Assembly (NCBI GenBank): GCA_014728215.1
Contig: WJLZ01000044.1
Location: 1-64,000, forward strand
Length of the DNA stretch: 64,000 nucleotides
Direction: 5' to 3'
Source of the DNA: Chitinivibrionales bacterium
GTDB taxonomy: Bacteria > Fibrobacterota > Chitinivibrionia > Chitinivibrionales > WJKA01
In this document: positions 1 through 64,000 of the stretch, piece by piece
How positions within the stretch are numbered: the stretch's first letter is position 1
Layout of the letters: each line of letters opens with the position of its first letter
Made by a program: the position numbers and the translations under genes
Notes under the pieces: generated by a model
Seen by the model: only the letters and a program-made list of their open reading frames with translations
Database searches by the model: none
Told to the model about the DNA's origin: nothing

Positions 1-1
1 C

Positions 2-409
2 AGTGTAGCCAACACTTGGGACGCAACCACTAATAAAAATATTCTTAGTTTACACCCCAATGTACAAGCCCCTGCCACAGCTTTTATAAATGATGCTGCA
101 CAACAAGGTATGAATCTACGGATTTACTTCGGTTACCGTTCAGTAGACCAACAAAACGCTTTATACAATGCAGGAAAAACCCCCGCAAAAGGTGGACATA
201 GTTATCACAACTATGGTTTAGCTATTGATTTAGTTCAGATTAGTAATAAAAAGGCATTGTGGAAGAACCAAAATTGGAGCCAAATAGGTGCTTTAGGTAT
301 GAAACACGGCTTTGGATGGGGCGGTGATTGGGCTTCAAGAGATATGGTTCATTTTCAAATGCCGTTCGGATTAAGCATTAAAGACCTTTTATCGGGGAAA
401 AGACCATGA
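2..409 (+). CDS. M15-family peptidase (peptidoglycan L,D-/D,D-peptidase), 5' end outside window
   Basis: The frame is open from the first bases of the window, so this is the C-terminal part of a longer protein; the first internal Met is at 110. The visible domain has the M15/VanY-like pattern: a YRS-x-x-x-Q segment, then GGHSYHNYGLAIDL, in which His and Asp are zinc ligands, and a late DMVHFQ segment supplying the last His. Members cleave peptides in peptidoglycan stem chains. It ends in ATGA, overlapping the start of the next lipoprotein gene by 4 bp, so the two are translationally coupled. AT-rich codon use is unlike most of the window and resembles Bacteroidota genes. It may be a housekeeping hydrolase or the toxin domain of a larger effector; the missing N-terminus would decide. 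Confidence 0.8.
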   Translation, partial: SVANTWDATTNKNILSLHPNVQAPATAFINDAAQQGMNLRIYFGYRSVDQQNALYNAGKTPAKGGHSYHNYGLAIDLVQISNKKALWKNQNWSQIGALGMKHGFGWGGDWASRDMVHFQMPFGLSIKDLLSGKRP

Positions 410-966
410 ACACAAATAAGATAGTTGTGAACTTTATTGCTATGATTTTATGTTTTGCCACTTTATCTTGTGCAAATCAAAAAGAAAAGACACCTTCAAC
501 GAATGGTATAGCCGATAGTACCAAAGCAGTCGAAAACATAAAGAAGCAAATAACCCGCATTGATTCCGTTAAAGATTCAATGGAAATAACTGATGCAATG
601 ATTTACGGCAAATCTTCTGAGGGAGGAAGGGTTAAGGGTTATTATTCAGAGAATGAGTTGATGAAAATAGCTGTTACATATTTCTATGATATGGGACGTA
701 CATTAATAGAATATTACTTTGAGAAAGGTAAAGCTATTTTCATTAAGAAGGTTGACCAAATCTATGATATGCCGATTGCGATCCCTGATTCAAAAGTTGA
801 AAAAACAAGGGAAATTCTTTTTTATGTAAATGAAAATGAAATGGTTAATTGGGAAGATAATGAGAGTAATGAAGATTATAGCTTTTATAAACAAGAATAT
901 GCAAAATTGATTGCTGATATTAACGAGCTAAAGAAGACTTTATTTGAAAAGCAAAACGAAAAATAG
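406..966 (+). CDS. Small lipoprotein of unknown function
   Basis: A 186-residue protein with a lipoprotein signal: charged start, hydrophobic stretch, and LSC with the lipidated Cys at about residue 22. The mature part is charged and rich in Lys, Glu and Asp with no family I recognise. Residues 75-115 (KSSEGGRVKGYYSENELMKI) look like a small beta-rich fold. The start codon overlaps the peptidase stop (ATGA), and the next ORF begins directly after its TAG, so all three were probably one transcript. Its place between two peptidoglycan-directed domains, with a periplasm-facing lipid anchor, would fit an immunity lipoprotein, but that is inference from context only. Confidence 0.65.
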   Translation: MNTNKIVVNFIAMILCFATLSCANQKEKTPSTNGIADSTKAVENIKKQITRIDSVKDSMEITDAMIYGKSSEGGRVKGYYSENELMKIAVTYFYDMGRTLIEYYFEKGKAIFIKKVDQIYDMPIAIPDSKVEKTREILFYVNENEMVNWEDNESNEDYSFYKQEYAKLIADINELKKTLFEKQNEK

Positions 967-1215
967 ATGTATATGGTTTTGCAAGGTTCTTTGACATTAT
1001 CGGTTAGCAGGAATGCCACAAACTATGGAACGGCAAGTTTTGATGGAACAAATTTCAGCTTTCAAGGACAAAATTACCCTTCTATTTCTGGTCCTTGGGG
1101 TAAAGGGGCATTGCCTGAGGGAAGCTACACAGCCGATAATTTAAGAAGCAGAACGTTAGAATCAATGACTGATCCAAATGGACTTGGTTGGAGTGTTGAT
1201 CTTGAGCCAGATTTT
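967..1215 (+). pseudogene. Truncated ORF resembling a Tlde1/DUF2778-type peptidoglycan-active domain
   Basis: The first 83 codons read as a beta-rich domain: FDGTNFSFQGQNYPSISG, then GPWGKGALPEGSY, then LGWSVDLEPDF. This layout resembles L,D-transpeptidase-like effector domains of the DUF2778/Tlde1 kind, in which a later His...Cys motif is catalytic. Here the ORF leaves that pattern right after LEPDF (codon at 1213-1215), and the remaining residues to the stop at 1263 look random, so the catalytic part is absent. On the other strand the GT39-like gene runs into the same place. The family call is tentative; the truncation is well supported. Confidence 0.45.
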
Positions 1216-2760
1216 GTTACACTCATCATTAAAAGCATTCGGAGCACTATTGTTTACTTTTAAAATATGAAAATCATCATTCATAACGATAATATCGAAG
1301 AATGGCACTAAATCTTCTTTGCTCTCAAATCGTAACCTGTCATGTTTTTCAGCGTATTTTGTTTCGACAGCGTAATCTATGTTTCTGGTTTTACAAAATT
1401 CATAGAGCGTTTCCGGAGTTATTTTGTACCCGCGAAAATGAGGTTTATTGTCAACATAAAAATTCGCTAATAGTAACGAAACAATCGTATAATCGGCAAT
1501 TTCTTCAAATATAAAGTTCATTGGTGCAACACAGCATGATCCTTCCGGCATGTATTGTGCGGCTTTTTGATTAACTCTTACCAAGTTTTGTTTTTCTGTT
1601 GTAACAATGTGATGTATTTCACCCGTAAAACCAACACTGATAAAAAGCAAAATAGAAATTTCCGCCAATATTGTTATCCATTTTGGTAAAGTTGTGTTTT
1701 TCTTAATGAATATACTTATAGATTTTGCCACCATTAATGCAAAAAAAGGATAGAGTATGGTTGCATAATGCGGTCTTTTATCGTGAAGAAGCAATCCGGC
1801 AAAAAGCATTATGAATAGGGTGTAGGTAAATAATATTTTATCAGAAAAACTTATGCATAATTGTTTTTTGCTGCGTATATAAACGATAATAATTAATGAA
1901 ACGATCAATATGATTGATACAGCTATAGAACCTGCATCCCAGAAATAGCGCTTTTGCTCATTGAAAAAATTAATGGCTAATTTGATCAGTGATAAATGTG
2001 ATTTATCACCATAAAAGGGGCTACTAAGCTGATATTTGTATAGATCCCAATCAATAAATACATCATATGCATAATGCGATAGCACTGCAAAAATGCAAAG
2101 AGAATATAGACTGATAGCAATGAATCGCTTTTTGTGAAAAAGCAGAAGGCATCCTCCTGCGCAAATAAATATTAAGCCATTGAGATGAACGTACGCTGAG
2201 AGCCCAGCGAATATGCCTGCGAGTGCTGCTGCCCATAGTTTATCAGATATAAAAAATTTATGCAGAAAAATAAAACTTATTAAGCCCATCAAAGCCAGCA
2301 TCATTTCGGGCCTTCCAATTTTCATAGCATAGAAATTCTCCATGCATAGCCACCAGAAAAGTACCGTGGATACAGCAATGCCTATGCTATGTTTTTTTAG
2401 GACAAAAGCAAATAGAATTGCCATTATGATTACCGCCGATATGTATGAATTTAATCGTATTGTCCATAGATGAAACCCAAATAATTTTACTATCATTGCA
2501 TTTGCATAAACAAAAAGTCGGTGAAAGCTGACTACTTTTTCTCCTCTTCCATAAAAATCCTTGAAAAAATTTGAATGGACATATCCATCGTTCGCAAAAA
2601 AATAAGCTTCTTCTGCAAACCACATGGCATCTTCACTGGCCTTCTCTTTATAAGCACTGCTAACCCATAACAATGATTGAAAAAGCAGTAATAGAAGAAG
2701 GAATTTAAAATTGTGTTTGAATATGATTCCTTTAATAGGTTTTAAGAAATAATTATCCAA
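1162..2760 (-). CDS. GT39/ArnT-like membrane glycosyltransferase, 3' end disrupted
   Basis: A 532-residue polytopic membrane protein. It has a first transmembrane segment around residues 18-34, an extracellular acidic loop with EDAMWFAEEAYFF, where the GT39/PMT family carries its catalytic acidic residue, and about ten further hydrophobic spans to about residue 385, followed by a soluble C-terminal domain. The family transfers a sugar from a polyprenyl-phosphate donor to lipid or protein at the outer face of the inner membrane. Translation begins at TTG (2760), chosen because CCGGAG lies 8 nt upstream and no ATG fits. The last ~17 residues (KIWLKINTPTKSIWISH) are antisense to the ORF at 967 and probably not native. 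AT-rich. Confidence 0.75.
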   Translation of the reverse strand: MDNYFLKPIKGIIFKHNFKFLLLLLLFQSLLWVSSAYKEKASEDAMWFAEEAYFFANDGYVHSNFFKDFYGRGEKVVSFHRLFVYANAMIVKLFGFHLWTIRLNSYISAVIIMAILFAFVLKKHSIGIAVSTVLFWWLCMENFYAMKIGRPEMMLALMGLISFIFLHKFFISDKLWAAALAGIFAGLSAYVHLNGLIFICAGGCLLLFHKKRFIAISLYSLCIFAVLSHYAYDVFIDWDLYKYQLSSPFYGDKSHLSLIKLAINFFNEQKRYFWDAGSIAVSIILIVSLIIIVYIRSKKQLCISFSDKILFTYTLFIMLFAGLLLHDKRPHYATILYPFFALMVAKSISIFIKKNTTLPKWITILAEISILLFISVGFTGEIHHIVTTEKQNLVRVNQKAAQYMPEGSCCVAPMNFIFEEIADYTIVSLLLANFYVDNKPHFRGYKITPETLYEFCKTRNIDYAVETKYAEKHDRLRFESKEDLVPFFDIIVMNDDFHILKVNNSAPNAFNDECNKIWLKINTPTKSIWISH

Positions 2761-2981
2761 ATATGAATCTCCGGCAATTATTATTGAAGAGGGTAGGGGT
2801 ATGTTAATGGCTTATTTTAACTTAACCCATGTGGAAAATTTATATAAACTTATTATAAAATACTTAGCACCACTATTAGTAGTAAATACTTTCTCGTTAA
2901 AGTGAAGAGAACATATGCGTTTTTTTGCACACTATTATAAGTGGTAGTTTACAGATAAAGGCCTTTTGATCCATTCTCTTT

Positions 2982-3003
2982 CTATGCCGGCAGACCGGCA
3001 TAG
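2982..3003. repeat. Perfect inverted repeat, 9-bp stem
   Basis: CTATGCCGG / CCGGCATAG separated by CAGA. GC-rich stem with no flanking T-run. It may be a REP-like element or a transcript-end stabiliser. Confidence 0.7.
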
Positions 3004-3034
3004 CATATAATAAAGCATTTTCCTACCAGGGTCT

Positions 3035-3053
3035 AAGGGCATGGAATGCCCTT
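3035..3053. repeat. Perfect inverted repeat, 8-bp stem
   Basis: AAGGGCAT / ATGCCCTT separated by GGA, 31 bp after the preceding hairpin. Together they form a tandem hairpin pair downstream of the PhoH-like gene. Confidence 0.65.
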
Positions 3054-3196
3054 ACATACCTTTTAATATTAAAATTTCATTTCCATATAATCCACCCGTT
3101 AATGTTTCTCTCCTGAAACAAGAAACGATCAGAGGGCAGTGGCCCAACCGGGTCCTGTCCCGCTTCAGCATGAATCATCAGGACCCTCTTCTGTTA

Positions 3197-4528
3197 TTAC
3201 AACAAATCGCTGGCGATCTCGGCCAGTTTTGACCGTTCCCCTTTTTCCAGGGTGATATGGGCATGGATATTCTGGCCCTGCATTTTTTCGATCAGGTAGC
3301 TGAGGCCATTGGAATGGCTGTCGAGGTATGGGTGATCGATCTGGAAAATATCGCCGGTAAACACCATCTTGGTGCCTTCGCCTGCCCGGGTAATAATCGT
3401 TTTCACTTCATGGGGGGTCAGGTTCTGGGCTTCATCGACAATAAAGAAAATATTCACCAGACTTCGTCCACGGATATAGGAGAGGGGGGCGATGACCAGT
3501 TTATCCTGTTCCAGAAATTCTTTGATCCGTGTGTGTTTGGCATCGGTTTCGGGAAATTGGTTCTGGATTACCCCTAAGTTATCGAACAGCGGTTGCATAT
3601 AGGGATCGAGTTTTGAGCGGATATCTCCGGGAAGATAGCCGATATCTTTATTACTCAGGGGGACCACCGGCCGGGCCATGAATATCTGGCGGTAGTGTTT
3701 ACGTTGTTCGAGTGCCGCGGCAAGGGCAAGAAGCGTTTTACCGGTACCGGCTTTGCCGGCAATACTCACCAGGCGAACATCTTCGTTCATCAGGGCATGA
3801 AGAGCAAAGGTCTGTTCGGCATTTTTGGGTTTGATACTGTAGGCCGATGTTTTGTCAACCCGTTTGATTATTTGCACAAGGGGATCATAGGTTGCCAGGG
3901 CCGATTTTTTCGAGTTGCGGAGGATTGCATACTCATTGGCGAGCATCGTCTTTTTCAAGGCGAATTCCGAAACCTCGGCATTATAGGGTTCCTGGTACAT
4001 CTTGTCAATCAACGCTTCATCAACATGTTCTTCAATGCGCCGTCCGGTATACAATGTCGAAATGTCGCGGACATGGTCGGTCGTATAATCCTGAGCGGCG
4101 ATACCGATCGATTTGGCTTTCATCCGAAGGTTAACATCTTTGCTGACCAGAATTACCGGCTTATCGCTTTTTTCTTTCGCTAAGCAGTAGGCTGCATTTA
4201 AAATATGGTGGTCGGCTTTATCCTGGGTGAAATTGAGTTGAAGGTCGGGATGAAAGAGGTCTTCGAGTTTGATCAGGATTTTCCCGAGCCGCGGACCGAT
4301 TTTCGCGCCGCCGTCAAAAAGCTTGTCACCACTCAGTGAATCGAGCGTGCGGAGAAAATCACGGGCATGAAAGTTAATAACATCATTACCCCGCTTGAAA
4401 TTATCAAGCTCCTCGATTACGCATATCGGTACAACAATATCATTGTCTTCAAACTGATGGATACATGAGCTGTCATGGAGAATGACATTCGTATCAAGCA
4501 CAAAATACTTGGTTTTACCTTTGGGCAT
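3197..4528 (-). CDS. PIN domain-PhoH ATPase (YlaK/PhoH2 type)
   Basis: A 443-residue fusion of an N-terminal PIN nuclease-like domain (residues ~5-150; VLDTNVILHD and VIEELDNFK give the acidic site) with a PhoH P-loop ATPase. Walker A is SIAGKAGTGKT near residue 258, Walker B is FFIVDEAQN near 365, and the sensor segment is VFTGD. Family members are proposed RNA helicase-nucleases acting in stress or toxin-antitoxin-like RNA turnover. The start ATG at 4528 has GAGG 7 nt upstream. The length is normal for the family. No partner gene lies beside it, so it appears to be a single-gene unit. Very safe as a family call; the cellular substrate is unknown. Confidence 0.95.
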   Translation of the reverse strand: MPKGKTKYFVLDTNVILHDSSCIHQFEDNDIVVPICVIEELDNFKRGNDVINFHARDFLRTLDSLSGDKLFDGGAKIGPRLGKILIKLEDLFHPDLQLNFTQDKADHHILNAAYCLAKEKSDKPVILVSKDVNLRMKAKSIGIAAQDYTTDHVRDISTLYTGRRIEEHVDEALIDKMYQEPYNAEVSEFALKKTMLANEYAILRNSKKSALATYDPLVQIIKRVDKTSAYSIKPKNAEQTFALHALMNEDVRLVSIAGKAGTGKTLLALAAALEQRKHYRQIFMARPVVPLSNKDIGYLPGDIRSKLDPYMQPLFDNLGVIQNQFPETDAKHTRIKEFLEQDKLVIAPLSYIRGRSLVNIFFIVDEAQNLTPHEVKTIITRAGEGTKMVFTGDIFQIDHPYLDSHSNGLSYLIEKMQGQNIHAHITLEKGERSKLAEIASDLL

Positions 4529-5001
4529 TGCATTACCTCGGGGATAAAAGAAACAAAAAATATGAATGGATTGTCTGGAAAGGTCTGATTAAAAAGATCA
4601 TTGAAAAGAAGTATTGAAGTTTGGCTTACAGCTAAAGTGCTAAAATAATATGATTAATCGTTGTTAGGATATTGTTACCCGGCTATTTGAATCCTGCTGC
4701 GAATATTTTAATTATACCATATAAAAATACACTATTCAATGGGGAAAGGAGAGTGGGAGGGCCTGGGGGTCTATTCCCTCCCCCGGTCGGGACCATGCTC
4801 AAACCCAGCTTGGAAAATGCTCTTTGTGAGAGCCCAACCCCCGGGCCTCGCCCGCCCCCACACTTGGGGGCACAGACCGAACAGGAACCCCCCTTATTTC
4901 TTTCTCTCACATTTGTCGTAATCATTCTCCTTACGTTGTCCTGAGCATGAGCCGCGCTGAGTCGAAGTGTCGACGTGCGGGGCGGCGTATCGAAAGTGCT
5001 T
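4529..5001. other. Noncoding gap with a GC-rich, inverted-repeat-rich core
   Basis: No gene is supported; the short ORFs here are low-complexity Pro/Gly strings. Bases 4741-4900 are much more GC-rich than their surroundings and full of G-runs and C-runs that can pair (GGGAGGG with CCCTCCC; CCCCC-ACACTT-GGGGG). Bases 4934-4975 carry a copy of a dispersed motif (GTCCTGAGCATGAGCCGCGC, then CTGAGTCGAAGTG) related to other gaps in this window. Confidence 0.55.
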
Positions 5002-8000
5002 TCATTTCTTCTTCAACCGAAAAAATGAGGTAGCATCATCCAGGATACCGTACGCGCAGGGGATCACAATCAGGGTTCCGATCGTGGAAAAAAACAGGCC
5101 GAAAATGATCGTTGCGGCCATGGGGCCCCAGGTTGCGGAATGGCCACCCAGGCCGATTGCCATGGGGAGCAGTCCGGCGATCGTTGTCACCGAGGTCAGT
5201 ATGATCGGGCGGAGCCGGACCGAGGCGCCTTCTGAAACGGCGTCGGCGATGCTTATGCCCTTGCTGCGCAGATTGTTGATAAAGCTGATCAGTACGATCG
5301 AATCGTTGACACTGATTCCAGCCAGAGCAACACCGGCAAAGAGCACTACGGCGGATATCGGGGTGCCTGAGAAAAAGAGGAACATAATGCAGCCCACAAA
5401 GGCAAAGGGGATCGTGAACATGATAATTACCGGCTGAATAAAGGATTTGAACTGGGTCCCTAAAATAACATAGATAAGAAACAGACCGATCCAGAACAGT
5501 CTGAGAATATCCATGAGCAGCACCTTGAATTCTTGCCATTCGCCGCCCATTTTCAGGGAAATGCCGGGATAGGACTGCTTGAACTTTTCATTGAATACCT
5601 GTTCTACCCGGGCATTGATCGTCTTGATATTCTTCTTGTCGTCTGCAGCGGCAGTGACCGTGATTTCCCGTTTCTGTTCATGACGTTTGATAATGGAAAT
5701 ACCGGTTTTCCGCTCGATAGAGCAGACGGTTGAAAAGGGAATAAGTCTGCCGTCGGGAGTAGGGAATTTCATCTGAAGAACATCATCGATCGAATTCCGG
5801 TCCTTTTTATCAAGCTTGACAATAACATCGATCTCTTCATCCCGGTCATAGTAGGTTGTCGCCAGAGCGCCTTCAAAACAGTTACGGATATACATGCCGA
5901 TTTGCGCGGTACTGAGTCCCAGTTCAGCAGCCCGTTCTTCGTTGAGTACCACATGAATTTCCGGTGCGCCGGGGTTGAAATTATCCTTGATATTGTAGAG
6001 TTCCGGATATTCACTCAGGATATTTTTAAAATCGTCGGCAATGGATGCCATATCGTTGTAATTATCACCCGAGAGGCGGAATTCTACCGGTTTGCCCATG
6101 GGCGGGCCGGAGTTAACTTTGCGGAACCCGACATTTTCAGCGCCGGGGATATCATTGCACAGCTTTTTGAAATCATCCATGATCGTTACCATCGGACGGT
6201 CCCGTCCGTCTTTCAGCTCGGTAACATCGACGGTAATCTGGCCGACATTATCCTGTTCGACCCAGTCATCATCGGTCTGCATCATGCCGACCGTGGTGGT
6301 AAGGGACACGATTTCTCCTTTACCGATAAAGGGCGCCAGACGTTCTTCGAAACGCCGCACAATCTTGTCGGTAGTTTCCCGGGGCGTGCCGCTGGGGAGC
6401 TCGATGTCGACATAAAACATAGTCCAGTCTTCTTCGGCAAAAAGATCTTCCTGAACGAATTTTGTCATAATCGCCGCAACGACAATTGTGGTCACCGTTG
6501 CCAGCATGACAAGCCGGCGGCGGCGAAAGAGCTTTTCGATAAGCCCCTTGAACGCCCCCTGCCAGCGGCCGATAAAACCGGTCCCTTTCTGTTTTACCTT
6601 TCCTCCCCATTCTGCGAAATGGCAGGGAAGAAACAGGAGGGCTTCACCGGTCGAGGCGATCAGGGCAAGACAGGAGATGATCGGAATGATCCGCATGAAT
6701 TTTCCCATGATTCCCGGAAGAAGCATAAGGGGAAGAAAGGCCGCCACCGTCGTCATGGTGGCGGCAATAACCGGTTTGACAACTTCATTGGTACCGACTA
6801 TCGCAGCCTGAGCAGGTGATAATCCCGTCTGCTGATGACGGTAGCTATTTTCGATAATAACGATTGCGTGGTCCACGATCATTCCCAGCACCAAAACGAG
6901 TGCAAAAAGTGAATTACCATTCAGCGATTCGCCATACCATTCCATGAATATGAACGTTATGGCAAAGGTGATGGGAATACCAAGAGCGGTGATCAGGGAG
7001 TTGCGTAAACCGATAAAGACAAACAGGACCAGCACCAGAACAATAAATCCCATTAATGAATTCCAGCCGAGCGTACTGAGTGTATCCCGGATAAAAAAGG
7101 TATTATCGTTGGAGAGTTCGATAGAAATTCCTTCGGGGAGGCTCTCTTTGAACGAGTCGACCTCTTTTTTTACCCTGTCAACAACATGAATCGAATTGCC
7201 ATCTTTGCTCTTGGAGATGAGCATGGTGATCGACCGGACGCCGTTAAACCGGGCATCGTACTCGGCTTCTCCAAAGCCGTTGCCGATGGTACCGATATCG
7301 CCAACCGCCACCGACCCCTCATCAGGCCGTCTTCGGACAATGATATCGGCAAAATCGGCGGATCGGGTAATTTCACCCCGCGTTTTGAGGTTGTACGATC
7401 GATTGTCAAGATCCAGCGAACCGCCGGGGATATTGGTGTTCTTGAGCCGGACACTACTGATAACCTCATCCAGGGAGATACCGAAAGCCTCCATCCGGTC
7501 ACGGTCGATCTGGATCCAGATTTCACGTTCCTGTCCGCCGTAAAACTCGACTTTGGAAATATCATCGACATCGAGCAGTTTATCTTTCAAATCTTCGGCG
7601 GCTTTGTTCAAAACACGGGTGTTACCCGCATTATCGATCATGTTGATACTGAGAATGGAGAGCATGTCCGATGAAGAAAAGTCATCGATATAGGGTTCCA
7701 GCGTCCCTTCGGGGAGCTCCACTTTGTCGAATTCAGCCCGGAGGTCCTGGTAGGCCCGGCGGAATTCATCATCGGATATTATATCCTCAAACTGGGCAAA
7801 AATAGTACAGTATCCATCACGGGTGGTTGAGGTTATCTTTTTTATATGATCAACATCCGATACCTCCTGCTCGATTTTGGAGGTGATATTTTTTTCGACT
7901 TCTTCTGCCGAAACGCCGGGATACGGGACCGCGATGAGCACCCAGGAAAAGTTGACCTCGCTCATGACTTCCCGGGGAAGACGGATAAAGGAAAATATTC

Positions 8001-8073
8001 CCAGAAAGAGAATGGCGGCCATCAGGATGTTGACAAAAACAGAGTTGGTTACTGAGAATTTACCGATGTTCAT
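5002..8073 (-). CDS. RND-family efflux permease (inner-membrane pump)
   Basis: A 1023-residue proton-driven exporter subunit with the AcrB/MexB-like plan: TM1 at ~10-28, a large periplasmic loop, TM2-6 at ~335-480, a second loop, and TM8-12 in the last 180 residues. The fourth transmembrane segment has GMIVDHAIVIIEN, whose Asp belongs to the proton relay, and the late TM10 region has AGISVNDSIVLIS. The start at 8073 has GGAGG 6 nt upstream, inside the adaptor gene's tail, so the genes overlap by 14 bp. It works with the adaptor and TolC genes upstream in the same operon. The substrate cannot be read from sequence; drug/hydrophobe export (HAE class) is more likely than metal export. Confidence 0.95.
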   Translation of the reverse strand: MNIGKFSVTNSVFVNILMAAILFLGIFSFIRLPREVMSEVNFSWVLIAVPYPGVSAEEVEKNITSKIEQEVSDVDHIKKITSTTRDGYCTIFAQFEDIISDDEFRRAYQDLRAEFDKVELPEGTLEPYIDDFSSSDMLSILSINMIDNAGNTRVLNKAAEDLKDKLLDVDDISKVEFYGGQEREIWIQIDRDRMEAFGISLDEVISSVRLKNTNIPGGSLDLDNRSYNLKTRGEITRSADFADIIVRRRPDEGSVAVGDIGTIGNGFGEAEYDARFNGVRSITMLISKSKDGNSIHVVDRVKKEVDSFKESLPEGISIELSNDNTFFIRDTLSTLGWNSLMGFIVLVLVLFVFIGLRNSLITALGIPITFAITFIFMEWYGESLNGNSLFALVLVLGMIVDHAIVIIENSYRHQQTGLSPAQAAIVGTNEVVKPVIAATMTTVAAFLPLMLLPGIMGKFMRIIPIISCLALIASTGEALLFLPCHFAEWGGKVKQKGTGFIGRWQGAFKGLIEKLFRRRRLVMLATVTTIVVAAIMTKFVQEDLFAEEDWTMFYVDIELPSGTPRETTDKIVRRFEERLAPFIGKGEIVSLTTTVGMMQTDDDWVEQDNVGQITVDVTELKDGRDRPMVTIMDDFKKLCNDIPGAENVGFRKVNSGPPMGKPVEFRLSGDNYNDMASIADDFKNILSEYPELYNIKDNFNPGAPEIHVVLNEERAAELGLSTAQIGMYIRNCFEGALATTYYDRDEEIDVIVKLDKKDRNSIDDVLQMKFPTPDGRLIPFSTVCSIERKTGISIIKRHEQKREITVTAAADDKKNIKTINARVEQVFNEKFKQSYPGISLKMGGEWQEFKVLLMDILRLFWIGLFLIYVILGTQFKSFIQPVIIMFTIPFAFVGCIMFLFFSGTPISAVVLFAGVALAGISVNDSIVLISFINNLRSKGISIADAVSEGASVRLRPIILTSVTTIAGLLPMAIGLGGHSATWGPMAATIIFGLFFSTIGTLIVIPCAYGILDDATSFFRLKKK

Positions 8074-9142
8074 CGGGGGCCTCCGGTCTGTTTTTAACGG
8101 TCGCTATGATCGAATCACCCCGGCCCAGGGAGGTCATGCCGCTTGTCAGAAGGACATTGCCCACATCGAGGCCGTTAATTATCTCGACATTGTTCCCCGA
8201 GTTTCTGCCAAGGGTGACAAAACGGACCGTTGCTTTTCCGTGGGAGTTCACAAAAACAGCATCCTTGCGGTCTTTTTCGACTACCGCGCCCGAGGGCGCC
8301 AGGATCACCGAGTCCTCGCTTTGGGTATGAATAGTCACCCGCACCGACATGCCCGATTTGATTTTCCGGTCGCGGGTATTGTTCCAGACAATTTCCACAG
8401 GATAGGAGCCGGTTGCAGGATCGCTTCCTGCAGCAATGGCGGTTACTTTTCCGGCACACAGTGTATCGCCGATTGCCGGTACCAGGATATCTGCCCGGGC
8501 GCCGGTTTTGAGAAGACCTATTTCAAGCTCACCTACCGGGACCGTTGTTTTAAGCGAAGAGATATTCACAATCCGCGCTACCGGGGTACCGGCAGCAAGG
8601 TAATTGCCCGTTTCAACCGATGCATCCCTATGGGCGATATAGCCGGCAATGGATGCGATAATTCTGCAGTCGTTATATACCTTTTGAGCAGATTCGAGCG
8701 CAGCCTGTGCAGTGGTCATCTGGGCCTGCGCACCGGTCAATTCACCTTCCGATGCATTTCCTTCATCGTAGAGTTTCTGTATTACCCGAAGGTTCATTTC
8801 TGCAGCTTCACGCGCCTTCTTTGCTTGTTCGTATCCAGCTTTCTGCACCGATTCTTCGACCTGCACAAGGAGCTGTCCTTTTTTGACATACTGGCCCAGT
8901 CTGAACTGAACGCTCCGGATTTTCCCCCGGGTTTCCGCAACGACAGTGGCTTCCCGGATCCCCTGGGCAACACCGGAGGCGCTGATTATTTTCGACAATG
9001 TCGATTTGGAGACAACAATCGCTTCAACCGGTGTCGGCGCTTTGACTTCGGTTTGAGTGTCCTCCCTTTTCTTATCCTTGGGCGACCGGCAGCCGCATGC
9101 AAAGACCAGACCTGCAAGTGCGAGTACGCGCAATTTATTCAT
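8060..9142 (-). CDS. Periplasmic adaptor (membrane fusion) lipoprotein of RND pump
   Basis: A HlyD/AcrA-type adaptor that links the inner-membrane pump to TolC. I place the start at 9142 rather than 19 codons upstream. ATG there is preceded by CTGGAGG with 7-nt spacing and opens a lipoprotein signal (MNKLRVLALAGLVFACGC). Order: signal and linker to ~45, first half of the lipoyl/barrel-sandwich hybrid (~50-85; GKIRSVQFRLGQYVKKGQLL), alpha-hairpin (~85-150), second lipoyl half (~155-185), beta-barrel and membrane-proximal domains. The start codon overlaps the TolC stop as ATGA, and the 3' end overlaps the permease by 14 bp. This is strong evidence for one co-translated operon. Confidence 0.93.
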   Translation of the reverse strand: MNKLRVLALAGLVFACGCRSPKDKKREDTQTEVKAPTPVEAIVVSKSTLSKIISASGVAQGIREATVVAETRGKIRSVQFRLGQYVKKGQLLVQVEESVQKAGYEQAKKAREAAEMNLRVIQKLYDEGNASEGELTGAQAQMTTAQAALESAQKVYNDCRIIASIAGYIAHRDASVETGNYLAAGTPVARIVNISSLKTTVPVGELEIGLLKTGARADILVPAIGDTLCAGKVTAIAAGSDPATGSYPVEIVWNNTRDRKIKSGMSVRVTIHTQSEDSVILAPSGAVVEKDRKDAVFVNSHGKATVRFVTLGRNSGNNVEIINGLDVGNVLLTSGMTSLGRGDSIIATVKNRPEAPDEHR

Positions 9143-10530
9143 TGGTATACCTCCAGTTTCCCGACAGTTTTTTGATATTCCGATTCGAGTAAGAGACATT
9201 CGAATAATTTCTGTATATAACCGATCCGGGCCATTCGTGCGCCCACAGCGACTTCAAGAAGCTGTGACTGATTGACCAGACCGCCGTCATAGCGGGCCTG
9301 CATGATTTCGAGATTTTTAGCCATGAGTTCATGCTGCTTTTTTGCCGCAGCGACCGATTTGTATGAAGCCTGATAGAAGTAATGTATTCGCTTGAGATTG
9401 AGTTCGAACTGATTGGCGCTGTGCTCCTTGTCGACAAGCGCTTTCATATATTCATAGCTGCTTTTCCGGTAATTGGTCGAATTACGGAACCCGCCGAAAA
9501 TTGGAACGCTGAGTGAAACACCGGCAGTCCATCCTTTGCGTTCTTCCTGAAGGACAAGGTCATCGTTATCCGAAAGATAATAGGGCCACGAATAGGAGCC
9601 GAAAGCATTTATTTTCGGAAAAAAGGATGATGCCGCGATTCTTTTGTAGCCCAGAGCGGCACGAGTGTGCGATTCGATCGCTTTGAATTGCGGATTATTT
9701 TCAACCGTCCCTTCGGCCTCAACAGGACCCCGGACATACCACTGCTCGAACACCTGAAGCGGCTGGAGCGTAATCGAGGTGTCTGCTTTTTCGACCGGGA
9801 CTCCCATAGTTGAATAGAGTGAATAGACTGCGATCTTTTCTACAGCCAGGGCCTGGAGAAGCGCGCTCTCCTTTTCGGCAACTTCAGCTTCCCATTGAAG
9901 GATATCTGTTTTAGGAACCGCCCCGCCTTCATACCTCGTTTGTGCCTTGGCCAGGTTCTGTGTCGCCCATGAGTAATCCTGGTGAGTCACAATGGTCATT
10001 TCCCGCGCCGCAAGGACATCAAAATAGGCTTTCCGGGCATTATAGATAACCTCCTGCCGAAGCGCTTCCTGCTGAAACTCGATTGCAGATTTGGTGTGCT
10101 TCGCTATATTGATCGCGATTATTTCGGCACCACCGTTGGTGATCGGCTGATTGACTGTAAATTCATGGGAAACAGTTGTCACATGCATCTTACTGGATTC
10201 ATAATCGATTTCTTCAGCTTCTATACCCGTGCCGGAAAAAATGTCCGACATGCCTTCAAAGCTTTCAAACATGGCATTCGAGGCGTCAACCATATCCTGG
10301 TCCATTTGGGTATAATTCAAACCGTAATCCAATGATGGCAAATAATTTGAAACGGCATTCCGCTTTTCCCATTCCCGGGCCTGTTCTTCGAAATGCTGTG
10401 ATCGCATTTCATAGCTTATCGACGATGCTCTGGATTCGGCGTCGGTGAGTGTTATAAGCTCTGCCTGCGCATTCGGGACTGCGATACAAGCGCTCACTGC
10501 AAGAAACATTATTTTTGTTTTCACGGTCAT
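9139..10530 (-). CDS. TolC-family outer-membrane efflux channel
   Basis: A 463-residue protein with a Sec signal peptide ending in AQA (residue ~23), then two repeats of the outer-membrane efflux protein fold rich in Ala/Glu coiled coils (e.g. ARKAYFDVLAAREM; RYEGGAVPKTDILQWEAEVA and its repeat RYDGGLVNQSQLLEVAVGARM). Such proteins form a trimeric outer-membrane barrel with a long periplasmic tunnel. The start ATG has AAGGAAT directly upstream. It lies first of the three pump genes and its stop overlaps the adaptor start. A 150-bp gap separates it from two envelope proteins upstream on the same strand, which are probably in the same transcript. Confidence 0.93.
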   Translation of the reverse strand: MTVKTKIMFLAVSACIAVPNAQAELITLTDAESRASSISYEMRSQHFEEQAREWEKRNAVSNYLPSLDYGLNYTQMDQDMVDASNAMFESFEGMSDIFSGTGIEAEEIDYESSKMHVTTVSHEFTVNQPITNGGAEIIAINIAKHTKSAIEFQQEALRQEVIYNARKAYFDVLAAREMTIVTHQDYSWATQNLAKAQTRYEGGAVPKTDILQWEAEVAEKESALLQALAVEKIAVYSLYSTMGVPVEKADTSITLQPLQVFEQWYVRGPVEAEGTVENNPQFKAIESHTRAALGYKRIAASSFFPKINAFGSYSWPYYLSDNDDLVLQEERKGWTAGVSLSVPIFGGFRNSTNYRKSSYEYMKALVDKEHSANQFELNLKRIHYFYQASYKSVAAAKKQHELMAKNLEIMQARYDGGLVNQSQLLEVAVGARMARIGYIQKLFECLLLESEYQKTVGKLEVYQ

Positions 10531-10680
10531 ATTCCTTTTTTTACCGATGATTTTTTAAATCACCAATCATTACACCATCCATACTATTTATCTGTATCAC
10601 GCATTCCATTGAACATCGCTTGGACATCTATTATCCTCTTTCCAGGCCTTCAACCATCTTTCAATCCTCAACTATTCTTC

Positions 10681-11562
10681 CTATCCCAACGTTCCGAACA
10701 TGATCTTTGCCTGGAGGCCCGGGTTGACACTGAAAAAATCGGATGATCTGCGTTCGAATCCCTTGGATGAGAAAAAGAAAGGCAGAGCCATATCCATGCC
10801 GATGTGGACCAGCGGAAAGAATGAATAGGTGAATCCTCCGTGAATTTCCATGGAGAAAAACCGGGCTTTGGCTTTCTGAGCTTCGTCATCGTCGATTTCA
10901 TTTTCGAAATTGGTCCGTTCACTCAGGGAATATTTGACTGCATTCAGGGTAATCGAGCCGCTTCCGAGATAGGTTCCGGCGGTGTAATTGAGCTTATCGA
11001 TGACCCACGCTTTTTCGATGAGGAATCCGCCGTATTGTATTTCAATTTCCAGGTCGACCGCCGAATCCTGGTAGGCGTTTTTGCTGGGGAAAAACAGTAT
11101 TCCCTCCATGCCACCTCCTCCAAGGCGGAGACCATTGCCGAGACCGCCATAGCCTTTTCCGCCCTGCATGAATACCGGTTCGAAATAGTCGTTGATACTG
11201 AACGTGTAATGGCGCAGGAGGTCATCGGTTTCGATTACCTCATTGATCGGGTCCATGGAGAGAGCAAAGGCGCCAAAGCACGGTCCACCACTGCCGCCCC
11301 ATCCTTTCTCCCGTAAACGGCCAAGGCCCCGACGTAACCCTTTCCGCTCGTCATCGCGACAGGATTTCCTGAATATGTATACCGTATCCTTGTTCTCTTC
11401 AATAACCGTGATTCCGCCACTGTCACCTTTGTCGATAGTTATGTGGACCTTGCCCGCTTTGTCCTTTTCGGTTTCTATTGTCGCACAATCCTGAGCATTC
11501 ATTGCACCTGCAAAGAAGATAATGCTCAAAAGTAATGTGGGGATATACATTTGTTGTACCAT
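10681..11562 (-). CDS. Secreted envelope protein, paralogue of the next gene upstream
   Basis: I do not recognise a named family. The 293-residue protein has a signal peptide (cleavage near MNAQ, residue ~23), a short charged Arg-rich segment (~65-85) and then alternating-hydrophobic beta-strand sequence to the C-terminus, like an outer-membrane beta-barrel. Blocks YGGFLIEKAW, GLGNGLRLGGGGMEG and VNPGLQAKIMFG match blocks in the 11641-12576 product (YGGFTAEKAF, QLDNGFRSGGGLWAG, VSPGIRLKFIFG), so the two are diverged duplicates. AAGGAGG lies 4 nt before the ATG at 11562. It lies between its paralogue and tolC on the same strand and may accompany the efflux pump. Confidence 0.7.
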   Translation of the reverse strand: MVQQMYIPTLLLSIIFFAGAMNAQDCATIETEKDKAGKVHITIDKGDSGGITVIEENKDTVYIFRKSCRDDERKGLRRGLGRLREKGWGGSGGPCFGAFALSMDPINEVIETDDLLRHYTFSINDYFEPVFMQGGKGYGGLGNGLRLGGGGMEGILFFPSKNAYQDSAVDLEIEIQYGGFLIEKAWVIDKLNYTAGTYLGSGSITLNAVKYSLSERTNFENEIDDDEAQKAKARFFSMEIHGGFTYSFFPLVHIGMDMALPFFFSSKGFERRSSDFFSVNPGLQAKIMFGTLG

Positions 11563-11640
11563 AATACCTCCTTGAATAAAACTATTTCCGAATTGTTATT
11601 ATAACCACGTTAGCGCTCGTCAAACTGTCCATCTTTTTCC

Positions 11641-12576
11641 CTAATCACAGTAATCTTTTCCAAATATGAATTTCAATCTGATACCGGGAGAGACCAGCAT
11701 GAAATCGCCGAATCCCGTGCCGGTGACAAATCCGTTGGGCGAATAGGTGAACAGAAGAATACCGTCAACCCCGAGCTTGAATAGGGGAGCCAACTCAACC
11801 ATTATACCGGTGTGAAGATCCCATGCGATAAAGGGTGCAACTGCAACCGAGTTGTTTTTCTTTGTCCAGTCAAGAGAATCTTCATCGACACTGGCGAAAA
11901 TGTCATCGAACTTTCTGATCTGTTTATGAAAAATGTAGGCGCCACCGCCGATCATACCACCGACATTAACCGTCCAGGGGTAGAAGGAGAATGCTTTCTC
12001 TGCTGTAAAACCTCCATAGGCGGGGATCACCCGCAGGGTTGTGATAGCATTATACCGGTGTGTCGTGTCCCCGGTCGAATCGGTGAGTGTGTGAATGAAT
12101 TCATCACTGTCATAGTGTTTGTATCCTGCCCACAACCCGCCGCCGGATCTGAAACCATTGTCAAGCTGGGCATAACCGTTGAACCCGAGCATGAATATGC
12201 TGTTGTTTTCAAAAGGAAAATCCCGCAGAACAAGATCGTTTTCATATTTCCGGACCTTTTCCAGAAAATCCCGGCTCAACCGGATTACCTGAGGAGCAAA
12301 ACCACCGGATCCCGAGATTCTGCACCTTCTCCGTTCTTCACAGCACTCATGAACCATGGCGCGGGCGACCACTTTTCGTTCCCGCAGGACTTCCTCTTCA
12401 TACTCCTGCTCTTCCAGGACAGCCTCTCCGGCTTCTTCCTCGGCCTCCAAAACAGCTTCAATTGCATCCTCCGCAGCTTCATCCATCTCATTATCACTTT
12501 CCTGACCCTGCAATGGAAATAGCGCGCAGAGTATCACAGTGATGCAAAAGACTGGGGGGTACATTTTTAGAACCAT
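11641..12576 (-). CDS. Secreted envelope protein with acidic N-terminal segment, first gene of the pump operon
   Basis: The start is set at 12576 (AAGGAGG, 6-nt spacing) rather than 25 codons upstream; the product of ~311 residues then begins with a clean signal peptide ending near LQGQ. Next comes a very acidic helix-forming stretch (~25-60, nearly all Glu/Asp/Ala), a Cys/Arg-rich patch (CCEERRRC), and a beta-strand-rich domain shared with the 10681-11562 product. No named family is recognised; an outer-membrane barrel is the best guess. The promoter at 12654-12682 lies just upstream, making this the leading gene of a probable five-gene operon that ends in the RND permease. Confidence 0.7.
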   Translation of the reverse strand: MVLKMYPPVFCITVILCALFPLQGQESDNEMDEAAEDAIEAVLEAEEEAGEAVLEEQEYEEEVLRERKVVARAMVHECCEERRRCRISGSGGFAPQVIRLSRDFLEKVRKYENDLVLRDFPFENNSIFMLGFNGYAQLDNGFRSGGGLWAGYKHYDSDEFIHTLTDSTGDTTHRYNAITTLRVIPAYGGFTAEKAFSFYPWTVNVGGMIGGGAYIFHKQIRKFDDIFASVDEDSLDWTKKNNSVAVAPFIAWDLHTGIMVELAPLFKLGVDGILLFTYSPNGFVTGTGFGDFMLVSPGIRLKFIFGKDYCD

Positions 12577-12653
12577 ACAAATCCTCCTTGTTGATTTTGG
12601 ATGTACCTGTGATTGCAAGCTCTGTGCCAGAGAAATGAGATTAAAAAACACCG

Positions 12654-12682
12654 ATTCTATGCAAACAAGGGGATTTCAACAA
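12654..12682 (-). promoter_or_regulatory. Sigma-70-type promoter for the envelope/RND operon
   Basis: On the minus strand TTGTTG, a 17-nt spacer and TAGAAT lie about 75 nt upstream of the ATG at 12576. Predicted by eye only. Confidence 0.4.
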
Positions 12683-12797
12683 GAAGGACGTCAACAAATG
12701 AAGGGGAGGATATGTATTAGATATATCGATTTTATATGGTGAGGCTGAGGCTGAGGGTGAGTAAAATACTGACTTTTAACTTTCGCCCCTCTTTTGA

Positions 12798-13871
12798 TCA
12801 ACCATACAACAGCTTTTTGGCGTCTTCGATAATTTCGGTCACTTTCAGGCCGTTGGGGCAGCGGGATTGGCATTCGCCGCAGCCGATACAGTTGTTCAGC
12901 TTGAGGTCGTCTTCGAACTGTTTCTTCTGAAAAGAGTCCCGGGCTTGATCGAGACCCATATATTTGAGTGCATTGTAGTATGAAAGACACGCCCCCACAT
13001 TGATATTCTGAGGGCAGGGTTGACAATAACCACAGGAGGTGCAGAAAGGTTCGGAAGCATCGATTAACTGATTGACTTCGGCGAGAATGTCGTCGATGCT
13101 GTCGTTTTCTTTGAGGCACTGATCGTGGATCTCTCCGGCATACTCGACTTCTTCGGGTGATGAAAACCCTATCAGAAGATGGACTCCCTGAAGGGCCATG
13201 AGATAACGGATTGCCAATTCTTTGAGCCGTGGATGGGCTGCGCAGAGTCCGCCGGCCAGAGGGTTCATCGCTATCACCGGAATACCTCTTGTGCGGCAGT
13301 ATTCAACGGCAGGTATACGTGAGCGGTTGAGTACATTTAATGGAAGGGTAACTGTTTCGAATTTGTCTGTTTCCAGAAATTCGATAATGGTCCGGTTATC
13401 GGCATGGGTGGTAATACCGAGGTGGTCCCACTGGTTTTTCCGTTCCATCACACCGTCGTACCACCCGCCGGGTTTCATGGCTGCATTAAACTGTTCCCGG
13501 GTATGGGTTGTCCACATGTGATAATAATCGAATCGGTCAACTCCCAGCCGGTCGAGTGATTGATCGAAAAGCGTATTGAGCTGTTCCTTTGTTTGAATGC
13601 TGAATCCCTTTGCCCGATTGAATTCACCGATTCCAAGACCGCCGTTTCCAGGAGAGCATTTTGCCGAAACCATAACCCGGTCGCGATAGTCGGGGTGATT
13701 GATCGCTTCACTTACCCACCGTTCGGAATTCTCGTTTTCGCTTTTGTAACAGTAACATGGAGCGGTATCGATATAGTTAAAGCCCGCATCCACAGCGCAC
13801 CGGACCGTATCGATTGCCGATTGCCTGTCTTTGAATCGCATTGCTCCGATGATAATCCTGGCAGGTTTCAT
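12798..13871 (-). CDS. Aldo/keto reductase with C-terminal 2x[4Fe-4S] ferredoxin domain
   Basis: A 357-residue protein: AKR TIM barrel (~1-270; DAGFNYIDTAP with the catalytic Asp, a downstream Tyr, DRVMVSAKC with the Lys, and DYYHMWTTH) joined to a ferredoxin-like tail. The tail holds CTSCGYCQPC and CIGCGECQSRC, two clusters of the CxxCxxC kind. This architecture is common in anaerobes, and the electron partner is presumably another iron-sulphur or flavoprotein. The gene follows the PBP gene by 24 bp on the same strand, with GGAG 10 nt before the ATG, so it is probably the last gene of the 19437-12798 transcript. The substrate is unknown. Confidence 0.92.
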   Translation of the reverse strand: MKPARIIIGAMRFKDRQSAIDTVRCAVDAGFNYIDTAPCYCYKSENENSERWVSEAINHPDYRDRVMVSAKCSPGNGGLGIGEFNRAKGFSIQTKEQLNTLFDQSLDRLGVDRFDYYHMWTTHTREQFNAAMKPGGWYDGVMERKNQWDHLGITTHADNRTIIEFLETDKFETVTLPLNVLNRSRIPAVEYCRTRGIPVIAMNPLAGGLCAAHPRLKELAIRYLMALQGVHLLIGFSSPEEVEYAGEIHDQCLKENDSIDDILAEVNQLIDASEPFCTSCGYCQPCPQNINVGACLSYYNALKYMGLDQARDSFQKKQFEDDLKLNNCIGCGECQSRCPNGLKVTEIIEDAKKLLYG

Positions 13872-13895
13872 AGTTTCATTTCTCCATAATTGACA

Positions 13896-16820
13896 TTAGC
13901 GTTTGTCGCCGAACCTGAACAGCTTCTTGAAGAAGGTTTTGTTTTCGAGCGAGTCCCTGTTCTCCGATGCGAACTGGGTGGTGGAATTTCTCCCGCAATC
14001 CATTTCAGACTGGGGGGTCACTTTTTTCAGATAGCGTTCATATTGCGTATAAAAACCGCCCGGGGCTTTGGTTCCCGCTTTTTTCAAAAGATCCCGGGAA
14101 ACGAATTTGTGAAGCGTTTTGCCGTCCCGCGGACCCGTATACCCGTAATTACATTCTCCGATACAGGCAATGGTGAGGTCCTGTATTTCCGGCTCTTTAG
14201 TGTCCTGTTCCAACTTTGACATGTCAATTCGTACCACCGCATTCCACATGCCATAGTTGGTTCGTTTTTTGCTGATAGCATCGACGTTAAAGGGACGGAT
14301 AACATCATCGGTGGTACCGCTTTTTGCATAATTCGCCAAGGGTGATTCGATATAATAATGCTCGTCGGAATACCTGAAAAACATGGAAAAGAGCCCCGAA
14401 GTATCCGGGACGGGACCATTGTAAGGAACTTCATACTCATCGAGGCCGTCCCATTTATTCGATGTCAACCGTTTGTGCAGGCCCAGATAGGTTGGCCGCA
14501 GGTTGTTGACATCTGCGAATGGGTGATACCGCCGTATCGTGTCGTTGATTCCCATGGTATCGCCATTCACAACAATCTGCTTGATAATCAGGGATGGATG
14601 ACCGGTCGGGTTTTCGATGAGATCGTTGTTGTACAGCATATTGAATAGGTGAAGTTGTTCATAGAGGGTCAGCTCGAGCGTTCCCAGGCCTACCGAATAG
14701 AGGCTGTCGGATACGGGAACTTTCCGCCCATAGGCTTCCATCGAATCGATCCTCACCCCTGCAATCCGGGCGAGTTCTTTATACACCCGAACGCCGGTTA
14801 TATAGTTGAGGTCGAGTTTGTTTTTTATTCTTCCGAATGCATTTATCCGTTGGAAATATTGTACCAAAGGAAGGGCATTCCGGTTGATACCGCCCAGTTT
14901 GTTGAAAAGATTGCGGTTAAGGCGGTAGACTGTCTCCGCGCCGAGAATATTGTTGGAGGTTGCCAGGTGCTCGAAAACATACTGGCATCCTTCAAAGATG
15001 TTCCCATGATTATTGACTTCATAGCCCCGGTTGCGGACCGCACTGTTGGCGAAAATGACACCGACCGGTTTGCCGTTTTTATAATTGAATTCCCTTTTCC
15101 ATGGAACATCTTCGGTAACTTCAACACTGTCGTCCCATTTGCTGTAAGGTTCGAAAATCCCGCAGTCAAAATTGAGGGCATTGAAAATAGGCTTTGCCGT
15201 TGATGACCCGTTGGGGGTGCGATTTTTGAGCAGGCACGCGCAGCGGGAGCCGATTTTGTCCCGGGAATAGTATGCCCTCAGTTCTCCGGTTTTCGAATCC
15301 ATGATCGCATAGGCATAATATTGTCCGTCAACCTTAATCGGCCGCCGGGCATAATAAAAGCAGCTCCGGCGATAGGATGATGGCCCCTTTTTTCTGTACC
15401 GGATATTGGTAACCAGGGTATCGCCGGGTTTGAAGATGGTCGAAAATTCTGAATTGGGTTCCGAAAATTCCTGTTCTTCGGTCATGATCTTTATTAACCG
15501 AAGTGTATCCACAGGCCGTGTTGACCGGGTAATATCTTCGCCGAAACTGCCGACCCGAACATCAGTGGTAATAATCGTATCATTGCCATATCCCCGGGCA
15601 TCGACCATTTCCTGGAGTTCTTTTTGAAGGGGCAGATCGATCGTGAGCTGAATAACCGCGTTTCCCTTTTTTCTGATAAGGGAATTGGGATCGATTATAT
15701 CCATTTCGGGAAGGTCTTTTTCTGCAGCGCCGTTTTTTTCCAGGATTTTCAGCCAGAATTCGTTTGCCAGGTCGACCAGGGCGCCGAAATCCGTATGGAT
15801 GCGCTTTGGTGTTTTGAAATCCAGAGAATCGATCTTTGCCAGAACCGCCTGCTGTTTGGCTTCATCCCAGTTAAGAACCGCGGCCATGCGGTCCATATCG
15901 ATACGGCACTGGTGCCTGATCTTTTCGGGAAGATTCCGTCCCCATTTCACCATACGGGCGAGATAAATACATTCGGCGTCGGTCAGCTCATCCAGCTCCT
16001 TACCCAGCAGTCCCCGGGCGATATCCTTGTATCCGATCAGACCATAATCACTGGTGACACAATGGTTAAGATAGACTTCGAGGATCTCCTCGGCCGAGTA
16101 TTTCTTTCGCAGGGCGGCGGCAAGCTGCAATTCACGGACTTTCCGGTTAACGCTCCGGCTTACAATCCGTCGTCCTTCTTCATCGATATCGGAGATAAAG
16201 AGCTTGGATACCTGCTGGGTTATGGTTGATGTCCCCCGGGGAGTGCGCCATTGGAACCGGGTGAAAAACTCGAAAATCGACCGTAAGCCGGCTCGTACAA
16301 AACTGTCGAATTCAAATCCCCGGTTGTTGGTAAAGAAATTGCCGTCCTCTGCAGCAATGAGCGCGTCGATCAGCGTTTTGGGAAACTCGTCGAATTTGGC
16401 GCGGGTATGATCGGTCTTGATATCCGCGATCTGCCGTTCCATGCGGTCGATAATTTCGATAGTGTTGGAATACTCGTGGATTTCATTTAATTCGGCGATA
16501 ATACTCAGGGATGGATAATCATTAACAAAGACGCCGTCAACCACCCGGAGCGTGTCGCGTGTTTGTGGTGTATCCCGGTCGAAGAGATGATTGGTCGCAT
16601 TTTCCATGGCTTCACCGGTAAGAATGTCCTGCCAGGCGGCGCCATATTTTCTGGAGAGAAGGCCCCGGTTTTCGAGATCGATCAGTTTATCGCCCCAGGT
16701 ATCAAAATAGCGGTTAAATGCATATTTAGCGATGCGATAACCGGGATAGAGCGAGGCGGCAAAAACGCCGACACAAACAGCAAAAACGATAAGAATGCGC
16801 TTTTTAAGATTTTTTTTCAT
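13896..16820 (-). CDS. Bifunctional penicillin-binding protein (GT51 transglycosylase + transpeptidase)
   Basis: A 974-residue class A PBP-like enzyme that polymerises and cross-links peptidoglycan. It has a membrane anchor at ~9-27. The GT51 domain has AAEDGNFF (catalytic Glu near 154), RGTSTITQQVSKL, and RKVRELQLAAALRKKYSAEE with the EEILEVYLN segment. The transpeptidase domain keeps its three motifs: STAK near 540 (active Ser), SNN near 621 and KSGT near 833. Long inserts (~350-520 and at the C-terminus) make it bigger than typical PBP1 proteins. Start and stop overlap the upstream Dus gene as TAATG, so translation is coupled. The acylation site and GT Glu are both present, so I expect an active enzyme. 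Confidence 0.93.
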   Translation of the reverse strand: MKKNLKKRILIVFAVCVGVFAASLYPGYRIAKYAFNRYFDTWGDKLIDLENRGLLSRKYGAAWQDILTGEAMENATNHLFDRDTPQTRDTLRVVDGVFVNDYPSLSIIAELNEIHEYSNTIEIIDRMERQIADIKTDHTRAKFDEFPKTLIDALIAAEDGNFFTNNRGFEFDSFVRAGLRSIFEFFTRFQWRTPRGTSTITQQVSKLFISDIDEEGRRIVSRSVNRKVRELQLAAALRKKYSAEEILEVYLNHCVTSDYGLIGYKDIARGLLGKELDELTDAECIYLARMVKWGRNLPEKIRHQCRIDMDRMAAVLNWDEAKQQAVLAKIDSLDFKTPKRIHTDFGALVDLANEFWLKILEKNGAAEKDLPEMDIIDPNSLIRKKGNAVIQLTIDLPLQKELQEMVDARGYGNDTIITTDVRVGSFGEDITRSTRPVDTLRLIKIMTEEQEFSEPNSEFSTIFKPGDTLVTNIRYRKKGPSSYRRSCFYYARRPIKVDGQYYAYAIMDSKTGELRAYYSRDKIGSRCACLLKNRTPNGSSTAKPIFNALNFDCGIFEPYSKWDDSVEVTEDVPWKREFNYKNGKPVGVIFANSAVRNRGYEVNNHGNIFEGCQYVFEHLATSNNILGAETVYRLNRNLFNKLGGINRNALPLVQYFQRINAFGRIKNKLDLNYITGVRVYKELARIAGVRIDSMEAYGRKVPVSDSLYSVGLGTLELTLYEQLHLFNMLYNNDLIENPTGHPSLIIKQIVVNGDTMGINDTIRRYHPFADVNNLRPTYLGLHKRLTSNKWDGLDEYEVPYNGPVPDTSGLFSMFFRYSDEHYYIESPLANYAKSGTTDDVIRPFNVDAISKKRTNYGMWNAVVRIDMSKLEQDTKEPEIQDLTIACIGECNYGYTGPRDGKTLHKFVSRDLLKKAGTKAPGGFYTQYERYLKKVTPQSEMDCGRNSTTQFASENRDSLENKTFFKKLFRFGDKR

Positions 16821-17815
16821 TATATGCCCATTACTGTCGGTGATAAACAGGTTTCGGGACCTCGCTTAAGAAAGGCCGAAGCATTCGAACGCATCTCTTC
16901 AAGCGATTTTGCGGGTTGGATTTTCCGAAACAGTTCATGGCCAAACATAAAATTACGTGCAAAATAGGTAGAAAATTCTTTGATTTTGCCGCCGGCCTTT
17001 TCCGGCGGAAAATCTTCCAGTACATAATCAAAAAATCGTGTCCATACCCCATGAAAGTCAATAGAAAGGGGGGACAAGTTTTTTTGGGCAAAAATCCAGG
17101 GGCGCACCACCGCCATCCTGCCGATCATAATCCCTTTGACATCCGAAAAAAGATCGCTTCGTTCAAGGGCAATACGGGGTGACATAATATCTCCATTGGC
17201 GATGACCGGGATGGCAATCGATGATGCCGCTTTGGAGAAGAATTCCCACCGGGCCCGGCGCTTGAGCTTTTCGTTGGTAAAACGGGGGTGCAAAAAAAGT
17301 GCATCGACACCACAGTTTTCAATGATTTTGATCCGGGCAAAAAACTCCTTTTCCCACTGGGGGGAATTACCGCCGAGCCGGCATTTGACACTTAAGGGGC
17401 CTTTCCACAGAGTCCGGAGTTTTCGCAGTGTTTTCTCCAACCGCTTCCGGTCGGCGAAAAGAGCGGCCCCGCCACCCCACCGGGTGATTTCCGGTGCGCT
17501 GCAGCCGCAATTCAGATCGACAGCATCAGGAGAACCTGCAGCCAGATTACCCAAAGCAGCATCAAAATCTTCTTCACCATTACAGACCAGTTGATAAAAA
17601 ACCGTGCCTTCATTCTCCCGCCGGCGGGTAAAGGGAGAAACTGATATCTTTTCATGAACAAGCGACCTGACCGAAAGCATTTCGGTGAAAAGGGCGCCGT
17701 ATCCCTTGAAATCGGCCATCAGCCGCCTGAATGCAGAGTGCGTAATTCCCGCCATGGGCGCACAGAAAAGAGGCGGGTCGATAGTCAGATTTCCAATATT
17801 CAAAGGCGTCTGCAT
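16820..17815 (-). CDS. dus: tRNA-dihydrouridine synthase
   Basis: A 331-residue FMN-dependent enzyme that reduces uridines in tRNA D-loops. Motifs: CAPMAGITHSAFR at the N-terminus (FMN site), DLNCGCSAPEITRWGGGAAL with the catalytic Cys around residue 98, VKCRLGG, LFLHPR, IPVIANGDI and GIMIGRMAV (phosphate binding), and the helical RNA-binding C-terminus. It is sandwiched between the EEP-family gene and the PBP gene with 1-base TAATG overlaps at both ends. I cannot assign the A, B or C subfamily with confidence, so the symbol stays generic. Confidence 0.93.
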   Translation of the reverse strand: MQTPLNIGNLTIDPPLFCAPMAGITHSAFRRLMADFKGYGALFTEMLSVRSLVHEKISVSPFTRRRENEGTVFYQLVCNGEEDFDAALGNLAAGSPDAVDLNCGCSAPEITRWGGGAALFADRKRLEKTLRKLRTLWKGPLSVKCRLGGNSPQWEKEFFARIKIIENCGVDALFLHPRFTNEKLKRRARWEFFSKAASSIAIPVIANGDIMSPRIALERSDLFSDVKGIMIGRMAVVRPWIFAQKNLSPLSIDFHGVWTRFFDYVLEDFPPEKAGGKIKEFSTYFARNFMFGHELFRKIQPAKSLEEMRSNASAFLKRGPETCLSPTVMGI

Positions 17816-19437
17816 TATGTATTTGCATCGATCCGGATGTTGTCGATAAAAAAGGAAAATTCACTGCCTTTGCCTGCCCGAAGCTCGATTTCTATCGATG
17901 ATACTTTTTGCGCTGTTTCGGGAAGGGCGCAGGCGATTGTTGTCCAGATATCGAATGTATAAAATGTATACCGCCCCGATCCGGAGGGAGAAAAGTTTTC
18001 ATAATTATAATATCGCCATTTTGAATCCCGACTGCGGGTCCTGATATTCAGTTTCCCCTTTCCCCTGATATCGATCAGCAGGGTGGCGGCTTTAGCTTTT
18101 TGACCGGGAAGCGGAAAGGTACATCGTGCTGCGCAGACATTTTTTCTGGTCGGGAAACCATCGAGCGCCAGACAGCTTTTTCCCGATGATGCATTTTCAA
18201 AGATACGTTTCAGCGTGATATCACGATCACACCGAACCCATCCTTCATAACCGGTTTCAAATCCACAGATACCCCGCGACAAAGTAGTCTCCCTCTGTTC
18301 GGACATTTTTGGGCTGGCGTCTTTTTTAAATCGAAAAGGCCCGCAGTAAAATTGTGCCGATATGGGCAGATGATCGGAAAAACCCACGCCGAGATGGTAG
18401 GCATTGCGGTCGCGATACTGCTTTTGCCACCGCCAGGGGACACCGTCTCTGAGAAGCCTTCCATTCCAGGTAAAAGGGGAAAATGAATTATCACAGTAGG
18501 AGATCCCATACGAGTCGTAGAGTGCGCGGGGGAGAAGAAAATGATCGGGCGTCTGGGGTATTCCCCGATAGGTGTTACTCATCCGACGGTGTGCCGGGAT
18601 TTCAAACCAGAGGTCGTAATGAAATGCGTGGCTCGTTTTTTCGCGTAATTCCTGTTCGGTTAGATAATCGGGAAACCGGTCGGGTGTTGATTCTGCGGTA
18701 GCAAGGATATGCTGTAGTGCGGTTTTTCCCCGGGTGTCATCGTGCCGGGTATTGCGGAATGATTCGTATTCGTTATAATTCTCATTGAGGTCGCCCGCGA
18801 TGATATAGTCGCAGGATGAAGGGAGTTCTTGGATTCGTTGTGCAATGATTTTTGCGGCTGCGATTCTCCGTGATTCGGGATGGCGCTTTGAAGGCCAGTG
18901 ATTGGCAAATATTTTGAGCGTGTCGGTGCCGCACAAAATATCGGCCTCCAGAATATTCCGGGAGAAATACCCTTCTGTTTTGGCTGTGCCGAACATGCGG
19001 TTGGATACAATCGGATAGCGGGAAAGAATCGCAGGACAGGTGGTAGTTGGATTCGGCTTGTCTCCAATGATACTGTGGCGGTAATGACAATCTTTTGCCT
19101 TCAGTTTGTCGATAAGATGGTCTAATGCACTGCGGTTTTCGATTTCGGTCAGGATCAGTATATGGGGCGAGATTTCGGCAATTACCGAGGCGATGTTATT
19201 CAGTTTGGTGGCGAACGTGGTATGGGTCCAGTTATTGTTGCCCGGCACGTACTCGTCGTATTCGGAACCGTTTAAGGTGATATCAAACAGATTTTCAACA
19301 TTGTAGGCGGTGACTGTTATCGTATCATGCAGCTTTGATACACTGGCGGTTGTTCCGGTTTTCGAATCATTCTCGAAGCAGCCGGTGGTGAGCAGAAAAA
19401 TCAGGCTGAAAAGTATATTGTGTGTTCTGGAACTCAT
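17815..19437 (-). CDS. Endonuclease/exonuclease/phosphatase-family lipoprotein with C-terminal beta domain
   Basis: A 540-residue exported protein. The lipoprotein signal has Cys at residue 20 (LLTTGC). The EEP fold spans ~40-365: TVTAYNVENLFD, LTEIEN (metal Glu), NHWPSKRHPESRR, AGDLNENYNE (Asp/Asn pair) and GFSDHLPI (catalytic Asp-His). The last ~150 residues form a separate beta-sandwich resembling carbohydrate-binding or CIA30-like modules, ending FSFFIDNIRID. The enzyme could cut nucleic acid or a phosphodiester outside the cytoplasm, for example scavenging extracellular DNA. It is the first gene of a run fused by TAATG overlaps to Dus and then the PBP. Confidence 0.87.
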   Translation of the reverse strand: MSSRTHNILFSLIFLLTTGCFENDSKTGTTASVSKLHDTITVTAYNVENLFDITLNGSEYDEYVPGNNNWTHTTFATKLNNIASVIAEISPHILILTEIENRSALDHLIDKLKAKDCHYRHSIIGDKPNPTTTCPAILSRYPIVSNRMFGTAKTEGYFSRNILEADILCGTDTLKIFANHWPSKRHPESRRIAAAKIIAQRIQELPSSCDYIIAGDLNENYNEYESFRNTRHDDTRGKTALQHILATAESTPDRFPDYLTEQELREKTSHAFHYDLWFEIPAHRRMSNTYRGIPQTPDHFLLPRALYDSYGISYCDNSFSPFTWNGRLLRDGVPWRWQKQYRDRNAYHLGVGFSDHLPISAQFYCGPFRFKKDASPKMSEQRETTLSRGICGFETGYEGWVRCDRDITLKRIFENASSGKSCLALDGFPTRKNVCAARCTFPLPGQKAKAATLLIDIRGKGKLNIRTRSRDSKWRYYNYENFSPSGSGRYTFYTFDIWTTIACALPETAQKVSSIEIELRAGKGSEFSFFIDNIRIDANT

Positions 19438-19459
19438 TTGTAAATTTACACAACAAATC

Positions 19460-19487
19460 TTGAAATTGTCTGCGATGGTTGTATAAT
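19460..19487 (+). promoter_or_regulatory. Sigma-70-type promoter for lytic transglycosylase gene
   Basis: TTGAAA, 16-nt spacer, TATAAT on the plus strand, about 195 nt upstream of the ATG at 19683. A close match to consensus. Confidence 0.5.
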
Positions 19488-19543
19488 TTGTGCAGAATCA
19501 AAATATATTATTCTGGTAGAGAAATATGAATTATTTCTTTATA

Positions 19544-19563
19544 TATATACAAATTTGTATATA
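19544..19563. promoter_or_regulatory. 20-bp perfect palindrome, candidate operator
   Basis: TATATACAAA followed directly by its reverse complement, in the leader between the 19460 promoter and the transglycosylase gene and upstream of the divergent EEP gene. It could be a repressor site or a small hairpin. Confidence 0.35.
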
Positions 19564-19682
19564 GTTCTGCAATGGTATAATTTTATAACTGAGGCGGTTA
19601 TCGATTGGAAGAGGCACCTGCCGGTTTAAGAGCTTAAATTGTCGATCCAGAGTGACTGCGACCATAGGGGGTTTTGCCGGGG

Positions 19683-21893
19683 ATGAATCATATTATGAAT
19701 AAATGGATGTTCATGGTGCGCAAATGTGAGCTCCTTATACTTTTTATCGCCCTCCTGACCGGTTATTCGGGCGCGGATGAAGGCAGTTATACTCTTGAAT
19801 GGTCCGGCACCAAAGCCCTTCGGGAAGGTAATTATGAAAAGGCTTTAGAAGAAATCCTGTCCGATACGCTGGCAAAAGACCAGGGTTTCCGGTTTTTCAA
19901 ATTGGGATTAGTCCGGTATCACATGAAAGATTACCGGGAAGCGCTCTTTTATTTTCGATTCTGTGCCGAAAAGAGCACGAAACTGGCTCCCTTTGCCTAC
20001 GAATTTATCGGTGATATCGAGCATACAATGCACCGTACCGAAAATGCTCTTCATGCCTACCGGGTAGCCCTCGAAACCGGCCTTCCCTCGCCCTATGTCC
20101 GTCACCTGCGCAAAAAAGTCTATTCGGTCCTCAAACAGGATTCCACCCTTGCCGCACAGATTTCCTGGTTTGGTGAAATGCGGGAATCCAAAGCAGAAAT
20201 AACCGAAGAAATCTGGATGCCCGATTTTTTCGATACCCTTCTCTCGAATAAAGAGTGGAAGCTGGTCGACAGTGTGATCGCCGAATATGCAAAAAAACCC
20301 AAATCATCGGAGGCCTGCAAGATATTCAAGGTTCTTGAAAAATACGAAGTTCCCAATACGATTTTCCCGACGATCCGTCTGTTCAAAATCTCCCGGATAG
20401 CTTATTATTGCAGGAAATATAAAAAGTCAAGTAACTGGCTTCATAAAGGACTTATCAGAGATGATTTTTCTTCATCGGTGCCCACAGGTGAATATCTTTA
20501 CCACCGGGCTATTCTGAATTACCGGCTGAAAAATTACAACAAAGCAATACGATTTTTCGATAAGTATGAAAAAAAGTACGGACTCACGCCCGATATTGTA
20601 TTGATGCTGGCCCGGTCGTACCGGAACCTTAACAAAGGAGTGAAAGCGGCGCTCTGGTACGACAAGCATATCAAACTCTATCCTCATCACCCCATGAGTC
20701 ATGACATACTCTGGTATCGTGCCTGGCAGCATGAAGAAAACCATCAGTATGAGGATGCTATCCGGTCATTCCGCAAGCTTTATCAATCGTACTCGAGAGG
20801 CTCCCGGGCCGATGATTCCTATTTCCGGTGCGGGCTTAATTTTTACAAAGCGGAGATGTACGATTCGGCACTGGCTACTTTCAGAGGCTTTAATGAAAAA
20901 TATTCGCGGTCTTCGCTCAGTACGGCTTCACGGTACTGGGAAGGCAAGAGTTGCATGGCCCTGAAAAAGTTTTCCGGAGCCAGAAAGCTCTTTCACGAAC
21001 TTGCCGCCGAAGATCCAACCGATTATTATGCCTACCGTTCAAGGGAAATGCTGACGATTCTCGGTGACACGCTCTCTTTTTCTTTTGTTGATACCACAAA
21101 GGGTATTGCCGAGACCAGAGCCTGGCTCGATTCGATATGTGTCGATAGAAGAGAACCGCTTTCCAGTGAAGACAGTCTTGCCTACGAATACGGATCGATT
21201 CTCGCTGCGGTGGGGCTGACCGACCGGGCCGAATATTTCCTGAAACATCTTGAGGAGGATTTCCCCCGCAATCTTGTACTTCAGTTTGACTTGTCGGAAT
21301 TGTATCGGATTTGCAACGAACCGGCCCTGTCATACCGGGTCGGCATGCGGCTTGCCTGGCGTATCGCTTCACAGTACCGGCGAGACCGTCCGTTGCCGGT
21401 CTATTCGCTTCTGTACCCTCTGCCATACAGAAACGCCGTCATGAAATACGCACACGAGCATGATATCGATCCCTATCTGGTTGTTTCGGTCATGCGTCAG
21501 GAGAGCATTTTCAATCCCGTCATAGAATCCCCGGTAGGGGCAATCGGACTCATGCAGATAATGCCCTACACCGGAGAAGAGATCGGAAAAGATCTTAAGG
21601 AGAATTTTGTTCTTGACAGTTTATATGTACCGGCGAAAAATATTCAGTACGGTGCCTATTATCTAAAGAAAGTAATGAACCAGTTTGACGGTAATATCGT
21701 TCTGGCCCTTGCAAGTTACAACGGGGGACCTCATAATGCAAAAAAATGGCTTAACCGGAATAAACATCAGACCTTTGATATGTTCATAGAAAATATCGGA
21801 TTTTCCGAAACCAGGAAGTATGTCAAAAGAGTACTTGCCAATTACTGGACCTATAAAAATCTGGCTCAGGCTCTGGGGTATCCGTCCGGATGA
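19683..21893 (+). CDS. Soluble lytic murein transglycosylase-like protein with TPR superhelix
   Basis: I use the ATG at 19683 because GGGG and AGGGGG lie just upstream; a TTG three codons earlier and an ATG at 19695 are also possible. The ~736-residue product has a signal peptide, about 550 residues of tetratricopeptide-like helical repeats (e.g. KALEEILSD, YREALFYFRFC, YNKAIRFFDKYEKKYG), and a C-terminal SLT domain. The catalytic Glu lies in VMRQESIFNP (~606), with GAIGLMQIMP and ALASYNGGPHN completing the goose-type lysozyme-like site. It cleaves MurNAc-GlcNAc bonds to release anhydro-muropeptides. The overall plan matches Slt70. It stands alone with its own promoter, divergent from the EEP operon. 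Confidence 0.92.
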   Translation: MNHIMNKWMFMVRKCELLILFIALLTGYSGADEGSYTLEWSGTKALREGNYEKALEEILSDTLAKDQGFRFFKLGLVRYHMKDYREALFYFRFCAEKSTKLAPFAYEFIGDIEHTMHRTENALHAYRVALETGLPSPYVRHLRKKVYSVLKQDSTLAAQISWFGEMRESKAEITEEIWMPDFFDTLLSNKEWKLVDSVIAEYAKKPKSSEACKIFKVLEKYEVPNTIFPTIRLFKISRIAYYCRKYKKSSNWLHKGLIRDDFSSSVPTGEYLYHRAILNYRLKNYNKAIRFFDKYEKKYGLTPDIVLMLARSYRNLNKGVKAALWYDKHIKLYPHHPMSHDILWYRAWQHEENHQYEDAIRSFRKLYQSYSRGSRADDSYFRCGLNFYKAEMYDSALATFRGFNEKYSRSSLSTASRYWEGKSCMALKKFSGARKLFHELAAEDPTDYYAYRSREMLTILGDTLSFSFVDTTKGIAETRAWLDSICVDRREPLSSEDSLAYEYGSILAAVGLTDRAEYFLKHLEEDFPRNLVLQFDLSELYRICNEPALSYRVGMRLAWRIASQYRRDRPLPVYSLLYPLPYRNAVMKYAHEHDIDPYLVVSVMRQESIFNPVIESPVGAIGLMQIMPYTGEEIGKDLKENFVLDSLYVPAKNIQYGAYYLKKVMNQFDGNIVLALASYNGGPHNAKKWLNRNKHQTFDMFIENIGFSETRKYVKRVLANYWTYKNLAQALGYPSG

Positions 21894-21976
21894 TTTTTAG
21901 AGTTATTATCCGGTTTATATATATTTTTATTAACGTATATAAGCATTAAAACGTTATTTTTTTCAAAGGAGGAAGG

Positions 21977-22930
21977 ATGTTTATCCGTTCGTTTGTGCTG
22001 CTTGCTCTGCTTTCTTCACTGGCGCTTGCCCAGAAAGACGTCAAGGTGGATTCAATTACCTATGAAAACGACATGCAGTGGAGCGTATACCCCAGTGAGG
22101 GCCCCATCGTTGCCTTTGCTTTTAAAGGAAACAAGCTCTGGTACTCGACTGGGCAGGAAGTGAATCTTTTGTATATGCAGAACATGAAAATGCAGGTTGT
22201 CAACAAACTGGGCGACATCACTGCGTCATCGGTAACTTCCATGGCCACCGATTGTACCGGTGTGATATGGATCGGGACGAGTGATGGCGTTGCGAAGGGT
22301 GATCTTAACGGATTCGAAAGCTTTACTGCTGACAATGGTCTTTCCGATAATGCAATTACTGCGATTTGCCCTGCCCGAGGCGGAAAAGTTTGGGTGGGAA
22401 CACCAAAGGGTATTAACCTGTACCAGGGAAATACATGGAAAACGTATACTTCCAAGGATGGCCTTCCCGGGGATGTAATCAATTGTATTGCCGTTGACGG
22501 CAAAAACCGGGCATGGGTGGGGACCGATAAAGGAATCGGTGTTTTTGACGGTTCATCGTGGGATATCCATGATATGAAAAGAGGTATGAGCTGGAACAAT
22601 GTGAAAGCGATCGCGATCGACCGCCGTACCGACGAAGTCTGGGCCGCTGTGGGTGAAAGTGATGTCAATTCTTACAACGGCAAGGAATGGAAAGTGTATA
22701 TGTCCATTAAGGATGATATTGTTTGTATGATGGTCGATACCCAGGGAAGGGTCTGGTTCGGATCGCCGACCGGACTTCTGAAATTCAACGGGGACAAATG
22801 GATTTCCGATCCGAAGAAACTGGGTATAACGGCATCATCGGCATCGGAGATGGTATGTGACCGGAAAGGCAATATGTGGTTCGGCACCGCACGGGGAGTC
22901 ATTCGCCTGAAGAATCCTTATCCTTTTTAG
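21977..22930 (+). CDS. Secreted beta-propeller protein (two-component-regulator-propeller repeats)
   Basis: A 317-residue protein with a signal peptide (cleaved near LALAQ, residue ~19) and six or so repeats of the Reg_prop type. Each has a WVGT/WIGT/WFGS strand followed by a GLxxxxI linker (e.g. DNGLSDNAITAI, KDGLPGDVINCI). Such repeats form the sensor propellers of hybrid two-component systems in Bacteroidota, but here there is no kinase or DNA-binding part, so it is a stand-alone periplasmic or surface propeller. AAAGGAGGAAGG lies just before the ATG. The neighbouring genes give no functional hint. A strong terminator follows at 23032. Confidence 0.85.
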   Translation: MFIRSFVLLALLSSLALAQKDVKVDSITYENDMQWSVYPSEGPIVAFAFKGNKLWYSTGQEVNLLYMQNMKMQVVNKLGDITASSVTSMATDCTGVIWIGTSDGVAKGDLNGFESFTADNGLSDNAITAICPARGGKVWVGTPKGINLYQGNTWKTYTSKDGLPGDVINCIAVDGKNRAWVGTDKGIGVFDGSSWDIHDMKRGMSWNNVKAIAIDRRTDEVWAAVGESDVNSYNGKEWKVYMSIKDDIVCMMVDTQGRVWFGSPTGLLKFNGDKWISDPKKLGITASSASEMVCDRKGNMWFGTARGVIRLKNPYPF

Positions 22931-22983
22931 TAAAGTGATTATGCTTACCTTACATTGTGTAATTATATAGGGTAATAGAGAGA

Positions 22984-23054
22984 AAACCGGTTCCTCTGCT
23001 GCGCACCGCCATGTGGGTGGAGGAAATTGTGGGAGCTGTGTAAGAGACAGCTCC
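22984..23054 (+). ncRNA. Possible structured RNA ahead of the terminator
   Basis: Between the propeller stop and the terminator, TTCCTC and GAGGAA can pair (22991-22996 with 23020-23025) around an inner CACC/GGTG stem. A terminator hairpin follows directly. This could be a small independent RNA or just a stable 3' UTR. No known family is recognised. Confidence 0.25.
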
Positions 23055-23060
23055 TTTTTT
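23032..23060 (+). terminator. Rho-independent terminator
   Basis: GGAGCTGT, 7-nt loop, ACAGCTCC, then six T. It ends the propeller transcript before the inositol-phosphate synthase gene. Confidence 0.9.
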
Positions 23061-23224
23061 GTTTAGTTGCGCCTTTTATACCTTTTATATATATTAAAAA
23101 AGTTCCTTTCTCATTATTTCTTGCTCAAATACAACTAATTTATGTATTTTTGAGCCCTTTAGTTCCATTCTAATAATTTTGGTGGTAATGCAAAAATGTA
23201 CTTTTTATAGTAGGGGGTGCGTGC

Positions 23225-24328
23225 ATGGCAGATATTAAAATTGCAATAGCCGGAATCGGCAATTGCGCAAGCTCACTTCTCCAGGGAATCGAGTATTACA
23301 AATCAAAGAATGGCGATGACGCCATCGGTCTTATGCACTGGGAAATCGGCGGGTATACTCCGCCCGATATTAACGTCGTTGCAGCATTTGATGTTGACAA
23401 GCGCAAGGTCGGGATGGATGTTAACGAAGCCATTTTCGCCCGGCCCAATTGCACGAAGGTTTTCTGTGATTCTATGCCGAAAGCCGGTGTTGCGGTGCGG
23501 ATGGGTAAAATATGTGATGGTTGTTCCGATCATATGGATAACTATGACGACAATTATACCTTTATTCTCAGTAGTGAAGCTGAAGCGACAAAGGAGGATG
23601 TCGTACAAGCCCTCAAGGAATCGGGTGCCGAAATCCTGCTCAATTACCTCCCGGTGGGGTCCGAGGAAGGCGTACGGTTTTATGCGGAATGTGCTTTAGA
23701 GGCCGGCGTTGCTTTTATTAACAACATTCCGGTGTTCATCGCCAGCGATCCTGAGTGGGTACGACGGTTTGAGGAGAAAAATATTCCGATTATCGGTGAT
23801 GATATCAAAGCACAGCTCGGTGCGACCATCACACACCGGACACTCACCGACTTGTTCAAAAAGCGGGGAGTGAAACTTACTTCCACCTATCAGCTCAACA
23901 CCGCCGGTAATACCGATTTCCTCAATATGCTCAACCGGAGCCGTCTTGCATCAAAGAAAACCAGTAAAACCGAAGCCGTCCAGTCGGTGACCGCCAACCG
24001 GCTCTCCGACCGGGATATTCATATCGGTCCCAGCGATTATGTCCCGTGGCAGGATGACAACAAGGTCTGCTTTATCCGCATGGAGGGCAAGCTTTTCGGG
24101 GATATCCCCATGAACCTCGAACTCCGTCTTTCGGTTGAAGATTCTCCCAATTCCGCCGGTGTTGCCATCGATTCGATCCGGTGCTGCAAACTTGCTCTCG
24201 ACAGAGGCAAGGGCGGGGTCCTCTACTCACCTTCAGCCTATTTCTCAAAACATCCACCCCGGCAGTTCTGCGACGATGAAGCCTGGAGGATGACCGAAGA
24301 GTTTATCAAGGGCGCCCGGGACAACTGA
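23225..24328 (+). CDS. ino1: Inositol-3-phosphate synthase
   Basis: A 367-residue NAD-dependent enzyme converting glucose-6-phosphate to 1D-myo-inositol 3-phosphate, the first step toward inositol lipids or inositol-based solutes. The Rossmann start IAGIGNCASSLLQGIEYY, AAFDVDKRKVG, the segment SDPEWVRRFEEKNIPIIGDDIKAQLGATITHR, and YQLNTAGNTDFLNM match the short actinobacterial/archaeal class of the family, which is ~150 residues shorter than the eukaryotic one. AGGGGG lies 8 nt before the ATG. It is monocistronic, with a terminator upstream and a strong hairpin downstream. No inositol phosphatase or PI synthase lies in this window. Confidence 0.95.
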   Translation: MADIKIAIAGIGNCASSLLQGIEYYKSKNGDDAIGLMHWEIGGYTPPDINVVAAFDVDKRKVGMDVNEAIFARPNCTKVFCDSMPKAGVAVRMGKICDGCSDHMDNYDDNYTFILSSEAEATKEDVVQALKESGAEILLNYLPVGSEEGVRFYAECALEAGVAFINNIPVFIASDPEWVRRFEEKNIPIIGDDIKAQLGATITHRTLTDLFKKRGVKLTSTYQLNTAGNTDFLNMLNRSRLASKKTSKTEAVQSVTANRLSDRDIHIGPSDYVPWQDDNKVCFIRMEGKLFGDIPMNLELRLSVEDSPNSAGVAIDSIRCCKLALDRGKGGVLYSPSAYFSKHPPRQFCDDEAWRMTEEFIKGARDN

Positions 24329-24342
24329 AGAACTAAAGAGAG

Positions 24343-24450
24343 TGGAGTGTTGGAGTAGTGGGTGATAAGACTGCAACATTCATTACTCCACCACTCCGGA
24401 GCGTAGCGGGGTTACTCCGCTATTCCAACACTCCATGTTCCGTTTTTCTT
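24343..24450 (+). terminator. Large inverted repeat with T-rich tail after ino1
   Basis: TGGAGTGTTGGA (24343-24354) pairs perfectly with 24424-24435, enclosing a smaller TAGCGG/CCGCTA stem, and is followed by a T-rich run. The spacing is longer than in a simple terminator, and the sequence resembles intergenic repeats, so it may be both. Confidence 0.55.
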
Positions 24451-24525
24451 TTTTCTTTTTTTCCCCATAAATTATTTATCTAGCATATACCTCCCTGGTT
24501 CACTTTTGATGGATTGGAGGCTTCT

Positions 24526-25878
24526 ATGCCTGTCCCCACTTTCAATCGAAGGGCTTTTCTTGATACAACAATCCAGAGTATTATCGGTCTGGGGCTTATC
24601 CCGTCCTATGCTGCCCCTTTCAGACGAAAGGGGGATATGCAAACATGCGGATATGTGTACGATCCCCTTTTTCTGGATCATTCACTGGGGGTATCACATC
24701 CCGAATCACCCGACCGCCTTCGATGGATCAATCGCCGCCTCGAACAATCGGGGATCCTGGCGGAGCTGACTCAATTAAGTGAAACAGTTGAGCCCGAATC
24801 ATCCATTCTCGACATTCATACCCGGGAGCACCACGACTCGGTGAACGCCTGCGATCCGACCGGTGCGGTAGCGCAATATGCGGTGGCATCGATCCTGGGC
24901 GCCGTAAAAGCCGTGTCCGAGGGTACTGTTACAAATGCTTTCTGTGCAATTCGTCCTCCGGGCCATCATGCCTACAATAACGGTGCCGGCGCCGATGGCG
25001 GCTCCTGTTCGGGAGAAGGATTCTGTTTTTACAGCAATGCAGCAATTGCCGCCCGCTATGCGCAGAATGTCATGAACCACGAAAAAGTCCTTATTGTCGA
25101 CTGGGATTACCATCACGGTAACGGCACCGAAGAAGCTTTCTATGCCGATCCTTCAGTACTGTTTTTTTCAACCCACAATCAGCTTGATTATCCCGGGACC
25201 GGGGATCCTCGGAAAACCGGTACAGAAGAGGGTGAAGGGTTCACTATCAATGTTCACATGAGCGAACGATCGGGCAATGATGAGTTTCTCGGGGTGTGGC
25301 ATGACACACTCTTACCCGCTGCCGAATCCTTTCAGCCCGATTTTATTATTATCTCCGCGGGCTTTGACAGCAAACGAGACGACCGACTCGGCTATTTCGA
25401 TATAACTCCCCACGGCTTTTCATCACTGACAAAACCGCTTATGGACCTGGCCGATTCCTGCTGCAACGGAAAGATCGTTTCGATTCTTGAAGGCGGGTAT
25501 TCCGATGGGTACAGCACCCTCTTTCATGGTCTGGCCTGCGCCGTTGATGCCCATATCACAACATTGGCAACCGGTGAAATCCAGCCGGAAACCGATTGCT
25601 CCGTGAAAGCCGCCAAACAAAAAACAAGGTCTGGGGGCCATCCCGGACTTTCAATAAGAAATAACAGTATCTATGTTCCCGAAAATATCGGTGAGATCGA
25701 TACTGTCCGGATTGTTAATTCATCGGGACAAACCATCCTTCGGCTCGACGGCGATACCGTAAAGAAACAGCGTATCCGGCTTCCCTCACGGCTCTCCGCT
25801 CAGGGGGCATATCTTGTTCACATCAGTTTTTGCTCAAGTTCCAAAACATGTGTTATACCTTATCGCGAGGTGCGATAA
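24526..25878 (+). CDS. Exported histone-deacetylase-family amidohydrolase with C-terminal sorting-like domain
   Basis: The start is at 24526 because GGAGG stands 5 nt upstream. The N-terminus FNRRAFLDTTIQSIIG with a following hydrophobic stretch looks like a twin-arginine signal, so this deacetylase-fold zinc enzyme is probably folded in the cytoplasm and exported. Core motifs: RPPGHHAY (~146), DWDYHHGNGT (Asp/His zinc site, ~191), SAGFDSKRDD (~279) and LEGGY (~322). Bacterial members act on acetylpolyamines or other acetylated amines. From ~375 on, a separate beta module ends GAYLVHISFCSSSKTCVIPY, resembling the C-terminal target domains of type IX secretion cargo. Substrate unknown. Confidence 0.87.
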   Translation: MPVPTFNRRAFLDTTIQSIIGLGLIPSYAAPFRRKGDMQTCGYVYDPLFLDHSLGVSHPESPDRLRWINRRLEQSGILAELTQLSETVEPESSILDIHTREHHDSVNACDPTGAVAQYAVASILGAVKAVSEGTVTNAFCAIRPPGHHAYNNGAGADGGSCSGEGFCFYSNAAIAARYAQNVMNHEKVLIVDWDYHHGNGTEEAFYADPSVLFFSTHNQLDYPGTGDPRKTGTEEGEGFTINVHMSERSGNDEFLGVWHDTLLPAAESFQPDFIIISAGFDSKRDDRLGYFDITPHGFSSLTKPLMDLADSCCNGKIVSILEGGYSDGYSTLFHGLACAVDAHITTLATGEIQPETDCSVKAAKQKTRSGGHPGLSIRNNSIYVPENIGEIDTVRIVNSSGQTILRLDGDTVKKQRIRLPSRLSAQGAYLVHISFCSSSKTCVIPYREVR

Positions 25879-26019
25879 AAGTTGATGATAGGGAAACTGA
25901 CACTGAGGGCGAAATAAGAGAGACGAAAGATTATTCGCAGCACTTCGACCAATCTCAATGTACCAGCTCAGTGCACCGCCTTCGACTTTCGACCTTCAAC
26001 GTTCACCCCTTCTTTTCCC

Positions 26020-28131
26020 TCACTCTTCACCCCCGATCAACGCATCGATATTCTCTTTGATATCACGCTTTGTTAAGCTCGGTTTGAGCGCCACGCGGGC
26101 GGAATCGGGGACTCTGAGCGCATCCTGGTATGCACGCACTGCTTTGTTTATCTTTTTGTTTCCGGCATAGGCTTGAGCGAGGCTGATAAGCAGTGCCGGT
26201 TCCTTTTGCGTGGCCGAATGGTTTTCAAGGAGCTTGATACATGATTTGTGCTCATCGCTTTCCAGGAGCACCGTTGCGTAGGTGTCGAGGATATGGAGGT
26301 TATCCGGCGCAAGATTCCGGGCCTGTTCAGCTGCCGAAATAGCGGTTTTTTTATCGAAATCGGGTGAGTGGGCCAGGGACCAGGCAAAATTGTTGAGAAG
26401 CGCTGCGTTGGCCGCACTGTCCTTTGCCAGATCCTCCTTATGTGAATCGAGCACAGTGCGGAACATCCGGGCAGCTTTTTCAGTCTTTTGGGCGGTCAGA
26501 AGAAAATTGGCATAATTGATTACCAGTCCCGGATTTTTATCTTTGCCCAGGGCTCTTTCGTAGGTTTGCTCCGCTTTGTCGATTTCACCGAGTTTGAGAT
26601 AGGCCTGGGCCTGGATCGGTGCAACGACTTCCGGGGGAGCTGAACTTTTTTCACACTCCCGCGCGGCTTTTTCGTATTCTTCTTTGATAACCCAGGTCGA
26701 CAACCGGGCGGCTTCAAACCGGGGTTCGTCGGGATGGTCCGCTGCGAGCTGTGTGAACAGTGCCCGGGCGCTGTCGACCTTACCCGATTTAAGGGCCATC
26801 AGGGCCCCGCTGTATATAACCTTGACATCATCACCGTACTTTGACTCCAGAATCCGCTGAGCAGCCCGGCTCTTGTCGAGCAGTTTCTTACGAAATGCAA
26901 GATCGCGAAACAGTGTCAGTGAATACTTTGTCATCACATTCTTACGGTGCATGGTGCTGACCACCGCAAGAGCTTCATCGGATTTACCCGCCAGCGACAG
27001 GGCTGTGGCATATTCAACCAGGACCCGGGGAGATCGGAGAAAAACCTGGGGGAGTTTCCGGTAGGCATCGAGGGCTACTTCATACTGTTGGGCAACAACA
27101 TTTTCCCGCGCATATACAAGTTCGACCGCAGGATCCCGGGGCAGTTTTTCCCGCGCCGAGGTAATCAGCGCCAACCGGCCGCTGTTTTCCGCTGCGATCG
27201 ACAACAAAGCCTGATAGAATAATTTTTCGCCTTCATGATAGGGCGATTTCCCGGGAATATTGGCCGCAAGGTCCTTTATCGCACCGATATTTTCATCGGC
27301 CAGGTACAGCAGACCGAGGCTGGTACGTGCCCGGAGATTGATAATGTGGTCGTGTTTATGCGCAGCAGCTTTGCTGATCCCCTTCAGAAGTTCCTCGGCT
27401 TCCTTTCTCCGCTCCTGCGCGATAAGAAAACCGGCATGCTCCAGTTGAAGCGGATCGGTGTAGTTGCCCAGGTTTTGGGCTTCCTGAAAGAGGTCTTCAA
27501 TGGAATCGTACTTATAATCGAATGCATAGAACGAAGCCAGCATAACCGCAGTTGCCGGGTTGAGAAGCTTTTTCTTTCTGCATGAAGCAAGAAAGGCCAT
27601 CGCACTGTCGGCATTACCCGATTTGTTAAGGACAACAGCGATCCGGTTGCAGAGCGACGAAGTCGGTTTCTTTTGAAATGCCCTGGTCCAGAGGGTCAGC
27701 GCAGAATCGTAGGCCTCAAATTGATAATACAATGATGCCTTGAATGCATCACTTTTACTGGTATCATCGAGTTCCTGATAGAGCGACAGAACATAGTCGA
27801 GCTTCTGCGATTTCTGCGTGTGAAAGGAGAGACGGGCCAGTGCATGGAGTATCGCCCGGTGTTTGAGTCCCTTCTCCCATGCCGCTTTTGTATGAAGGAA
27901 TGCTGCATTCTGATTGGAAGTTACCTGCGCGGCAGCCCATTCGTATTCGGGCTTGCGGGGCTCCTTTTTGGTCGCCGCAAGAAAATATTTATATGCCTTC
28001 TCCTGATTCCCTTGCGACAGCTCCTCTTTGCCCTGCTCAAAACACTCCTTTGCAGTCATTCCCTGACCCACACCACAGGAGACCGTTAGAAGAAGTATAC
28101 ACCCGACAAGACTTACAGCCATGCGTTTCAT
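26020..28131 (-). CDS. TPR-repeat lipoprotein
   Basis: A 703-residue protein with a lipoprotein signal (LLLTVSC, lipidated Cys 19) and tetratricopeptide repeats along the whole length, clearest at ~30-60 (GNQEKAYKYFLAATKKEPRKP), ~510-560 (GEIDKAEQTYERALGKDKNPG) and the C-terminus (NKKINKAVRAYQDALRVP). It is probably a periplasmic or outer-membrane-tethered scaffold for an envelope complex. AAAGG stands 8 nt before the ATG. It is monocistronic and convergent with the exported deacetylase gene. No enzymatic domain is seen; the partner is unknown. Confidence 0.88.
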   Translation of the reverse strand: MKRMAVSLVGCILLLTVSCGVGQGMTAKECFEQGKEELSQGNQEKAYKYFLAATKKEPRKPEYEWAAAQVTSNQNAAFLHTKAAWEKGLKHRAILHALARLSFHTQKSQKLDYVLSLYQELDDTSKSDAFKASLYYQFEAYDSALTLWTRAFQKKPTSSLCNRIAVVLNKSGNADSAMAFLASCRKKKLLNPATAVMLASFYAFDYKYDSIEDLFQEAQNLGNYTDPLQLEHAGFLIAQERRKEAEELLKGISKAAAHKHDHIINLRARTSLGLLYLADENIGAIKDLAANIPGKSPYHEGEKLFYQALLSIAAENSGRLALITSAREKLPRDPAVELVYARENVVAQQYEVALDAYRKLPQVFLRSPRVLVEYATALSLAGKSDEALAVVSTMHRKNVMTKYSLTLFRDLAFRKKLLDKSRAAQRILESKYGDDVKVIYSGALMALKSGKVDSARALFTQLAADHPDEPRFEAARLSTWVIKEEYEKAARECEKSSAPPEVVAPIQAQAYLKLGEIDKAEQTYERALGKDKNPGLVINYANFLLTAQKTEKAARMFRTVLDSHKEDLAKDSAANAALLNNFAWSLAHSPDFDKKTAISAAEQARNLAPDNLHILDTYATVLLESDEHKSCIKLLENHSATQKEPALLISLAQAYAGNKKINKAVRAYQDALRVPDSARVALKPSLTKRDIKENIDALIGGEE

Positions 28132-28341
28132 ACTATCACCTTTCTTTTAAGGAATTAACAGCTCGATTGGTCAAACAAAATAAGGTGCAGCATCAAGGAT
28201 AGTTGGTTCCCTGATGCACGCCAAAATATCACTTGTCGAAAATACATCGGTACATGAGGTAAATCCATTTTTTCAGGAAGGAGAAAAGTGTTTTTTTGCG
28301 CAGCCAATGGATGCTTCAGGCTTTGCGATTAATTCTGAGGA

Positions 28342-28965
28342 TCAGTGGGTAAGAATGAACAGCAATACGACCGAGTTCGCACCGGTGTACTGATACCACA
28401 CGCATAGAGCGATGGTTGGGAATGCGATAACGCTCTCGAATTTGTGCGCCAAATCCATAAGCCCTTTGTGAAAAACAACTCTGAACGGGAAGGGATAATC
28501 GAGCTACGTAAGCTGGCTAAGCAAGGCAAATTCGATAAAATCCTCGTTACGGAGCTATCACGGCTGGGGCGAAACGCCTATCAGGTTGCCACCTTGATTC
28601 ATGAATTCACAGAGCTGGGGATTTCTATTGTAGTTCAATCTTTGGGCGTAGATACGCTTTCGGATGAAGGCAAGGCAAACCCATTAGTTGACCTACTTAT
28701 TGCCGTCATAAACCAATTCTCTCAGATGGAACGAGCATTTCTTGTTGATCGCATAAATTCGGGGCTTGAACGAGCACGCAGAAACGGTAAACAGCTCGGG
28801 CGACCACAGGGCACTACTCTTGAACAGGGGGATTTGCTGAAAAAATACGGGGGGCTGGTTCGGGATCTGAAAGTGAAAATTTTGGTTCGGAAGGCTGCCC
28901 GTATTCACGGGGTTTCTACGGTAACCGTGTAAAAAGTGAAAAAAGCAATGCTCGCTCTGGCTTGA
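28342..28965 (+). pseudogene. Decayed serine recombinase (resolvase/invertase family)
   Basis: The largest intact ORF (28444-28932) covers the central and C-terminal parts: KILVTELSRLGRNAYQV, ERAFLVDRINSGLERARRNGK, LGRPQG and a helix-turn-helix ending RKAARIHGVSTVTV. In the same frame, upstream of a TAG at 28405-28407, GKNEQQYDR is readable, matching the usual RVSxNEQQYDR start of this family. Downstream of the TAA at 28930-28932 the frame continues KVKKAMLALA to a TGA at 28963, which fits the family's normal tail. The catalytic-serine N-terminus is missing, with stops at 28330 and 28336. This is a dead mobile-element recombinase carrying at least two nonsense changes. Confidence 0.82.
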
Positions 28966-28968
28966 TTA

Positions 28969-29493
28969 TTATACCAATGGCTCGATTTCCACGGTCAGTT
29001 GCCTTGAGATATACTCACGGTAGGCGAGACGGTAGCTTTTCGACCATTCATCCGCCGCTTTTTCAAGCCGCTTGCAGTCTTTTGGTGGTTCATGGAATGG
29101 ATCGTCATTTGGGCGCAATTGCCTGATTTCCATGTGAGCATAATTTTGGGGGTTTTGTTCGGGACAAGGATCATGGCAGGTTGAAGTTTTGCCATTGTAT
29201 CGAGCATGCTCTACCGTGAATGAATAGCATCCGTCCTGCTTCGAATCTTCGCGCCTTTTGCGAACGTCTTCGGGTTTCGCAAATCGACCCCAATCGCAGG
29301 AAATACCACCTTTTTTCGGGAAAGTGAAGTGGTTCCCCTCAAGAATGCCCGTGTCCCCGGGCAAATCAGCTTTCTTGAATCCCCGATAAAGTTTTTCGTG
29401 TGGCAGGAAATCGCTGGGCTTAAACTGGTAGCGTAAAAGACGGGCGAAGAATGGTTTTTCAGCGAGTTTTCGTTTTATAGATTCTGACAGCAT
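28969..29493 (-). CDS. Unrecognised protein C of the ssrA-linked three-gene cassette
   Basis: About 174 residues from the ATG at 29493 (a TTG two codons earlier is also possible). No signal peptide or membrane span. A basic N-terminal helix (ESIKRKLAEKPFFARLLRY) is followed by a compact, aromatic- and charge-rich domain with several conserved-looking short blocks: LYRGFKK, ISCDWGRFAKPEDVR, CYSFTVEHARY, TCHDPCPEQ and YAHMEIRQL. The CHDPC and His/Glu residues could bind a metal; I assign no function. The start overlaps the previous gene by 35 bp, so the proteins are probably made together. It is cytoplasmic and the last gene of the cassette, running into the recombinase remnant. Confidence 0.7.
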   Translation of the reverse strand: MLSESIKRKLAEKPFFARLLRYQFKPSDFLPHEKLYRGFKKADLPGDTGILEGNHFTFPKKGGISCDWGRFAKPEDVRKRREDSKQDGCYSFTVEHARYNGKTSTCHDPCPEQNPQNYAHMEIRQLRPNDDPFHEPPKDCKRLEKAADEWSKSYRLAYREYISRQLTVEIEPLV

Positions 29494-30079
29494 TTTCAAA
29501 ATTCATGTCGAGAATATCTTCGTTATGGATGATTTCCTTTTTATCGTTATCACATACAACGACACCGATTTCAGCGTCATTATAAGCTTCAATCACAAGC
29601 GAACGACTTCCACGGGAATCAATGCATTCATAAACGATGTAGACCCCTTCTTCTTTCGTAGAAAGAATTCTGTCGGGCTGCAGGTCATATTTCTTGTAGA
29701 TTTCCCAACAAAGGTTGAAGGCGTTTTTCTTTGCCGTTATGTTCGGCCTGCTCACCCCTTCGGCAGCCCAATGTGAAGGAAAAAACAACTTATAGAAAAC
29801 TTTTTGCTGGAGAGAATCGTAGAACGACAATTCCTTTGTCGAAGAAGGCATTTCGTAATAGGTAATTGCGTTATCACCGTTGGTTTTGGCCTGGCTACCA
29901 CCAATTGCCGCAGATGGGGATTCGATTACCTGCACATTGTTCGTTTCTTTCAAGGATGGATCAGTACTCCACTGTTGAGTGAAACCTTTGTCAGCCAAAC
30001 CTTCAAAGAAATTGAATGCCGCTTCCCCAAAAGAGGATTTGGTTCCCATGAACTCTTCTACGGTAATTGTTGATGCCAT
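29459..30079 (-). CDS. Unrecognised protein B of the ssrA-linked three-gene cassette
   Basis: A 206-residue soluble protein with no signal peptide. The first ~75 residues are Ser/Thr/Asn-rich and probably flexible. The second half has a fold-like core: ITAKKNAFNLCWEIYKKYDLQPDRIL, then strands EEGVYIVYECID and RSLVIEAYNDAEIGVVVCDN. That pattern, a helix followed by a beta sheet with an IEAYNDAEIG turn, is seen in uncharacterised proteins I cannot name. GGGGAG lies 8 nt before the ATG, inside the end of the preceding gene (1-bp gap), so it is co-expressed with A and C. Confidence 0.72.
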   Translation of the reverse strand: MASTITVEEFMGTKSSFGEAAFNFFEGLADKGFTQQWSTDPSLKETNNVQVIESPSAAIGGSQAKTNGDNAITYYEMPSSTKELSFYDSLQQKVFYKLFFPSHWAAEGVSRPNITAKKNAFNLCWEIYKKYDLQPDRILSTKEEGVYIVYECIDSRGSRSLVIEAYNDAEIGVVVCDNDKKEIIHNEDILDMNFENAVRIYKTKTR

Positions 30080-30080
30080 A

Positions 30081-30701
30081 CTATTTGCTCCCCACTAAAT
30101 CCTTGCACATATTGCAAGCTCGGTGGAAATTTTCTACCAATGCATCTGATGCTATCTGCATTGCTCTCTCAGGCTGCTGGTAATCGAAATTAATCCGCAA
30201 AAGTTTTGCCTGTCCCTTGAACTCATAAGCCACATTCACTGTGTGATCTTCCTGTGAAATGACGTGGCTGATCGAACGGGAAATGAGATTGCCGCCTTCG
30301 ATATTCTCGTATAACCCTTTGATATCCTCGTCTGTTTCGATCTTCTCAAGCTTGAAAAATTCATCGGCTTCAAGCCTGAATACGAAGTTACAGCCTGCTG
30401 CTGCAATCGGGGTGTGGTTCAACAAATCTTGAATTCCTCGGCCCAACTCAGCGATTTTCTTCAAGGTTTCGTCGTCGAGCCTTTTGGGGATAAAAACCAA
30501 GCGACCACCATTGGGGTCGAGAATGAACTCATCAGGAAACTCAATTTTGAAGGCAGATACAACCCCTGCAACAACTTGAACGTTGAACTTTTCAGGTATA
30601 AGGGTAGGGAATTCCTTTTTCAGCCATTGGGGTTGTATTATTGCAGGATTCCATGCCCCTATAGCTATGAAATTTGACTGTTCTGGTATTGGCTTGCTCA
30701 T
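30081..30701 (-). CDS. Unrecognised protein A of the ssrA-linked three-gene cassette
   Basis: A 206-residue soluble protein and the first gene of the minus-strand trio. N-terminal block FIAIGAWNPAIIQPQWLKKEFP, a central beta region (RLVFIPKRLDD), LLNHTPIAAAGCNFVFRL, and a final helix with two Cys (HRACNMCKDLV). I do not recognise the family; the alternating strand pattern suggests one alpha/beta domain repeated or folded back. There is no good ribosome-binding site: the region before the ATG is A-rich, suggesting weak or unusual initiation. Stop and next start are 1 bp apart. Upstream lies a broken coiled-coil ORF, then ssrA. Confidence 0.72.
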   Translation of the reverse strand: MSKPIPEQSNFIAIGAWNPAIIQPQWLKKEFPTLIPEKFNVQVVAGVVSAFKIEFPDEFILDPNGGRLVFIPKRLDDETLKKIAELGRGIQDLLNHTPIAAAGCNFVFRLEADEFFKLEKIETDEDIKGLYENIEGGNLISRSISHVISQEDHTVNVAYEFKGQAKLLRINFDYQQPERAMQIASDALVENFHRACNMCKDLVGSK

Positions 30702-30874
30702 TTTTTAATATTACAATTCTTTCATTTAAAGATTAAGTAGAAAATAAGTCCTGCTCTTCTTGGCTCGAAAGAAATAGCTGGAATTTTAATCACCGGCAGG
30801 TCTACCCCAGTTCGGACAACTGGCTCAGTGGATATTTTGAATCCCTGAGGATTTCAGATAATTGGAACACTCCG

Positions 30875-31035
30875 TTATTCCGATAAACTCTGCGCCCATT
30901 TATTCTTTAGAAGATCAGTCAGACTTTCGACCTGTTTCTTTAAAAATGCATTTTCGTTTTTGAGCAGCTCATTCTCTTTTGGGTTACTTCATAATCCGAC
31001 TGGCTTAAAGTAGACTCTGAAAATCTCGCAATTCG
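30875..31035 (-). pseudogene. Frameshifted remnant of a coiled-coil (regulator-like) protein
   Basis: On the minus strand one frame reads RFSESTLSQSDYEVTQK, then a second frame continues ENELLKNENAFLKKQVESL and ends QSLSE followed by a stop at 30877-30875. Joined across a single-base shift near 30980 they make one leucine-zipper-like helix, as found at the C-terminus of phage-repressor-type regulators. The N-terminal part is not found. A fossil of the mobile element is the simplest reading. Confidence 0.45.
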
Positions 31036-31059
31036 CTGATTGTGTTGAAGATAGCAACA

Positions 31060-31094
31060 AAAAAGCCCGTTTGCCTTGGGTTAGGAAAACGGGC
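31060..31094 (-). terminator. Rho-independent terminator of ssrA
   Basis: On the minus strand GCCCGTTT pairs with AAACGGGC around a 13-nt loop, followed by six T, starting 10 bp past the tmRNA 3' end. Confidence 0.9.
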
Positions 31095-31103
31095 GAAAAT
31101 TAA

Positions 31104-31463
31104 TGGTGGAGGTGAGGGGAGTCGAACCCCTGTCCGATGAGCGATCTGCGGAAGCCGCTACATGTTTAGTCTGTCTTTTGATCTCGTTATCTCCTGCGCC
31201 GGCAGACAAGCTCAGGAAATAACCAGCACCAATTGATCTCGCCGACACGGTCGGTGCGACCCCATGTCGACCAGCACCCTAAATTGGGCCCGATACACTA
31301 CGGGTGCGCTCATGTATCAGACCGGCTGCGCTATTTAGGCAGCCATTGCAAAAGAGTAATCTTCGGCAATTATTAGTTTTATCGGATGATTAACGAGGCC
31401 AACCGATTATCCTCGACATGCTGCTTACGTTTCACTCTCACCGTCGAAAACCAGTACACCCCC
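31104..31463 (-). ncRNA. ssrA: Transfer-messenger RNA (tmRNA)
   Basis: 360 nt. The 5' end GGGGGTG pairs with CACCTCC before the encoded ACCA end, making the 7-bp acceptor stem. The 3' T-arm GGGGTTCGACTCCCC is intact, and the 5' side carries the usual TTTTCGACGG. The tag frame lies at 31367-31335: a GCC resume codon, then AEDYSFAMAA and TAA, ending in the hydrophobic tail that targets stalled products to ClpXP-type proteases. It rescues ribosomes on broken mRNAs. Its 3' end is a common integration site for mobile elements, and accessory DNA does lie just downstream here. Confidence 0.96.
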
Positions 31464-31785
31464 GTAGGGAAAACTCGAAATATGAAAGCGTAACTCATAT
31501 GGAAAAGAACTTTTAAAACGCCAAACTTGTGTCTTCAAACCGTTTTTCGTAAGAATTACGGATTCCAGCCGGCTATTATTGAGCTACCCGGCTCTGGGAA
31601 AAATATATTATGTGAGACGTGAATAGGGGAAAGTTGAAGGTTACAGGCCATTCATTGGCATGCCGAAGTGTCGACCCTCGGGATACAGGGTAGAGTTTTT
31701 ATCTCAGATCGTTATCACTCTCCCGATAGCACTCGGGACAGGGCTTTGTCTCAAATCGCTCTTAATTTTCCCCCCTTATTCAACC
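31464..31785. other. ssrA upstream region and 3' flank of the STAS gene
   Basis: No gene. It presumably holds the ssrA promoter (minus strand, e.g. TTGGCG with CATATG 17 nt on, weak). Inverted repeats: AGCCGG / CCGGCT at about 31567-31592 and TCCCGA-TAGCAC-TCGGGA at about 31722-31739. Bases 31662-31680 carry CCGAAGTGTCGACC, related to repeats in other gaps of this window. Confidence 0.5.
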
Positions 31786-32505
31786 TCAACCTTTCTTCGC
31801 CCCCTCAATTGCCTCCTGTTCTGTGGCATAGAGGGCCAGAAATTCTTCGAGTGAAAGGAGTGAGAGGATAGCACTGACAGCATCGTTGGCACCGTAGGCG
31901 GTGCACTTTCCGCCTTTTTTGGTTATCTCCTTTAATGCATTGGCAAGAAGATGAGCGCCGTAACTGTCGATGGAATCCAGTTGGGAAAGATCGAAAACGA
32001 CCGATCCGGCCGTTTGTTTGTTCATCTCCTTTTCAAAGCAGGATAAATCTTTAAAGGTGGACATCTGTCCCGAAAGATTGACCCGGCAGATTCCATTTTC
32101 AATTTGAACAATGCATACAAAACCGATATCATCATCATCGAGCTGTTCGGTCCAGACATCACCCTGGGAGATCTCGAATTCGATATCAGTGGCATAGACA
32201 GGAAACAACCGGTCGAGGTTTACTTCGGCTAAAAGATCCCGGCATACCTTTGAAACATTGACCAGTGCTACATTTCCATTCGCTTCACCCACCTGCTTTC
32301 TGAGACGAATCAGAAGGCCCATTCCCGAGCTGTATATCCTTTTGGTGTTGGTGAAATCGAGAACGATCTGTTTTGAATCCCCGTACAGATGAGATTCTAT
32401 TTTCTGCTCTATTTCACGGTAATTGTCCATATGGATGGCGGAGGGAAGTGTTATCCACAGGTGCCCCATTTTTGTTTCGACTGCAAATTCATTTGATCCG
32501 CTCAT
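31786..32505 (-). CDS. Double STAS-domain protein (anti-sigma-antagonist-like)
   Basis: A 239-residue cytoplasmic protein made of two STAS domains in tandem. The first (~1-115) has QIVLDFTNTKRIYSSGMGLL with the Ser-Ser-Gly phospho-site region. The second (~135-235) has SVVFDLSQLDSIDSYGAHLL, again with a Ser at the phospho-site. STAS proteins relay signals by binding or releasing partner kinases or sigma-regulators. It starts with ATGAGC, overlapping the FapA-like stop as ATGA, with GGAG 6 nt upstream. No RsbW/RsbU-type partner is nearby; the FapA-like gene is the natural candidate. Confidence 0.88.
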   Translation of the reverse strand: MSGSNEFAVETKMGHLWITLPSAIHMDNYREIEQKIESHLYGDSKQIVLDFTNTKRIYSSGMGLLIRLRKQVGEANGNVALVNVSKVCRDLLAEVNLDRLFPVYATDIEFEISQGDVWTEQLDDDDIGFVCIVQIENGICRVNLSGQMSTFKDLSCFEKEMNKQTAGSVVFDLSQLDSIDSYGAHLLANALKEITKKGGKCTAYGANDAVSAILSLLSLEEFLALYATEQEAIEGAKKG

Positions 32506-34127
32506 ACACTGCTCCCTGAGATTTGGATCCGGCTTTCCCGGACTCTGAATGTTTTATCGGTGATTCGGTTGTCGATTCTTTTAGTCATACCGTATAAATC
32601 AAGAATACTTCCCCCGTAAATATGGCCGGTTACCCGAATGTAGCCGTCATACCGGGACTGTATATGGGTCTTTTTTCTAATTTCACCGGCTCTTTTGTCG
32701 ATGTATTTCAGTTTCAGGGTGAGATTATTATATATATCCACCCACTTTTTTATCTCTTTTCGCTGGCGGTCTGTTGTGTGGGCACCGGTCTTTTTGAGGA
32801 TTGCAGCCTTGGTCCTGACCTGTTTTTTGACCGGCTCGAGTTTTTCTTCGAGGCTTTTTTTAAGTTCGAGAATCTCTTTGAGCTTTTCCTCTGCTTCGAT
32901 TCTGTTTTTATCATAGAGGCCGATGCGCGTTTCGATCAGTTTTTCAGTGCCTATCTGGTGTACTTCGATATGTTTCGCTGCTCTGAGACTACCGCCTACG
33001 ACTGATGCCTGATGGTCGAGGGCCCGTAAAATCCCGCAGCTGCAGGTACAATGAAGACAGCTTCGCTCTATCGTTAAGACACCCTCGGTCTCCAAAATGG
33101 CTTCCTGAGCAAATACCGTGTGAATACCGGCTTTTCCATAGATATAACACTCTCCTTTACCCAGAATGCCTCTCTGGACCGTTATTGTGCCGTTACGGGA
33201 GATAATCCGCGCAGCTTCAATCTGCCCCTTTACAGTAATATTTCCTTCGGCTTCAACAGTAAACCCGGGCATGACATCGCCACCGATAACAATGTCTCCC
33301 GCATGCTTGACATTGCCGACACTGTAGTCGACATTTTTTCCGATTGCCAGTTCATCGGTAACATTAATCAGGTTTCCTTCACGCTTGAGTACGCCCGACC
33401 GTGATGCCACTAATTGGGTGCCGTCATCGGAAACATGCACATTGGTTCCCGCGGGAAAGGCAATATCATTTCCCGGCTGAGCCGGAATTTTTCCCCCGGT
33501 TACTGAAATACCGTCTTCCCCGGGAGTGGGGGGGGATTTTTTTGCAATTACCTGGTTTTTTCCAACCTGGACAAAGGAACGGATATTCCGGTAATCGACA
33601 CTGCCGTCTTTCTTTTCCTGAGGTTTCAGATCGGTTTTCAGATCGATTTCGAATTCAATTTCACCGTCTTTACCGTCCACCGGCGCTTTGGCAAATGCGA
33701 CCGGGATGTCGATATCGAATTTCCCCGATTCAATGTATTCAGTCACCTTTTTTGTGTTAATACCGTAGCGTACGCCCTTGCGTTTCAGGCATAGAAGCAG
33801 CATTTCAGTCGTTGGTTTAAGACTGTCGGCAAGACAAAGAGAGTTTATTTTCACACTCGCTCTCTGAGGAGTTATGGTTACATCAACATACTTGTCAAAA
33901 CCTGGATCGTAATATTCGAAAGGCGGTCCGATAAGCTCGGGTTCACCCGATGCACGTTCGATAACCTGTTCTAAAAGAGCCATATCGTAATTCATGACAA
34001 GTGCAGAATTCAATGCCCGTTTGATTGTTTCGATCGATGTCCTTGGCTTCTCTTCCGGCGTTACCGTTACAAAAACGCCATCTTCGCGTTCTTCAACTGC
34101 AAAAAAATGTGCCAGGGGATTTCCCAT
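32502..34127 (-). CDS. FapA-family (DUF342) protein
   Basis: A 541-residue cytoplasmic protein with the FapA/DUF342 plan. A mixed N-terminal region (~1-160) is followed by the family core (~165-360) with PPTPGEDGISVTG, the turn-rich beta-helix-like strands (GDIVIGGDVMPGFTVEAEG, ARIISRNGTITVQRGILG) and a CTCSCG cysteine cluster, then a coiled coil (~410-480). A short polar tail ends the protein. Relatives are linked to polymer assembly, surface behaviour and motility, but the biochemical role is not settled. It is coupled by ATGA overlap to the double-STAS gene downstream, suggesting the STAS protein regulates it. Confidence 0.87.
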   Translation of the reverse strand: MGNPLAHFFAVEEREDGVFVTVTPEEKPRTSIETIKRALNSALVMNYDMALLEQVIERASGEPELIGPPFEYYDPGFDKYVDVTITPQRASVKINSLCLADSLKPTTEMLLLCLKRKGVRYGINTKKVTEYIESGKFDIDIPVAFAKAPVDGKDGEIEFEIDLKTDLKPQEKKDGSVDYRNIRSFVQVGKNQVIAKKSPPTPGEDGISVTGGKIPAQPGNDIAFPAGTNVHVSDDGTQLVASRSGVLKREGNLINVTDELAIGKNVDYSVGNVKHAGDIVIGGDVMPGFTVEAEGNITVKGQIEAARIISRNGTITVQRGILGKGECYIYGKAGIHTVFAQEAILETEGVLTIERSCLHCTCSCGILRALDHQASVVGGSLRAAKHIEVHQIGTEKLIETRIGLYDKNRIEAEEKLKEILELKKSLEEKLEPVKKQVRTKAAILKKTGAHTTDRQRKEIKKWVDIYNNLTLKLKYIDKRAGEIRKKTHIQSRYDGYIRVTGHIYGGSILDLYGMTKRIDNRITDKTFRVRESRIQISGSSV

Positions 34128-34265
34128 GAAACATTCCCATAGGACAAAACATAGTTGGAAAATAGTGGAATTATCCGGCTTTCAGAGCCGATTCCTTTGA
34201 TATATTCTATTATTGATACCCGGGGATTGCAAGTCAAAAGCGAATAGTGCCGGGAGGCTGGCTGG

Positions 34266-35336
34266 TCAGTGCGAACCGATCAATTTCTCGATTTCGCCCG
34301 CGCATTTTCGGGCACCGGAATCGTCTACAGGGACAGGGCGTTTCCTTTGTGTTACTCGGGCAAGTACGTCATCCCAATCCAGTGCTCTGTATCGGCCGGG
34401 AGAGAGGTGGTATCCATGGCCCCATTTCTTTACTGCCCTCTCGAGGACCGGATGCTCGGCGAAATCGTCGCGGGGCAGATATAACAGAGGAACACCATTG
34501 AGCATACATTCAGCAACCGTGCTGTACCCGATCTTTGAGATAACCAGATCTGCCGATGCCGGGAAATCCTGGTAGGGGATAAGCCGTTTATCGATACGGT
34601 GGTAGTTGGATACCTTCTCCGGGAGGGGGTAGAGTCCGAAGAATTCCCAGTTTTCGAATCGTTCCAGCTTTTTCCAATCCCGGGAATCCATGCCGTATTC
34701 GCCGATATAGATAAGCCCCAGCTTTTTATCAGGACTGACCCCGAACCGGGCGGCAAGCCCTGCTTTCCGGTTTGTACCTTTTCGCCCGACAATGGGCATA
34801 GGGGTTCTTACCGGAAAGAACTCCATGGGATTGGCCGCTGCGATTTCCAGAAGAAGATCGGCCAGGGAATACTGATAACGGATTTTCTCGATCCAGGGAG
34901 CAAAATCAGGGAAAGGGCCGGCAAAGGGGGCATAAATATTGTACCAGGTAAAATTGGTGGCTGCCACTGAAGGGATTCCTGCCCCTGAAGCTACTTCAAA
35001 GGCAAAAGGAGGAATATCACCAACAATGCCGTCGACAGTATGTTCTTTACACCACGCTATTTCATACTCCAGTGCCTTTTCATTGGCCCGAGCGATCTCC
35101 TTGTAGGTGTCAATCGTTTTCTTCATGTCGATCGTTACAAAATCACGCTGGAAACAGCCGCAATCGAACCGGCCGGGATAATAGTTGAAAGGACGCCGCA
35201 GTTCTTCATCAAAAAATGATTTCGGCAGCATGGTGCGAATTGTCAACGCAACATTACTTGAAAAGGCATTGCAGATAGTACTCGCCCGCACACCGTGCCC
35301 GTAACCGTGAGCTGTAATGTAGTAAAGAATATGCAT
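34266..35336 (-). CDS. MurG-like GT-B glycosyltransferase
   Basis: A 356-residue protein without signal or membrane span. The N-terminus MHILYYITAHGYGHGVRAS is the glycine-rich donor-half loop shared with MurG-like and arabinokinase N-terminal domains. DGIVGDIPPFAFEVASGAGIPSVAATNF and the C-terminal KIGYSTVAECMLNGVPLLYLPRDDF (nucleotide-sugar binding) complete the GT-B pattern. Substrates are unknown; sugar-nucleotide transfer to a lipid or small molecule is likely. AGGA lies 10 nt before the start, and the gene follows the lipoprotein gene by 12 bp, as the last gene of the HEAT / lipoprotein / glycosyltransferase transcript. Confidence 0.82.
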   Translation of the reverse strand: MHILYYITAHGYGHGVRASTICNAFSSNVALTIRTMLPKSFFDEELRRPFNYYPGRFDCGCFQRDFVTIDMKKTIDTYKEIARANEKALEYEIAWCKEHTVDGIVGDIPPFAFEVASGAGIPSVAATNFTWYNIYAPFAGPFPDFAPWIEKIRYQYSLADLLLEIAAANPMEFFPVRTPMPIVGRKGTNRKAGLAARFGVSPDKKLGLIYIGEYGMDSRDWKKLERFENWEFFGLYPLPEKVSNYHRIDKRLIPYQDFPASADLVISKIGYSTVAECMLNGVPLLYLPRDDFAEHPVLERAVKKWGHGYHLSPGRYRALDWDDVLARVTQRKRPVPVDDSGARKCAGEIEKLIGSH

Positions 35337-35348
35337 GTGCAGTATGTC

Positions 35349-35918
35349 CTAATATCTCGAAATGATGGTGAGCGTGCTGAGGATTTCTTCATAAACAGGC
35401 ATAAAATTCGGCATGAGTTCCGGAGTGGTCCAGAAAGCGATGCGTATGTTGTAGGTGTCGAGCGTGAAATAGAATTCGACAAAATGAAAACCGCTTTTAA
35501 CAAATTCCCATTTTATCATATATTTGTCGTGGGCCAGGAATTCTTTCAGTCCGAGATCTTCCTGAATATTACTGCTCATCAGCTCCCGGATTTTTTCGGC
35601 ATATTTCCGGCTTGGGAGATTGAGATTTGCCGCAATGCCCCGGGATGCCTGTGTGCCTTCGAAGGTCGAGCCGATAAACAGCAGTTCGACACCGGTTTTC
35701 GCAAGCGCTTCAGCGGTCTGCCTGTTAGCCCGATCCATATTGTTCGGATCGGTGATAATGTTCCAGTTTCCCCGGTAGGAGATCGAAAACCGGAGCGGTT
35801 TGTTGACATAGATTCGGTCTTCGTTAAAATATGAGTCGGGGTAGAATTCCTGTACCGGCGCTGCGCATGAGATACCGAGGCAGAGGGCAGGAAGAAGATA
35901 ATGGAGTATTTGTTTCAC
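35349..35918 (-). CDS. Small lipoprotein of unknown function
   Basis: I place the start at the GTG at 35918, which overlaps the upstream stop (GTGA) and opens a lipoprotein signal (LCLGISC, Cys 18), rather than at an ATG 20 codons further up that would bury the signal. The mature ~172 residues look like one alpha/beta domain: IYVNKPLRFSISYRGNWNI, then VELLFIGSTFEG and NIRIAFWTTPELMPNFMPVYEEILSTL. The end resembles PsbP/MOG1-like folds used to bind partners at membranes, but this is only a shape match. Translation depends on the upstream HEAT-repeat gene. Confidence 0.7.
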   Translation of the reverse strand: MKQILHYLLPALCLGISCAAPVQEFYPDSYFNEDRIYVNKPLRFSISYRGNWNIITDPNNMDRANRQTAEALAKTGVELLFIGSTFEGTQASRGIAANLNLPSRKYAEKIRELMSSNIQEDLGLKEFLAHDKYMIKWEFVKSGFHFVEFYFTLDTYNIRIAFWTTPELMPNFMPVYEEILSTLTIISRY

Positions 35919-38143
35919 GATTCGGTGTTGTTTGATTGGAGTTTCTCCTTCCGGTTTTTGTCCCACCATGATTTCCATTTCGTGTGATCGGTTCCAAACT
36001 TCTCACCGGTTCTCAACCAGAGGGTGTTTGCAGCTTTTTCCCGTACGGCAGGATCTTCATGCTGAAGATCGGAAATTAGAGATCCGATATCGGTGGTAGT
36101 GTTGTCGAATTCCAAATTTGTCAACGACTCCAGGGTGATGGCTGCTTTTTCTCTCACATAGGAACTCTGATCCTTGAGCATGGCCCGAATCGGCGGAATT
36201 GCCCGTTTGTCTCCGATCCTTTCCAGAGCTTCACAGGCATTATACCGTACAAAGGAAATGTTGTCTTTGAGAAGATCAATCAGTGCTTCGACCGCCCGGG
36301 GATCTCCGATTTTACCCAGAGCATAGGCTGCTTTTTCTCTGACATAGGAGTTCCGCTTTTTAAGCTGCCTGATCAGCGGTTCTACAGCATCCCGTGCTTT
36401 CATTTTACCAAGAACTTCAATGACATTTTTTTTAAGCTCGGTGTCCCGCCCTTTCAGGGAAGCGATCAGTGGTCCGGGTTCATTCAGTTTGACCAGGGCG
36501 TCCATGACTCGGTCACGTACAAAGAGACTGGTATCGGTGAGTGATTTTATGAGGTATTTGCCGGCCTTTTGGTCTCCGATTTCTCCGAGTGCATAGGCTG
36601 CCTGAGCCCGTGTTGTCCAGTTCGGATGACGCAGTGCGTCAATGAGCGGGCCGACTGATTTTCTGCCGGTCGCAATAAGCGCCTTTCGAGCCTCATCGCT
36701 CAACGAGGTCGGCTGGTCGGGCCCGGGTGTCAAACTGTCGGTTTCGGGTGAGGGCGTATAGAGTGCCGTGTCGGGGAAGACCGCGATCAGTGCCGGTATT
36801 GCCGGAGCGGCATCAGCTTCCAATTGAGCCAGGGAGAGTGCTGCGTGAATCCGGTTTTTATGGAGAGGTGATTTGAGTTTGTCGATATACCGTTGCGGAT
36901 TCGATAGAGCCGGGCCTCTCTTTTCGGACTCCGCCACATTCCGTTTGCTGTCGGGACTGGAGATTACCGGCGCCGGCTTTCTCGGGGCGGGGGCTAAAGC
37001 GACCGGGCCCGGCGTAACCGGCCTTTGAGAAGGCGGGGACGGTTGCCGGGAAACCGGGACCGGAGACCCGGTATTCTCCTTTGGTGGAGCACCTTTCAAC
37101 GCCTGTTCCGGCTCCGGGCTTTGTTTTACTTTGCCTAATTTATCCTGAGATGTCTCCGGCGGTACCGGAGCTTTTGAAAGTGCGGGAGAAATCTGCTGTT
37201 TCCGGGTGGGCCTTTTCTTTTTGTCGCTCCCTTTTTCCACCGCAACGCTCTTTTCAGACTGTTGCAAATCAACAGATGGCTGCGAAACCATGTCCGCTTG
37301 TTTCGATTGTGCCGTGACTTTGGGAGTTGGAACCGTTACCTCGTTTGATCTCCGTTCTCCAGGCTTTGCTGTTTGAGCAGCATTCGATGCTCGCTCATTG
37401 GTTTCCGGGTCTTGAGCTACAGCTACTGGTTCCTGATCTGCAGCACTGGGGAGTTGTTTCTGTTTTGATAGTTGAGAATCGGGCCGGGGAATGGCCTGTC
37501 GGTTTGCCGGTGATCCGGTCTCCGTTGTGCTGTCTTTTCTGTTCCCGGGAGCTGATTGGCGCACCACAGGCTGTTGTGAAGGCGGCATTTCATTTTTTGT
37601 TTGCTGATCATTCGGTTTTCTTTTTTGAATTTGCGAGGGAATAACAGGTGGAGTTTGCGGTGCTTTTTTTTCCTTAACAAGCTTTTTGCCGTCGATTGTA
37701 TCGATCATCTTTTTAAAAATATTTACCCGTGAACCATCAACGTTGAGAATAATCATATTGGCATTCTCCGATATGATTTTCCCATGGAATGAGGCGCCGT
37801 TTTTCAAATTTATTGTTACCCGACGGCCATGGGTGAAAGTGATTTTCCTGTACTCGGGTTTGTCCGATTGCGGTGCCCCTGATGATGGTGAGGCGGGGGG
37901 AGGGTACTGAATCGGTGAATCATCTATTTTGCTGATGAGCGATTTTGCGATATTGATCTTTGAACCGCCGGTATTGAGAATAATGAAATTAGCCGATTCG
38001 GAAACGATTTCTCCGGTAAATGACGCGCCGTTTTTAAGCTCTATATCCGTTCCTCGCGTACTCACCGAAGTTAAAAGGCAGAGAATAACAGATAAGCAAG
38101 CGATTCTGATGCCTTTTCTGAATAAGCCGGGGTGTTTTGTCAT
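35915..38143 (-). CDS. Exported protein with twin LSm-like domains, Pro/Gln-rich linker and HEAT repeats
   Basis: A 742-residue protein with a signal peptide (cleaved near residue 31). Two copies of a ~50-residue beta module follow (~32-75 and ~98-145; compare IELKNGASFTGEIVSESANFI with INLKNGASFHGKIISENANM). They resemble LSm/SH3-like barrels. Next is a ~280-residue low-complexity linker rich in Pro, Gln, Ser and Lys, then at least six HEAT repeats (~430-700; e.g. RAQAAYALGEIGDQKAGKYL, VREKAAYALGKIGDPRAVEAL). HEAT arrays bind proteins, so this is likely a periplasmic scaffold. AGGGAG is 7 nt before the ATG. Its stop overlaps the lipoprotein start. Confidence 0.83.
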   Translation of the reverse strand: MTKHPGLFRKGIRIACLSVILCLLTSVSTRGTDIELKNGASFTGEIVSESANFIILNTGGSKINIAKSLISKIDDSPIQYPPPASPSSGAPQSDKPEYRKITFTHGRRVTINLKNGASFHGKIISENANMIILNVDGSRVNIFKKMIDTIDGKKLVKEKKAPQTPPVIPSQIQKRKPNDQQTKNEMPPSQQPVVRQSAPGNRKDSTTETGSPANRQAIPRPDSQLSKQKQLPSAADQEPVAVAQDPETNERASNAAQTAKPGERRSNEVTVPTPKVTAQSKQADMVSQPSVDLQQSEKSVAVEKGSDKKKRPTRKQQISPALSKAPVPPETSQDKLGKVKQSPEPEQALKGAPPKENTGSPVPVSRQPSPPSQRPVTPGPVALAPAPRKPAPVISSPDSKRNVAESEKRGPALSNPQRYIDKLKSPLHKNRIHAALSLAQLEADAAPAIPALIAVFPDTALYTPSPETDSLTPGPDQPTSLSDEARKALIATGRKSVGPLIDALRHPNWTTRAQAAYALGEIGDQKAGKYLIKSLTDTSLFVRDRVMDALVKLNEPGPLIASLKGRDTELKKNVIEVLGKMKARDAVEPLIRQLKKRNSYVREKAAYALGKIGDPRAVEALIDLLKDNISFVRYNACEALERIGDKRAIPPIRAMLKDQSSYVREKAAITLESLTNLEFDNTTTDIGSLISDLQHEDPAVREKAANTLWLRTGEKFGTDHTKWKSWWDKNRKEKLQSNNTES

Positions 38144-38291
38144 TCCATTTCTCCCTACGGAACCTGTCCCGATTTCAAGCAGGAGTACTCCAATACTTCC
38201 ATATTATTAACGGTTTACGGTTTATAGAATATAGTACTTAAATTAAATCATTACGAGCAAAAGGCACTAAGGCATGCAAAAAATTTTTTTC

Positions 38292-38318
38292 TAAAGTTTT
38301 TCGAAAATCTGCCGATAC
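38292..38318 (+). promoter_or_regulatory. Sigma-28 (FliA) promoter
   Basis: TAAAGTTT, 11-nt spacer, GCCGATAC: a near-perfect FliA consensus, 42 nt before the ATG of the small gene at 38361. Confidence 0.75.
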
Positions 38319-38360
38319 TAAAAAAGGGAAGAATATACGCATTTTTTTACAGGAGGCACG

Positions 38361-38552
38361 ATGGCTATTGATCGAATTAATGATACGGCTGCGATGAACT
38401 CAGCCCGGGTGGAACGTGCCCCGGGAGCAGAACGCACCCTTCGTGACAATGAAACCGAAAGAGCACGTCAGGAACGCGAAACCGAAGAAACCGAATCCCG
38501 GAATAATCAGGAAGAGCGGACAAATAACAATGAGGTTGATACCTCTGCATAA
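38361..38552 (+). CDS. Small highly charged protein under flagellar sigma-28 control
   Basis: 63 residues, about half of them Glu, Arg, Asn or Thr, with no signal peptide; probably an unfolded or helical cytoplasmic protein. AGGAGG stands 6 nt before the ATG, and an excellent sigma-28 promoter and a strong terminator frame the gene, so it is a real, single, flagellum-coupled gene. I do not recognise a family. Its start (RINDTAAMNSARVER) slightly resembles that of the FlgM-like protein at 50070, but it lacks that protein's conserved tail. Confidence 0.8.
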   Translation: MAIDRINDTAAMNSARVERAPGAERTLRDNETERARQERETEETESRNNQEERTNNNEVDTSA

Positions 38553-38592
38553 AGCGAATAGGGGTCATTTTGGGGATGTTATGGTTGAGAGA

Positions 38593-38634
38593 GACGGGAA
38601 ACTACCCTGAAGGCATTTCCCGTCTTCTTTTTTT
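38593..38634 (+). terminator. Rho-independent terminator
   Basis: GACGGGAAA pairs with TTTCCCGTC across a 14-nt loop, followed by TTC and seven T. It ends the small sigma-28 gene. Confidence 0.9.
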
Positions 38635-38656
38635 GTCACAACAGATAATTCCCTCT

Positions 38657-41611
38657 TCATTTTTTTACTGCCATACCGGAGGGAAGCAGTGGTTCACACA
38701 TAAGTGAAACCCCTTCGCTTTCGGCAGCGGTAAAGGATGCTGTATTTCCCAGAACGGTGATCGCCGTATTTTCCTGATCCAGGATTTTTTGTGCGATTGC
38801 TTTGATATTTCCTGGAGTAGCCGAGAGTATCGCCTCCCGCAACGCTCCCCGGTATTCGCGGGTCCTTCCCCCCAAAAGAGCGATGGTTTCTCCAAAACCT
38901 CTTGAATGGGGCGATTTGGGTTTGTCTATTTTGCCGATTGTACCGATGATGCTCTGATCCACCGACTGTTCTTCAATACCTTCAGCAGCCTGTTTCAGTC
39001 CTTCGATAAAATTATTCAGGGTTTTCGACACATTGGGGTCGCGATACGAACCGCAGGTAAATACCGGATGGACCGGGGAGAAGGCCGACATGCCGCCGTA
39101 AGCGCCGCCTTCAACGCGGATTTTATCCCACAAAAAGCCTGTTGACAAATTGCGGGAAAGCAGCGAAAGCAGTCCGGCCTCCTCCGGCGTTATCGACTGG
39201 AGTTGCCAGGCCTGTGCAACAAAGTTGACCGATGCACTTATTTCGATTCCTTTCCGGGCGGTGACCGGTTCGGCGGTCGCGACAGGCTTCGGTGATTGTG
39301 GGACGCCGGTGGGAAGACGGCCGATCAGAGACTCGAGCTGCGCGGTGTGTCTGGATGGATCATCGGCGGTAACGGATATACAGCAGGTGTCCTGTGAGAT
39401 CAGCGCCGAATGAAGTGCCTGCACTTTTTCCGCCAGGGCATCGATGTTCTCTTCCCGTACCAGACTGTTGAGAAATCTCAACTGAAAAATACCGTCAATT
39501 CTTTCGTTAATCCATTCCGATCTGCACAGGCTTGCGGATGCATTAGTCATGGCGTAGATATGTCCTGCACTGATAATCGATGCATTGAAATCATTGCGTG
39601 ATTCGTAGAGAAGATCGCGCAAAAGCTTTTTGTCTGTCAGGTCGGGTGTTGTAAAAATATCGGAGAACACTCCCATCATATCATCCGATTTGGCGACAAG
39701 CGCTTTTCCATGAAGGAAAAATCGGAGTGACAGGTCGGTTGTGCTCTGCGCCTTTGTCTGACAGAGTACCGAACTCGAGATTCCTCCGGTAGCCAGCGAT
39801 ACCCGGGTCGCCATTGCTTCATAGTTCAATCCGCCGGCGCCACAGTGCGTTAAGAGTTCGGAATAGAGCGGAAGGAAAGGAAGAAGCGCTTCGTCGATAT
39901 GCGAATAATCGAACCCGATATCAACATATACGATTCCTGCTGTAAACTGAGGGTGCATATAGACAGGAACCGTTGAAAGCTCTATTTGCTCGACAGGAAC
40001 GATTTTATTTTCCCGGGGGAGATCGTTTTTGTTCAGGTGGGGTAATTTTGCCAGTCCTTCGGGTGACGGCGGCTTTTTTTGCTGCTCGATTAATTTAGTC
40101 GTAAGGTCATGATATTTTTTCCTGTCCCTTTCATCGAACCCTCGGGTCAACTCTTCAACATGTGTACGGGTTTGCTGTTCGAGTTCTTTTCCCTTTGCCG
40201 ATGATGCTTTTATAATTGCCGACAACCGATGAGTATTTTCGAGAAGCATGGTGCGAATTTTATTACCGAAAAATTCGGCCTGCCCTGCAGGGTCCGATTT
40301 GATCTTTGCAAGATTTTTTTCAAAGGTCAGATGGGTCAGAGGGTCTTTATCGTATAACCACGAACGATAACACCGGTCGGCCAGCCTGAGATTGTAGGGG
40401 AAATGACCTCCGGTGATTTCCCTGAGACGGAATTCGGTCTGGCGAACCGCTCCCTCCAGAATGTCTTTGTCAAGCCCCTGATCAACCTGTTTTTTCAGTG
40501 TGTCCATAACGAGGTCGGTTATTTTCCGGGCATGTTCCGGGCGGGTCTTCCGTAACCCCGCCGCAAATACGCCGTGGATTATCTCCGAATCAAATCCCGA
40601 AATGTCATCGAGGTCCTCCCCGAGTCCCGAATCGATCAGCGCCCGACGGAGCGGAGAACTCTGGGTTCCAAGTAAATATCGCGAAATAATTATGCCGCTG
40701 AGGTAATCCACCGGATCGAATGAATTGCCGAACAGCCAGCATATTGCCACTGTCGCAGTTCCATCATCCTCTTCCGGCGCCGGAGCCTCGATTTCTATCT
40801 GTTGTGGTGACTTCCATAAAGGCTGCTCCTGTATTGTTGAGTTTACCGGTAAGGCCTCGTAGCCGCCCAGATAATTTTCCTGAAGGAATTTCAGGGTCTT
40901 TTCAGAAGGCATATTACCATAGAGAAAGATGAATGAATTAGAAGGATGATAAAAACGTTTGTGGAATTCACGCCACTGATCGATCGTAAGATCGGTGATA
41001 CTCTCGGGTTCTCCGCCGCTTTCATAGGTGTAGGTTGTGTCGGGAAGCAATGCCGACATTGTTTTACGGTGAACATGACTGGAAAAATCCGAAAAAACAC
41101 CTTTCATTTCATTGTAGACAATCCCCTTGATATCGATAGGGCCCTCGGGATCGGTGATATCATAATGCCATCCTTCCTGAAAAAAGGTCGTGTCGGTAAG
41201 CAGGGGATTGAATACCGCATCGCAGTAAACATCAACAAGATTGTAAAAATCTTTCTCTACCTGTGAAGACACCGGGTAGACGGTTTTGTCGGGATAGGTA
41301 AGGGCATTGAGAAATGTCTGAAGCGAACCTTTGAGAAGCTCCTGGAAAGGATCCTTGATCGGAAATTTTTTCGAGCCGCCCAGTACCGAATGCTCCAGGA
41401 TATGGGGAACCCCCGTATTGTCGGAGACCGGCGTGCGGAATGCTATCGAAAACAGATTATCGGGATCTTCGTTATACAAATGAACGAGGCGGGCTCCGGT
41501 TTTCTGATGATTGAAAAGAACCGCTTCGGATCTGAGTTCGGGTATGGGCTCTACTTTGATGATTTCAAAGCCATTGATTACCCGGCCCGGGGTGAGTTGC
41601 TGACTGATCAT
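38657..41611 (-). CDS. Zinc metalloprotease of the M16C (PreP/falcilysin-like) family
   Basis: A ~984-residue peptidasome-type protease. The inverted zinc motif HILEH lies in GVPHILEHSVLGGSKKFP (~70), with a distal Glu in the following helix. The later domain carries the RVEGGAYGGMSAF segment typical of the C-terminal M16 half. M16C enzymes degrade unfolded peptides inside a closed chamber. No signal peptide, so probably cytoplasmic. I prefer the ATG at 41611 (6 nt from AAAGGAG) to the one at 41617. It is monocistronic, convergent with the small sigma-28 gene and divergent from rmuC. Confidence 0.93.
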   Translation of the reverse strand: MISQQLTPGRVINGFEIIKVEPIPELRSEAVLFNHQKTGARLVHLYNEDPDNLFSIAFRTPVSDNTGVPHILEHSVLGGSKKFPIKDPFQELLKGSLQTFLNALTYPDKTVYPVSSQVEKDFYNLVDVYCDAVFNPLLTDTTFFQEGWHYDITDPEGPIDIKGIVYNEMKGVFSDFSSHVHRKTMSALLPDTTYTYESGGEPESITDLTIDQWREFHKRFYHPSNSFIFLYGNMPSEKTLKFLQENYLGGYEALPVNSTIQEQPLWKSPQQIEIEAPAPEEDDGTATVAICWLFGNSFDPVDYLSGIIISRYLLGTQSSPLRRALIDSGLGEDLDDISGFDSEIIHGVFAAGLRKTRPEHARKITDLVMDTLKKQVDQGLDKDILEGAVRQTEFRLREITGGHFPYNLRLADRCYRSWLYDKDPLTHLTFEKNLAKIKSDPAGQAEFFGNKIRTMLLENTHRLSAIIKASSAKGKELEQQTRTHVEELTRGFDERDRKKYHDLTTKLIEQQKKPPSPEGLAKLPHLNKNDLPRENKIVPVEQIELSTVPVYMHPQFTAGIVYVDIGFDYSHIDEALLPFLPLYSELLTHCGAGGLNYEAMATRVSLATGGISSSVLCQTKAQSTTDLSLRFFLHGKALVAKSDDMMGVFSDIFTTPDLTDKKLLRDLLYESRNDFNASIISAGHIYAMTNASASLCRSEWINERIDGIFQLRFLNSLVREENIDALAEKVQALHSALISQDTCCISVTADDPSRHTAQLESLIGRLPTGVPQSPKPVATAEPVTARKGIEISASVNFVAQAWQLQSITPEEAGLLSLLSRNLSTGFLWDKIRVEGGAYGGMSAFSPVHPVFTCGSYRDPNVSKTLNNFIEGLKQAAEGIEEQSVDQSIIGTIGKIDKPKSPHSRGFGETIALLGGRTREYRGALREAILSATPGNIKAIAQKILDQENTAITVLGNTASFTAAESEGVSLMCEPLLPSGMAVKK

Positions 41612-41736
41612 TATCATCTCCTTTATTTAAATAGTCGGTGAAAATTTCACATTTTCCATATCGGAATGGTTATTTTTGATAGATGCATTCAATCTGTCTT
41701 TTTTCAAATTATAAAAAGGCCCAAGGTTAAAATACT

Positions 41737-42774
41737 ATGGAACCATTCATTCTCGCTGCACTGATCATTCTGATTATATTGACATCGATTCTTATTTTTA
41801 AAAAACAAACAAACAAAGACTTTCCCTCTCAATTCGATGCCAGTTTGAATGAAAAATTTCTTTCCTTTCAGACCGAGTTGAATAAGTCTCTGGCAAGTAC
41901 CCGTGAAGAAGTTGTTCGGTCCAAAGATATGGTTTCGGACCATGCCCTGAAAACGCTTCAGACAATCAAAGATATGGGGGGGACTATTCATAAAATCGTC
42001 CAGCAGCAGGAAAATGCACAGAAACTCGGTCAGTCACTTAAAGATCTGCTTGCTGCACCGAAATTACGGGGCAATTACGGCGAGACTATCCTCGAAGAGA
42101 TGCTTGACAGAATACTTCCGCAGGGGATATGGGAAAAACAGTACCTTGTTGATGGGCGGGAGCGGGTCGATGCGGCTATCCTCTATCGGGATATTGTCAT
42201 TCCTATCGATGCCAAATTTCCCCGTGACGATTATCAGCGATACCTGAGTGCTTCAACCGAGGCTGAAAAAAGCAAGTGCTGGCGGGATTATGAGAATGCC
42301 GTTCGTATTCAGATTAGAAGTATCGGGACCAAGTATATCAAACCCGAAAAAGGGACCGCCGAGTTTGCGCTCATGTTTATACCTTCGGAGGCTATTTACT
42401 ACGAAACTATCGCAGAAAAAAATCATCTGGGCGACAGTTCGAGACTCTATGAGTATGCACAGCAGAATAACGTCCTTCCGGTAAGCCCCAATACCTTTTA
42501 TGCTTTTTTACAAATAATAATTTACGGTGTCAGAAACATCGAGATAATCAAGAGTGCCAAAAAACTTCAAAACCAGCTCAAACAGATGCAGAAGTCTTTT
42601 GACGGATTTTATAAAAAATATGAAGATATCGGAAAGAATCTTACCAAAGCATCCGAATCATTCCGCATTGGGGATGATCATATCCTTCGGTATAAACAAA
42701 GACTCGACAACGCAGTGAAACTCGAAGTAAAGAACGATGAAGAGAAAGCTCTTCCCGAAGAAGGGGACGAATAG
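41737..42774 (+). CDS. rmuC: DNA recombination protein RmuC
   Basis: 345 residues: an N-terminal transmembrane anchor (~4-22), a coiled-coil stretch (~35-95), and the RmuC core with GNYGETILEEMLDRILPQG, VDAAILYRDIVIPIDAKFP, and EFALMFIPSEAIYYE. The fold belongs to the PD-(D/E)XK-like nuclease group; RmuC limits recombination between short repeats. AAGG precedes the ATG by 10 nt. It overlaps nothing, and the rsmE ATG comes 8 bp after its stop, so the two probably form one operon. A GTGAAAATTTCAC palindrome lies in the divergent gap at about 41638. Confidence 0.93.
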   Translation: MEPFILAALIILIILTSILIFKKQTNKDFPSQFDASLNEKFLSFQTELNKSLASTREEVVRSKDMVSDHALKTLQTIKDMGGTIHKIVQQQENAQKLGQSLKDLLAAPKLRGNYGETILEEMLDRILPQGIWEKQYLVDGRERVDAAILYRDIVIPIDAKFPRDDYQRYLSASTEAEKSKCWRDYENAVRIQIRSIGTKYIKPEKGTAEFALMFIPSEAIYYETIAEKNHLGDSSRLYEYAQQNNVLPVSPNTFYAFLQIIIYGVRNIEIIKSAKKLQNQLKQMQKSFDGFYKKYEDIGKNLTKASESFRIGDDHILRYKQRLDNAVKLEVKNDEEKALPEEGDE

Positions 42775-42781
42775 ATTCGGC

Positions 42782-43489
42782 ATGAACCTGATTCTTCTGT
42801 TCAATGAGGATTTTATCGATAAGGGGCGAGTCTGCCTGAAAGGCCGCCGGGCACAGCACCTTCTTTCAGTAAACCGGTGCTCGGTTGGCGATTCGATGCG
42901 GGTGGGTATCGAGAATGGTGACATCGGGACCGGCCTGGTTATTAATGTTGAGAAGGTGCGTATAGAGCTGGAGGTTACCCTCCGGATAATGCCTCCACCA
43001 CCGATACCGCTGACCCTGTTACTTGCACTTCCCCGCCCAAAAGCTCTCAAACGGATTATTCAGGCAGCGACGGCAATGGGTGTCAAAAAGATTTTTATCC
43101 TGGGATGCCGGCATGTCGAAAAAAGTTACTGGTCGACACCCGTTCTTACAAAGGAGAACCTGCGCCGTCATATGATCCTGGGGCTCGAGCAGGCCCAGGA
43201 TACGGTGATGCCCCGCATACAACTCCGTCAATGGTTCAAGCCCTTTGTTGAAGATGAACTCAAGACAATTGCCGAAAAAACAACAGCTCTGGTTGCTCAG
43301 CCGGACGCCGGGACAGTATGCCCCCGGGGATGTAAAAATCCTGTTACCCTGGCAATCGGTCCCGAACGGGGATTCATCCCCTATGAAATTGAGAAATTGA
43401 AAGAAGTGGGGTTCACTCCCGTTTCACTTGGCCCCAGGATCCTGCGGGTCGAGCATGCCGTGCCGGCGTTGATCGGACGAATGATGTGA
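42782..43489 (+). CDS. rsmE: 16S rRNA (uracil-1498-N3)-methyltransferase
   Basis: About 235 residues from the ATG at 42782, chosen because it follows the rmuC stop by 8 bp and removes a basic 15-residue extension that lies inside rmuC. SPOUT-class enzyme: N-terminal PUA-like part (HLLSVNRCSVGDSMRVGIENGD), then the knotted methyltransferase domain with ALPRPKALKRIIQAATAMGVKKI, a GPERGFIPYEIEKL SAM-binding loop and the LGPRILRVEHAVPALI tail. It methylates U1498 in the ribosomal decoding region. Confidence 0.93.
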   Translation: MNLILLFNEDFIDKGRVCLKGRRAQHLLSVNRCSVGDSMRVGIENGDIGTGLVINVEKVRIELEVTLRIMPPPPIPLTLLLALPRPKALKRIIQAATAMGVKKIFILGCRHVEKSYWSTPVLTKENLRRHMILGLEQAQDTVMPRIQLRQWFKPFVEDELKTIAEKTTALVAQPDAGTVCPRGCKNPVTLAIGPERGFIPYEIEKLKEVGFTPVSLGPRILRVEHAVPALIGRMM

Positions 43490-43603
43490 GGAAGAGAGAG
43501 AGTGAATTAGGAGAGTAGATGATTTCGGGTTTTCGACTTCCGACACTTCGGCAGCCCTTCGGCCACACTCAGTGTATCGCGTTCGACCTTCGACCGTGCC
43601 GGC

Positions 43604-44029
43604 TTACCTTTCATTCCCGATTGCATCTTTGACACTGAGGAAAAATTCTTTATCCTTGTCATGGGTTAAAAGACCGGCGACATCGCCCTTATCGATCCAT
43701 CGGGCCTCGGGGTTATGGGGATCTGTCGGCTCGAGCGTCATCTGGGAAGTCATAAAGAGATGCATCATAATCGTTTTCAGTTCCGATTCATCATCACCGC
43801 CATCCTTACCGATTCTATAGCGGTCGTAGCTTCCGAGGTATTTAACGTGCTGAAGGTCGGTGATGCCGCTCTCTTCTTCAATCTCCCGCATGGCTGCGGC
43901 GAGGGGGTCTTCATCGGGTTTGATATGCCCCTTGGGGAGCGACCATGAATTGCGGTTCTGATTGACAACCAAAACATTGTCGTCCTTATTGACAACGACT
44001 CCTCCTGCACTCCTGGTATGCATCTGCAT
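43604..44029 (-). CDS. Nudix hydrolase
   Basis: 142 residues starting at 44029, where AAAGGG stands 6 nt upstream; the longer frame to 44110 adds 27 residues without Nudix similarity. The Nudix box is complete: G-x5-E-x7-REIEEESGI, running from GHIKPDED. These enzymes cleave nucleoside diphosphates linked to another moiety. The N-terminal AGGVVVNKDDNVLVV and the spacing resemble Ap4A-hydrolase/MutT-like members, but the substrate is not predictable. It lies 124 bp downstream of the bifunctional nuclease gene on the same strand. Confidence 0.9.
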   Translation of the reverse strand: MQMHTRSAGGVVVNKDDNVLVVNQNRNSWSLPKGHIKPDEDPLAAAMREIEEESGITDLQHVKYLGSYDRYRIGKDGGDDESELKTIMMHLFMTSQMTLEPTDPHNPEARWIDKGDVAGLLTHDKDKEFFLSVKDAIGNER

Positions 44030-44152
44030 AGGTGGCCCTTTAAATTTAATTATGAAAACAGCGTATATACAATCTGGGCGACGGCTTATCCGGAATACCG
44101 GAAAGGGCATGTTCCACGCGGCAGAATGGGGGGTAAGCCTGGGCCGAAATTT

Positions 44153-44719
44153 CTAATTTGAATCGGTGCGCTGAGAAAGCTCGCTGATTTCATCCCGTAG
44201 ATGAGCGGCATCCTCGTATCGCTCTTCATTGATGGCTCTGTCCAGTTCCTGTTTGAGACGATCCATCTCTGAGAGGGGCGGAGCCTCTTCCCCGTTTTCA
44301 TCCGTTTTTTTCTGAATCGCTTCTTCGGAAATAATCTCGGATGCTTCATCCATGACTTTTTCACCAACAAAGACCGGTGCGGAAAATCGGAGTGCCAGGG
44401 CAATGGCGTCGCTCGGACGGGAATCGATTTCAAGCGAATTGCCCTTCTGCTCCAGAACGAGCTTGCCGTAAAATGTGTTGTCGATTAAATCACACACTTC
44501 AACCCTCATCAATTTGCAGTCAACCTGATCAAGAACATTCTTGAAAAGGTCATGGGTAAGCGGACGGGGAAATTTTTCATTGTTCAACTGGCCGGCAATA
44601 GAACGGGCTTCGAGTATGCCCACAAAAATTGGGAGTGTTCGGTTGCCATCCCGCTCCTTAAGGAAGATGACAAAGCCGTTATTGGAGAACGCTACTGTGT
44701 TAACTTCAACGGCAATCAT
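44153..44719 (-). CDS. Bifunctional nuclease (DUF151) with UvrB/C-interaction motif
   Basis: 188 residues. The first ~125 form the DUF151/BFN domain (FVIFLKERDGNRTLPIFVGILEA, SRPSDAIALALRFSAPVFV), a fold with reported RNase/DNase activity. After an acidic linker (~130-150) the last ~40 residues match the UVR helical hairpin (LKQELDRAINEERYEDAAHLRDEI), a motif that binds UvrB or other partners. This pairing is common in many phyla. It is 27 bp downstream of purA on the same strand, and the GGAG before its ATG is 11 nt away. Confidence 0.9.
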   Translation of the reverse strand: MIAVEVNTVAFSNNGFVIFLKERDGNRTLPIFVGILEARSIAGQLNNEKFPRPLTHDLFKNVLDQVDCKLMRVEVCDLIDNTFYGKLVLEQKGNSLEIDSRPSDAIALALRFSAPVFVGEKVMDEASEIISEEAIQKKTDENGEEAPPLSEMDRLKQELDRAINEERYEDAAHLRDEISELSQRTDSN

Positions 44720-44746
44720 AATGCTACAACTCCGGATTTGCGAGAT

Positions 44747-46036
44747 TTATAAAGGTTCAGCTTCGATAGTCTGGGAACGGTCGGGCCCCACTGAAACGAG
44801 CAGCGGGGGAGTGTCATAACAGAGTTCCCTTATTTTATTAATATACTTTATTGTATTCTCCGGAAGATCGGCAAGGGTTTTGCACTGTGCTGTCTGCTGC
44901 TTCCACCCCGGAAGCGTCTCGTATATGGGCCGTGCTTTTTCGAGTGTTTGGAGATCTGATGGAAAGACCTGTGTCTTTTTACCGTTTATTTCGTAGTGCG
45001 TACAAACGTTGATCTCATCGAGATGATCAAGAACATCAAGTTTGGTCAGGGCCAGACGGGTTATACCGTTGAGTTGGATCGATTTTCGTATCATGACAGC
45101 ATCAAACCAGCCGCAACGGCGGGGACGCCCCGTGGTGGCTCCGTACTCTCCGCCGTGCTTACGGATCAGTTCGCCGGTTGCATCTTCAAGTTCGGTAGGA
45201 AAAGGTCCGTTGCCAACCCGGGTGGTGTATGTTTTGACAATCCCGATCACATGGTCGATCAGGCAAGGGCCGATACCGGAACCGGTACATGCCGATCCTG
45301 CAACAGTATTCGATGAGGTCACAAAAGGATAGGTTCCATGATCGATATCAAGAAATGTACCCTGTGCGCCTTCAAAAAGAAGCTGTTTCCCCTCTCCCGT
45401 AGCGGTATAAATATACTCGGAAGTATCTGCCAGAAAGGGAAGCAACCGTTCTCGTATCTTCCGGAAATCTTCGATAGTTTTGTCGAGGTCCAGATCAAAG
45501 GGCATGGTATAGAAAGCATCGAAAAATTTCTTTTTATGGTCGAAATTGGCTTTCAGAAGGTCGATAAAGGTGTCCCAGTTTTTCAGATCGCCGGTGCGTA
45601 TACCGCTTCGATGAGCTTTATCGGCATAGGCCGGACCGATTCCCCGGCAGGTAGTACCGATCTTGCCGCCCTCTTTAAGCATCTCCGATGCCTTATCTTC
45701 CAGTTTGTGGTACGGAAGCACCATCTGGGCTTTATCTGAAACGAAAAGACGGCCGATAACATTGATGTTTTTTTCGGTCAATTCATCGACTTCAAGCAAA
45801 AACTGCTCGGCGTCAAAAACAACGCCATTGCCTACAATGCAGACCTTGCCGGGATACATTATCCCCGATGGAACCATGTGAAAAACAAATTTGTCGCCAT
45901 CAACGATAACCGTGTGTCCTGCGTTAGCTCCCCCTTGGAAGCGAATAATCAGATCGGAACGCTCGGTAAGGTAATCGATAACCTTTGCCTTGCCTTCATC
46001 ACCCCACTGAGTTCCGACAACGATAACATTTGCCAT
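44747..46036 (-). CDS. purA: Adenylosuccinate synthetase
   Basis: 429 residues, full length. It joins IMP and aspartate using GTP in the first of two steps to AMP. Signatures: VVGTQWGDEGKAKVIDYLT (P-loop region, catalytic Asp), GGANAGHTV (catalytic His), GTTCRGIGPAYADK, LFEGAQGTFLDIDHGTYPF, GATTGRPRRCGWFD and LTKLDVLD. AGAGGG lies 6 nt before the ATG. It leads the purA / bifunctional nuclease / Nudix run on the minus strand. Confidence 0.97.
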   Translation of the reverse strand: MANVIVVGTQWGDEGKAKVIDYLTERSDLIIRFQGGANAGHTVIVDGDKFVFHMVPSGIMYPGKVCIVGNGVVFDAEQFLLEVDELTEKNINVIGRLFVSDKAQMVLPYHKLEDKASEMLKEGGKIGTTCRGIGPAYADKAHRSGIRTGDLKNWDTFIDLLKANFDHKKKFFDAFYTMPFDLDLDKTIEDFRKIRERLLPFLADTSEYIYTATGEGKQLLFEGAQGTFLDIDHGTYPFVTSSNTVAGSACTGSGIGPCLIDHVIGIVKTYTTRVGNGPFPTELEDATGELIRKHGGEYGATTGRPRRCGWFDAVMIRKSIQLNGITRLALTKLDVLDHLDEINVCTHYEINGKKTQVFPSDLQTLEKARPIYETLPGWKQQTAQCKTLADLPENTIKYINKIRELCYDTPPLLVSVGPDRSQTIEAEPL

Positions 46037-46233
46037 TTTTTTCCCTCTTAAAATAAAACACCACTCATTTTCGCAGTGGATGAGTGGCTTGACAAAATAG
46101 ATGTACTCTCAAGTAACTTTAAAAACTATGTTTTGGAACTAATACGAGTCAATGCCGCCCGTATATTATTTTTAAAACTTTTACTCGCTATGATTTTGTC
46201 ACTCTTCATTTTTCTGAAAGTTCTTGTTTTTAT

Positions 46234-47904
46234 ATGAATATCGATAATCCGCTGATTATTCAAAGTGACAGCACCCTCCTTCTTGAAGTAAATAATCCCC
46301 GATTCACCGAAGCTCGCGATGCGATCAGTATATTTGCTCATCTGGAAAAAAGCCCCGAATACATTCACACGTATATGATAACGCCTTTATCGCTGTGGAA
46401 CGCATCTTCTCTGGGGATTAGTTCAGATGATGTCGTGGGGCGGCTGGAAGAGTTTTCCAAATATCCTGTGCCGGGCAATGTGTGCCAGGATGTCCGGGAA
46501 CTCATGGGGCGTTATGGTAAATTCGTTTTAAAAACCAGCGACAACCGGCTGGTGCTTAAAGCGAGTAATGCGCAACAGTTGAATCATCTTACCGCACATC
46601 CGAAAATAGCTCCATTGGTGGGAGAGAAAGTGGGGACCGATGAAATCGTTGTTCCCGGTCAGAATCGGGGTATACTCAAACAGTGTTTCATCCAGATCGG
46701 CTTTCCGATAAATGACCAGGCCGGGTATGTTGACGGTGCTCCCTATGATGTAGAACTCAGAGAAACGAGCAGAGACGGTACTTCCTTTTCTGTCAGAACG
46801 TATCAGCAACAGGCTGCAGAGAGCTTTATCGGCGACAGCTCGACTTCCGGGGGGAGTGGAGTGGTTGTTCTTCCCTGCGGTGCCGGAAAGACCGTGGTCG
46901 GACTCTATGTCATGGCGCTATTGAAACGCCGGACCCTTATTCTGGTTACCAGCATTACCGCCGCACGGCAATGGAAAGAAGAAATTCTGGATAAAACCGA
47001 TCTTACCGAAGAGAGTATCGGAGAGTACAGCGGAGAAACAAAAGAGATCAAACCCATAACTCTTGCAACATATCAGATTCTAACTTACCGCAAGAAAAAG
47101 ACCGAAGATTTTTCCCATTTCAAGCTCTTCAATCAGGAAAACTGGGGATTGATAATCTACGATGAAGTCCATTTACTTCCGGCTCCTGTTTTCAAATTCA
47201 CCGCCGATATTCAGGCTCGCCGCCGGTTAGGTCTGACGGCCACCCTGGTGAGGGAAGACGGGCATGAAGAGGATGTTTTCTCTCTGATCGGACCGAAAAA
47301 ATACGATATTCCCTGGAAAGATCTGGAGCGGCAGGGGTGGATAGCAACGGCAAAATGCGTTGAAATCAGAGTCGACCTGCCGTCATCGGAAAAACTCAAG
47401 TACCTCTCCTGTACTTCCCGGGAGCAAATCCGTATGGCATACGAGAATCCTTATAAAATGCCGGTCGCCCGGGAACTGCTCGATAAACATAAAGACGATC
47501 AGGTGCTTATCATGGGACAATACCTGTCCCAGCTCGATGAGTTCTCGGCTGAATTCGATGCCCCGCTTATTACCGGCGCCACACCCAACGCAAAAAGGAT
47601 TACCCTTTACGAACAGTTCAAAAAAGGGGAGATAAAACAGCTCATTCTGTCGAAGGTCGGTAATTTTGCCGTCGATTTGCCCGATGCAAATGTGGCTATC
47701 CAGGTCTCCGGGTCCTTCGGATCCCGTCAGGAGGAAGCACAGCGCCTTGGAAGAATCCTGCGGCCCAAGAAAAAGGAGGAGCAGGCAACGTTCTATTCAA
47801 TCGTTACCCGGGAATCCCGAGAACTGGATTTCGCCATGAAACGGCAACTCTTTCTCACCGAACAGGGGTACTCCTATGATATCCAATATCGGGAACTGGA
47901 GTAA
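46234..47904 (+). CDS. XPB/Rad25-type DEAD/DEAH helicase
   Basis: 556 residues resembling bacterial and archaeal XPB, a 3'-5' DNA helicase. The N-terminal damage-recognition-like part (~1-185) is followed by motif I PCGAGKTVVGLYV, DEVH in LIIYDEVHLLPAP, TATLVREDG (the RED motif), the thumb-like insert, and motifs V/VI NVAIQVSGSFGSRQEEAQRLGRILRPK. It lacks a fused Bax1-type nuclease, and no nuclease gene lies beside it. No clear ribosome-binding site is visible. It is convergent with the methyltransferase gene, with only 4 bp between stops. Confidence 0.92.
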   Translation: MNIDNPLIIQSDSTLLLEVNNPRFTEARDAISIFAHLEKSPEYIHTYMITPLSLWNASSLGISSDDVVGRLEEFSKYPVPGNVCQDVRELMGRYGKFVLKTSDNRLVLKASNAQQLNHLTAHPKIAPLVGEKVGTDEIVVPGQNRGILKQCFIQIGFPINDQAGYVDGAPYDVELRETSRDGTSFSVRTYQQQAAESFIGDSSTSGGSGVVVLPCGAGKTVVGLYVMALLKRRTLILVTSITAARQWKEEILDKTDLTEESIGEYSGETKEIKPITLATYQILTYRKKKTEDFSHFKLFNQENWGLIIYDEVHLLPAPVFKFTADIQARRRLGLTATLVREDGHEEDVFSLIGPKKYDIPWKDLERQGWIATAKCVEIRVDLPSSEKLKYLSCTSREQIRMAYENPYKMPVARELLDKHKDDQVLIMGQYLSQLDEFSAEFDAPLITGATPNAKRITLYEQFKKGEIKQLILSKVGNFAVDLPDANVAIQVSGSFGSRQEEAQRLGRILRPKKKEEQATFYSIVTRESRELDFAMKRQLFLTEQGYSYDIQYRELE

Positions 47905-47908
47905 AATC

Positions 47909-48466
47909 TTAATTTTTAATAAATAGGAATTGTTCCTGCAACAGCGAACGGCTTTTCTCGAGGCAGGTGAGACCGGATTTTTCTCCCATTGCAATAACTT
48001 CATCTGCAGTACGCGGCCAGACCATGGAGCCGTTGATTTTTCGCAAATCGGTGTACAGGGTTGGTGGAGATGAGGTGAGAAAGATATGCCCTCCTCGCTT
48101 GAGCGGAGCGATTATGCTCTTCAGGAACCGTCGGGCGTCTTTTTGATATTCAAGGATTCCGGCGGCGAAAATCAGATCGATGGCTTCGGGTTTCATCGGA
48201 AGAAAATAACCATCGGCCTGCACTGCCCGGGATTTAAACCGCTCTCTCATATGATAGAGCATGCTGAATGAAAGATCGACACCGATATAATAATTGCCGA
48301 ATGGAATTATCTCGATACCGTTACCGGTACCACAGCCGATATCGAGTATAGCAATTTTTTTCATTGCAAACCGGGAGAGCATATTCAACGCATTATTGTT
48401 TTCTCCAGAAAGGATAATGGAGAGCGGCCATAATTTACGGAGAATATGATATGCCGGCGCTTTCAA
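47909..48466 (-). CDS. Class I SAM-dependent methyltransferase
   Basis: 185 residues with the Rossmann methyltransferase pattern: IAILDIGCGTGNGIEII (motif I), IGVDLSFSML (acidic post-II), and DLIFAAGILEYQKDA (motif IV region). The C-terminal cap is short. Substrate unknown. It is the last gene of a minus-strand run with the NifU-type and DUF116 genes (38-bp gap to DUF116), a grouping I cannot explain. Confidence 0.85.
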   Translation of the reverse strand: MKAPAYHILRKLWPLSIILSGENNNALNMLSRFAMKKIAILDIGCGTGNGIEIIPFGNYYIGVDLSFSMLYHMRERFKSRAVQADGYFLPMKPEAIDLIFAAGILEYQKDARRFLKSIIAPLKRGGHIFLTSSPPTLYTDLRKINGSMVWPRTADEVIAMGEKSGLTCLEKSRSLLQEQFLFIKN

Positions 48467-48504
48467 TTCCCAGAGGTCGATAAGACAAAATCCTTGCTAA
48501 AAGC

Positions 48505-49341
48505 TTACGAAGAAGCTGGTGCCTTTTGCTTCCGGCTGTTTTTAAAAAACCTGACCGCTTCTTCAACAAAGTTCATATCTACACAGGTATTATAACATGG
48601 TCCGTAGGGACGGTCGTTGAGGACACCATATACCGGAATCGGATAAACATCCAGAATTCCAAAGGTAAGATCGCGTTCGCATGCTACCGCAACAATGCCG
48701 TCGGGTCTGAACTGTTTTACCTTTCGTACAGCAAGAGTCCCCCCGTTGACCACGTCAATTTTCAGCCCGTACTTATCTCCCAGCTCAAGAAGTTCTGCAA
48801 CAGGACACCGTTTGCAGCGGGCACAATTGTTTATATCATTGGTGATTTTGCGATTGCAGACATCGATTTGGAGACAGTGGGGAAGCAGAACAAGGACCCG
48901 GTTGCTTTTGATCCTCTTTGCCTGGGCGATAGTCAGCGCATTGTTTACTTTGACAAATGAAGTCCGGAGTTTGCTCTTTTTAATTCCGAACAGTTTACTC
49001 AGCATCTCTGCGATTGGAAAAAGCACGGTCACTGTTAATGCAGGTTTGCCGTGAGGATAGAGAAGGTCGATACCGGTGAGTGAGGTGATCGTAATCAGGG
49101 CAAGCCCCACACCCAAAACGGTAACAAAGAGTACGAATAAACTCAGGACGACAATGTCGAATCCGGTGTTTTCCAGCCGGGGAAAGATCAGATAATAGAT
49201 AACCGATCCCAGCGCAGCGAAAATAACATAGCTGAGCCAGCATAACGATAAAAACGTCAGTTTTGTCCAGGCCGAGCGCCAGTTGTAGCGAGTTAATTCT
49301 GATTTTTGCACTGCTGCGCCGAGTGGTAATGAGAAAGACAT
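48505..49341 (-). CDS. DUF116-family membrane protein
   Basis: 278 residues. Two transmembrane spans (~27-55 and ~62-90) are followed by a hydrophobic stretch and the DUF116 domain: VLVLLPHCLQIDVCNRKI, NNCARCKRCPV, and VAVACERDLTFGILD. Its paired cysteines may bind a metal or iron-sulphur cluster. The family function is unknown; members are often near methyltransferase or formyltransferase genes. Here it lies 12 bp after the NifU-type gene and just before a methyltransferase gene. AAGGCG is 8 nt before the ATG. Confidence 0.87.
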   Translation of the reverse strand: MSFSLPLGAAVQKSELTRYNWRSAWTKLTFLSLCWLSYVIFAALGSVIYYLIFPRLENTGFDIVVLSLFVLFVTVLGVGLALITITSLTGIDLLYPHGKPALTVTVLFPIAEMLSKLFGIKKSKLRTSFVKVNNALTIAQAKRIKSNRVLVLLPHCLQIDVCNRKITNDINNCARCKRCPVAELLELGDKYGLKIDVVNGGTLAVRKVKQFRPDGIVAVACERDLTFGILDVYPIPVYGVLNDRPYGPCYNTCVDMNFVEEAVRFFKNSRKQKAPASS

Positions 49342-49353
49342 TGCAAATACGCC

Positions 49354-49581
49354 TTAGACAGCGATATTTTCAACACCTTTTACTTCGGGAATACGGGATT
49401 TCAGTATACGTTCAACACCCATTTTAAGGGTCATGGCGGCACCGGGACAGCCGGCACAGGCACCCTGAAGGCGAACCTGAACAATGCCGTCATCGGTCAC
49501 ATCAACCAGTTCGATATCTCCACCGTCTGCCTGAAGATTCGGTCTGATCTCATTGATGATTTCCTGCACTTGTTCTTTCAT
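49354..49581 (-). CDS. NifU C-terminal-domain (Nfu-type) iron-sulphur scaffold
   Basis: A 75-residue protein consisting only of the NifU-C domain: QVQEIINEIRPNLQADGGDIELV, and the CAGCPGA cluster-binding pair. Such proteins hold a [4Fe-4S] cluster and pass it to target enzymes. GAAGGA stands 7 nt before the ATG. The gene leads the NifU / DUF116 / methyltransferase run; DUF116's cysteine motif could be a recipient, which is speculative. Confidence 0.94.
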   Translation of the reverse strand: MKEQVQEIINEIRPNLQADGGDIELVDVTDDGIVQVRLQGACAGCPGAAMTLKMGVERILKSRIPEVKGVENIAV

Positions 49582-49879
49582 AATAAAATCCTTCTCAATT
49601 TAATTTTTTCCTCTAACCTGCTATCTATTAATGTATTAAAATAAATAATCGTATCATGTTTGAGCTTCATAATAATATAGTATTCCACCCTCCGGTTATG
49701 CATTAATCAGCACAATGCCATCAAATTCACCAGCCCTGAATGGTCCTCTCATTTTCTTCGATTAAGGGGTTCCTTTATTTGGATTAATTGAATTTGTTTG
49801 TCGTTTATGACTTTGTGGCCTACAATAGCTTTAATTAGACCGCTCCCCAGAGTTTTATAATAAATTTTTGAGAATAAGC

Positions 49880-49906
49880 TAAAGGAATGCATTTTTATGC
49901 CGATAT
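49880..49906 (+). promoter_or_regulatory. Sigma-28 (FliA) promoter
   Basis: TAAAGGAA, 11-nt spacer, GCCGATAT, upstream of the FlgM-like gene with a ~155-nt leader. Confidence 0.65.
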
Positions 49907-49953
49907 ATGTATTAGGAGAAAATGTAGAATGATTAAAATTGAAAAATAGCCAT

Positions 49954-49985
49954 AAAAAAAGGCAAAGATTGGACAAATCTTTGCC
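49954..49985 (-). terminator. Hairpin with minus-strand T-run
   Basis: GGCAAAGATT and AATCTTTGCC pair around 5 nt; on the minus strand seven T follow. It looks like an intrinsic terminator for leftward transcription, although no minus-strand gene lies directly to its right. Confidence 0.6.
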
Positions 49986-50069
49986 TTGGGGATGTATGGA
50001 AAGAGAAACGGCATTTTCTCTATACTCATAGTATCGGCGGAATTTAAACAGGAATTTAGTTTTTTTATT

Positions 50070-50321
50070 ATGATTTCAGAAATTTCTCAATTTCGTTCTC
50101 TTAATACTGCTGAAATGGCTTCCCGGCGATCGCGCAAGCAGGACGATTCGGCCGGAAAAAAAGAGTCGAAAGGGGCTGAAACAAAAAGCAGTTCTTCCAC
50201 CATCAGAAATGATCTGATCCAATCGGTAAAATCCCGCATCAAAAAGGGATACTATAATTCAGATATGGTTGTCGATGATCTCAGCGATTCCTTTGCGCAG
50301 GCCTTTAATTTACGTATCTGA
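50070..50321 (+). CDS. FlgM-like anti-sigma-28 protein
   Basis: 83 residues from the ATG at 50070; upstream frame extension adds an unlikely hydrophobic lead. The first half is polar and Ser/Lys-rich, probably disordered as in FlgM. The last ~35 residues (IRNDLIQSVKSRIKKGYYNSD then MVVDDLSDSFAQAFN) resemble FlgM's C-terminal helices, which bind FliA and typically read IKxxIxxGxYxxD followed by a helix. The gene lies behind a sigma-28 promoter, as flgM often does. The ribosome-binding site is weak (AGGA 16 nt upstream). Identity is likely but not certain. Confidence 0.6.
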   Translation: MISEISQFRSLNTAEMASRRSRKQDDSAGKKESKGAETKSSSSTIRNDLIQSVKSRIKKGYYNSDMVVDDLSDSFAQAFNLRI

Positions 50322-50400
50322 CATTCCTTTCCTTCGCTCTTCGTGCAGACGTTCTCTTCCTCCGGGTATTCTAAATTTAATTAAATCATTGTTTTAATTC

Positions 50401-50429
50401 TTGACTTGCCTTTTAAAGCAAAGTACAAT
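50401..50429 (+). promoter_or_regulatory. Sigma-70-type promoter
   Basis: TTGACT, 17-nt spacer, TACAAT, 54 nt before the ATG of the lipoprotein gene at 50483. A close consensus match. Confidence 0.6.
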
Positions 50430-50482
50430 TTAGACTCTATATATTATTCTATTACCTCAATACTCAATCAGGAGAGCTTTAT

Positions 50483-53293
50483 ATGGAGCACCGCTACTTG
50501 CGAGTAAATCTTTTCACGGTAAGTTTAATTGTTGCAGCGCTTTGCTTTTCATGTGCAAAAAAGACAGGGGACACCTTTTATCCTGTGGCAAATATCGTGG
50601 TTGGTGAATGTAAAGTTATTCCTGAAGGCGGAGAAGAGCAGGTTGTCGAAAAAGACATGCAGATTAAACCCGGTGATGTCCTCATTATTCCATCCAAAGC
50701 GAAATTGAAACTGACATTGAGCAATGAGAATAGTATTTACCTCAACGAAAATACCGAATTGAGTGTCGAGACAATGGACAAAGCCGACGGCAACAGGTAT
50801 CTCCATTTGAATTTTTCAAAAGGTGATGTCTTTGCGGTGTTGAATAATATGGCTGCCCTCTCCAGTTCATTTTCCATATCGACGGGAAACGCGGCAATTT
50901 CTTTAGAAGAAAACGCCCACTTTGCCGTATATCATGAAGAAAACAAAACGATGATAATTTCACTGAGCGGCCGGTTGAGTTGTACTCCGCGACAGGGTGA
51001 TGATTTTAATCTTTCTCCCTGTCAGAAGGCTTTAGTTGACAATTCGGGCGTTTTAAAAACGGACGTGGCTAAAGTTGATAAAGAACATCTCGTGGCATGG
51101 GTAAGTGAGTCGGTAGTCGGTGCATCGCTGGCACATTCGGGCTGTGAACCGATTTCCCGTCAGGCCGAGAACCTTCCGCCTATATGGCTCGAAGAACCTC
51201 AGACGTCAGCCACCGTCGGGAAAATATACCGGGATACCATTTTTGCTCAGGATCCAGAAAGCACCCGGATCGTTTTCAGCCTGATTGAAGGACCGGTGGA
51301 GATGAAGGTCGATTCTTTTTCCGGAGAATTAAGCTTTAAACCCTCTAAAGCCGGTGCGTTTTCTGTGGTGCTGCGGGCCAGTGATGAGCAGGGGGCTTCC
51401 GATGATTTCAGGTACGATCTTGTTGTTGATGAACAGGAAGCGCAATTGCGGGCCAGTCTCTTCTGTTCAAAACAGGTATCACCCGGTGATGCGGTAACCA
51501 TCGATGCTTCACGATCAAAAAATAAACCCGAGGGCCCCGAAGAACTCATGTACCGTTTTGATGTGAATGGAGATAATAAATGGGATTATCCTTCCGATGG
51601 TACGTATGGAAAAAAGGCCGCAATTAAACATACCTATAAAGAGCAAGGCGAGTATCGGATTAAAGTACAGATCAAAAACGCTCAGGGCAAAACCGCACAG
51701 GCGACTCGCAAAATTATCGTCAACAGCCCTCCGGTCGCACAAATTTCAGTTAAACCATCATCAGGAACAATCGGCACCGAGTTTGTATTCAGCGCCGAAA
51801 AGAGCACCGACGGCACTGATCCGCTGGATGAGCTGACTGTCCGGTGGGATTTTGACGATGACGGGGTTTGGGATTATCCCGGAGAGAATGGTTTTGCAAA
51901 GGAGAAAACGGCCACCTGGTCCTGGGACAACCAGGGAGACTATGTCGTTACCTGCGAGGTGCGTGACCGGTATGGTGCAGTATCCTCGACAAAAATTACC
52001 GTAACCGTCAGCGAAGCACTGGAGATCAAATCGCTTGCCGGTCCCGATTCCGCGAGTGTGGGCAGTGACGTTTCGTTTGTATGCAATCTGGTTACTACCG
52101 ACACGGCCGGCATTACCTATGCCTGGGATTTCGATGGTGATAAAAAGGTGGAGAAAAAAGGACCTGAACCAAAAGCCGCAACGAGCTTTGAAAAGGAAGG
52201 GAACTATACCATAACCTGCACGGTTACCGATAAAAAAGGCAGGATTGCAGAAAAATCCAGGACTGTTTCCATTACCAATGCACCACCGAGTGTTGATGCA
52301 AAAGGACCGTATCGTGTTCAGGTGAATTCGATGCTTTCAGTCAACGGCACTGCATCCGATCCCGACAACAGCATTGTTTCCTACTCATGGGATTTTGACA
52401 ATGATAATAAGGCCGACTGGTCGTCATCAACAAATTCCCGGGCAAGCTATACCTACAAAAACGCCGGAGAACACATGGCGAAATTGACGGTTAAATCCGA
52501 TGATGGAAAGACTGCGCTTGACTCGACGAAAGTTGTGGTTGTTAATGATCCGCCGCGCGCATTTGCGGGTAAAGATATTCTTTCACGGAGAAAACGAAAG
52601 ATACTGCTTAAAGGAAGCGGGAAAGATGTCGATGGAAAGATTGCGAAATATGAGTGGGATTTTAACGGAGACGGCACATTTGACTGGTCATCCAATGATA
52701 CGGGCTATGTCGAGCATGAATTCGATGCATTCTCCACTGCGATTTTAAAAGTTACCGATAGTGACGGTGAAAGCGCTTCTGATACGATCCGGATAATTAT
52801 CTGCCCCGATGGTATGGAACCGGTCGATGAGGCGGGGAAATTCTGTATCGATGAATATGAGTGGCCGAATAAACGCAATGAAGAGCCGCTTAATAAAGTT
52901 ACCTACGAACAAGCCCGAGCAAAATGTGCAAGTGTGGGGAAAAGATTGTGTACCGCCGAAGAATGGGAAGCTGCCTGTTCGGGAGGGGGTAGGAAAAATA
53001 ATATCTATCCCTACGGAACCAAGTACGATGTGGAAAAATGCAATACCCTCGGTAACAGCTGGAGTGATAACAAACCAACAAAATCCGGCAAATATCCCGA
53101 TTGTAAGAGCCGTTACGACGTTCTGGATATGAGCGGCAACTATGCAGAATGGACCGCCGGCGGCAATGAAAAAAGCGCATATGTGTATGGAGGATCGTGG
53201 CAGAGCAAGGAAAAAGACAGTCAATGTACTTCGCGTGTCCTACTTTCGAAGGACACGAAGTATTTTTATGTCGGATTCCGATGCTGCAAATAA
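50483..53293 (+). CDS. FecR-PKD-FGE multidomain lipoprotein
   Basis: 936 residues. A probable lipoprotein signal with Cys near residue 24 (ALCFSC) is followed by a FecR-like beta domain (~35-200; LKLTLSNENSIYLNENTEL). Next are a cadherin-like or BIG-like module (~230-320) and four or five PKD repeats (~325-770), each with an Asp-rich turn such as DVNGDNKWDYP or DFDGDKKVEKKG that may bind calcium. The C-terminal formylglycine-generating-enzyme-like domain (~780-936) has KRLCTAEEWEAAC, YDVLDMSGNYAEWT, GGSWQS and VGFRC. FGE-type tails here probably bind rather than catalyse. A surface adhesin or sensor is likely. AGGAGAG is just before the ATG; lnt overlaps its end. Confidence 0.9.
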   Translation: MEHRYLRVNLFTVSLIVAALCFSCAKKTGDTFYPVANIVVGECKVIPEGGEEQVVEKDMQIKPGDVLIIPSKAKLKLTLSNENSIYLNENTELSVETMDKADGNRYLHLNFSKGDVFAVLNNMAALSSSFSISTGNAAISLEENAHFAVYHEENKTMIISLSGRLSCTPRQGDDFNLSPCQKALVDNSGVLKTDVAKVDKEHLVAWVSESVVGASLAHSGCEPISRQAENLPPIWLEEPQTSATVGKIYRDTIFAQDPESTRIVFSLIEGPVEMKVDSFSGELSFKPSKAGAFSVVLRASDEQGASDDFRYDLVVDEQEAQLRASLFCSKQVSPGDAVTIDASRSKNKPEGPEELMYRFDVNGDNKWDYPSDGTYGKKAAIKHTYKEQGEYRIKVQIKNAQGKTAQATRKIIVNSPPVAQISVKPSSGTIGTEFVFSAEKSTDGTDPLDELTVRWDFDDDGVWDYPGENGFAKEKTATWSWDNQGDYVVTCEVRDRYGAVSSTKITVTVSEALEIKSLAGPDSASVGSDVSFVCNLVTTDTAGITYAWDFDGDKKVEKKGPEPKAATSFEKEGNYTITCTVTDKKGRIAEKSRTVSITNAPPSVDAKGPYRVQVNSMLSVNGTASDPDNSIVSYSWDFDNDNKADWSSSTNSRASYTYKNAGEHMAKLTVKSDDGKTALDSTKVVVVNDPPRAFAGKDILSRRKRKILLKGSGKDVDGKIAKYEWDFNGDGTFDWSSNDTGYVEHEFDAFSTAILKVTDSDGESASDTIRIIICPDGMEPVDEAGKFCIDEYEWPNKRNEEPLNKVTYEQARAKCASVGKRLCTAEEWEAACSGGGRKNNIYPYGTKYDVEKCNTLGNSWSDNKPTKSGKYPDCKSRYDVLDMSGNYAEWTAGGNEKSAYVYGGSWQSKEKDSQCTSRVLLSKDTKYFYVGFRCCK

Positions 53294-54885
53294 TATTAAA
53301 TAAAATCAAACTATTCTATTCTGCCAAAAACAGATGGTGGGTGCCGCTTGTTGCCGGACTTATGTACGGCATCACGCTGCCCCCCTTTAATCATCATACC
53401 CATCCGTTGCTGTTCCCCTTTCCCTTTTTCAGTTTTATCGTCTTTATACCTCTCTTTTTCTTTGCTACACAGCAATCGCTGAAACGGTCGGTTATTCACT
53501 CCTATCTTTTCGGCATTACGGCATCCCTTGCCCAGTTTTACTGGATAGCAAATGTCGTAGCCGAAGGCTTGTGGCATCTGATTTTAATCGGCCTCGGACT
53601 TATGTCCCTCGTGGTGGGATTGAATTATCTAGCAGCGGGTGTCCTGTTCCGGTTCACCACCAGAAGATTCGGTAATTTTGCCTATCTCCTCTTTCCTTCT
53701 CTTTGGGTAATGATCGAATATTTCAGGAGCATTACCGAAATTGCATTCCCCTGGGCATTGCTTGGCTATTCTGTTGCGCCGGTGCTTCCCCTGGCTCAAT
53801 TATCCTCGGTAATCGGAGTCTACGGTTTCTCTTTCCTGTTGATGCTGGGAAATATGGTTTTGTGGAGGCTTATAAAGGGTATCGATAACGGAGGGTTAAA
53901 AAAGAGGATTCTGTGGGCCCCGGTGATTTTTGCGGCCGGTATCCTGATCGTCTCGGTGGGCGGTTCTCTCCGGCTCGCACGGGCACCCGAAAGTGAAAAG
54001 AGCCTCAAGGTTGGTCTCCTGCAGACCAATATCAATCAGAACCAATGGGGCAACCGGTCGCTCGATACCTCCTTTGCCATTACTGAATCGTTAACCTACA
54101 AGGCCGCTGAGCAGGATCCCGATCTTATCATTCTACCCGAAAGCGCACTTCTTTGTTACCTGCCCCGACGACGATCGCTGAAAGACCGGGTGTATGCATG
54201 GAGAGATTCGGTAAAAATCCCGATGATCATTGGAACACTGAACTGGGAGCCTGCCCCAAAAAACTCTTACTACCGCCGGTTTGTATATAACGCCGCGCTG
54301 TACCTCGATTCAACGGGCAGCGATTTCGATTTGTACTATAAAATTAAACTGGTTCCATTCAGCGAGGCCATGCCTTTCGAGCATATCGTGCCTATTCTGA
54401 GCCGGGTAAATCTGGGTGAAGCCGATTTTATGCGAGGAAAAGAATACAGTCTCTTTGAAATAGAGGGCAATTACAAGGCTGCACCGTTTATCTGTTATGA
54501 AATTATCTTCCCGGGCTTTGTCCGGAAGCGAATTGCTGAAGGTGCGTCGCTTTTGATCAATATTACCAACGACGGCTGGTTCGGCAGGTCCTCTGCGCCC
54601 TTTCATCATGCAGCAATGGCGCGCATGCGCTGTATCGAAAACGGCATTCCTCTGGCTCGATGCGCCAATTCCGGTATCAGCATGATCGTCGATCAGTACG
54701 GGCGGGTACGTGAAAAGACAGGGCTTTATGAACGGGGGGTCCTGGTCGGCGAAGTCCCCCTCGGTCACCGTCCTACATTCTACACCCGATTCGGAGACTG
54801 GCCCGTGGTTTTTTCTTTTCTGGTTATTCTCGTCGGCCTGGGGCTCCTGATTAACTCAATGAGAAGAAAAACCGAAGGCCCCTAG
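53281..54885 (+). CDS. lnt: Apolipoprotein N-acyltransferase
   Basis: I start at the ATG at 53281 (overlapping the previous stop by 13 bp) because the frame upstream is out-of-frame coding of that gene. The ~534-residue inner-membrane enzyme adds the third acyl chain to lipoproteins. Six or so transmembrane spans (~15-215) precede the nitrilase-like domain, whose triad is intact: Glu in LPESALL (~287), Lys in KIKLVPFSEAMPF (~356) and Cys in ICYEIIFP (~405). A C-terminal span follows (~505-525). Its presence fits the many lipoproteins in this window. Confidence 0.95.
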   Translation: MLQIILNKIKLFYSAKNRWWVPLVAGLMYGITLPPFNHHTHPLLFPFPFFSFIVFIPLFFFATQQSLKRSVIHSYLFGITASLAQFYWIANVVAEGLWHLILIGLGLMSLVVGLNYLAAGVLFRFTTRRFGNFAYLLFPSLWVMIEYFRSITEIAFPWALLGYSVAPVLPLAQLSSVIGVYGFSFLLMLGNMVLWRLIKGIDNGGLKKRILWAPVIFAAGILIVSVGGSLRLARAPESEKSLKVGLLQTNINQNQWGNRSLDTSFAITESLTYKAAEQDPDLIILPESALLCYLPRRRSLKDRVYAWRDSVKIPMIIGTLNWEPAPKNSYYRRFVYNAALYLDSTGSDFDLYYKIKLVPFSEAMPFEHIVPILSRVNLGEADFMRGKEYSLFEIEGNYKAAPFICYEIIFPGFVRKRIAEGASLLINITNDGWFGRSSAPFHHAAMARMRCIENGIPLARCANSGISMIVDQYGRVREKTGLYERGVLVGEVPLGHRPTFYTRFGDWPVVFSFLVILVGLGLLINSMRRKTEGP

Positions 54886-55038
54886 GCTTGTCGGAATTAT
54901 TCGTTCGCCGTGAAGGCGCCGAGGCCTGAAAAGCCCGTTTCGACTCACCGGATTCTTTATTTCCATGATATATATTATTGAACATTAAATTGCCTATTAC
55001 TGTTTCACAAGTGCTATTTTTGTCAAAGAGGCCGTACA

Positions 55039-56316
55039 ATGCTCGATATTCAATTTATTAGAGAAAACCCCGATAAGGTAAAACAGGCATCCCTTAATAA
55101 AAAGGACCCGGCAGATATCGAAAGCATTCTCGAGTTGGATCGTAAGCGACGCGAGATTATCTATGAAGTCGAACAGTTGAAAAGCCTGCGAAACAAAAAG
55201 TCTCAGGAAATTGCCCTGTTAAAAAAAGAAAAGAACGATGCATCCGGGATTCTCAGTGAAATGAAAACGGTCTCGGAACAAATCAAAAATTTTGACACTG
55301 ATCTGAAAACCATTGAAGATGACATTCGTGCAATAGCGATCAAGATCCCCAATGTTCCTCATGAAACGGTTCCTCATGGTGCAAGCGAAGAAGACAATGT
55401 TGTTGTAAGTGAGTGGGGAGAGGAGCCTTCCTTTAAATTTACCCCGAAAGATCATCTGGAGCTTGGTGAATCGCTTGGGCTTTTTGATTTTACCCGTGGC
55501 GCAAAAATCAGCGGGGCCGGGTTCCCGCTCTATAAAGGCGCCGGGGCATTGCTTGAACGCGCCCTTATCTCCTTTTTTCTCGATACCCATGTGACCAAAA
55601 ACGGCTATACCGAAATATTTCCTCCTTTCCTTGCCAACGAAGAGAGTCATTTCGGGACCGGGCAGTTACCCAAATCCGCCGATCAGATGTATTATATCGG
55701 CGAAGACCGGCTTTTCTGTATTCCTACCGCTGAAGTTCCGGTGACTAATATTCATCGGGGCGAGATATTCAACGAAGAGCAGCTTCCGGTAAAATACTGT
55801 GCCTATAGCGCTTGCTTTAGAAGAGAAGCGGGTTCCTACGGGAAAGATACCAAAGGATTTCTGCGATTGCATCAGTTCAACAAAGTTGAGATGGTAAAGT
55901 TTGTTGTTCCCGAAAATTCCTATGATGAACTCGAGAGTTTGCGGGAAAATGCCGAAGGTATTTTACAGGCACTGGGCCTGAAATACCGGGTGCTTGCCTT
56001 ATGTGATGCCGATCTTTCTTTTGCTGCGGCAAAATGCTATGATCTTGAAGTATGGGCTCCGGGGGAAAAGAAATTCCTCGAAGTTTCTTCGTGCAGCAAT
56101 TTTGAAAGCTTTCAAGCGCGGCGTATGAATATCCGATACAAACCCGGGGAGGGCGGGAAACCGCGGTATATCCATACACTCAATGGATCTGGTGTTGCGA
56201 CTGCCAGGATTCTGGTAGCCCTGCTCGAAACATACCAGACCTCCCGGGGAACCATCCGTATACCCGAAGTACTTCAACCATATATGCGCGGTGTAAAAGA
56301 AATACAGTCATCGTGA
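55039..56316 (+). CDS. serS: Seryl-tRNA synthetase
   Basis: 425 residues, full length. The N-terminal long coiled-coil arm (~30-100) grips the variable arm of tRNA-Ser. The class II core has motif 1 in the ALLERALISFFLD segment, motif 2 in CFRREAGSYGKDTKGFLRLHQF and motif 3 in NGSGVATARILVALLE. GAGG stands 8 nt before the ATG. Its TGA overlaps the kinase start as GTGA, making one transcript with the two-component genes. Confidence 0.97.
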   Translation: MLDIQFIRENPDKVKQASLNKKDPADIESILELDRKRREIIYEVEQLKSLRNKKSQEIALLKKEKNDASGILSEMKTVSEQIKNFDTDLKTIEDDIRAIAIKIPNVPHETVPHGASEEDNVVVSEWGEEPSFKFTPKDHLELGESLGLFDFTRGAKISGAGFPLYKGAGALLERALISFFLDTHVTKNGYTEIFPPFLANEESHFGTGQLPKSADQMYYIGEDRLFCIPTAEVPVTNIHRGEIFNEEQLPVKYCAYSACFRREAGSYGKDTKGFLRLHQFNKVEMVKFVVPENSYDELESLRENAEGILQALGLKYRVLALCDADLSFAAAKCYDLEVWAPGEKKFLEVSSCSNFESFQARRMNIRYKPGEGGKPRYIHTLNGSGVATARILVALLETYQTSRGTIRIPEVLQPYMRGVKEIQSS

Positions 56317-57620
56317 GAAAATTTGTAAAGAGACATTTCCCGGCACAGGCGCTTTACCCGTTTTTTATGCGCTTAAGGAGCTTCACGGGGAAGCATTTCT
56401 TTCTTTTCCTCTGTTTTGGCGGACTCCTCTGGTATGCGCTTTTTACCCGGCAAATTATCGGTCAGATACGAAAAGATTCGGTAAGGGTAACCCAGACCTA
56501 TGCTGAATTGATCAAAACTGCTCTTTCACAGCGAATGAATAATCAGGAGATCGAGGTAATCTTTCAGGAAGTGATTCAAAAGCTCCATTTTCCAATTATT
56601 GTTACCGATACCTCGTGGCGACCGATTATCTGGAAAAATATTACCACAGGGCCTCTCTGGAATCGTGAGCATATCGCTCCCAATGATACAGCAGCCATAT
56701 CAAAAGAAGAAATCAGAAAGAAAATTGAAGATTTCAGGGCCACCTATGAACCGAAACCGATTATTATCCACGAAACAGGAACAAAAATCGGTTACCTGGT
56801 CTATAGTAACAGTGACCGTCTGAAAACTCTTGAGTGGATGCCCTTTCTGGAGATAGGGCTGGTTGTTGCGGTGATGCTTTTAGCCTATCTTGCCTTTCAC
56901 AGTGTGAGGGTAACCGAAAGGAGCAATCTCTGGGTAGGATTGGCAAAGGAGACGGCCCATCAGCTGGGTACCCCGATATCGTCACTGATGGGGTGGGTTG
57001 AATATCTTGAAGCTGCACCTGAAGGCGAGGATGGGCCTGAACCCGAAGAGCTCATTGGCCAGGTTGGGAAAATTTGCGGGAATATGAAAGGTGACCTGAT
57101 ACGGTTGAGAAAAATTACCAACCGGTTCAATCAGATCGGTTCGGTTCCCGACCTGTTTCCCAGTAATATTAACAAAGTTGTTGAAGATGCCATGCAGTAT
57201 TTCAGCGCCCGGCTCCCTGTGCTGGGAAGAAAAATAGAGATTCAAAAAGATTTCGGTGTGCTTCCGGAAGTTCCCTGCAATCGTGATCTAATGGAGTGGG
57301 TCATCGAAAATCTTCAAAAAAATGCCCTCGATGCGATACGGTCACAAAACGGATTGATCGAACTTAAAACCGAATATATTTCGGATAATAAAATGGTCAG
57401 GATTATTCATAAGGACAATGGTAAAGGCATTCAATGGGAAGATCGTAAGAAAGTATTTTCTCCGGGGTATACCACTAAAAAGAGGGGATGGGGACTCGGC
57501 CTTACGCTGGCAAAGCGTATTGTTGAGGACTATCATAATGGATTGATTTATGTCCATTGGTCTCAGAAGGGGAAAGGTACTATTTTTCACATTGATTTGC
57601 CGGTGCGCCGGACGACATAG
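56313..57620 (+). CDS. Sensor histidine kinase, PorY-like
   Basis: 435 residues from GTG at 56313, overlapping serS by 4 bp. Two transmembrane spans (~28-46 and ~176-196) flank a ~130-residue extracytoplasmic domain. The cytoplasmic part has an H-box AKETAHQLGTPISSL (His ~216), an N-box ENLQKNALDAI, and G-boxes DNGKGIQW and GWGLGLTLAKRIV. The kinase plan and the partner directly downstream resemble PorY/PorX, the pair that controls type IX secretion genes in Bacteroidota. The two genes are 22 bp apart. Confidence 0.85.
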   Translation: MRKFVKRHFPAQALYPFFMRLRSFTGKHFFLFLCFGGLLWYALFTRQIIGQIRKDSVRVTQTYAELIKTALSQRMNNQEIEVIFQEVIQKLHFPIIVTDTSWRPIIWKNITTGPLWNREHIAPNDTAAISKEEIRKKIEDFRATYEPKPIIIHETGTKIGYLVYSNSDRLKTLEWMPFLEIGLVVAVMLLAYLAFHSVRVTERSNLWVGLAKETAHQLGTPISSLMGWVEYLEAAPEGEDGPEPEELIGQVGKICGNMKGDLIRLRKITNRFNQIGSVPDLFPSNINKVVEDAMQYFSARLPVLGRKIEIQKDFGVLPEVPCNRDLMEWVIENLQKNALDAIRSQNGLIELKTEYISDNKMVRIIHKDNGKGIQWEDRKKVFSPGYTTKKRGWGLGLTLAKRIVEDYHNGLIYVHWSQKGKGTIFHIDLPVRRTT

Positions 57621-57642
57621 TTTTTACAAGGAGTAGATACTG

Positions 57643-59223
57643 ATGGGTGGTCGTAAAAAAGTACTATGGGTTGATGATGAAATCGAGTTTCTGCGTTCGC
57701 ATATAATGTTTCTCGAGACACGGGGTTACAGCGTGATCCCGGTGTTCAGCGGTGATGATGCTCTCCATGTGCTTACCGAAAAACCGGGGAAATTCGATCT
57801 TGTTCTTCTCGATGAACAGATGCCCGGGAAAGACGGGTTGACCACTCTGGAAGAAATCAAGGAAATGCAGCCCGATCTTCCGGTCGTCATGGTGACGAAG
57901 AGTGAGGAAGAACGGCTTATGGAAGATGCTTTCGGGCGCAAGATTGACGGGTACCTTACCAAGCCGGTTAATCCCTCTCAGATACTTTCGGTATGTAAAA
58001 GACTCCTCGATTCACGGCAGATAATGTCGACGCAGATCAATCAGCGATTTGTACGCGATTATTCAGAAAATCGGGTTGCCCTCTCCAGCACTATGGATGC
58101 CCGCCGGTGGATACGCCTGTTCAATAATTTAACAAAATGGGATCTTGAGCTGCAGAATGTAGAGGATGAAGGATTACGTCAAACCCATGCCGGTCAGCGG
58201 TCCGATTGCAATGCCGTATTTGCCGAATTTATTACCGAACATTATCCTGCCTGGGTCAAAGGAAATAAGAATCCTCCGCTCATGTCGGCCGATATCGTCG
58301 AAAAAGTGCTCTTTCCCCGTCTTCAGGATGATAAAAAGGTGTTTTTTATTGTTCTTGATTGCATGCGTCTGGATCAGTACTATGCGATCGAACCACTGCT
58401 CAGGACATACTATTCAATTCAGCGGGGATGCTATTTTTCTTTACTTCCCACATCAACTCCCTTTGCCCGGAATGCCCTGTTTGCGGGGATGTATCCACAG
58501 GAGATTTCGGAACAATATCCAAAGCTGTTCAAAGACCTCGATGAGGAAAGCGATGCCCATAACAAGTATGAGAAAAAAATGCTTGCCGAGAAACTCAAAA
58601 GTCTTGGAATGAGCGTAAAGCGGGATTATCCCTTTGAAGTAATAAAGAACACCCGCGATTCGCAGAAAGTTCTGCGCAATATTCCATCCTATAAAAAACA
58701 TCCATTGGTGACAATTGTTGTCGATTTTGTGGATCTTCTCGCCCATTCCCGCTCCACATCGACAATACTCAAGGAAATTGCACCTGATGAGACCGCATTT
58801 CGTTCGTTGACCTCTTCGTGGTTTCAGTATTCAAACTTGTTTCAGATACTCCGGGAACTTGCGCGCAAGGACTGTACCGTCATATTAACAACCGACCATG
58901 GGAGCACGTTCTGTACCCGTGGCACCGAAGTATACGGGGTCGAAAGTCTGGCAAAGAATCTCCGTTATAAATACGGACCCAAAGTAACCAGCGATGAACG
59001 TCATTCGATTTTTCTTTCGGATCCCACCGTCTATAGATTACCGGTTGTAGCGGAAGAAAACAATTGTATCATTGCAAAGGAAAATTATTACTTTGTTCAT
59101 CCTGATAAATTTGAGAATTACCAGGAACAGTACCAGAACAGCTTTCAGCATGGCGGCGTTTCGATGGAAGAAATGATTATTCCGCTGGCAATTATGGAGC
59201 CCAAAGATGCCGGCAAGTTCTGA
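57643..59223 (+). CDS. porX: PorX-like response regulator with PglZ domain
   Basis: 526 residues. The receiver domain (~6-125) has the acidic pocket VDDE, the phospho-Asp in LVLLDEQMPG (~57), VTKSEEE and KPVNP. The C-terminal PglZ/alkaline-phosphatase-like domain keeps FIVLDCMRLDQY, TSTPFARNALFAGMYP (Thr nucleophile), VDFVDLLAHS and LTTDHGS, all expected metal or active-site positions. This arrangement and the wording of the receiver match PorX, a regulator required for type IX secretion. No DNA-binding domain is seen. AAGGAG is upstream of the ATG. Confidence 0.9.
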   Translation: MGGRKKVLWVDDEIEFLRSHIMFLETRGYSVIPVFSGDDALHVLTEKPGKFDLVLLDEQMPGKDGLTTLEEIKEMQPDLPVVMVTKSEEERLMEDAFGRKIDGYLTKPVNPSQILSVCKRLLDSRQIMSTQINQRFVRDYSENRVALSSTMDARRWIRLFNNLTKWDLELQNVEDEGLRQTHAGQRSDCNAVFAEFITEHYPAWVKGNKNPPLMSADIVEKVLFPRLQDDKKVFFIVLDCMRLDQYYAIEPLLRTYYSIQRGCYFSLLPTSTPFARNALFAGMYPQEISEQYPKLFKDLDEESDAHNKYEKKMLAEKLKSLGMSVKRDYPFEVIKNTRDSQKVLRNIPSYKKHPLVTIVVDFVDLLAHSRSTSTILKEIAPDETAFRSLTSSWFQYSNLFQILRELARKDCTVILTTDHGSTFCTRGTEVYGVESLAKNLRYKYGPKVTSDERHSIFLSDPTVYRLPVVAEENNCIIAKENYYFVHPDKFENYQEQYQNSFQHGGVSMEEMIIPLAIMEPKDAGKF

Positions 59224-59261
59224 GCACCTGTTTATACAACACCGAGAAATTACATAAAGCG

Positions 59262-59672
59262 ATGAGTGTAACGACCCGTTCTGCTGATGATACCCGTTCT
59301 CTGGGCGCCAAAACGGCTGCAAAAGCCCGGGTAGGTGAGACCTATGCACTTATCGGTGAGTTGGGGGCGGGTAAGACCGAATTTGTCAGGGGATTTGTTG
59401 ATTATCTCAATCCACAGGTAAAAGTGCAGAGTCCCTCATTTACAATTCTTCGCACCTATCAGACCAGATCGTTTCCGGTCTACCATTTTGATTTTTATCG
59501 CCTTTCTCATCCGGATGAACTCATTGAGATCGGCTTTGCGGATTATGTCGGGGCCGATGGCGTCTGTCTGATCGAATGGGCCGACAGATTTCCCGAAGTT
59601 TTGCCTGAAGATGTACGTACGATCCGCTTTTCCGATCGGGGTGATGATATTCGTGAGATTGAGGTAGCGTAG
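59262..59672 (+). CDS. tsaE: tRNA threonylcarbamoyladenosine biosynthesis ATPase
   Basis: 136 residues. P-loop GELGAGKTEFVRGF, then VQSPSFTILRTYQT, VYHFDFYRLSHPDEL and IEWADRFPEVLPED mark TsaE, which with TsaB and TsaD installs t6A at position 37 of ANN-decoding tRNAs. It lies 39 bp after porX with a weak ribosome-binding site. tsaB and tsaD are not in the window. Confidence 0.95.
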   Translation: MSVTTRSADDTRSLGAKTAAKARVGETYALIGELGAGKTEFVRGFVDYLNPQVKVQSPSFTILRTYQTRSFPVYHFDFYRLSHPDELIEIGFADYVGADGVCLIEWADRFPEVLPEDVRTIRFSDRGDDIREIEVA

Positions 59673-59748
59673 CGTGTAAAATATATGGATCCGGTATCAA
59701 ACATTCACTACTCGGCTACCATTCGATAGATCCTGCCACCCTGTCCCC

Positions 59749-61578
59749 TTATAAGGTGAATATATCCAGCAATCCTGTTGTGAGCCACGGCACATAGGTA
59801 ATGAGGAGTACCGCAACGAGGAGTGCGATTAAAAAGGGGATAACATTTTTGTAAATTTTAATAAGCGGCTCGTTGAAACGGTATGAGGAAAGAAAGAGAT
59901 TCAATCCAACCGGCGGAGTAAGGTAGCCCAGTTCCAGATTCGCGAGGAATATAATTCCTAAATGCACAGGATGAATACCATAGGCTTCAGCCAGAGGGAT
60001 AATCAGAGGAACTACCACCATAATGGCTGAGAAAATATCCATAAAGCAACCGGTGATCAGAAGTGCAATGTTGAGAAGGATGAGAAAAACATATTTTGAT
60101 TGAATATTTTCTTTGCACCATGCTGCAAGGGACATCGGAACTTCGGCATCGATGATAAAATAGGAAAGTCCGTTGGCGACGGCAAGAATTATCAGCACAC
60201 CACCGATCAGAGGAATGCATTTGAGAAAAACGGAAGAGATCTCCTTAAGCTTGATATCTCTATGAATGAATACTTCCAGAATCAATGCATACACAACAGC
60301 AATTGCCCCTGTTTCCACAAGCGTTGTAATTCCCTTGAAAAAGAGAAAGATTGTCAGGATCGGCAGAAAGATTTCACCTGCGGCTCCGATCAGGGCAGAT
60401 ATAAGTTCTTTTATATTAAATGAGGGATAATTCGATTTGCGCTTTGCCGCATTACCGATACCGAGTAATGCAAGAGTAATTACCATCAAGGATCCCGGTA
60501 TAATACCGCCGATAAACATGTGCTTGATATTAACGTGTGAGACAACTCCATAGAGGATTATCGGTAAACTCGGGGGGAATAAAAGACCGATACTGCCCGA
60601 TGCGGTGAGCAGGCCTGAGGTGAATTTTTTGGAATGACCACCTTCGATAAGTACATATGAGAGGAGCCCTCCCAGGGCAAGGATTGTCACGCCCGATGCT
60701 CCGGTGAAGGTGGTGAAAAAGGCGCAGACGATAATTGCCATAATTGCAAGGCCGCCCGGAAGCCGCCCGAAAGCCGCATTGAACATCTTGACAAGCCGTT
60801 CTCCTGCCTTGCTTTCGGACAAAATGAAACCCGCAAGGGTAAAAAGTGGAATCGTCGGTATGATCGGGCCGGTCAGCATGGTGTAGGCCTCATTGGGTAT
60901 TACTGCAATAGATCCACCCGAATTATAAAAAAGAAGAACCGCCATTCCGCCGAGAATCACAAAGATGGGCGTTCCGAAGAATGCTGCAATAATAAGAAGA
61001 ATTGCACTCGGCCAGATAACATAGGCCATCAAATCCTGCAGAAAAAAGGCGAAGAGAGCAGTAAGTAAACCGCCACTCAGGGCAATAAGTTTATATGCGA
61101 TCCCTTTTGGAGCATGAGTAACAAATCTGATTGCCATTATACCGAAAGCAACGGGCATGATATACAGCACCGCCTGGATAGGGAATATTCCTACTTTCTG
61201 TTCCGGACCGAAGCCGATCTGCACGAGTTGCCGGGAACTGATCGCAAGGCTTATACAAATTGCCACCGAAAGACAGGCTTTGATGCTTTGGGCAATTCTT
61301 CTGGTCTGGGGCCCGACATGATCAATCAGTGCGCTGATTGCAAGATGTTTTTCCTCCCTCGAGGTAATCATGGCCCCGCCGAAGGCGATCCATAAGACAA
61401 GATGATAAACATAGTCGGATGAACCATGAATACCGCTGCCGAAAACACGAAAAATCACTTCAAGAGTGGGAAAAAGAGCAATACCCACAAGCACTATCGA
61501 GATGACGATATTTTCGGCTTTGCACAGAAATGAAAGGAGGGCACTGATGCTTTTTTTCATGAAGATCGTAGAGTGCAT
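59749..61578 (-). CDS. TRAP transporter permease with fused small (Q) and large (M) subunits
   Basis: 609 residues. The N-terminal ~170 form the four-helix DctQ part (ends near RFVTHAPKG), joined by extra helices to a DctM core of about a dozen spans (PIIPTIPLFTLAGFILSES, GSIGLLFPPSLPIILYG, ELGYLTPPVGLNLFLSS). It uses a sodium gradient to import an acid-type solute delivered by the binding protein upstream. The ATG at 61578 and an internal one at 61560 are both poor starts. The substrate-binding-protein gene ends 35 bp upstream on the same strand. Confidence 0.92.
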   Translation of the reverse strand: MHSTIFMKKSISALLSFLCKAENIVISIVLVGIALFPTLEVIFRVFGSGIHGSSDYVYHLVLWIAFGGAMITSREEKHLAISALIDHVGPQTRRIAQSIKACLSVAICISLAISSRQLVQIGFGPEQKVGIFPIQAVLYIMPVAFGIMAIRFVTHAPKGIAYKLIALSGGLLTALFAFFLQDLMAYVIWPSAILLIIAAFFGTPIFVILGGMAVLLFYNSGGSIAVIPNEAYTMLTGPIIPTIPLFTLAGFILSESKAGERLVKMFNAAFGRLPGGLAIMAIIVCAFFTTFTGASGVTILALGGLLSYVLIEGGHSKKFTSGLLTASGSIGLLFPPSLPIILYGVVSHVNIKHMFIGGIIPGSLMVITLALLGIGNAAKRKSNYPSFNIKELISALIGAAGEIFLPILTIFLFFKGITTLVETGAIAVVYALILEVFIHRDIKLKEISSVFLKCIPLIGGVLIILAVANGLSYFIIDAEVPMSLAAWCKENIQSKYVFLILLNIALLITGCFMDIFSAIMVVVPLIIPLAEAYGIHPVHLGIIFLANLELGYLTPPVGLNLFLSSYRFNEPLIKIYKNVIPFLIALLVAVLLITYVPWLTTGLLDIFTL

Positions 61579-61613
61579 ATCAATAGTTTTTAAATGAAGA
61601 ATGTCAACCGGAA

Positions 61614-62612
61614 TTATTCATTCTCGCTTTTGAATTCCCGAATCAGCGCTTCAATTTCGTTATATATTTCTTTCTCGAGTGAATTCCCGAAAACTTTCCG
61701 TGTTCCTTTTTCAACAACGCTTTTCCATTCCTGCAGGGCATCCTCGGAGACAGGGTTGATCGTCAATCCATGTTGTTTCATGATAATAACCGCTTTTTGA
61801 TCGGCTTCGGCAATTTCGCTTTCCATGGATTTACCGATTTTTCGTGCCGCTTTCAGAAGTTTCGGGCGGAGGTTTTTTGGTATTCTGTTCCAGGTTCTCC
61901 TGGAAATAATAACACCACCTAAAAGGGGAGCCCATTTAAGCTCGCACATGTTTTTTGCCAGCCCGAACCATTGATTGGTTGCCGCCGACAGAGGAGTGGT
62001 CGTGAATGCTTCAACCATACCGCTTTGAAGTGACGACATGAGATCGGTGACGGCAAGTGGCACCGGATGAAACCCCATTTCTTTCCAGGCCTGGACCCCG
62101 TCGGCATCACCGGCCCAGACAAACAGCTTCTGTTTCATAAGATCTTCGGGATACACTACCGGCTTCTTTGAAAAGAAATGAACCCATCCTACTTTATTCC
62201 AGAGAAGGATAACAAAACCTTTTTTTTCGAGCCCTTGCTCGAATTTCGGTTTCATTTTCTCCAGAACATAGTCAAGCTGTTCATCGGTGCGAACAAGCAG
62301 CGGCGCCTGAACATTGAGTATGAGAGGATAGATCCGTGTTAAGCCCACGCCGGTAATTCCGGCAGCATCGAGCTGGCCGATCCTCATCTTGCGTATCATA
62401 TCTTCTTCATCGCCGGCAATTCCTCCGGGATATATCTTGAACGATACCTTACCATCGGATAACTCTTTCCATTCTGCATTGATTTTGCGAAGGCCATTGT
62501 CCCAGGGAGAGCCTTCAGGTGCAAGAGTCCCGAGCTTAATGGTCAGGGCATTAAGCGGAAATACCAAAAACAATGCAGCGAGTATGACCAGACGAATTAT
62601 GGGAGTAATCAT
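61614..62612 (-). CDS. TRAP transporter substrate-binding protein (DctP family)
   Basis: 332 residues with a signal peptide cleaved near NALT (residue ~22). Family signatures are IKLGTLAPEGSPWDNGL, FKIYPGGIAGDEEDMIRKMRIGQLDAAGITG, and the Arg-rich helix near VIISRRTWNRI that usually holds a carboxylate ligand. It delivers its solute to the fused permease. The start overlaps the TatT stop as ATGA, so the three proteins are made in step. Closest in plan to TatT-linked binding proteins. Confidence 0.92.
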   Translation of the reverse strand: MITPIIRLVILAALFLVFPLNALTIKLGTLAPEGSPWDNGLRKINAEWKELSDGKVSFKIYPGGIAGDEEDMIRKMRIGQLDAAGITGVGLTRIYPLILNVQAPLLVRTDEQLDYVLEKMKPKFEQGLEKKGFVILLWNKVGWVHFFSKKPVVYPEDLMKQKLFVWAGDADGVQAWKEMGFHPVPLAVTDLMSSLQSGMVEAFTTTPLSAATNQWFGLAKNMCELKWAPLLGGVIISRRTWNRIPKNLRPKLLKAARKIGKSMESEIAEADQKAVIIMKQHGLTINPVSEDALQEWKSVVEKGTRKVFGNSLEKEIYNEIEALIREFKSENE

Positions 62613-63544
62613 TGTTCTATTTCTGCTCCTTTTTCTTCAGGAAGAAAGAAATTATCAATATGCGCAAGCATCCATTCCGCTCTCCTCCGGCTGATTATAT
62701 TCAACAGCCGGTTGCGGGGATACGCGTCGACATCGATGGATAAAATCTTTTTCATGAGCTGAATGAATTCTTCTTTGTATTGTTTTTTCACGCATACCGA
62801 GGTCGCGAGGGACATGTAGGGAGATGCCTTACTTCCCTGCGACAATTCAACGGCCTTTTTGAAATGTTCCCGTGCCTTTTGTTCACTTCCGCCCATAGAC
62901 GGGGGAATACTGCCGTAATAGGAGATAAAAAATTCATGACAGGATCCTTCACCAAAGGCTGGATTATATTCCATGCATTTTTCAACAAAGGCAACAGCCT
63001 TTGGCATGCTCATCAGCAGGCCGAGATTGAATTTATCGGTCGTCAGAGCGCCCATCCATGATGCTCCCGCCCAGTAGAGAAACGCGGTATCCGCTTCGGT
63101 TGTCATGGCTAATGCCGAATCGGCCGATTGCCTCAGCGCATCTCTGAATCCGGGATGGTTAATATCGAGTCCGGTCAGGATATAATTTCTTCCCCGGAGA
63201 AAGAGCTTTTTGGCCCGCTGGTTCATCTTTTTTCGTGTACTGATTTTTTCATCGGGCAATTGCGCCGCCGGACCCTGCACAAAGGCATAGGAATACAAGG
63301 TAAACGCCTTACCGGTGGCAAGGTGAAGCTCAGCATGTTCCGGGGTCTGCTCGAGCATGGTCTCGTACATTTTGAGTGCAAAGGGAAGCGCATCGGCAAC
63401 CAATTGCGGATCATTATCGCCGGTAAAAACAGTACTTCCTTCACCAGACAAAGCGTCGGCAACCGAATTGATCGCAATTTTTTTTACCGAACATCCGGAA
63501 AACAGCAGGAAAGCCAAAAGTACCTGAAAAGGAAATAATCTCAT
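62609..63544 (-). CDS. TatT-family TRAP-associated TPR lipoprotein
   Basis: I use the ATG at 63544, which opens a lipoprotein signal (LLFSGC, Cys 18); 15 further codons upstream are possible but bury the signal. The mature ~290 residues are all-helical with TPR-like packing (TPEHAELHLATGKAFTLYSY, AREHFKKAVELSQGSKASPY, YPRNRLLNIISRRRAEWML). It matches the T component of TRAP-associated systems, known from Treponema, which forms a trimer that docks the binding protein. It heads the TatT / DctP / DctQM operon. No clear ribosome-binding site is seen. Confidence 0.88.
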   Translation of the reverse strand: MRLFPFQVLLAFLLFSGCSVKKIAINSVADALSGEGSTVFTGDNDPQLVADALPFALKMYETMLEQTPEHAELHLATGKAFTLYSYAFVQGPAAQLPDEKISTRKKMNQRAKKLFLRGRNYILTGLDINHPGFRDALRQSADSALAMTTEADTAFLYWAGASWMGALTTDKFNLGLLMSMPKAVAFVEKCMEYNPAFGEGSCHEFFISYYGSIPPSMGGSEQKAREHFKKAVELSQGSKASPYMSLATSVCVKKQYKEEFIQLMKKILSIDVDAYPRNRLLNIISRRRAEWMLAHIDNFFLPEEKGAEIEQ

Positions 63545-63707
63545 ATAATGCACCATAGATATATATACTACAATTATTGTATGAAGCACTCAAGCTTCAT
63601 AAAGTAAAAATCAGTAAGGGCAGAGGTAATGTCAAACCGGCAGTAATAAAGACACCACAAGAGCTTCAGAAAAGACCTACAAAAGTATTTTTCTGCGGTG
63701 CTGCTGT

Positions 63708-64000
63708 TTAATATTCAAATACTATCGCCTGATGGCACTCAACTTTAGGGACGGTTACAAAAACGGTCTCGCCTTTGATTTCAAAATCCACCTTTTCTTT
63801 CTGCGGTGCCAGATATACATTTTTGATCTTTTCCGGAACAGTAACTTCAACAGGGATATAGTACAAGGGAACCATATCTTCAATAACCAGGCACCGTCCA
63901 CGTTGAATTGGCGGTGCATACAGCAGATGGGCAACGTAGCGCTTATGTGCCGGCTGGACAAGGAAATTGACCTTTGCCGCTGAAGGCATATCCACCTTGA
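63708..64000 (-). CDS. C-terminal end of a probable beta-galactosidase-like glycoside hydrolase, cut by window
   Basis: The frame is open through the last base of the window, so only the final ~97 residues are seen: VNFLVQPAHKRYVAHLLYAP, GRCLVIEDMVPLYYIPVEV, and VFVTVPKVECHQAIVFEY. Such a beta-sandwich tail, with the HLLYAPP and late GH/CH-AIVFE pattern, is typical of C-terminal domains in beta-galactosidase-trimerisation-like and related hydrolases. The catalytic domain is outside the window, so the activity is not established. The next gene downstream on this strand is tatT, 163 bp away. Confidence 0.6.
   Translation of the reverse strand, partial: KVDMPSAAKVNFLVQPAHKRYVAHLLYAPPIQRGRCLVIEDMVPLYYIPVEVTVPEKIKNVYLAPQKEKVDFEIKGETVFVTVPKVECHQAIVFEY

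What the first reader, a model, noticed from the sequence alone, without database searches (positions are those of the whole stretch)
28969..30701. Three intact unknown genes between a dead recombinase and ssrA: candidate new accessory (defence-like) system
A compact operon (1-bp gap, then 35-bp overlap) of three soluble proteins with no family I recognise sits at the 3' side of ssrA, a classic integration site. It is flanked by a dead recombinase and a broken regulator-like ORF. Intact genes inside decayed mobile DNA often confer defence or competition. Protein C has a possible metal-binding CHDPC motif; protein B has a nucleic-acid-enzyme-sized alpha/beta core.
Basis: partly seen in the sequence, partly recalled or inferred. 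Interest (0 to 1): 0.75.

Follow-up and report, generated by a model that had tools for sequence, protein, structure and literature searches.

The report
Modular three-gene toxin-like accessory cassette
The three unknown genes are real and form a rare, mobile three-gene cassette also found in distant bacteria and in phage contigs; it is built like a much larger, unstudied set of swap-in cassettes whose last gene is sometimes a known bacterial toxin, so it is probably a growth-arrest or anti-phage module, but no function has been tested.

Summary
The operon is real: A (30701-30081), B (30079-29459) and C (29493-28969), minus strand, intact, beside ssrA, with a truncated serine recombinase. The same A-B-C order recurs in at least six other loci (three more genomes of the window's phylum, Methylobacter, a Planctomycetota genome, a phage contig). 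It is sporadic (C in 4 of 168 genomes of the phylum), often in mobile or restriction-modification surroundings, and matches no curated family I could search.

The key result is modularity. B-C also occurs behind a different first gene: a 77-aa protein in two phage contigs, or a TIGR04255-family protein. A also occurs with other partners. A and TIGR04255 share three partner classes: B/C-type, 'TQSCDLVR'-type and 'SRAYYA'-type. Profile comparisons beat almost all column-shuffled controls. In TIGR04255 cassettes the last gene can be a PemK/MazF toxin. A folds confidently (pLDDT 90) as an alpha/beta protein with no close PDB match.

Best reading: a modular toxin-antitoxin or abortive-infection cassette, with C as effector, B as its coupled antitoxin or regulator, and A as sensor or adaptor. 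Cassette and modularity are shown; toxicity and defence are inferred. The CHDPC 'metal motif' is not conserved, and integration at ssrA could not be shown.

The parts
30081..30701 (-). Gene A, 206 aa, first gene; 'GAWNPAIxxPxW ... HTPIxAxGxNFxF' family; predicted alpha/beta fold; proposed sensor/adaptor
   Evidence: ORF; conserved in order with B and C; AlphaFold2 pLDDT 89.7, pTM 0.85; profile relation to TIGR04255, 0/295 shuffles
29459..30079 (-). Gene B, 206 aa, middle gene; conserved C-terminal domain 'LPxxWxxEGxxxPN...P.RIA.T.E.GV...L.IEVYN'; proposed antitoxin/regulator
   Evidence: ORF; alignment; relation to WDG-type middle ORFs of TIGR04255 cassettes, P 0.0032, 0/250 shuffles
28969..29493 (-). 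Gene C, 174 aa (ATG 29493; TTG 29499 alternative), last gene, overlaps B by 35 bp; 'SxNWxRFS ... DG ... HDP ... NYxHxExR'; proposed effector
   Evidence: ORF and start codons; alignments; weak relation to the last genes of TIGR04255 cassettes, 1/248 to 3/250 shuffles
28444..28932 (+). Truncated serine recombinase (Resolvase domain without its N-terminal part), convergent with C
   Evidence: Pfam PF00239 6.3e-19 from profile position 47; stops upstream
30875..30988 (-). Possible remnant of a regulator C-terminus (coiled-coil stretch KENELLKNENAFLKKQVESLTDLL), out of frame with what precedes it
   Evidence: three-frame translation; no database support
31104..31463 (-). ssrA (tmRNA), tag AEDYSFAMAA
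   Evidence: ARAGORN

Best explanation
A-B-C is a horizontally spread, modular conflict cassette of toxin-antitoxin or abortive-infection type. C, the last gene, is the effector that harms or arrests the cell. B, whose gene overlaps or nearly abuts C, is the cognate antitoxin or regulator that is made with it. A, a compact alpha/beta protein, is an exchangeable sensor/adaptor that holds the pair off and releases it on an unknown trigger such as phage infection. A can be replaced by a TIGR04255-family protein or a 77-aa protein, and A itself is used with other effector pairs. Shown: cassette, gene order, exchange of parts, mobile surroundings, counterpart relation to TIGR04255 cassettes. Inferred: who is toxin, who is antitoxin, the trigger and any defence effect.
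For: Trio in the same order in 7 loci. B-C behind a 77-aa gene in two phage contigs, one with a Mu-type transposase, and behind a TIGR04255 gene (65 bits, cut-off 30; B 7.6e-27, C 1.1e-49). A with 'TQSCDLVR' proteins, with 'SRAYYA' proteins and, in one locus, near a PIN-like ORF. The same two partner classes sit behind TIGR04255 (P 4.2e-5 and 4.6e-6). Shuffle tests: B 0/250, Y 0/250, A 0/295, C 1/248; controls 114/247 and 161/248. One TIGR04255 cassette ends in PemK (1.1e-18). Another TIGR04255 gene on a Vibrio plasmid is followed by a hypothetical plus an annotated zeta toxin. Some TIGR04255 middle genes are HTH proteins. Type I RM genes sit beside two trio loci.
Against: No toxicity, neutralisation or phage data exist. 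C has no recognised enzyme family and its structure model failed (pLDDT 45). PADLOC has no match for trio proteins or for the TIGR04255-cassette proteins scanned. Homology of C to TIGR04255-cassette last genes is statistically modest. Absent from the annotated phage and plasmid collections searched.
Confidence: 0.55

Rival explanations
1. The cassette is a real mobile accessory module but not a toxin system: for example a regulatory or lysogeny/plasmid-maintenance module, or a phage-encoded anti-defence set, in which A, B and C form a structural or signalling complex.
For: Present in temperate and Mu-type phage contigs next to repressor and structural genes; none of the three is a known toxin; PADLOC is silent.
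Against: Equivalent positions in related cassettes hold a PemK toxin and HEPN-like or PIN-like ORFs; restriction-modification surroundings in two trio loci.
Confidence: 0.25
2. Same cassette with reversed roles: B (or A) is the toxic protein and C the neutraliser.
For: Nothing here tests which protein is toxic; B-C order alone does not fix roles.
Against: In related cassettes the known or suspected toxin domains (PemK, SRAYYA/HEPN-like) are in the last gene and the middle gene may be an HTH protein.
Confidence: 0.12
3. The trio is decaying or chance ORFs in a graveyard of mobile DNA.
For: Flanked by a truncated recombinase and a possible regulator remnant.
Against: All three reading frames intact and conserved in order across phyla, with invariant residues.
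Confidence: 0.03

Closest known systems
TIGR04255 family (NCBIfam 'sporadTIGR04255', function unknown) and its gene cassettes
   Same: First gene of a three-gene cassette; shares partner classes B/C, 'CD'-motif Y and SRAYYA with A; B-C found directly behind one TIGR04255 gene; profile relation to A above all shuffles (0/295).
   Different: No A-family member scores against the TIGR04255 model; A is shorter (about 206 vs 250 aa); single-pair P only 0.1.
Panacea (PanA, DUF4065) hyperpromiscuous antitoxin network (PMC8832971; PMC10440598)
   Same: Works-like comparison: one exchangeable protein paired with many unrelated effectors, in phages and bacteria; proposed there as a sensor.
   Different: No sequence relation claimed or found; three genes rather than two; no toxicity shown here.
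Type II toxin-antitoxin systems (PemK/MazF, HEPN, VapC/PIN)
   Same: Compact operon, overlapping last two genes, sporadic mobile distribution; such toxin domains appear in the last position of related cassettes (PemK by Pfam; HEPN-like and PIN-like by motif only).
   Different: C itself belongs to none of these families; neutralisation untested.

Membership tests
TIGR04255 family (protein A) | Score above the curated NCBIfam cut-off (30 bits) | tested here: not met
   None of 9 A proteins matches TIGR04255 even at E 10
TIGR04255 family (protein A) | Distant profile relationship | tested here: inconclusive
   hhalign P 0.1, but 0/295 column shuffles reach it and it is A's best match of 15 profiles; same partner classes
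TIGR04255-type three-gene cassette | First gene followed by middle gene and last gene of the B and C kinds | tested here: met
   L097: TIGR04255 + B + C; B-Bwall 0/250, C-Cwall 1/248 shuffles
Type II toxin-antitoxin system | Small compact operon with coupled or overlapping genes, mobile and sporadic | tested here: met
Type II toxin-antitoxin system | Toxic protein neutralised by its partner | not testable with these tools
   needs expression experiments
Known anti-phage defence systems (PADLOC-DB 2.0) | Match to a defence protein model | tested here: not met
   no match for A, B, C or for the TIGR04255-cassette proteins scanned
Genomic island integrated at ssrA | Direct repeat of the ssrA 3' end bounding the island | tested here: not met
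   only one copy in the 64-kb window with up to 3 mismatches
Genomic island integrated at ssrA | Empty site in a close relative | tested here: inconclusive
   the same-genus contig ends just beyond the left flanking gene
Cys-His metal site (CHDPC) | Conservation of the two cysteines | tested here: not met
   positions read C/V/Y and C/L/M/I in homologues; only HDP is invariant

The most novel reading that the evidence does not exclude
A, TIGR04255 and the 77-aa protein are interchangeable sensor/adaptors of one large, undescribed class of three-gene immune cassettes with plug-in effectors, present in several phyla and in phages. C is a new effector family in it, with a conserved SxNW...DG...HDP...NYxHxExR signature.
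Probability: 0.5. Interest if true: 0.78.

Novelty: new variant of a known kind. Interest (0 to 1): 0.6.

Why it matters
TIGR04255 proteins are fairly common (23 of 299 sampled Pseudomonadota genomes) yet no paper in the held library mentions the family. Linking them, the A family and the 77-aa protein through shared partners turns several groups of 'hypothetical' genes into one testable modular system, with a PemK-bearing variant that makes the toxin hypothesis easy to check.

Tried and rejected
Pfam, NCBIfam, PHROGs, PADLOC and PDB sequence searches of A, B and C: nothing significant. Plasmid and phage collections with C, A and the 77-aa protein: no match. Structure of C from 8 sequences: pLDDT 45, not used. 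Loose profile scans of the phylum (E up to 5): only the known loci plus short chance matches. Fold search of A: PDB matches all E > 0.001 with TM 0.37 or less, not used; one viral model (A0A515MGR4, unnamed) E 1.5e-7, TM 0.64. PDB hits of the SRAYYA protein to tryptophan synthase judged spurious. Decayed ORFs rejected because of conservation. Adding the last gene of L113 to the C counterparts lowered the C score (6/200 shuffles reach it). Empty-site test failed because the relative's contig ends.

Full report
OBSERVATION. C can start at TTG 29499 or ATG 29493; the ATG gives the reported 35-bp overlap with B. The tmRNA gene is at 31104-31463. The recombinase ORF 28444-28932 (+) matches the Resolvase domain only from profile position 47 on, and the frames upstream are full of stops, so it is a truncated copy. 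The left neighbour is a TPR gene (26020-28131). It and the gene before it keep their order in the same-genus genome G001, so the left flank is host backbone. That contig ends shortly beyond the TPR gene, so the empty site cannot be read. No second copy of the ssrA 3' end occurs in the window, and no intact integrase was found beside the trio, so integration at ssrA is not shown.

CONSERVATION. A protein search with B in 61 genomes found three other genomes with an intact, convincing relative; each holds A-B-C in the same order. The wider set adds Methylobacter tundripaludum SV96 (L007), an IMG/VR contig with a phage terminase and ParA (L015) and a Planctomycetota genome (L129: A 1.2e-46, B 4e-35, C 1.5e-38). 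The cassette is rare: C in 4 of 168 genomes of the phylum and, in the class of Methylobacter, only in Methylobacter itself among 369 genomes. None of A, B or C has a significant match in Pfam, NCBIfam, PHROGs, PADLOC or PDB sequences.

SURROUNDINGS. Two trio loci sit beside complete type I restriction-modification genes; one also has a Fic gene matching the PADLOC model SoFic (L008, L009) and DUF3800 genes. L007 lies near integrase-like and transposase-like ORFs, and a serine recombinase is convergent with C, as in the window; the two recombinases are only distantly alike (22% identity). The Fibrobacter locus lies beside two tRNA genes. Two IMG/VR contigs carry B-C without A, behind a 77-aa gene (D). 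L013 has a Mu-type transposase and an S24 repressor. In L014 the D-B-C set runs against the surrounding strand, as an added cassette would.

EXCHANGE OF PARTS. Three observations show modularity. First, B-C occurs behind a TIGR04255-family protein in G607 (L097: TIGR04255 65 bits against a cut-off of 30; B 7.6e-27; C 1.1e-49). Second, A occurs without B-C: with a 290-300-aa 'TQSCDLVR' protein Y (L010, L011, L012, L130), and in L132 with a middle gene plus an 'SRAYYA' protein. Third, a survey of TIGR04255 in 299 Pseudomonadota genomes (23 positive) shows the same architecture: TIGR04255, a middle gene, a last gene. Last genes there include C-like '...NPxHAxI' proteins with 'WDG' middle genes, Y-like 'SNTCDMS' proteins, SRAYYA proteins and a PemK toxin (L102, 1.1e-18). 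On a Vibrio plasmid a TIGR04255 gene is followed by a hypothetical and an annotated zeta toxin, though with a gap of about 107 bp, so that pair may be independent. D has a relative next to a DUF7689 gene in another mobile-looking locus (L087).

TESTS OF COUNTERPARTS. In a matrix of profile comparisons B, Y, A and C each scored best against their positional counterpart in TIGR04255 cassettes: B P 0.0032 over 107 columns; C P 0.028-0.04, aligning SCNW with SVSW and HDP..NYSH with P..NPAHS; A with TIGR04255 P 0.1; Y P 4.2e-5. Column-shuffled controls reached the observed score in 0/250 (B), 0/250 (Y), 1/248 and 3/250 (C against two counterpart sets) and 1/247 (A), against 114/247 and 161/248 for two mismatched pairs. 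With 18 A sequences the A-TIGR04255 test gave 0/295. The SRAYYA proteins behind A and behind TIGR04255 are related (P 4.6e-6, 0/300). These tests are modest one by one, above all for C and A. No A protein scores against the TIGR04255 model itself. So A works in the position of TIGR04255 and is probably a remote relative, but is not filed as a member.

STRUCTURE. A is predicted with high confidence (pLDDT 89.7, pTM 0.85): a mixed alpha/beta fold that reads like two repeats of strands closed by a helix (my reading of the secondary structure), with the conserved HTPIxAxGxN stretch at the start of a long strand. PDB matches are weak (best E 0.0011, TM 0.37). One unnamed viral protein model matches over its whole length (A0A515MGR4, E 1.5e-7, TM 0.64). 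C could not be modelled. In ten C proteins the invariant residues are L37, S67, W70, R82, D89, G90, H109, D110, P111, N119, H122, E124 and R126 (TTG numbering). Neither cysteine of CHDPC is conserved, and Cys68 is Tyr in L129. Hence the metal-binding idea is not supported, while an H/D/E-containing active or binding site remains possible.

INTERPRETATION. The anatomy (compact operon, overlapping or near-abutting B-C, exchangeable first gene, last position shared with PemK, sporadic mobile distribution, RM and phage surroundings) fits a toxin-antitoxin or abortive-infection cassette best. By analogy with the Panacea antitoxin network (PMC8832971, PMC10440598), the exchangeable protein may be the sensor or neutraliser. 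Which protein is toxic, how C acts and what triggers it are inferences. I put 0.55 on this reading, 0.25 on a non-toxin accessory module and 0.12 on reversed roles.

NOVELTY. Modular conflict cassettes are a known kind; this set is not in the curated libraries searched, and TIGR04255 is named in no paper of the held library (subscription papers are mostly not covered). I therefore rate it a new variant of a known kind.

Noticed in passing
L008:9959-12466: Candidatus Raymondbacteria carries A-B-C followed at once by a second pair (127 aa + 134 aa, '...PRHANIVNWP') of the WDG/NPHA kind: two effector-like pairs behind one A.
   Followed up: partly
L087:11753-13029: A relative of the 77-aa protein D stands before a 211-aa protein and a DUF7689 protein in a locus with an integrase-like and a Rep gene, suggesting D is another exchangeable first gene.
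   Followed up: partly
L102:483-3720: A TIGR04255 + 95-aa + PemK cassette is embedded between a possible PglZ-like ORF and a DNA methyltransferase-like gene (both by eye); looks like a defence island.
   Followed up: no
L099:243-944 and L100:2756-3400: Partner genes of TIGR04255 with a 'GLTCATF' motif that looks like a papain/NlpC-type cysteine peptidase; no Pfam match.
   Followed up: no
L123:2767-4408: A lone C-like gene (SSTWCEYF ... NEAHA) beside a VapC toxin gene and a DUF433 gene on a Rhizobium gallicum plasmid, near nif genes.
   Followed up: no
L129 and L137: One Planctomycetota genome (G832) holds two A cassettes with different partners: B-C in one, an unrelated 242-aa + 175-aa pair in the other.
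   Followed up: partly
window 28252-31103: The TPR promoter region shares a short stretch (TCGAAAATACATCG) with the same-genus genome up to about 28252, so foreign DNA may begin just after it; GC is lower (about 0.39-0.48) than in the TPR gene.
   Followed up: partly
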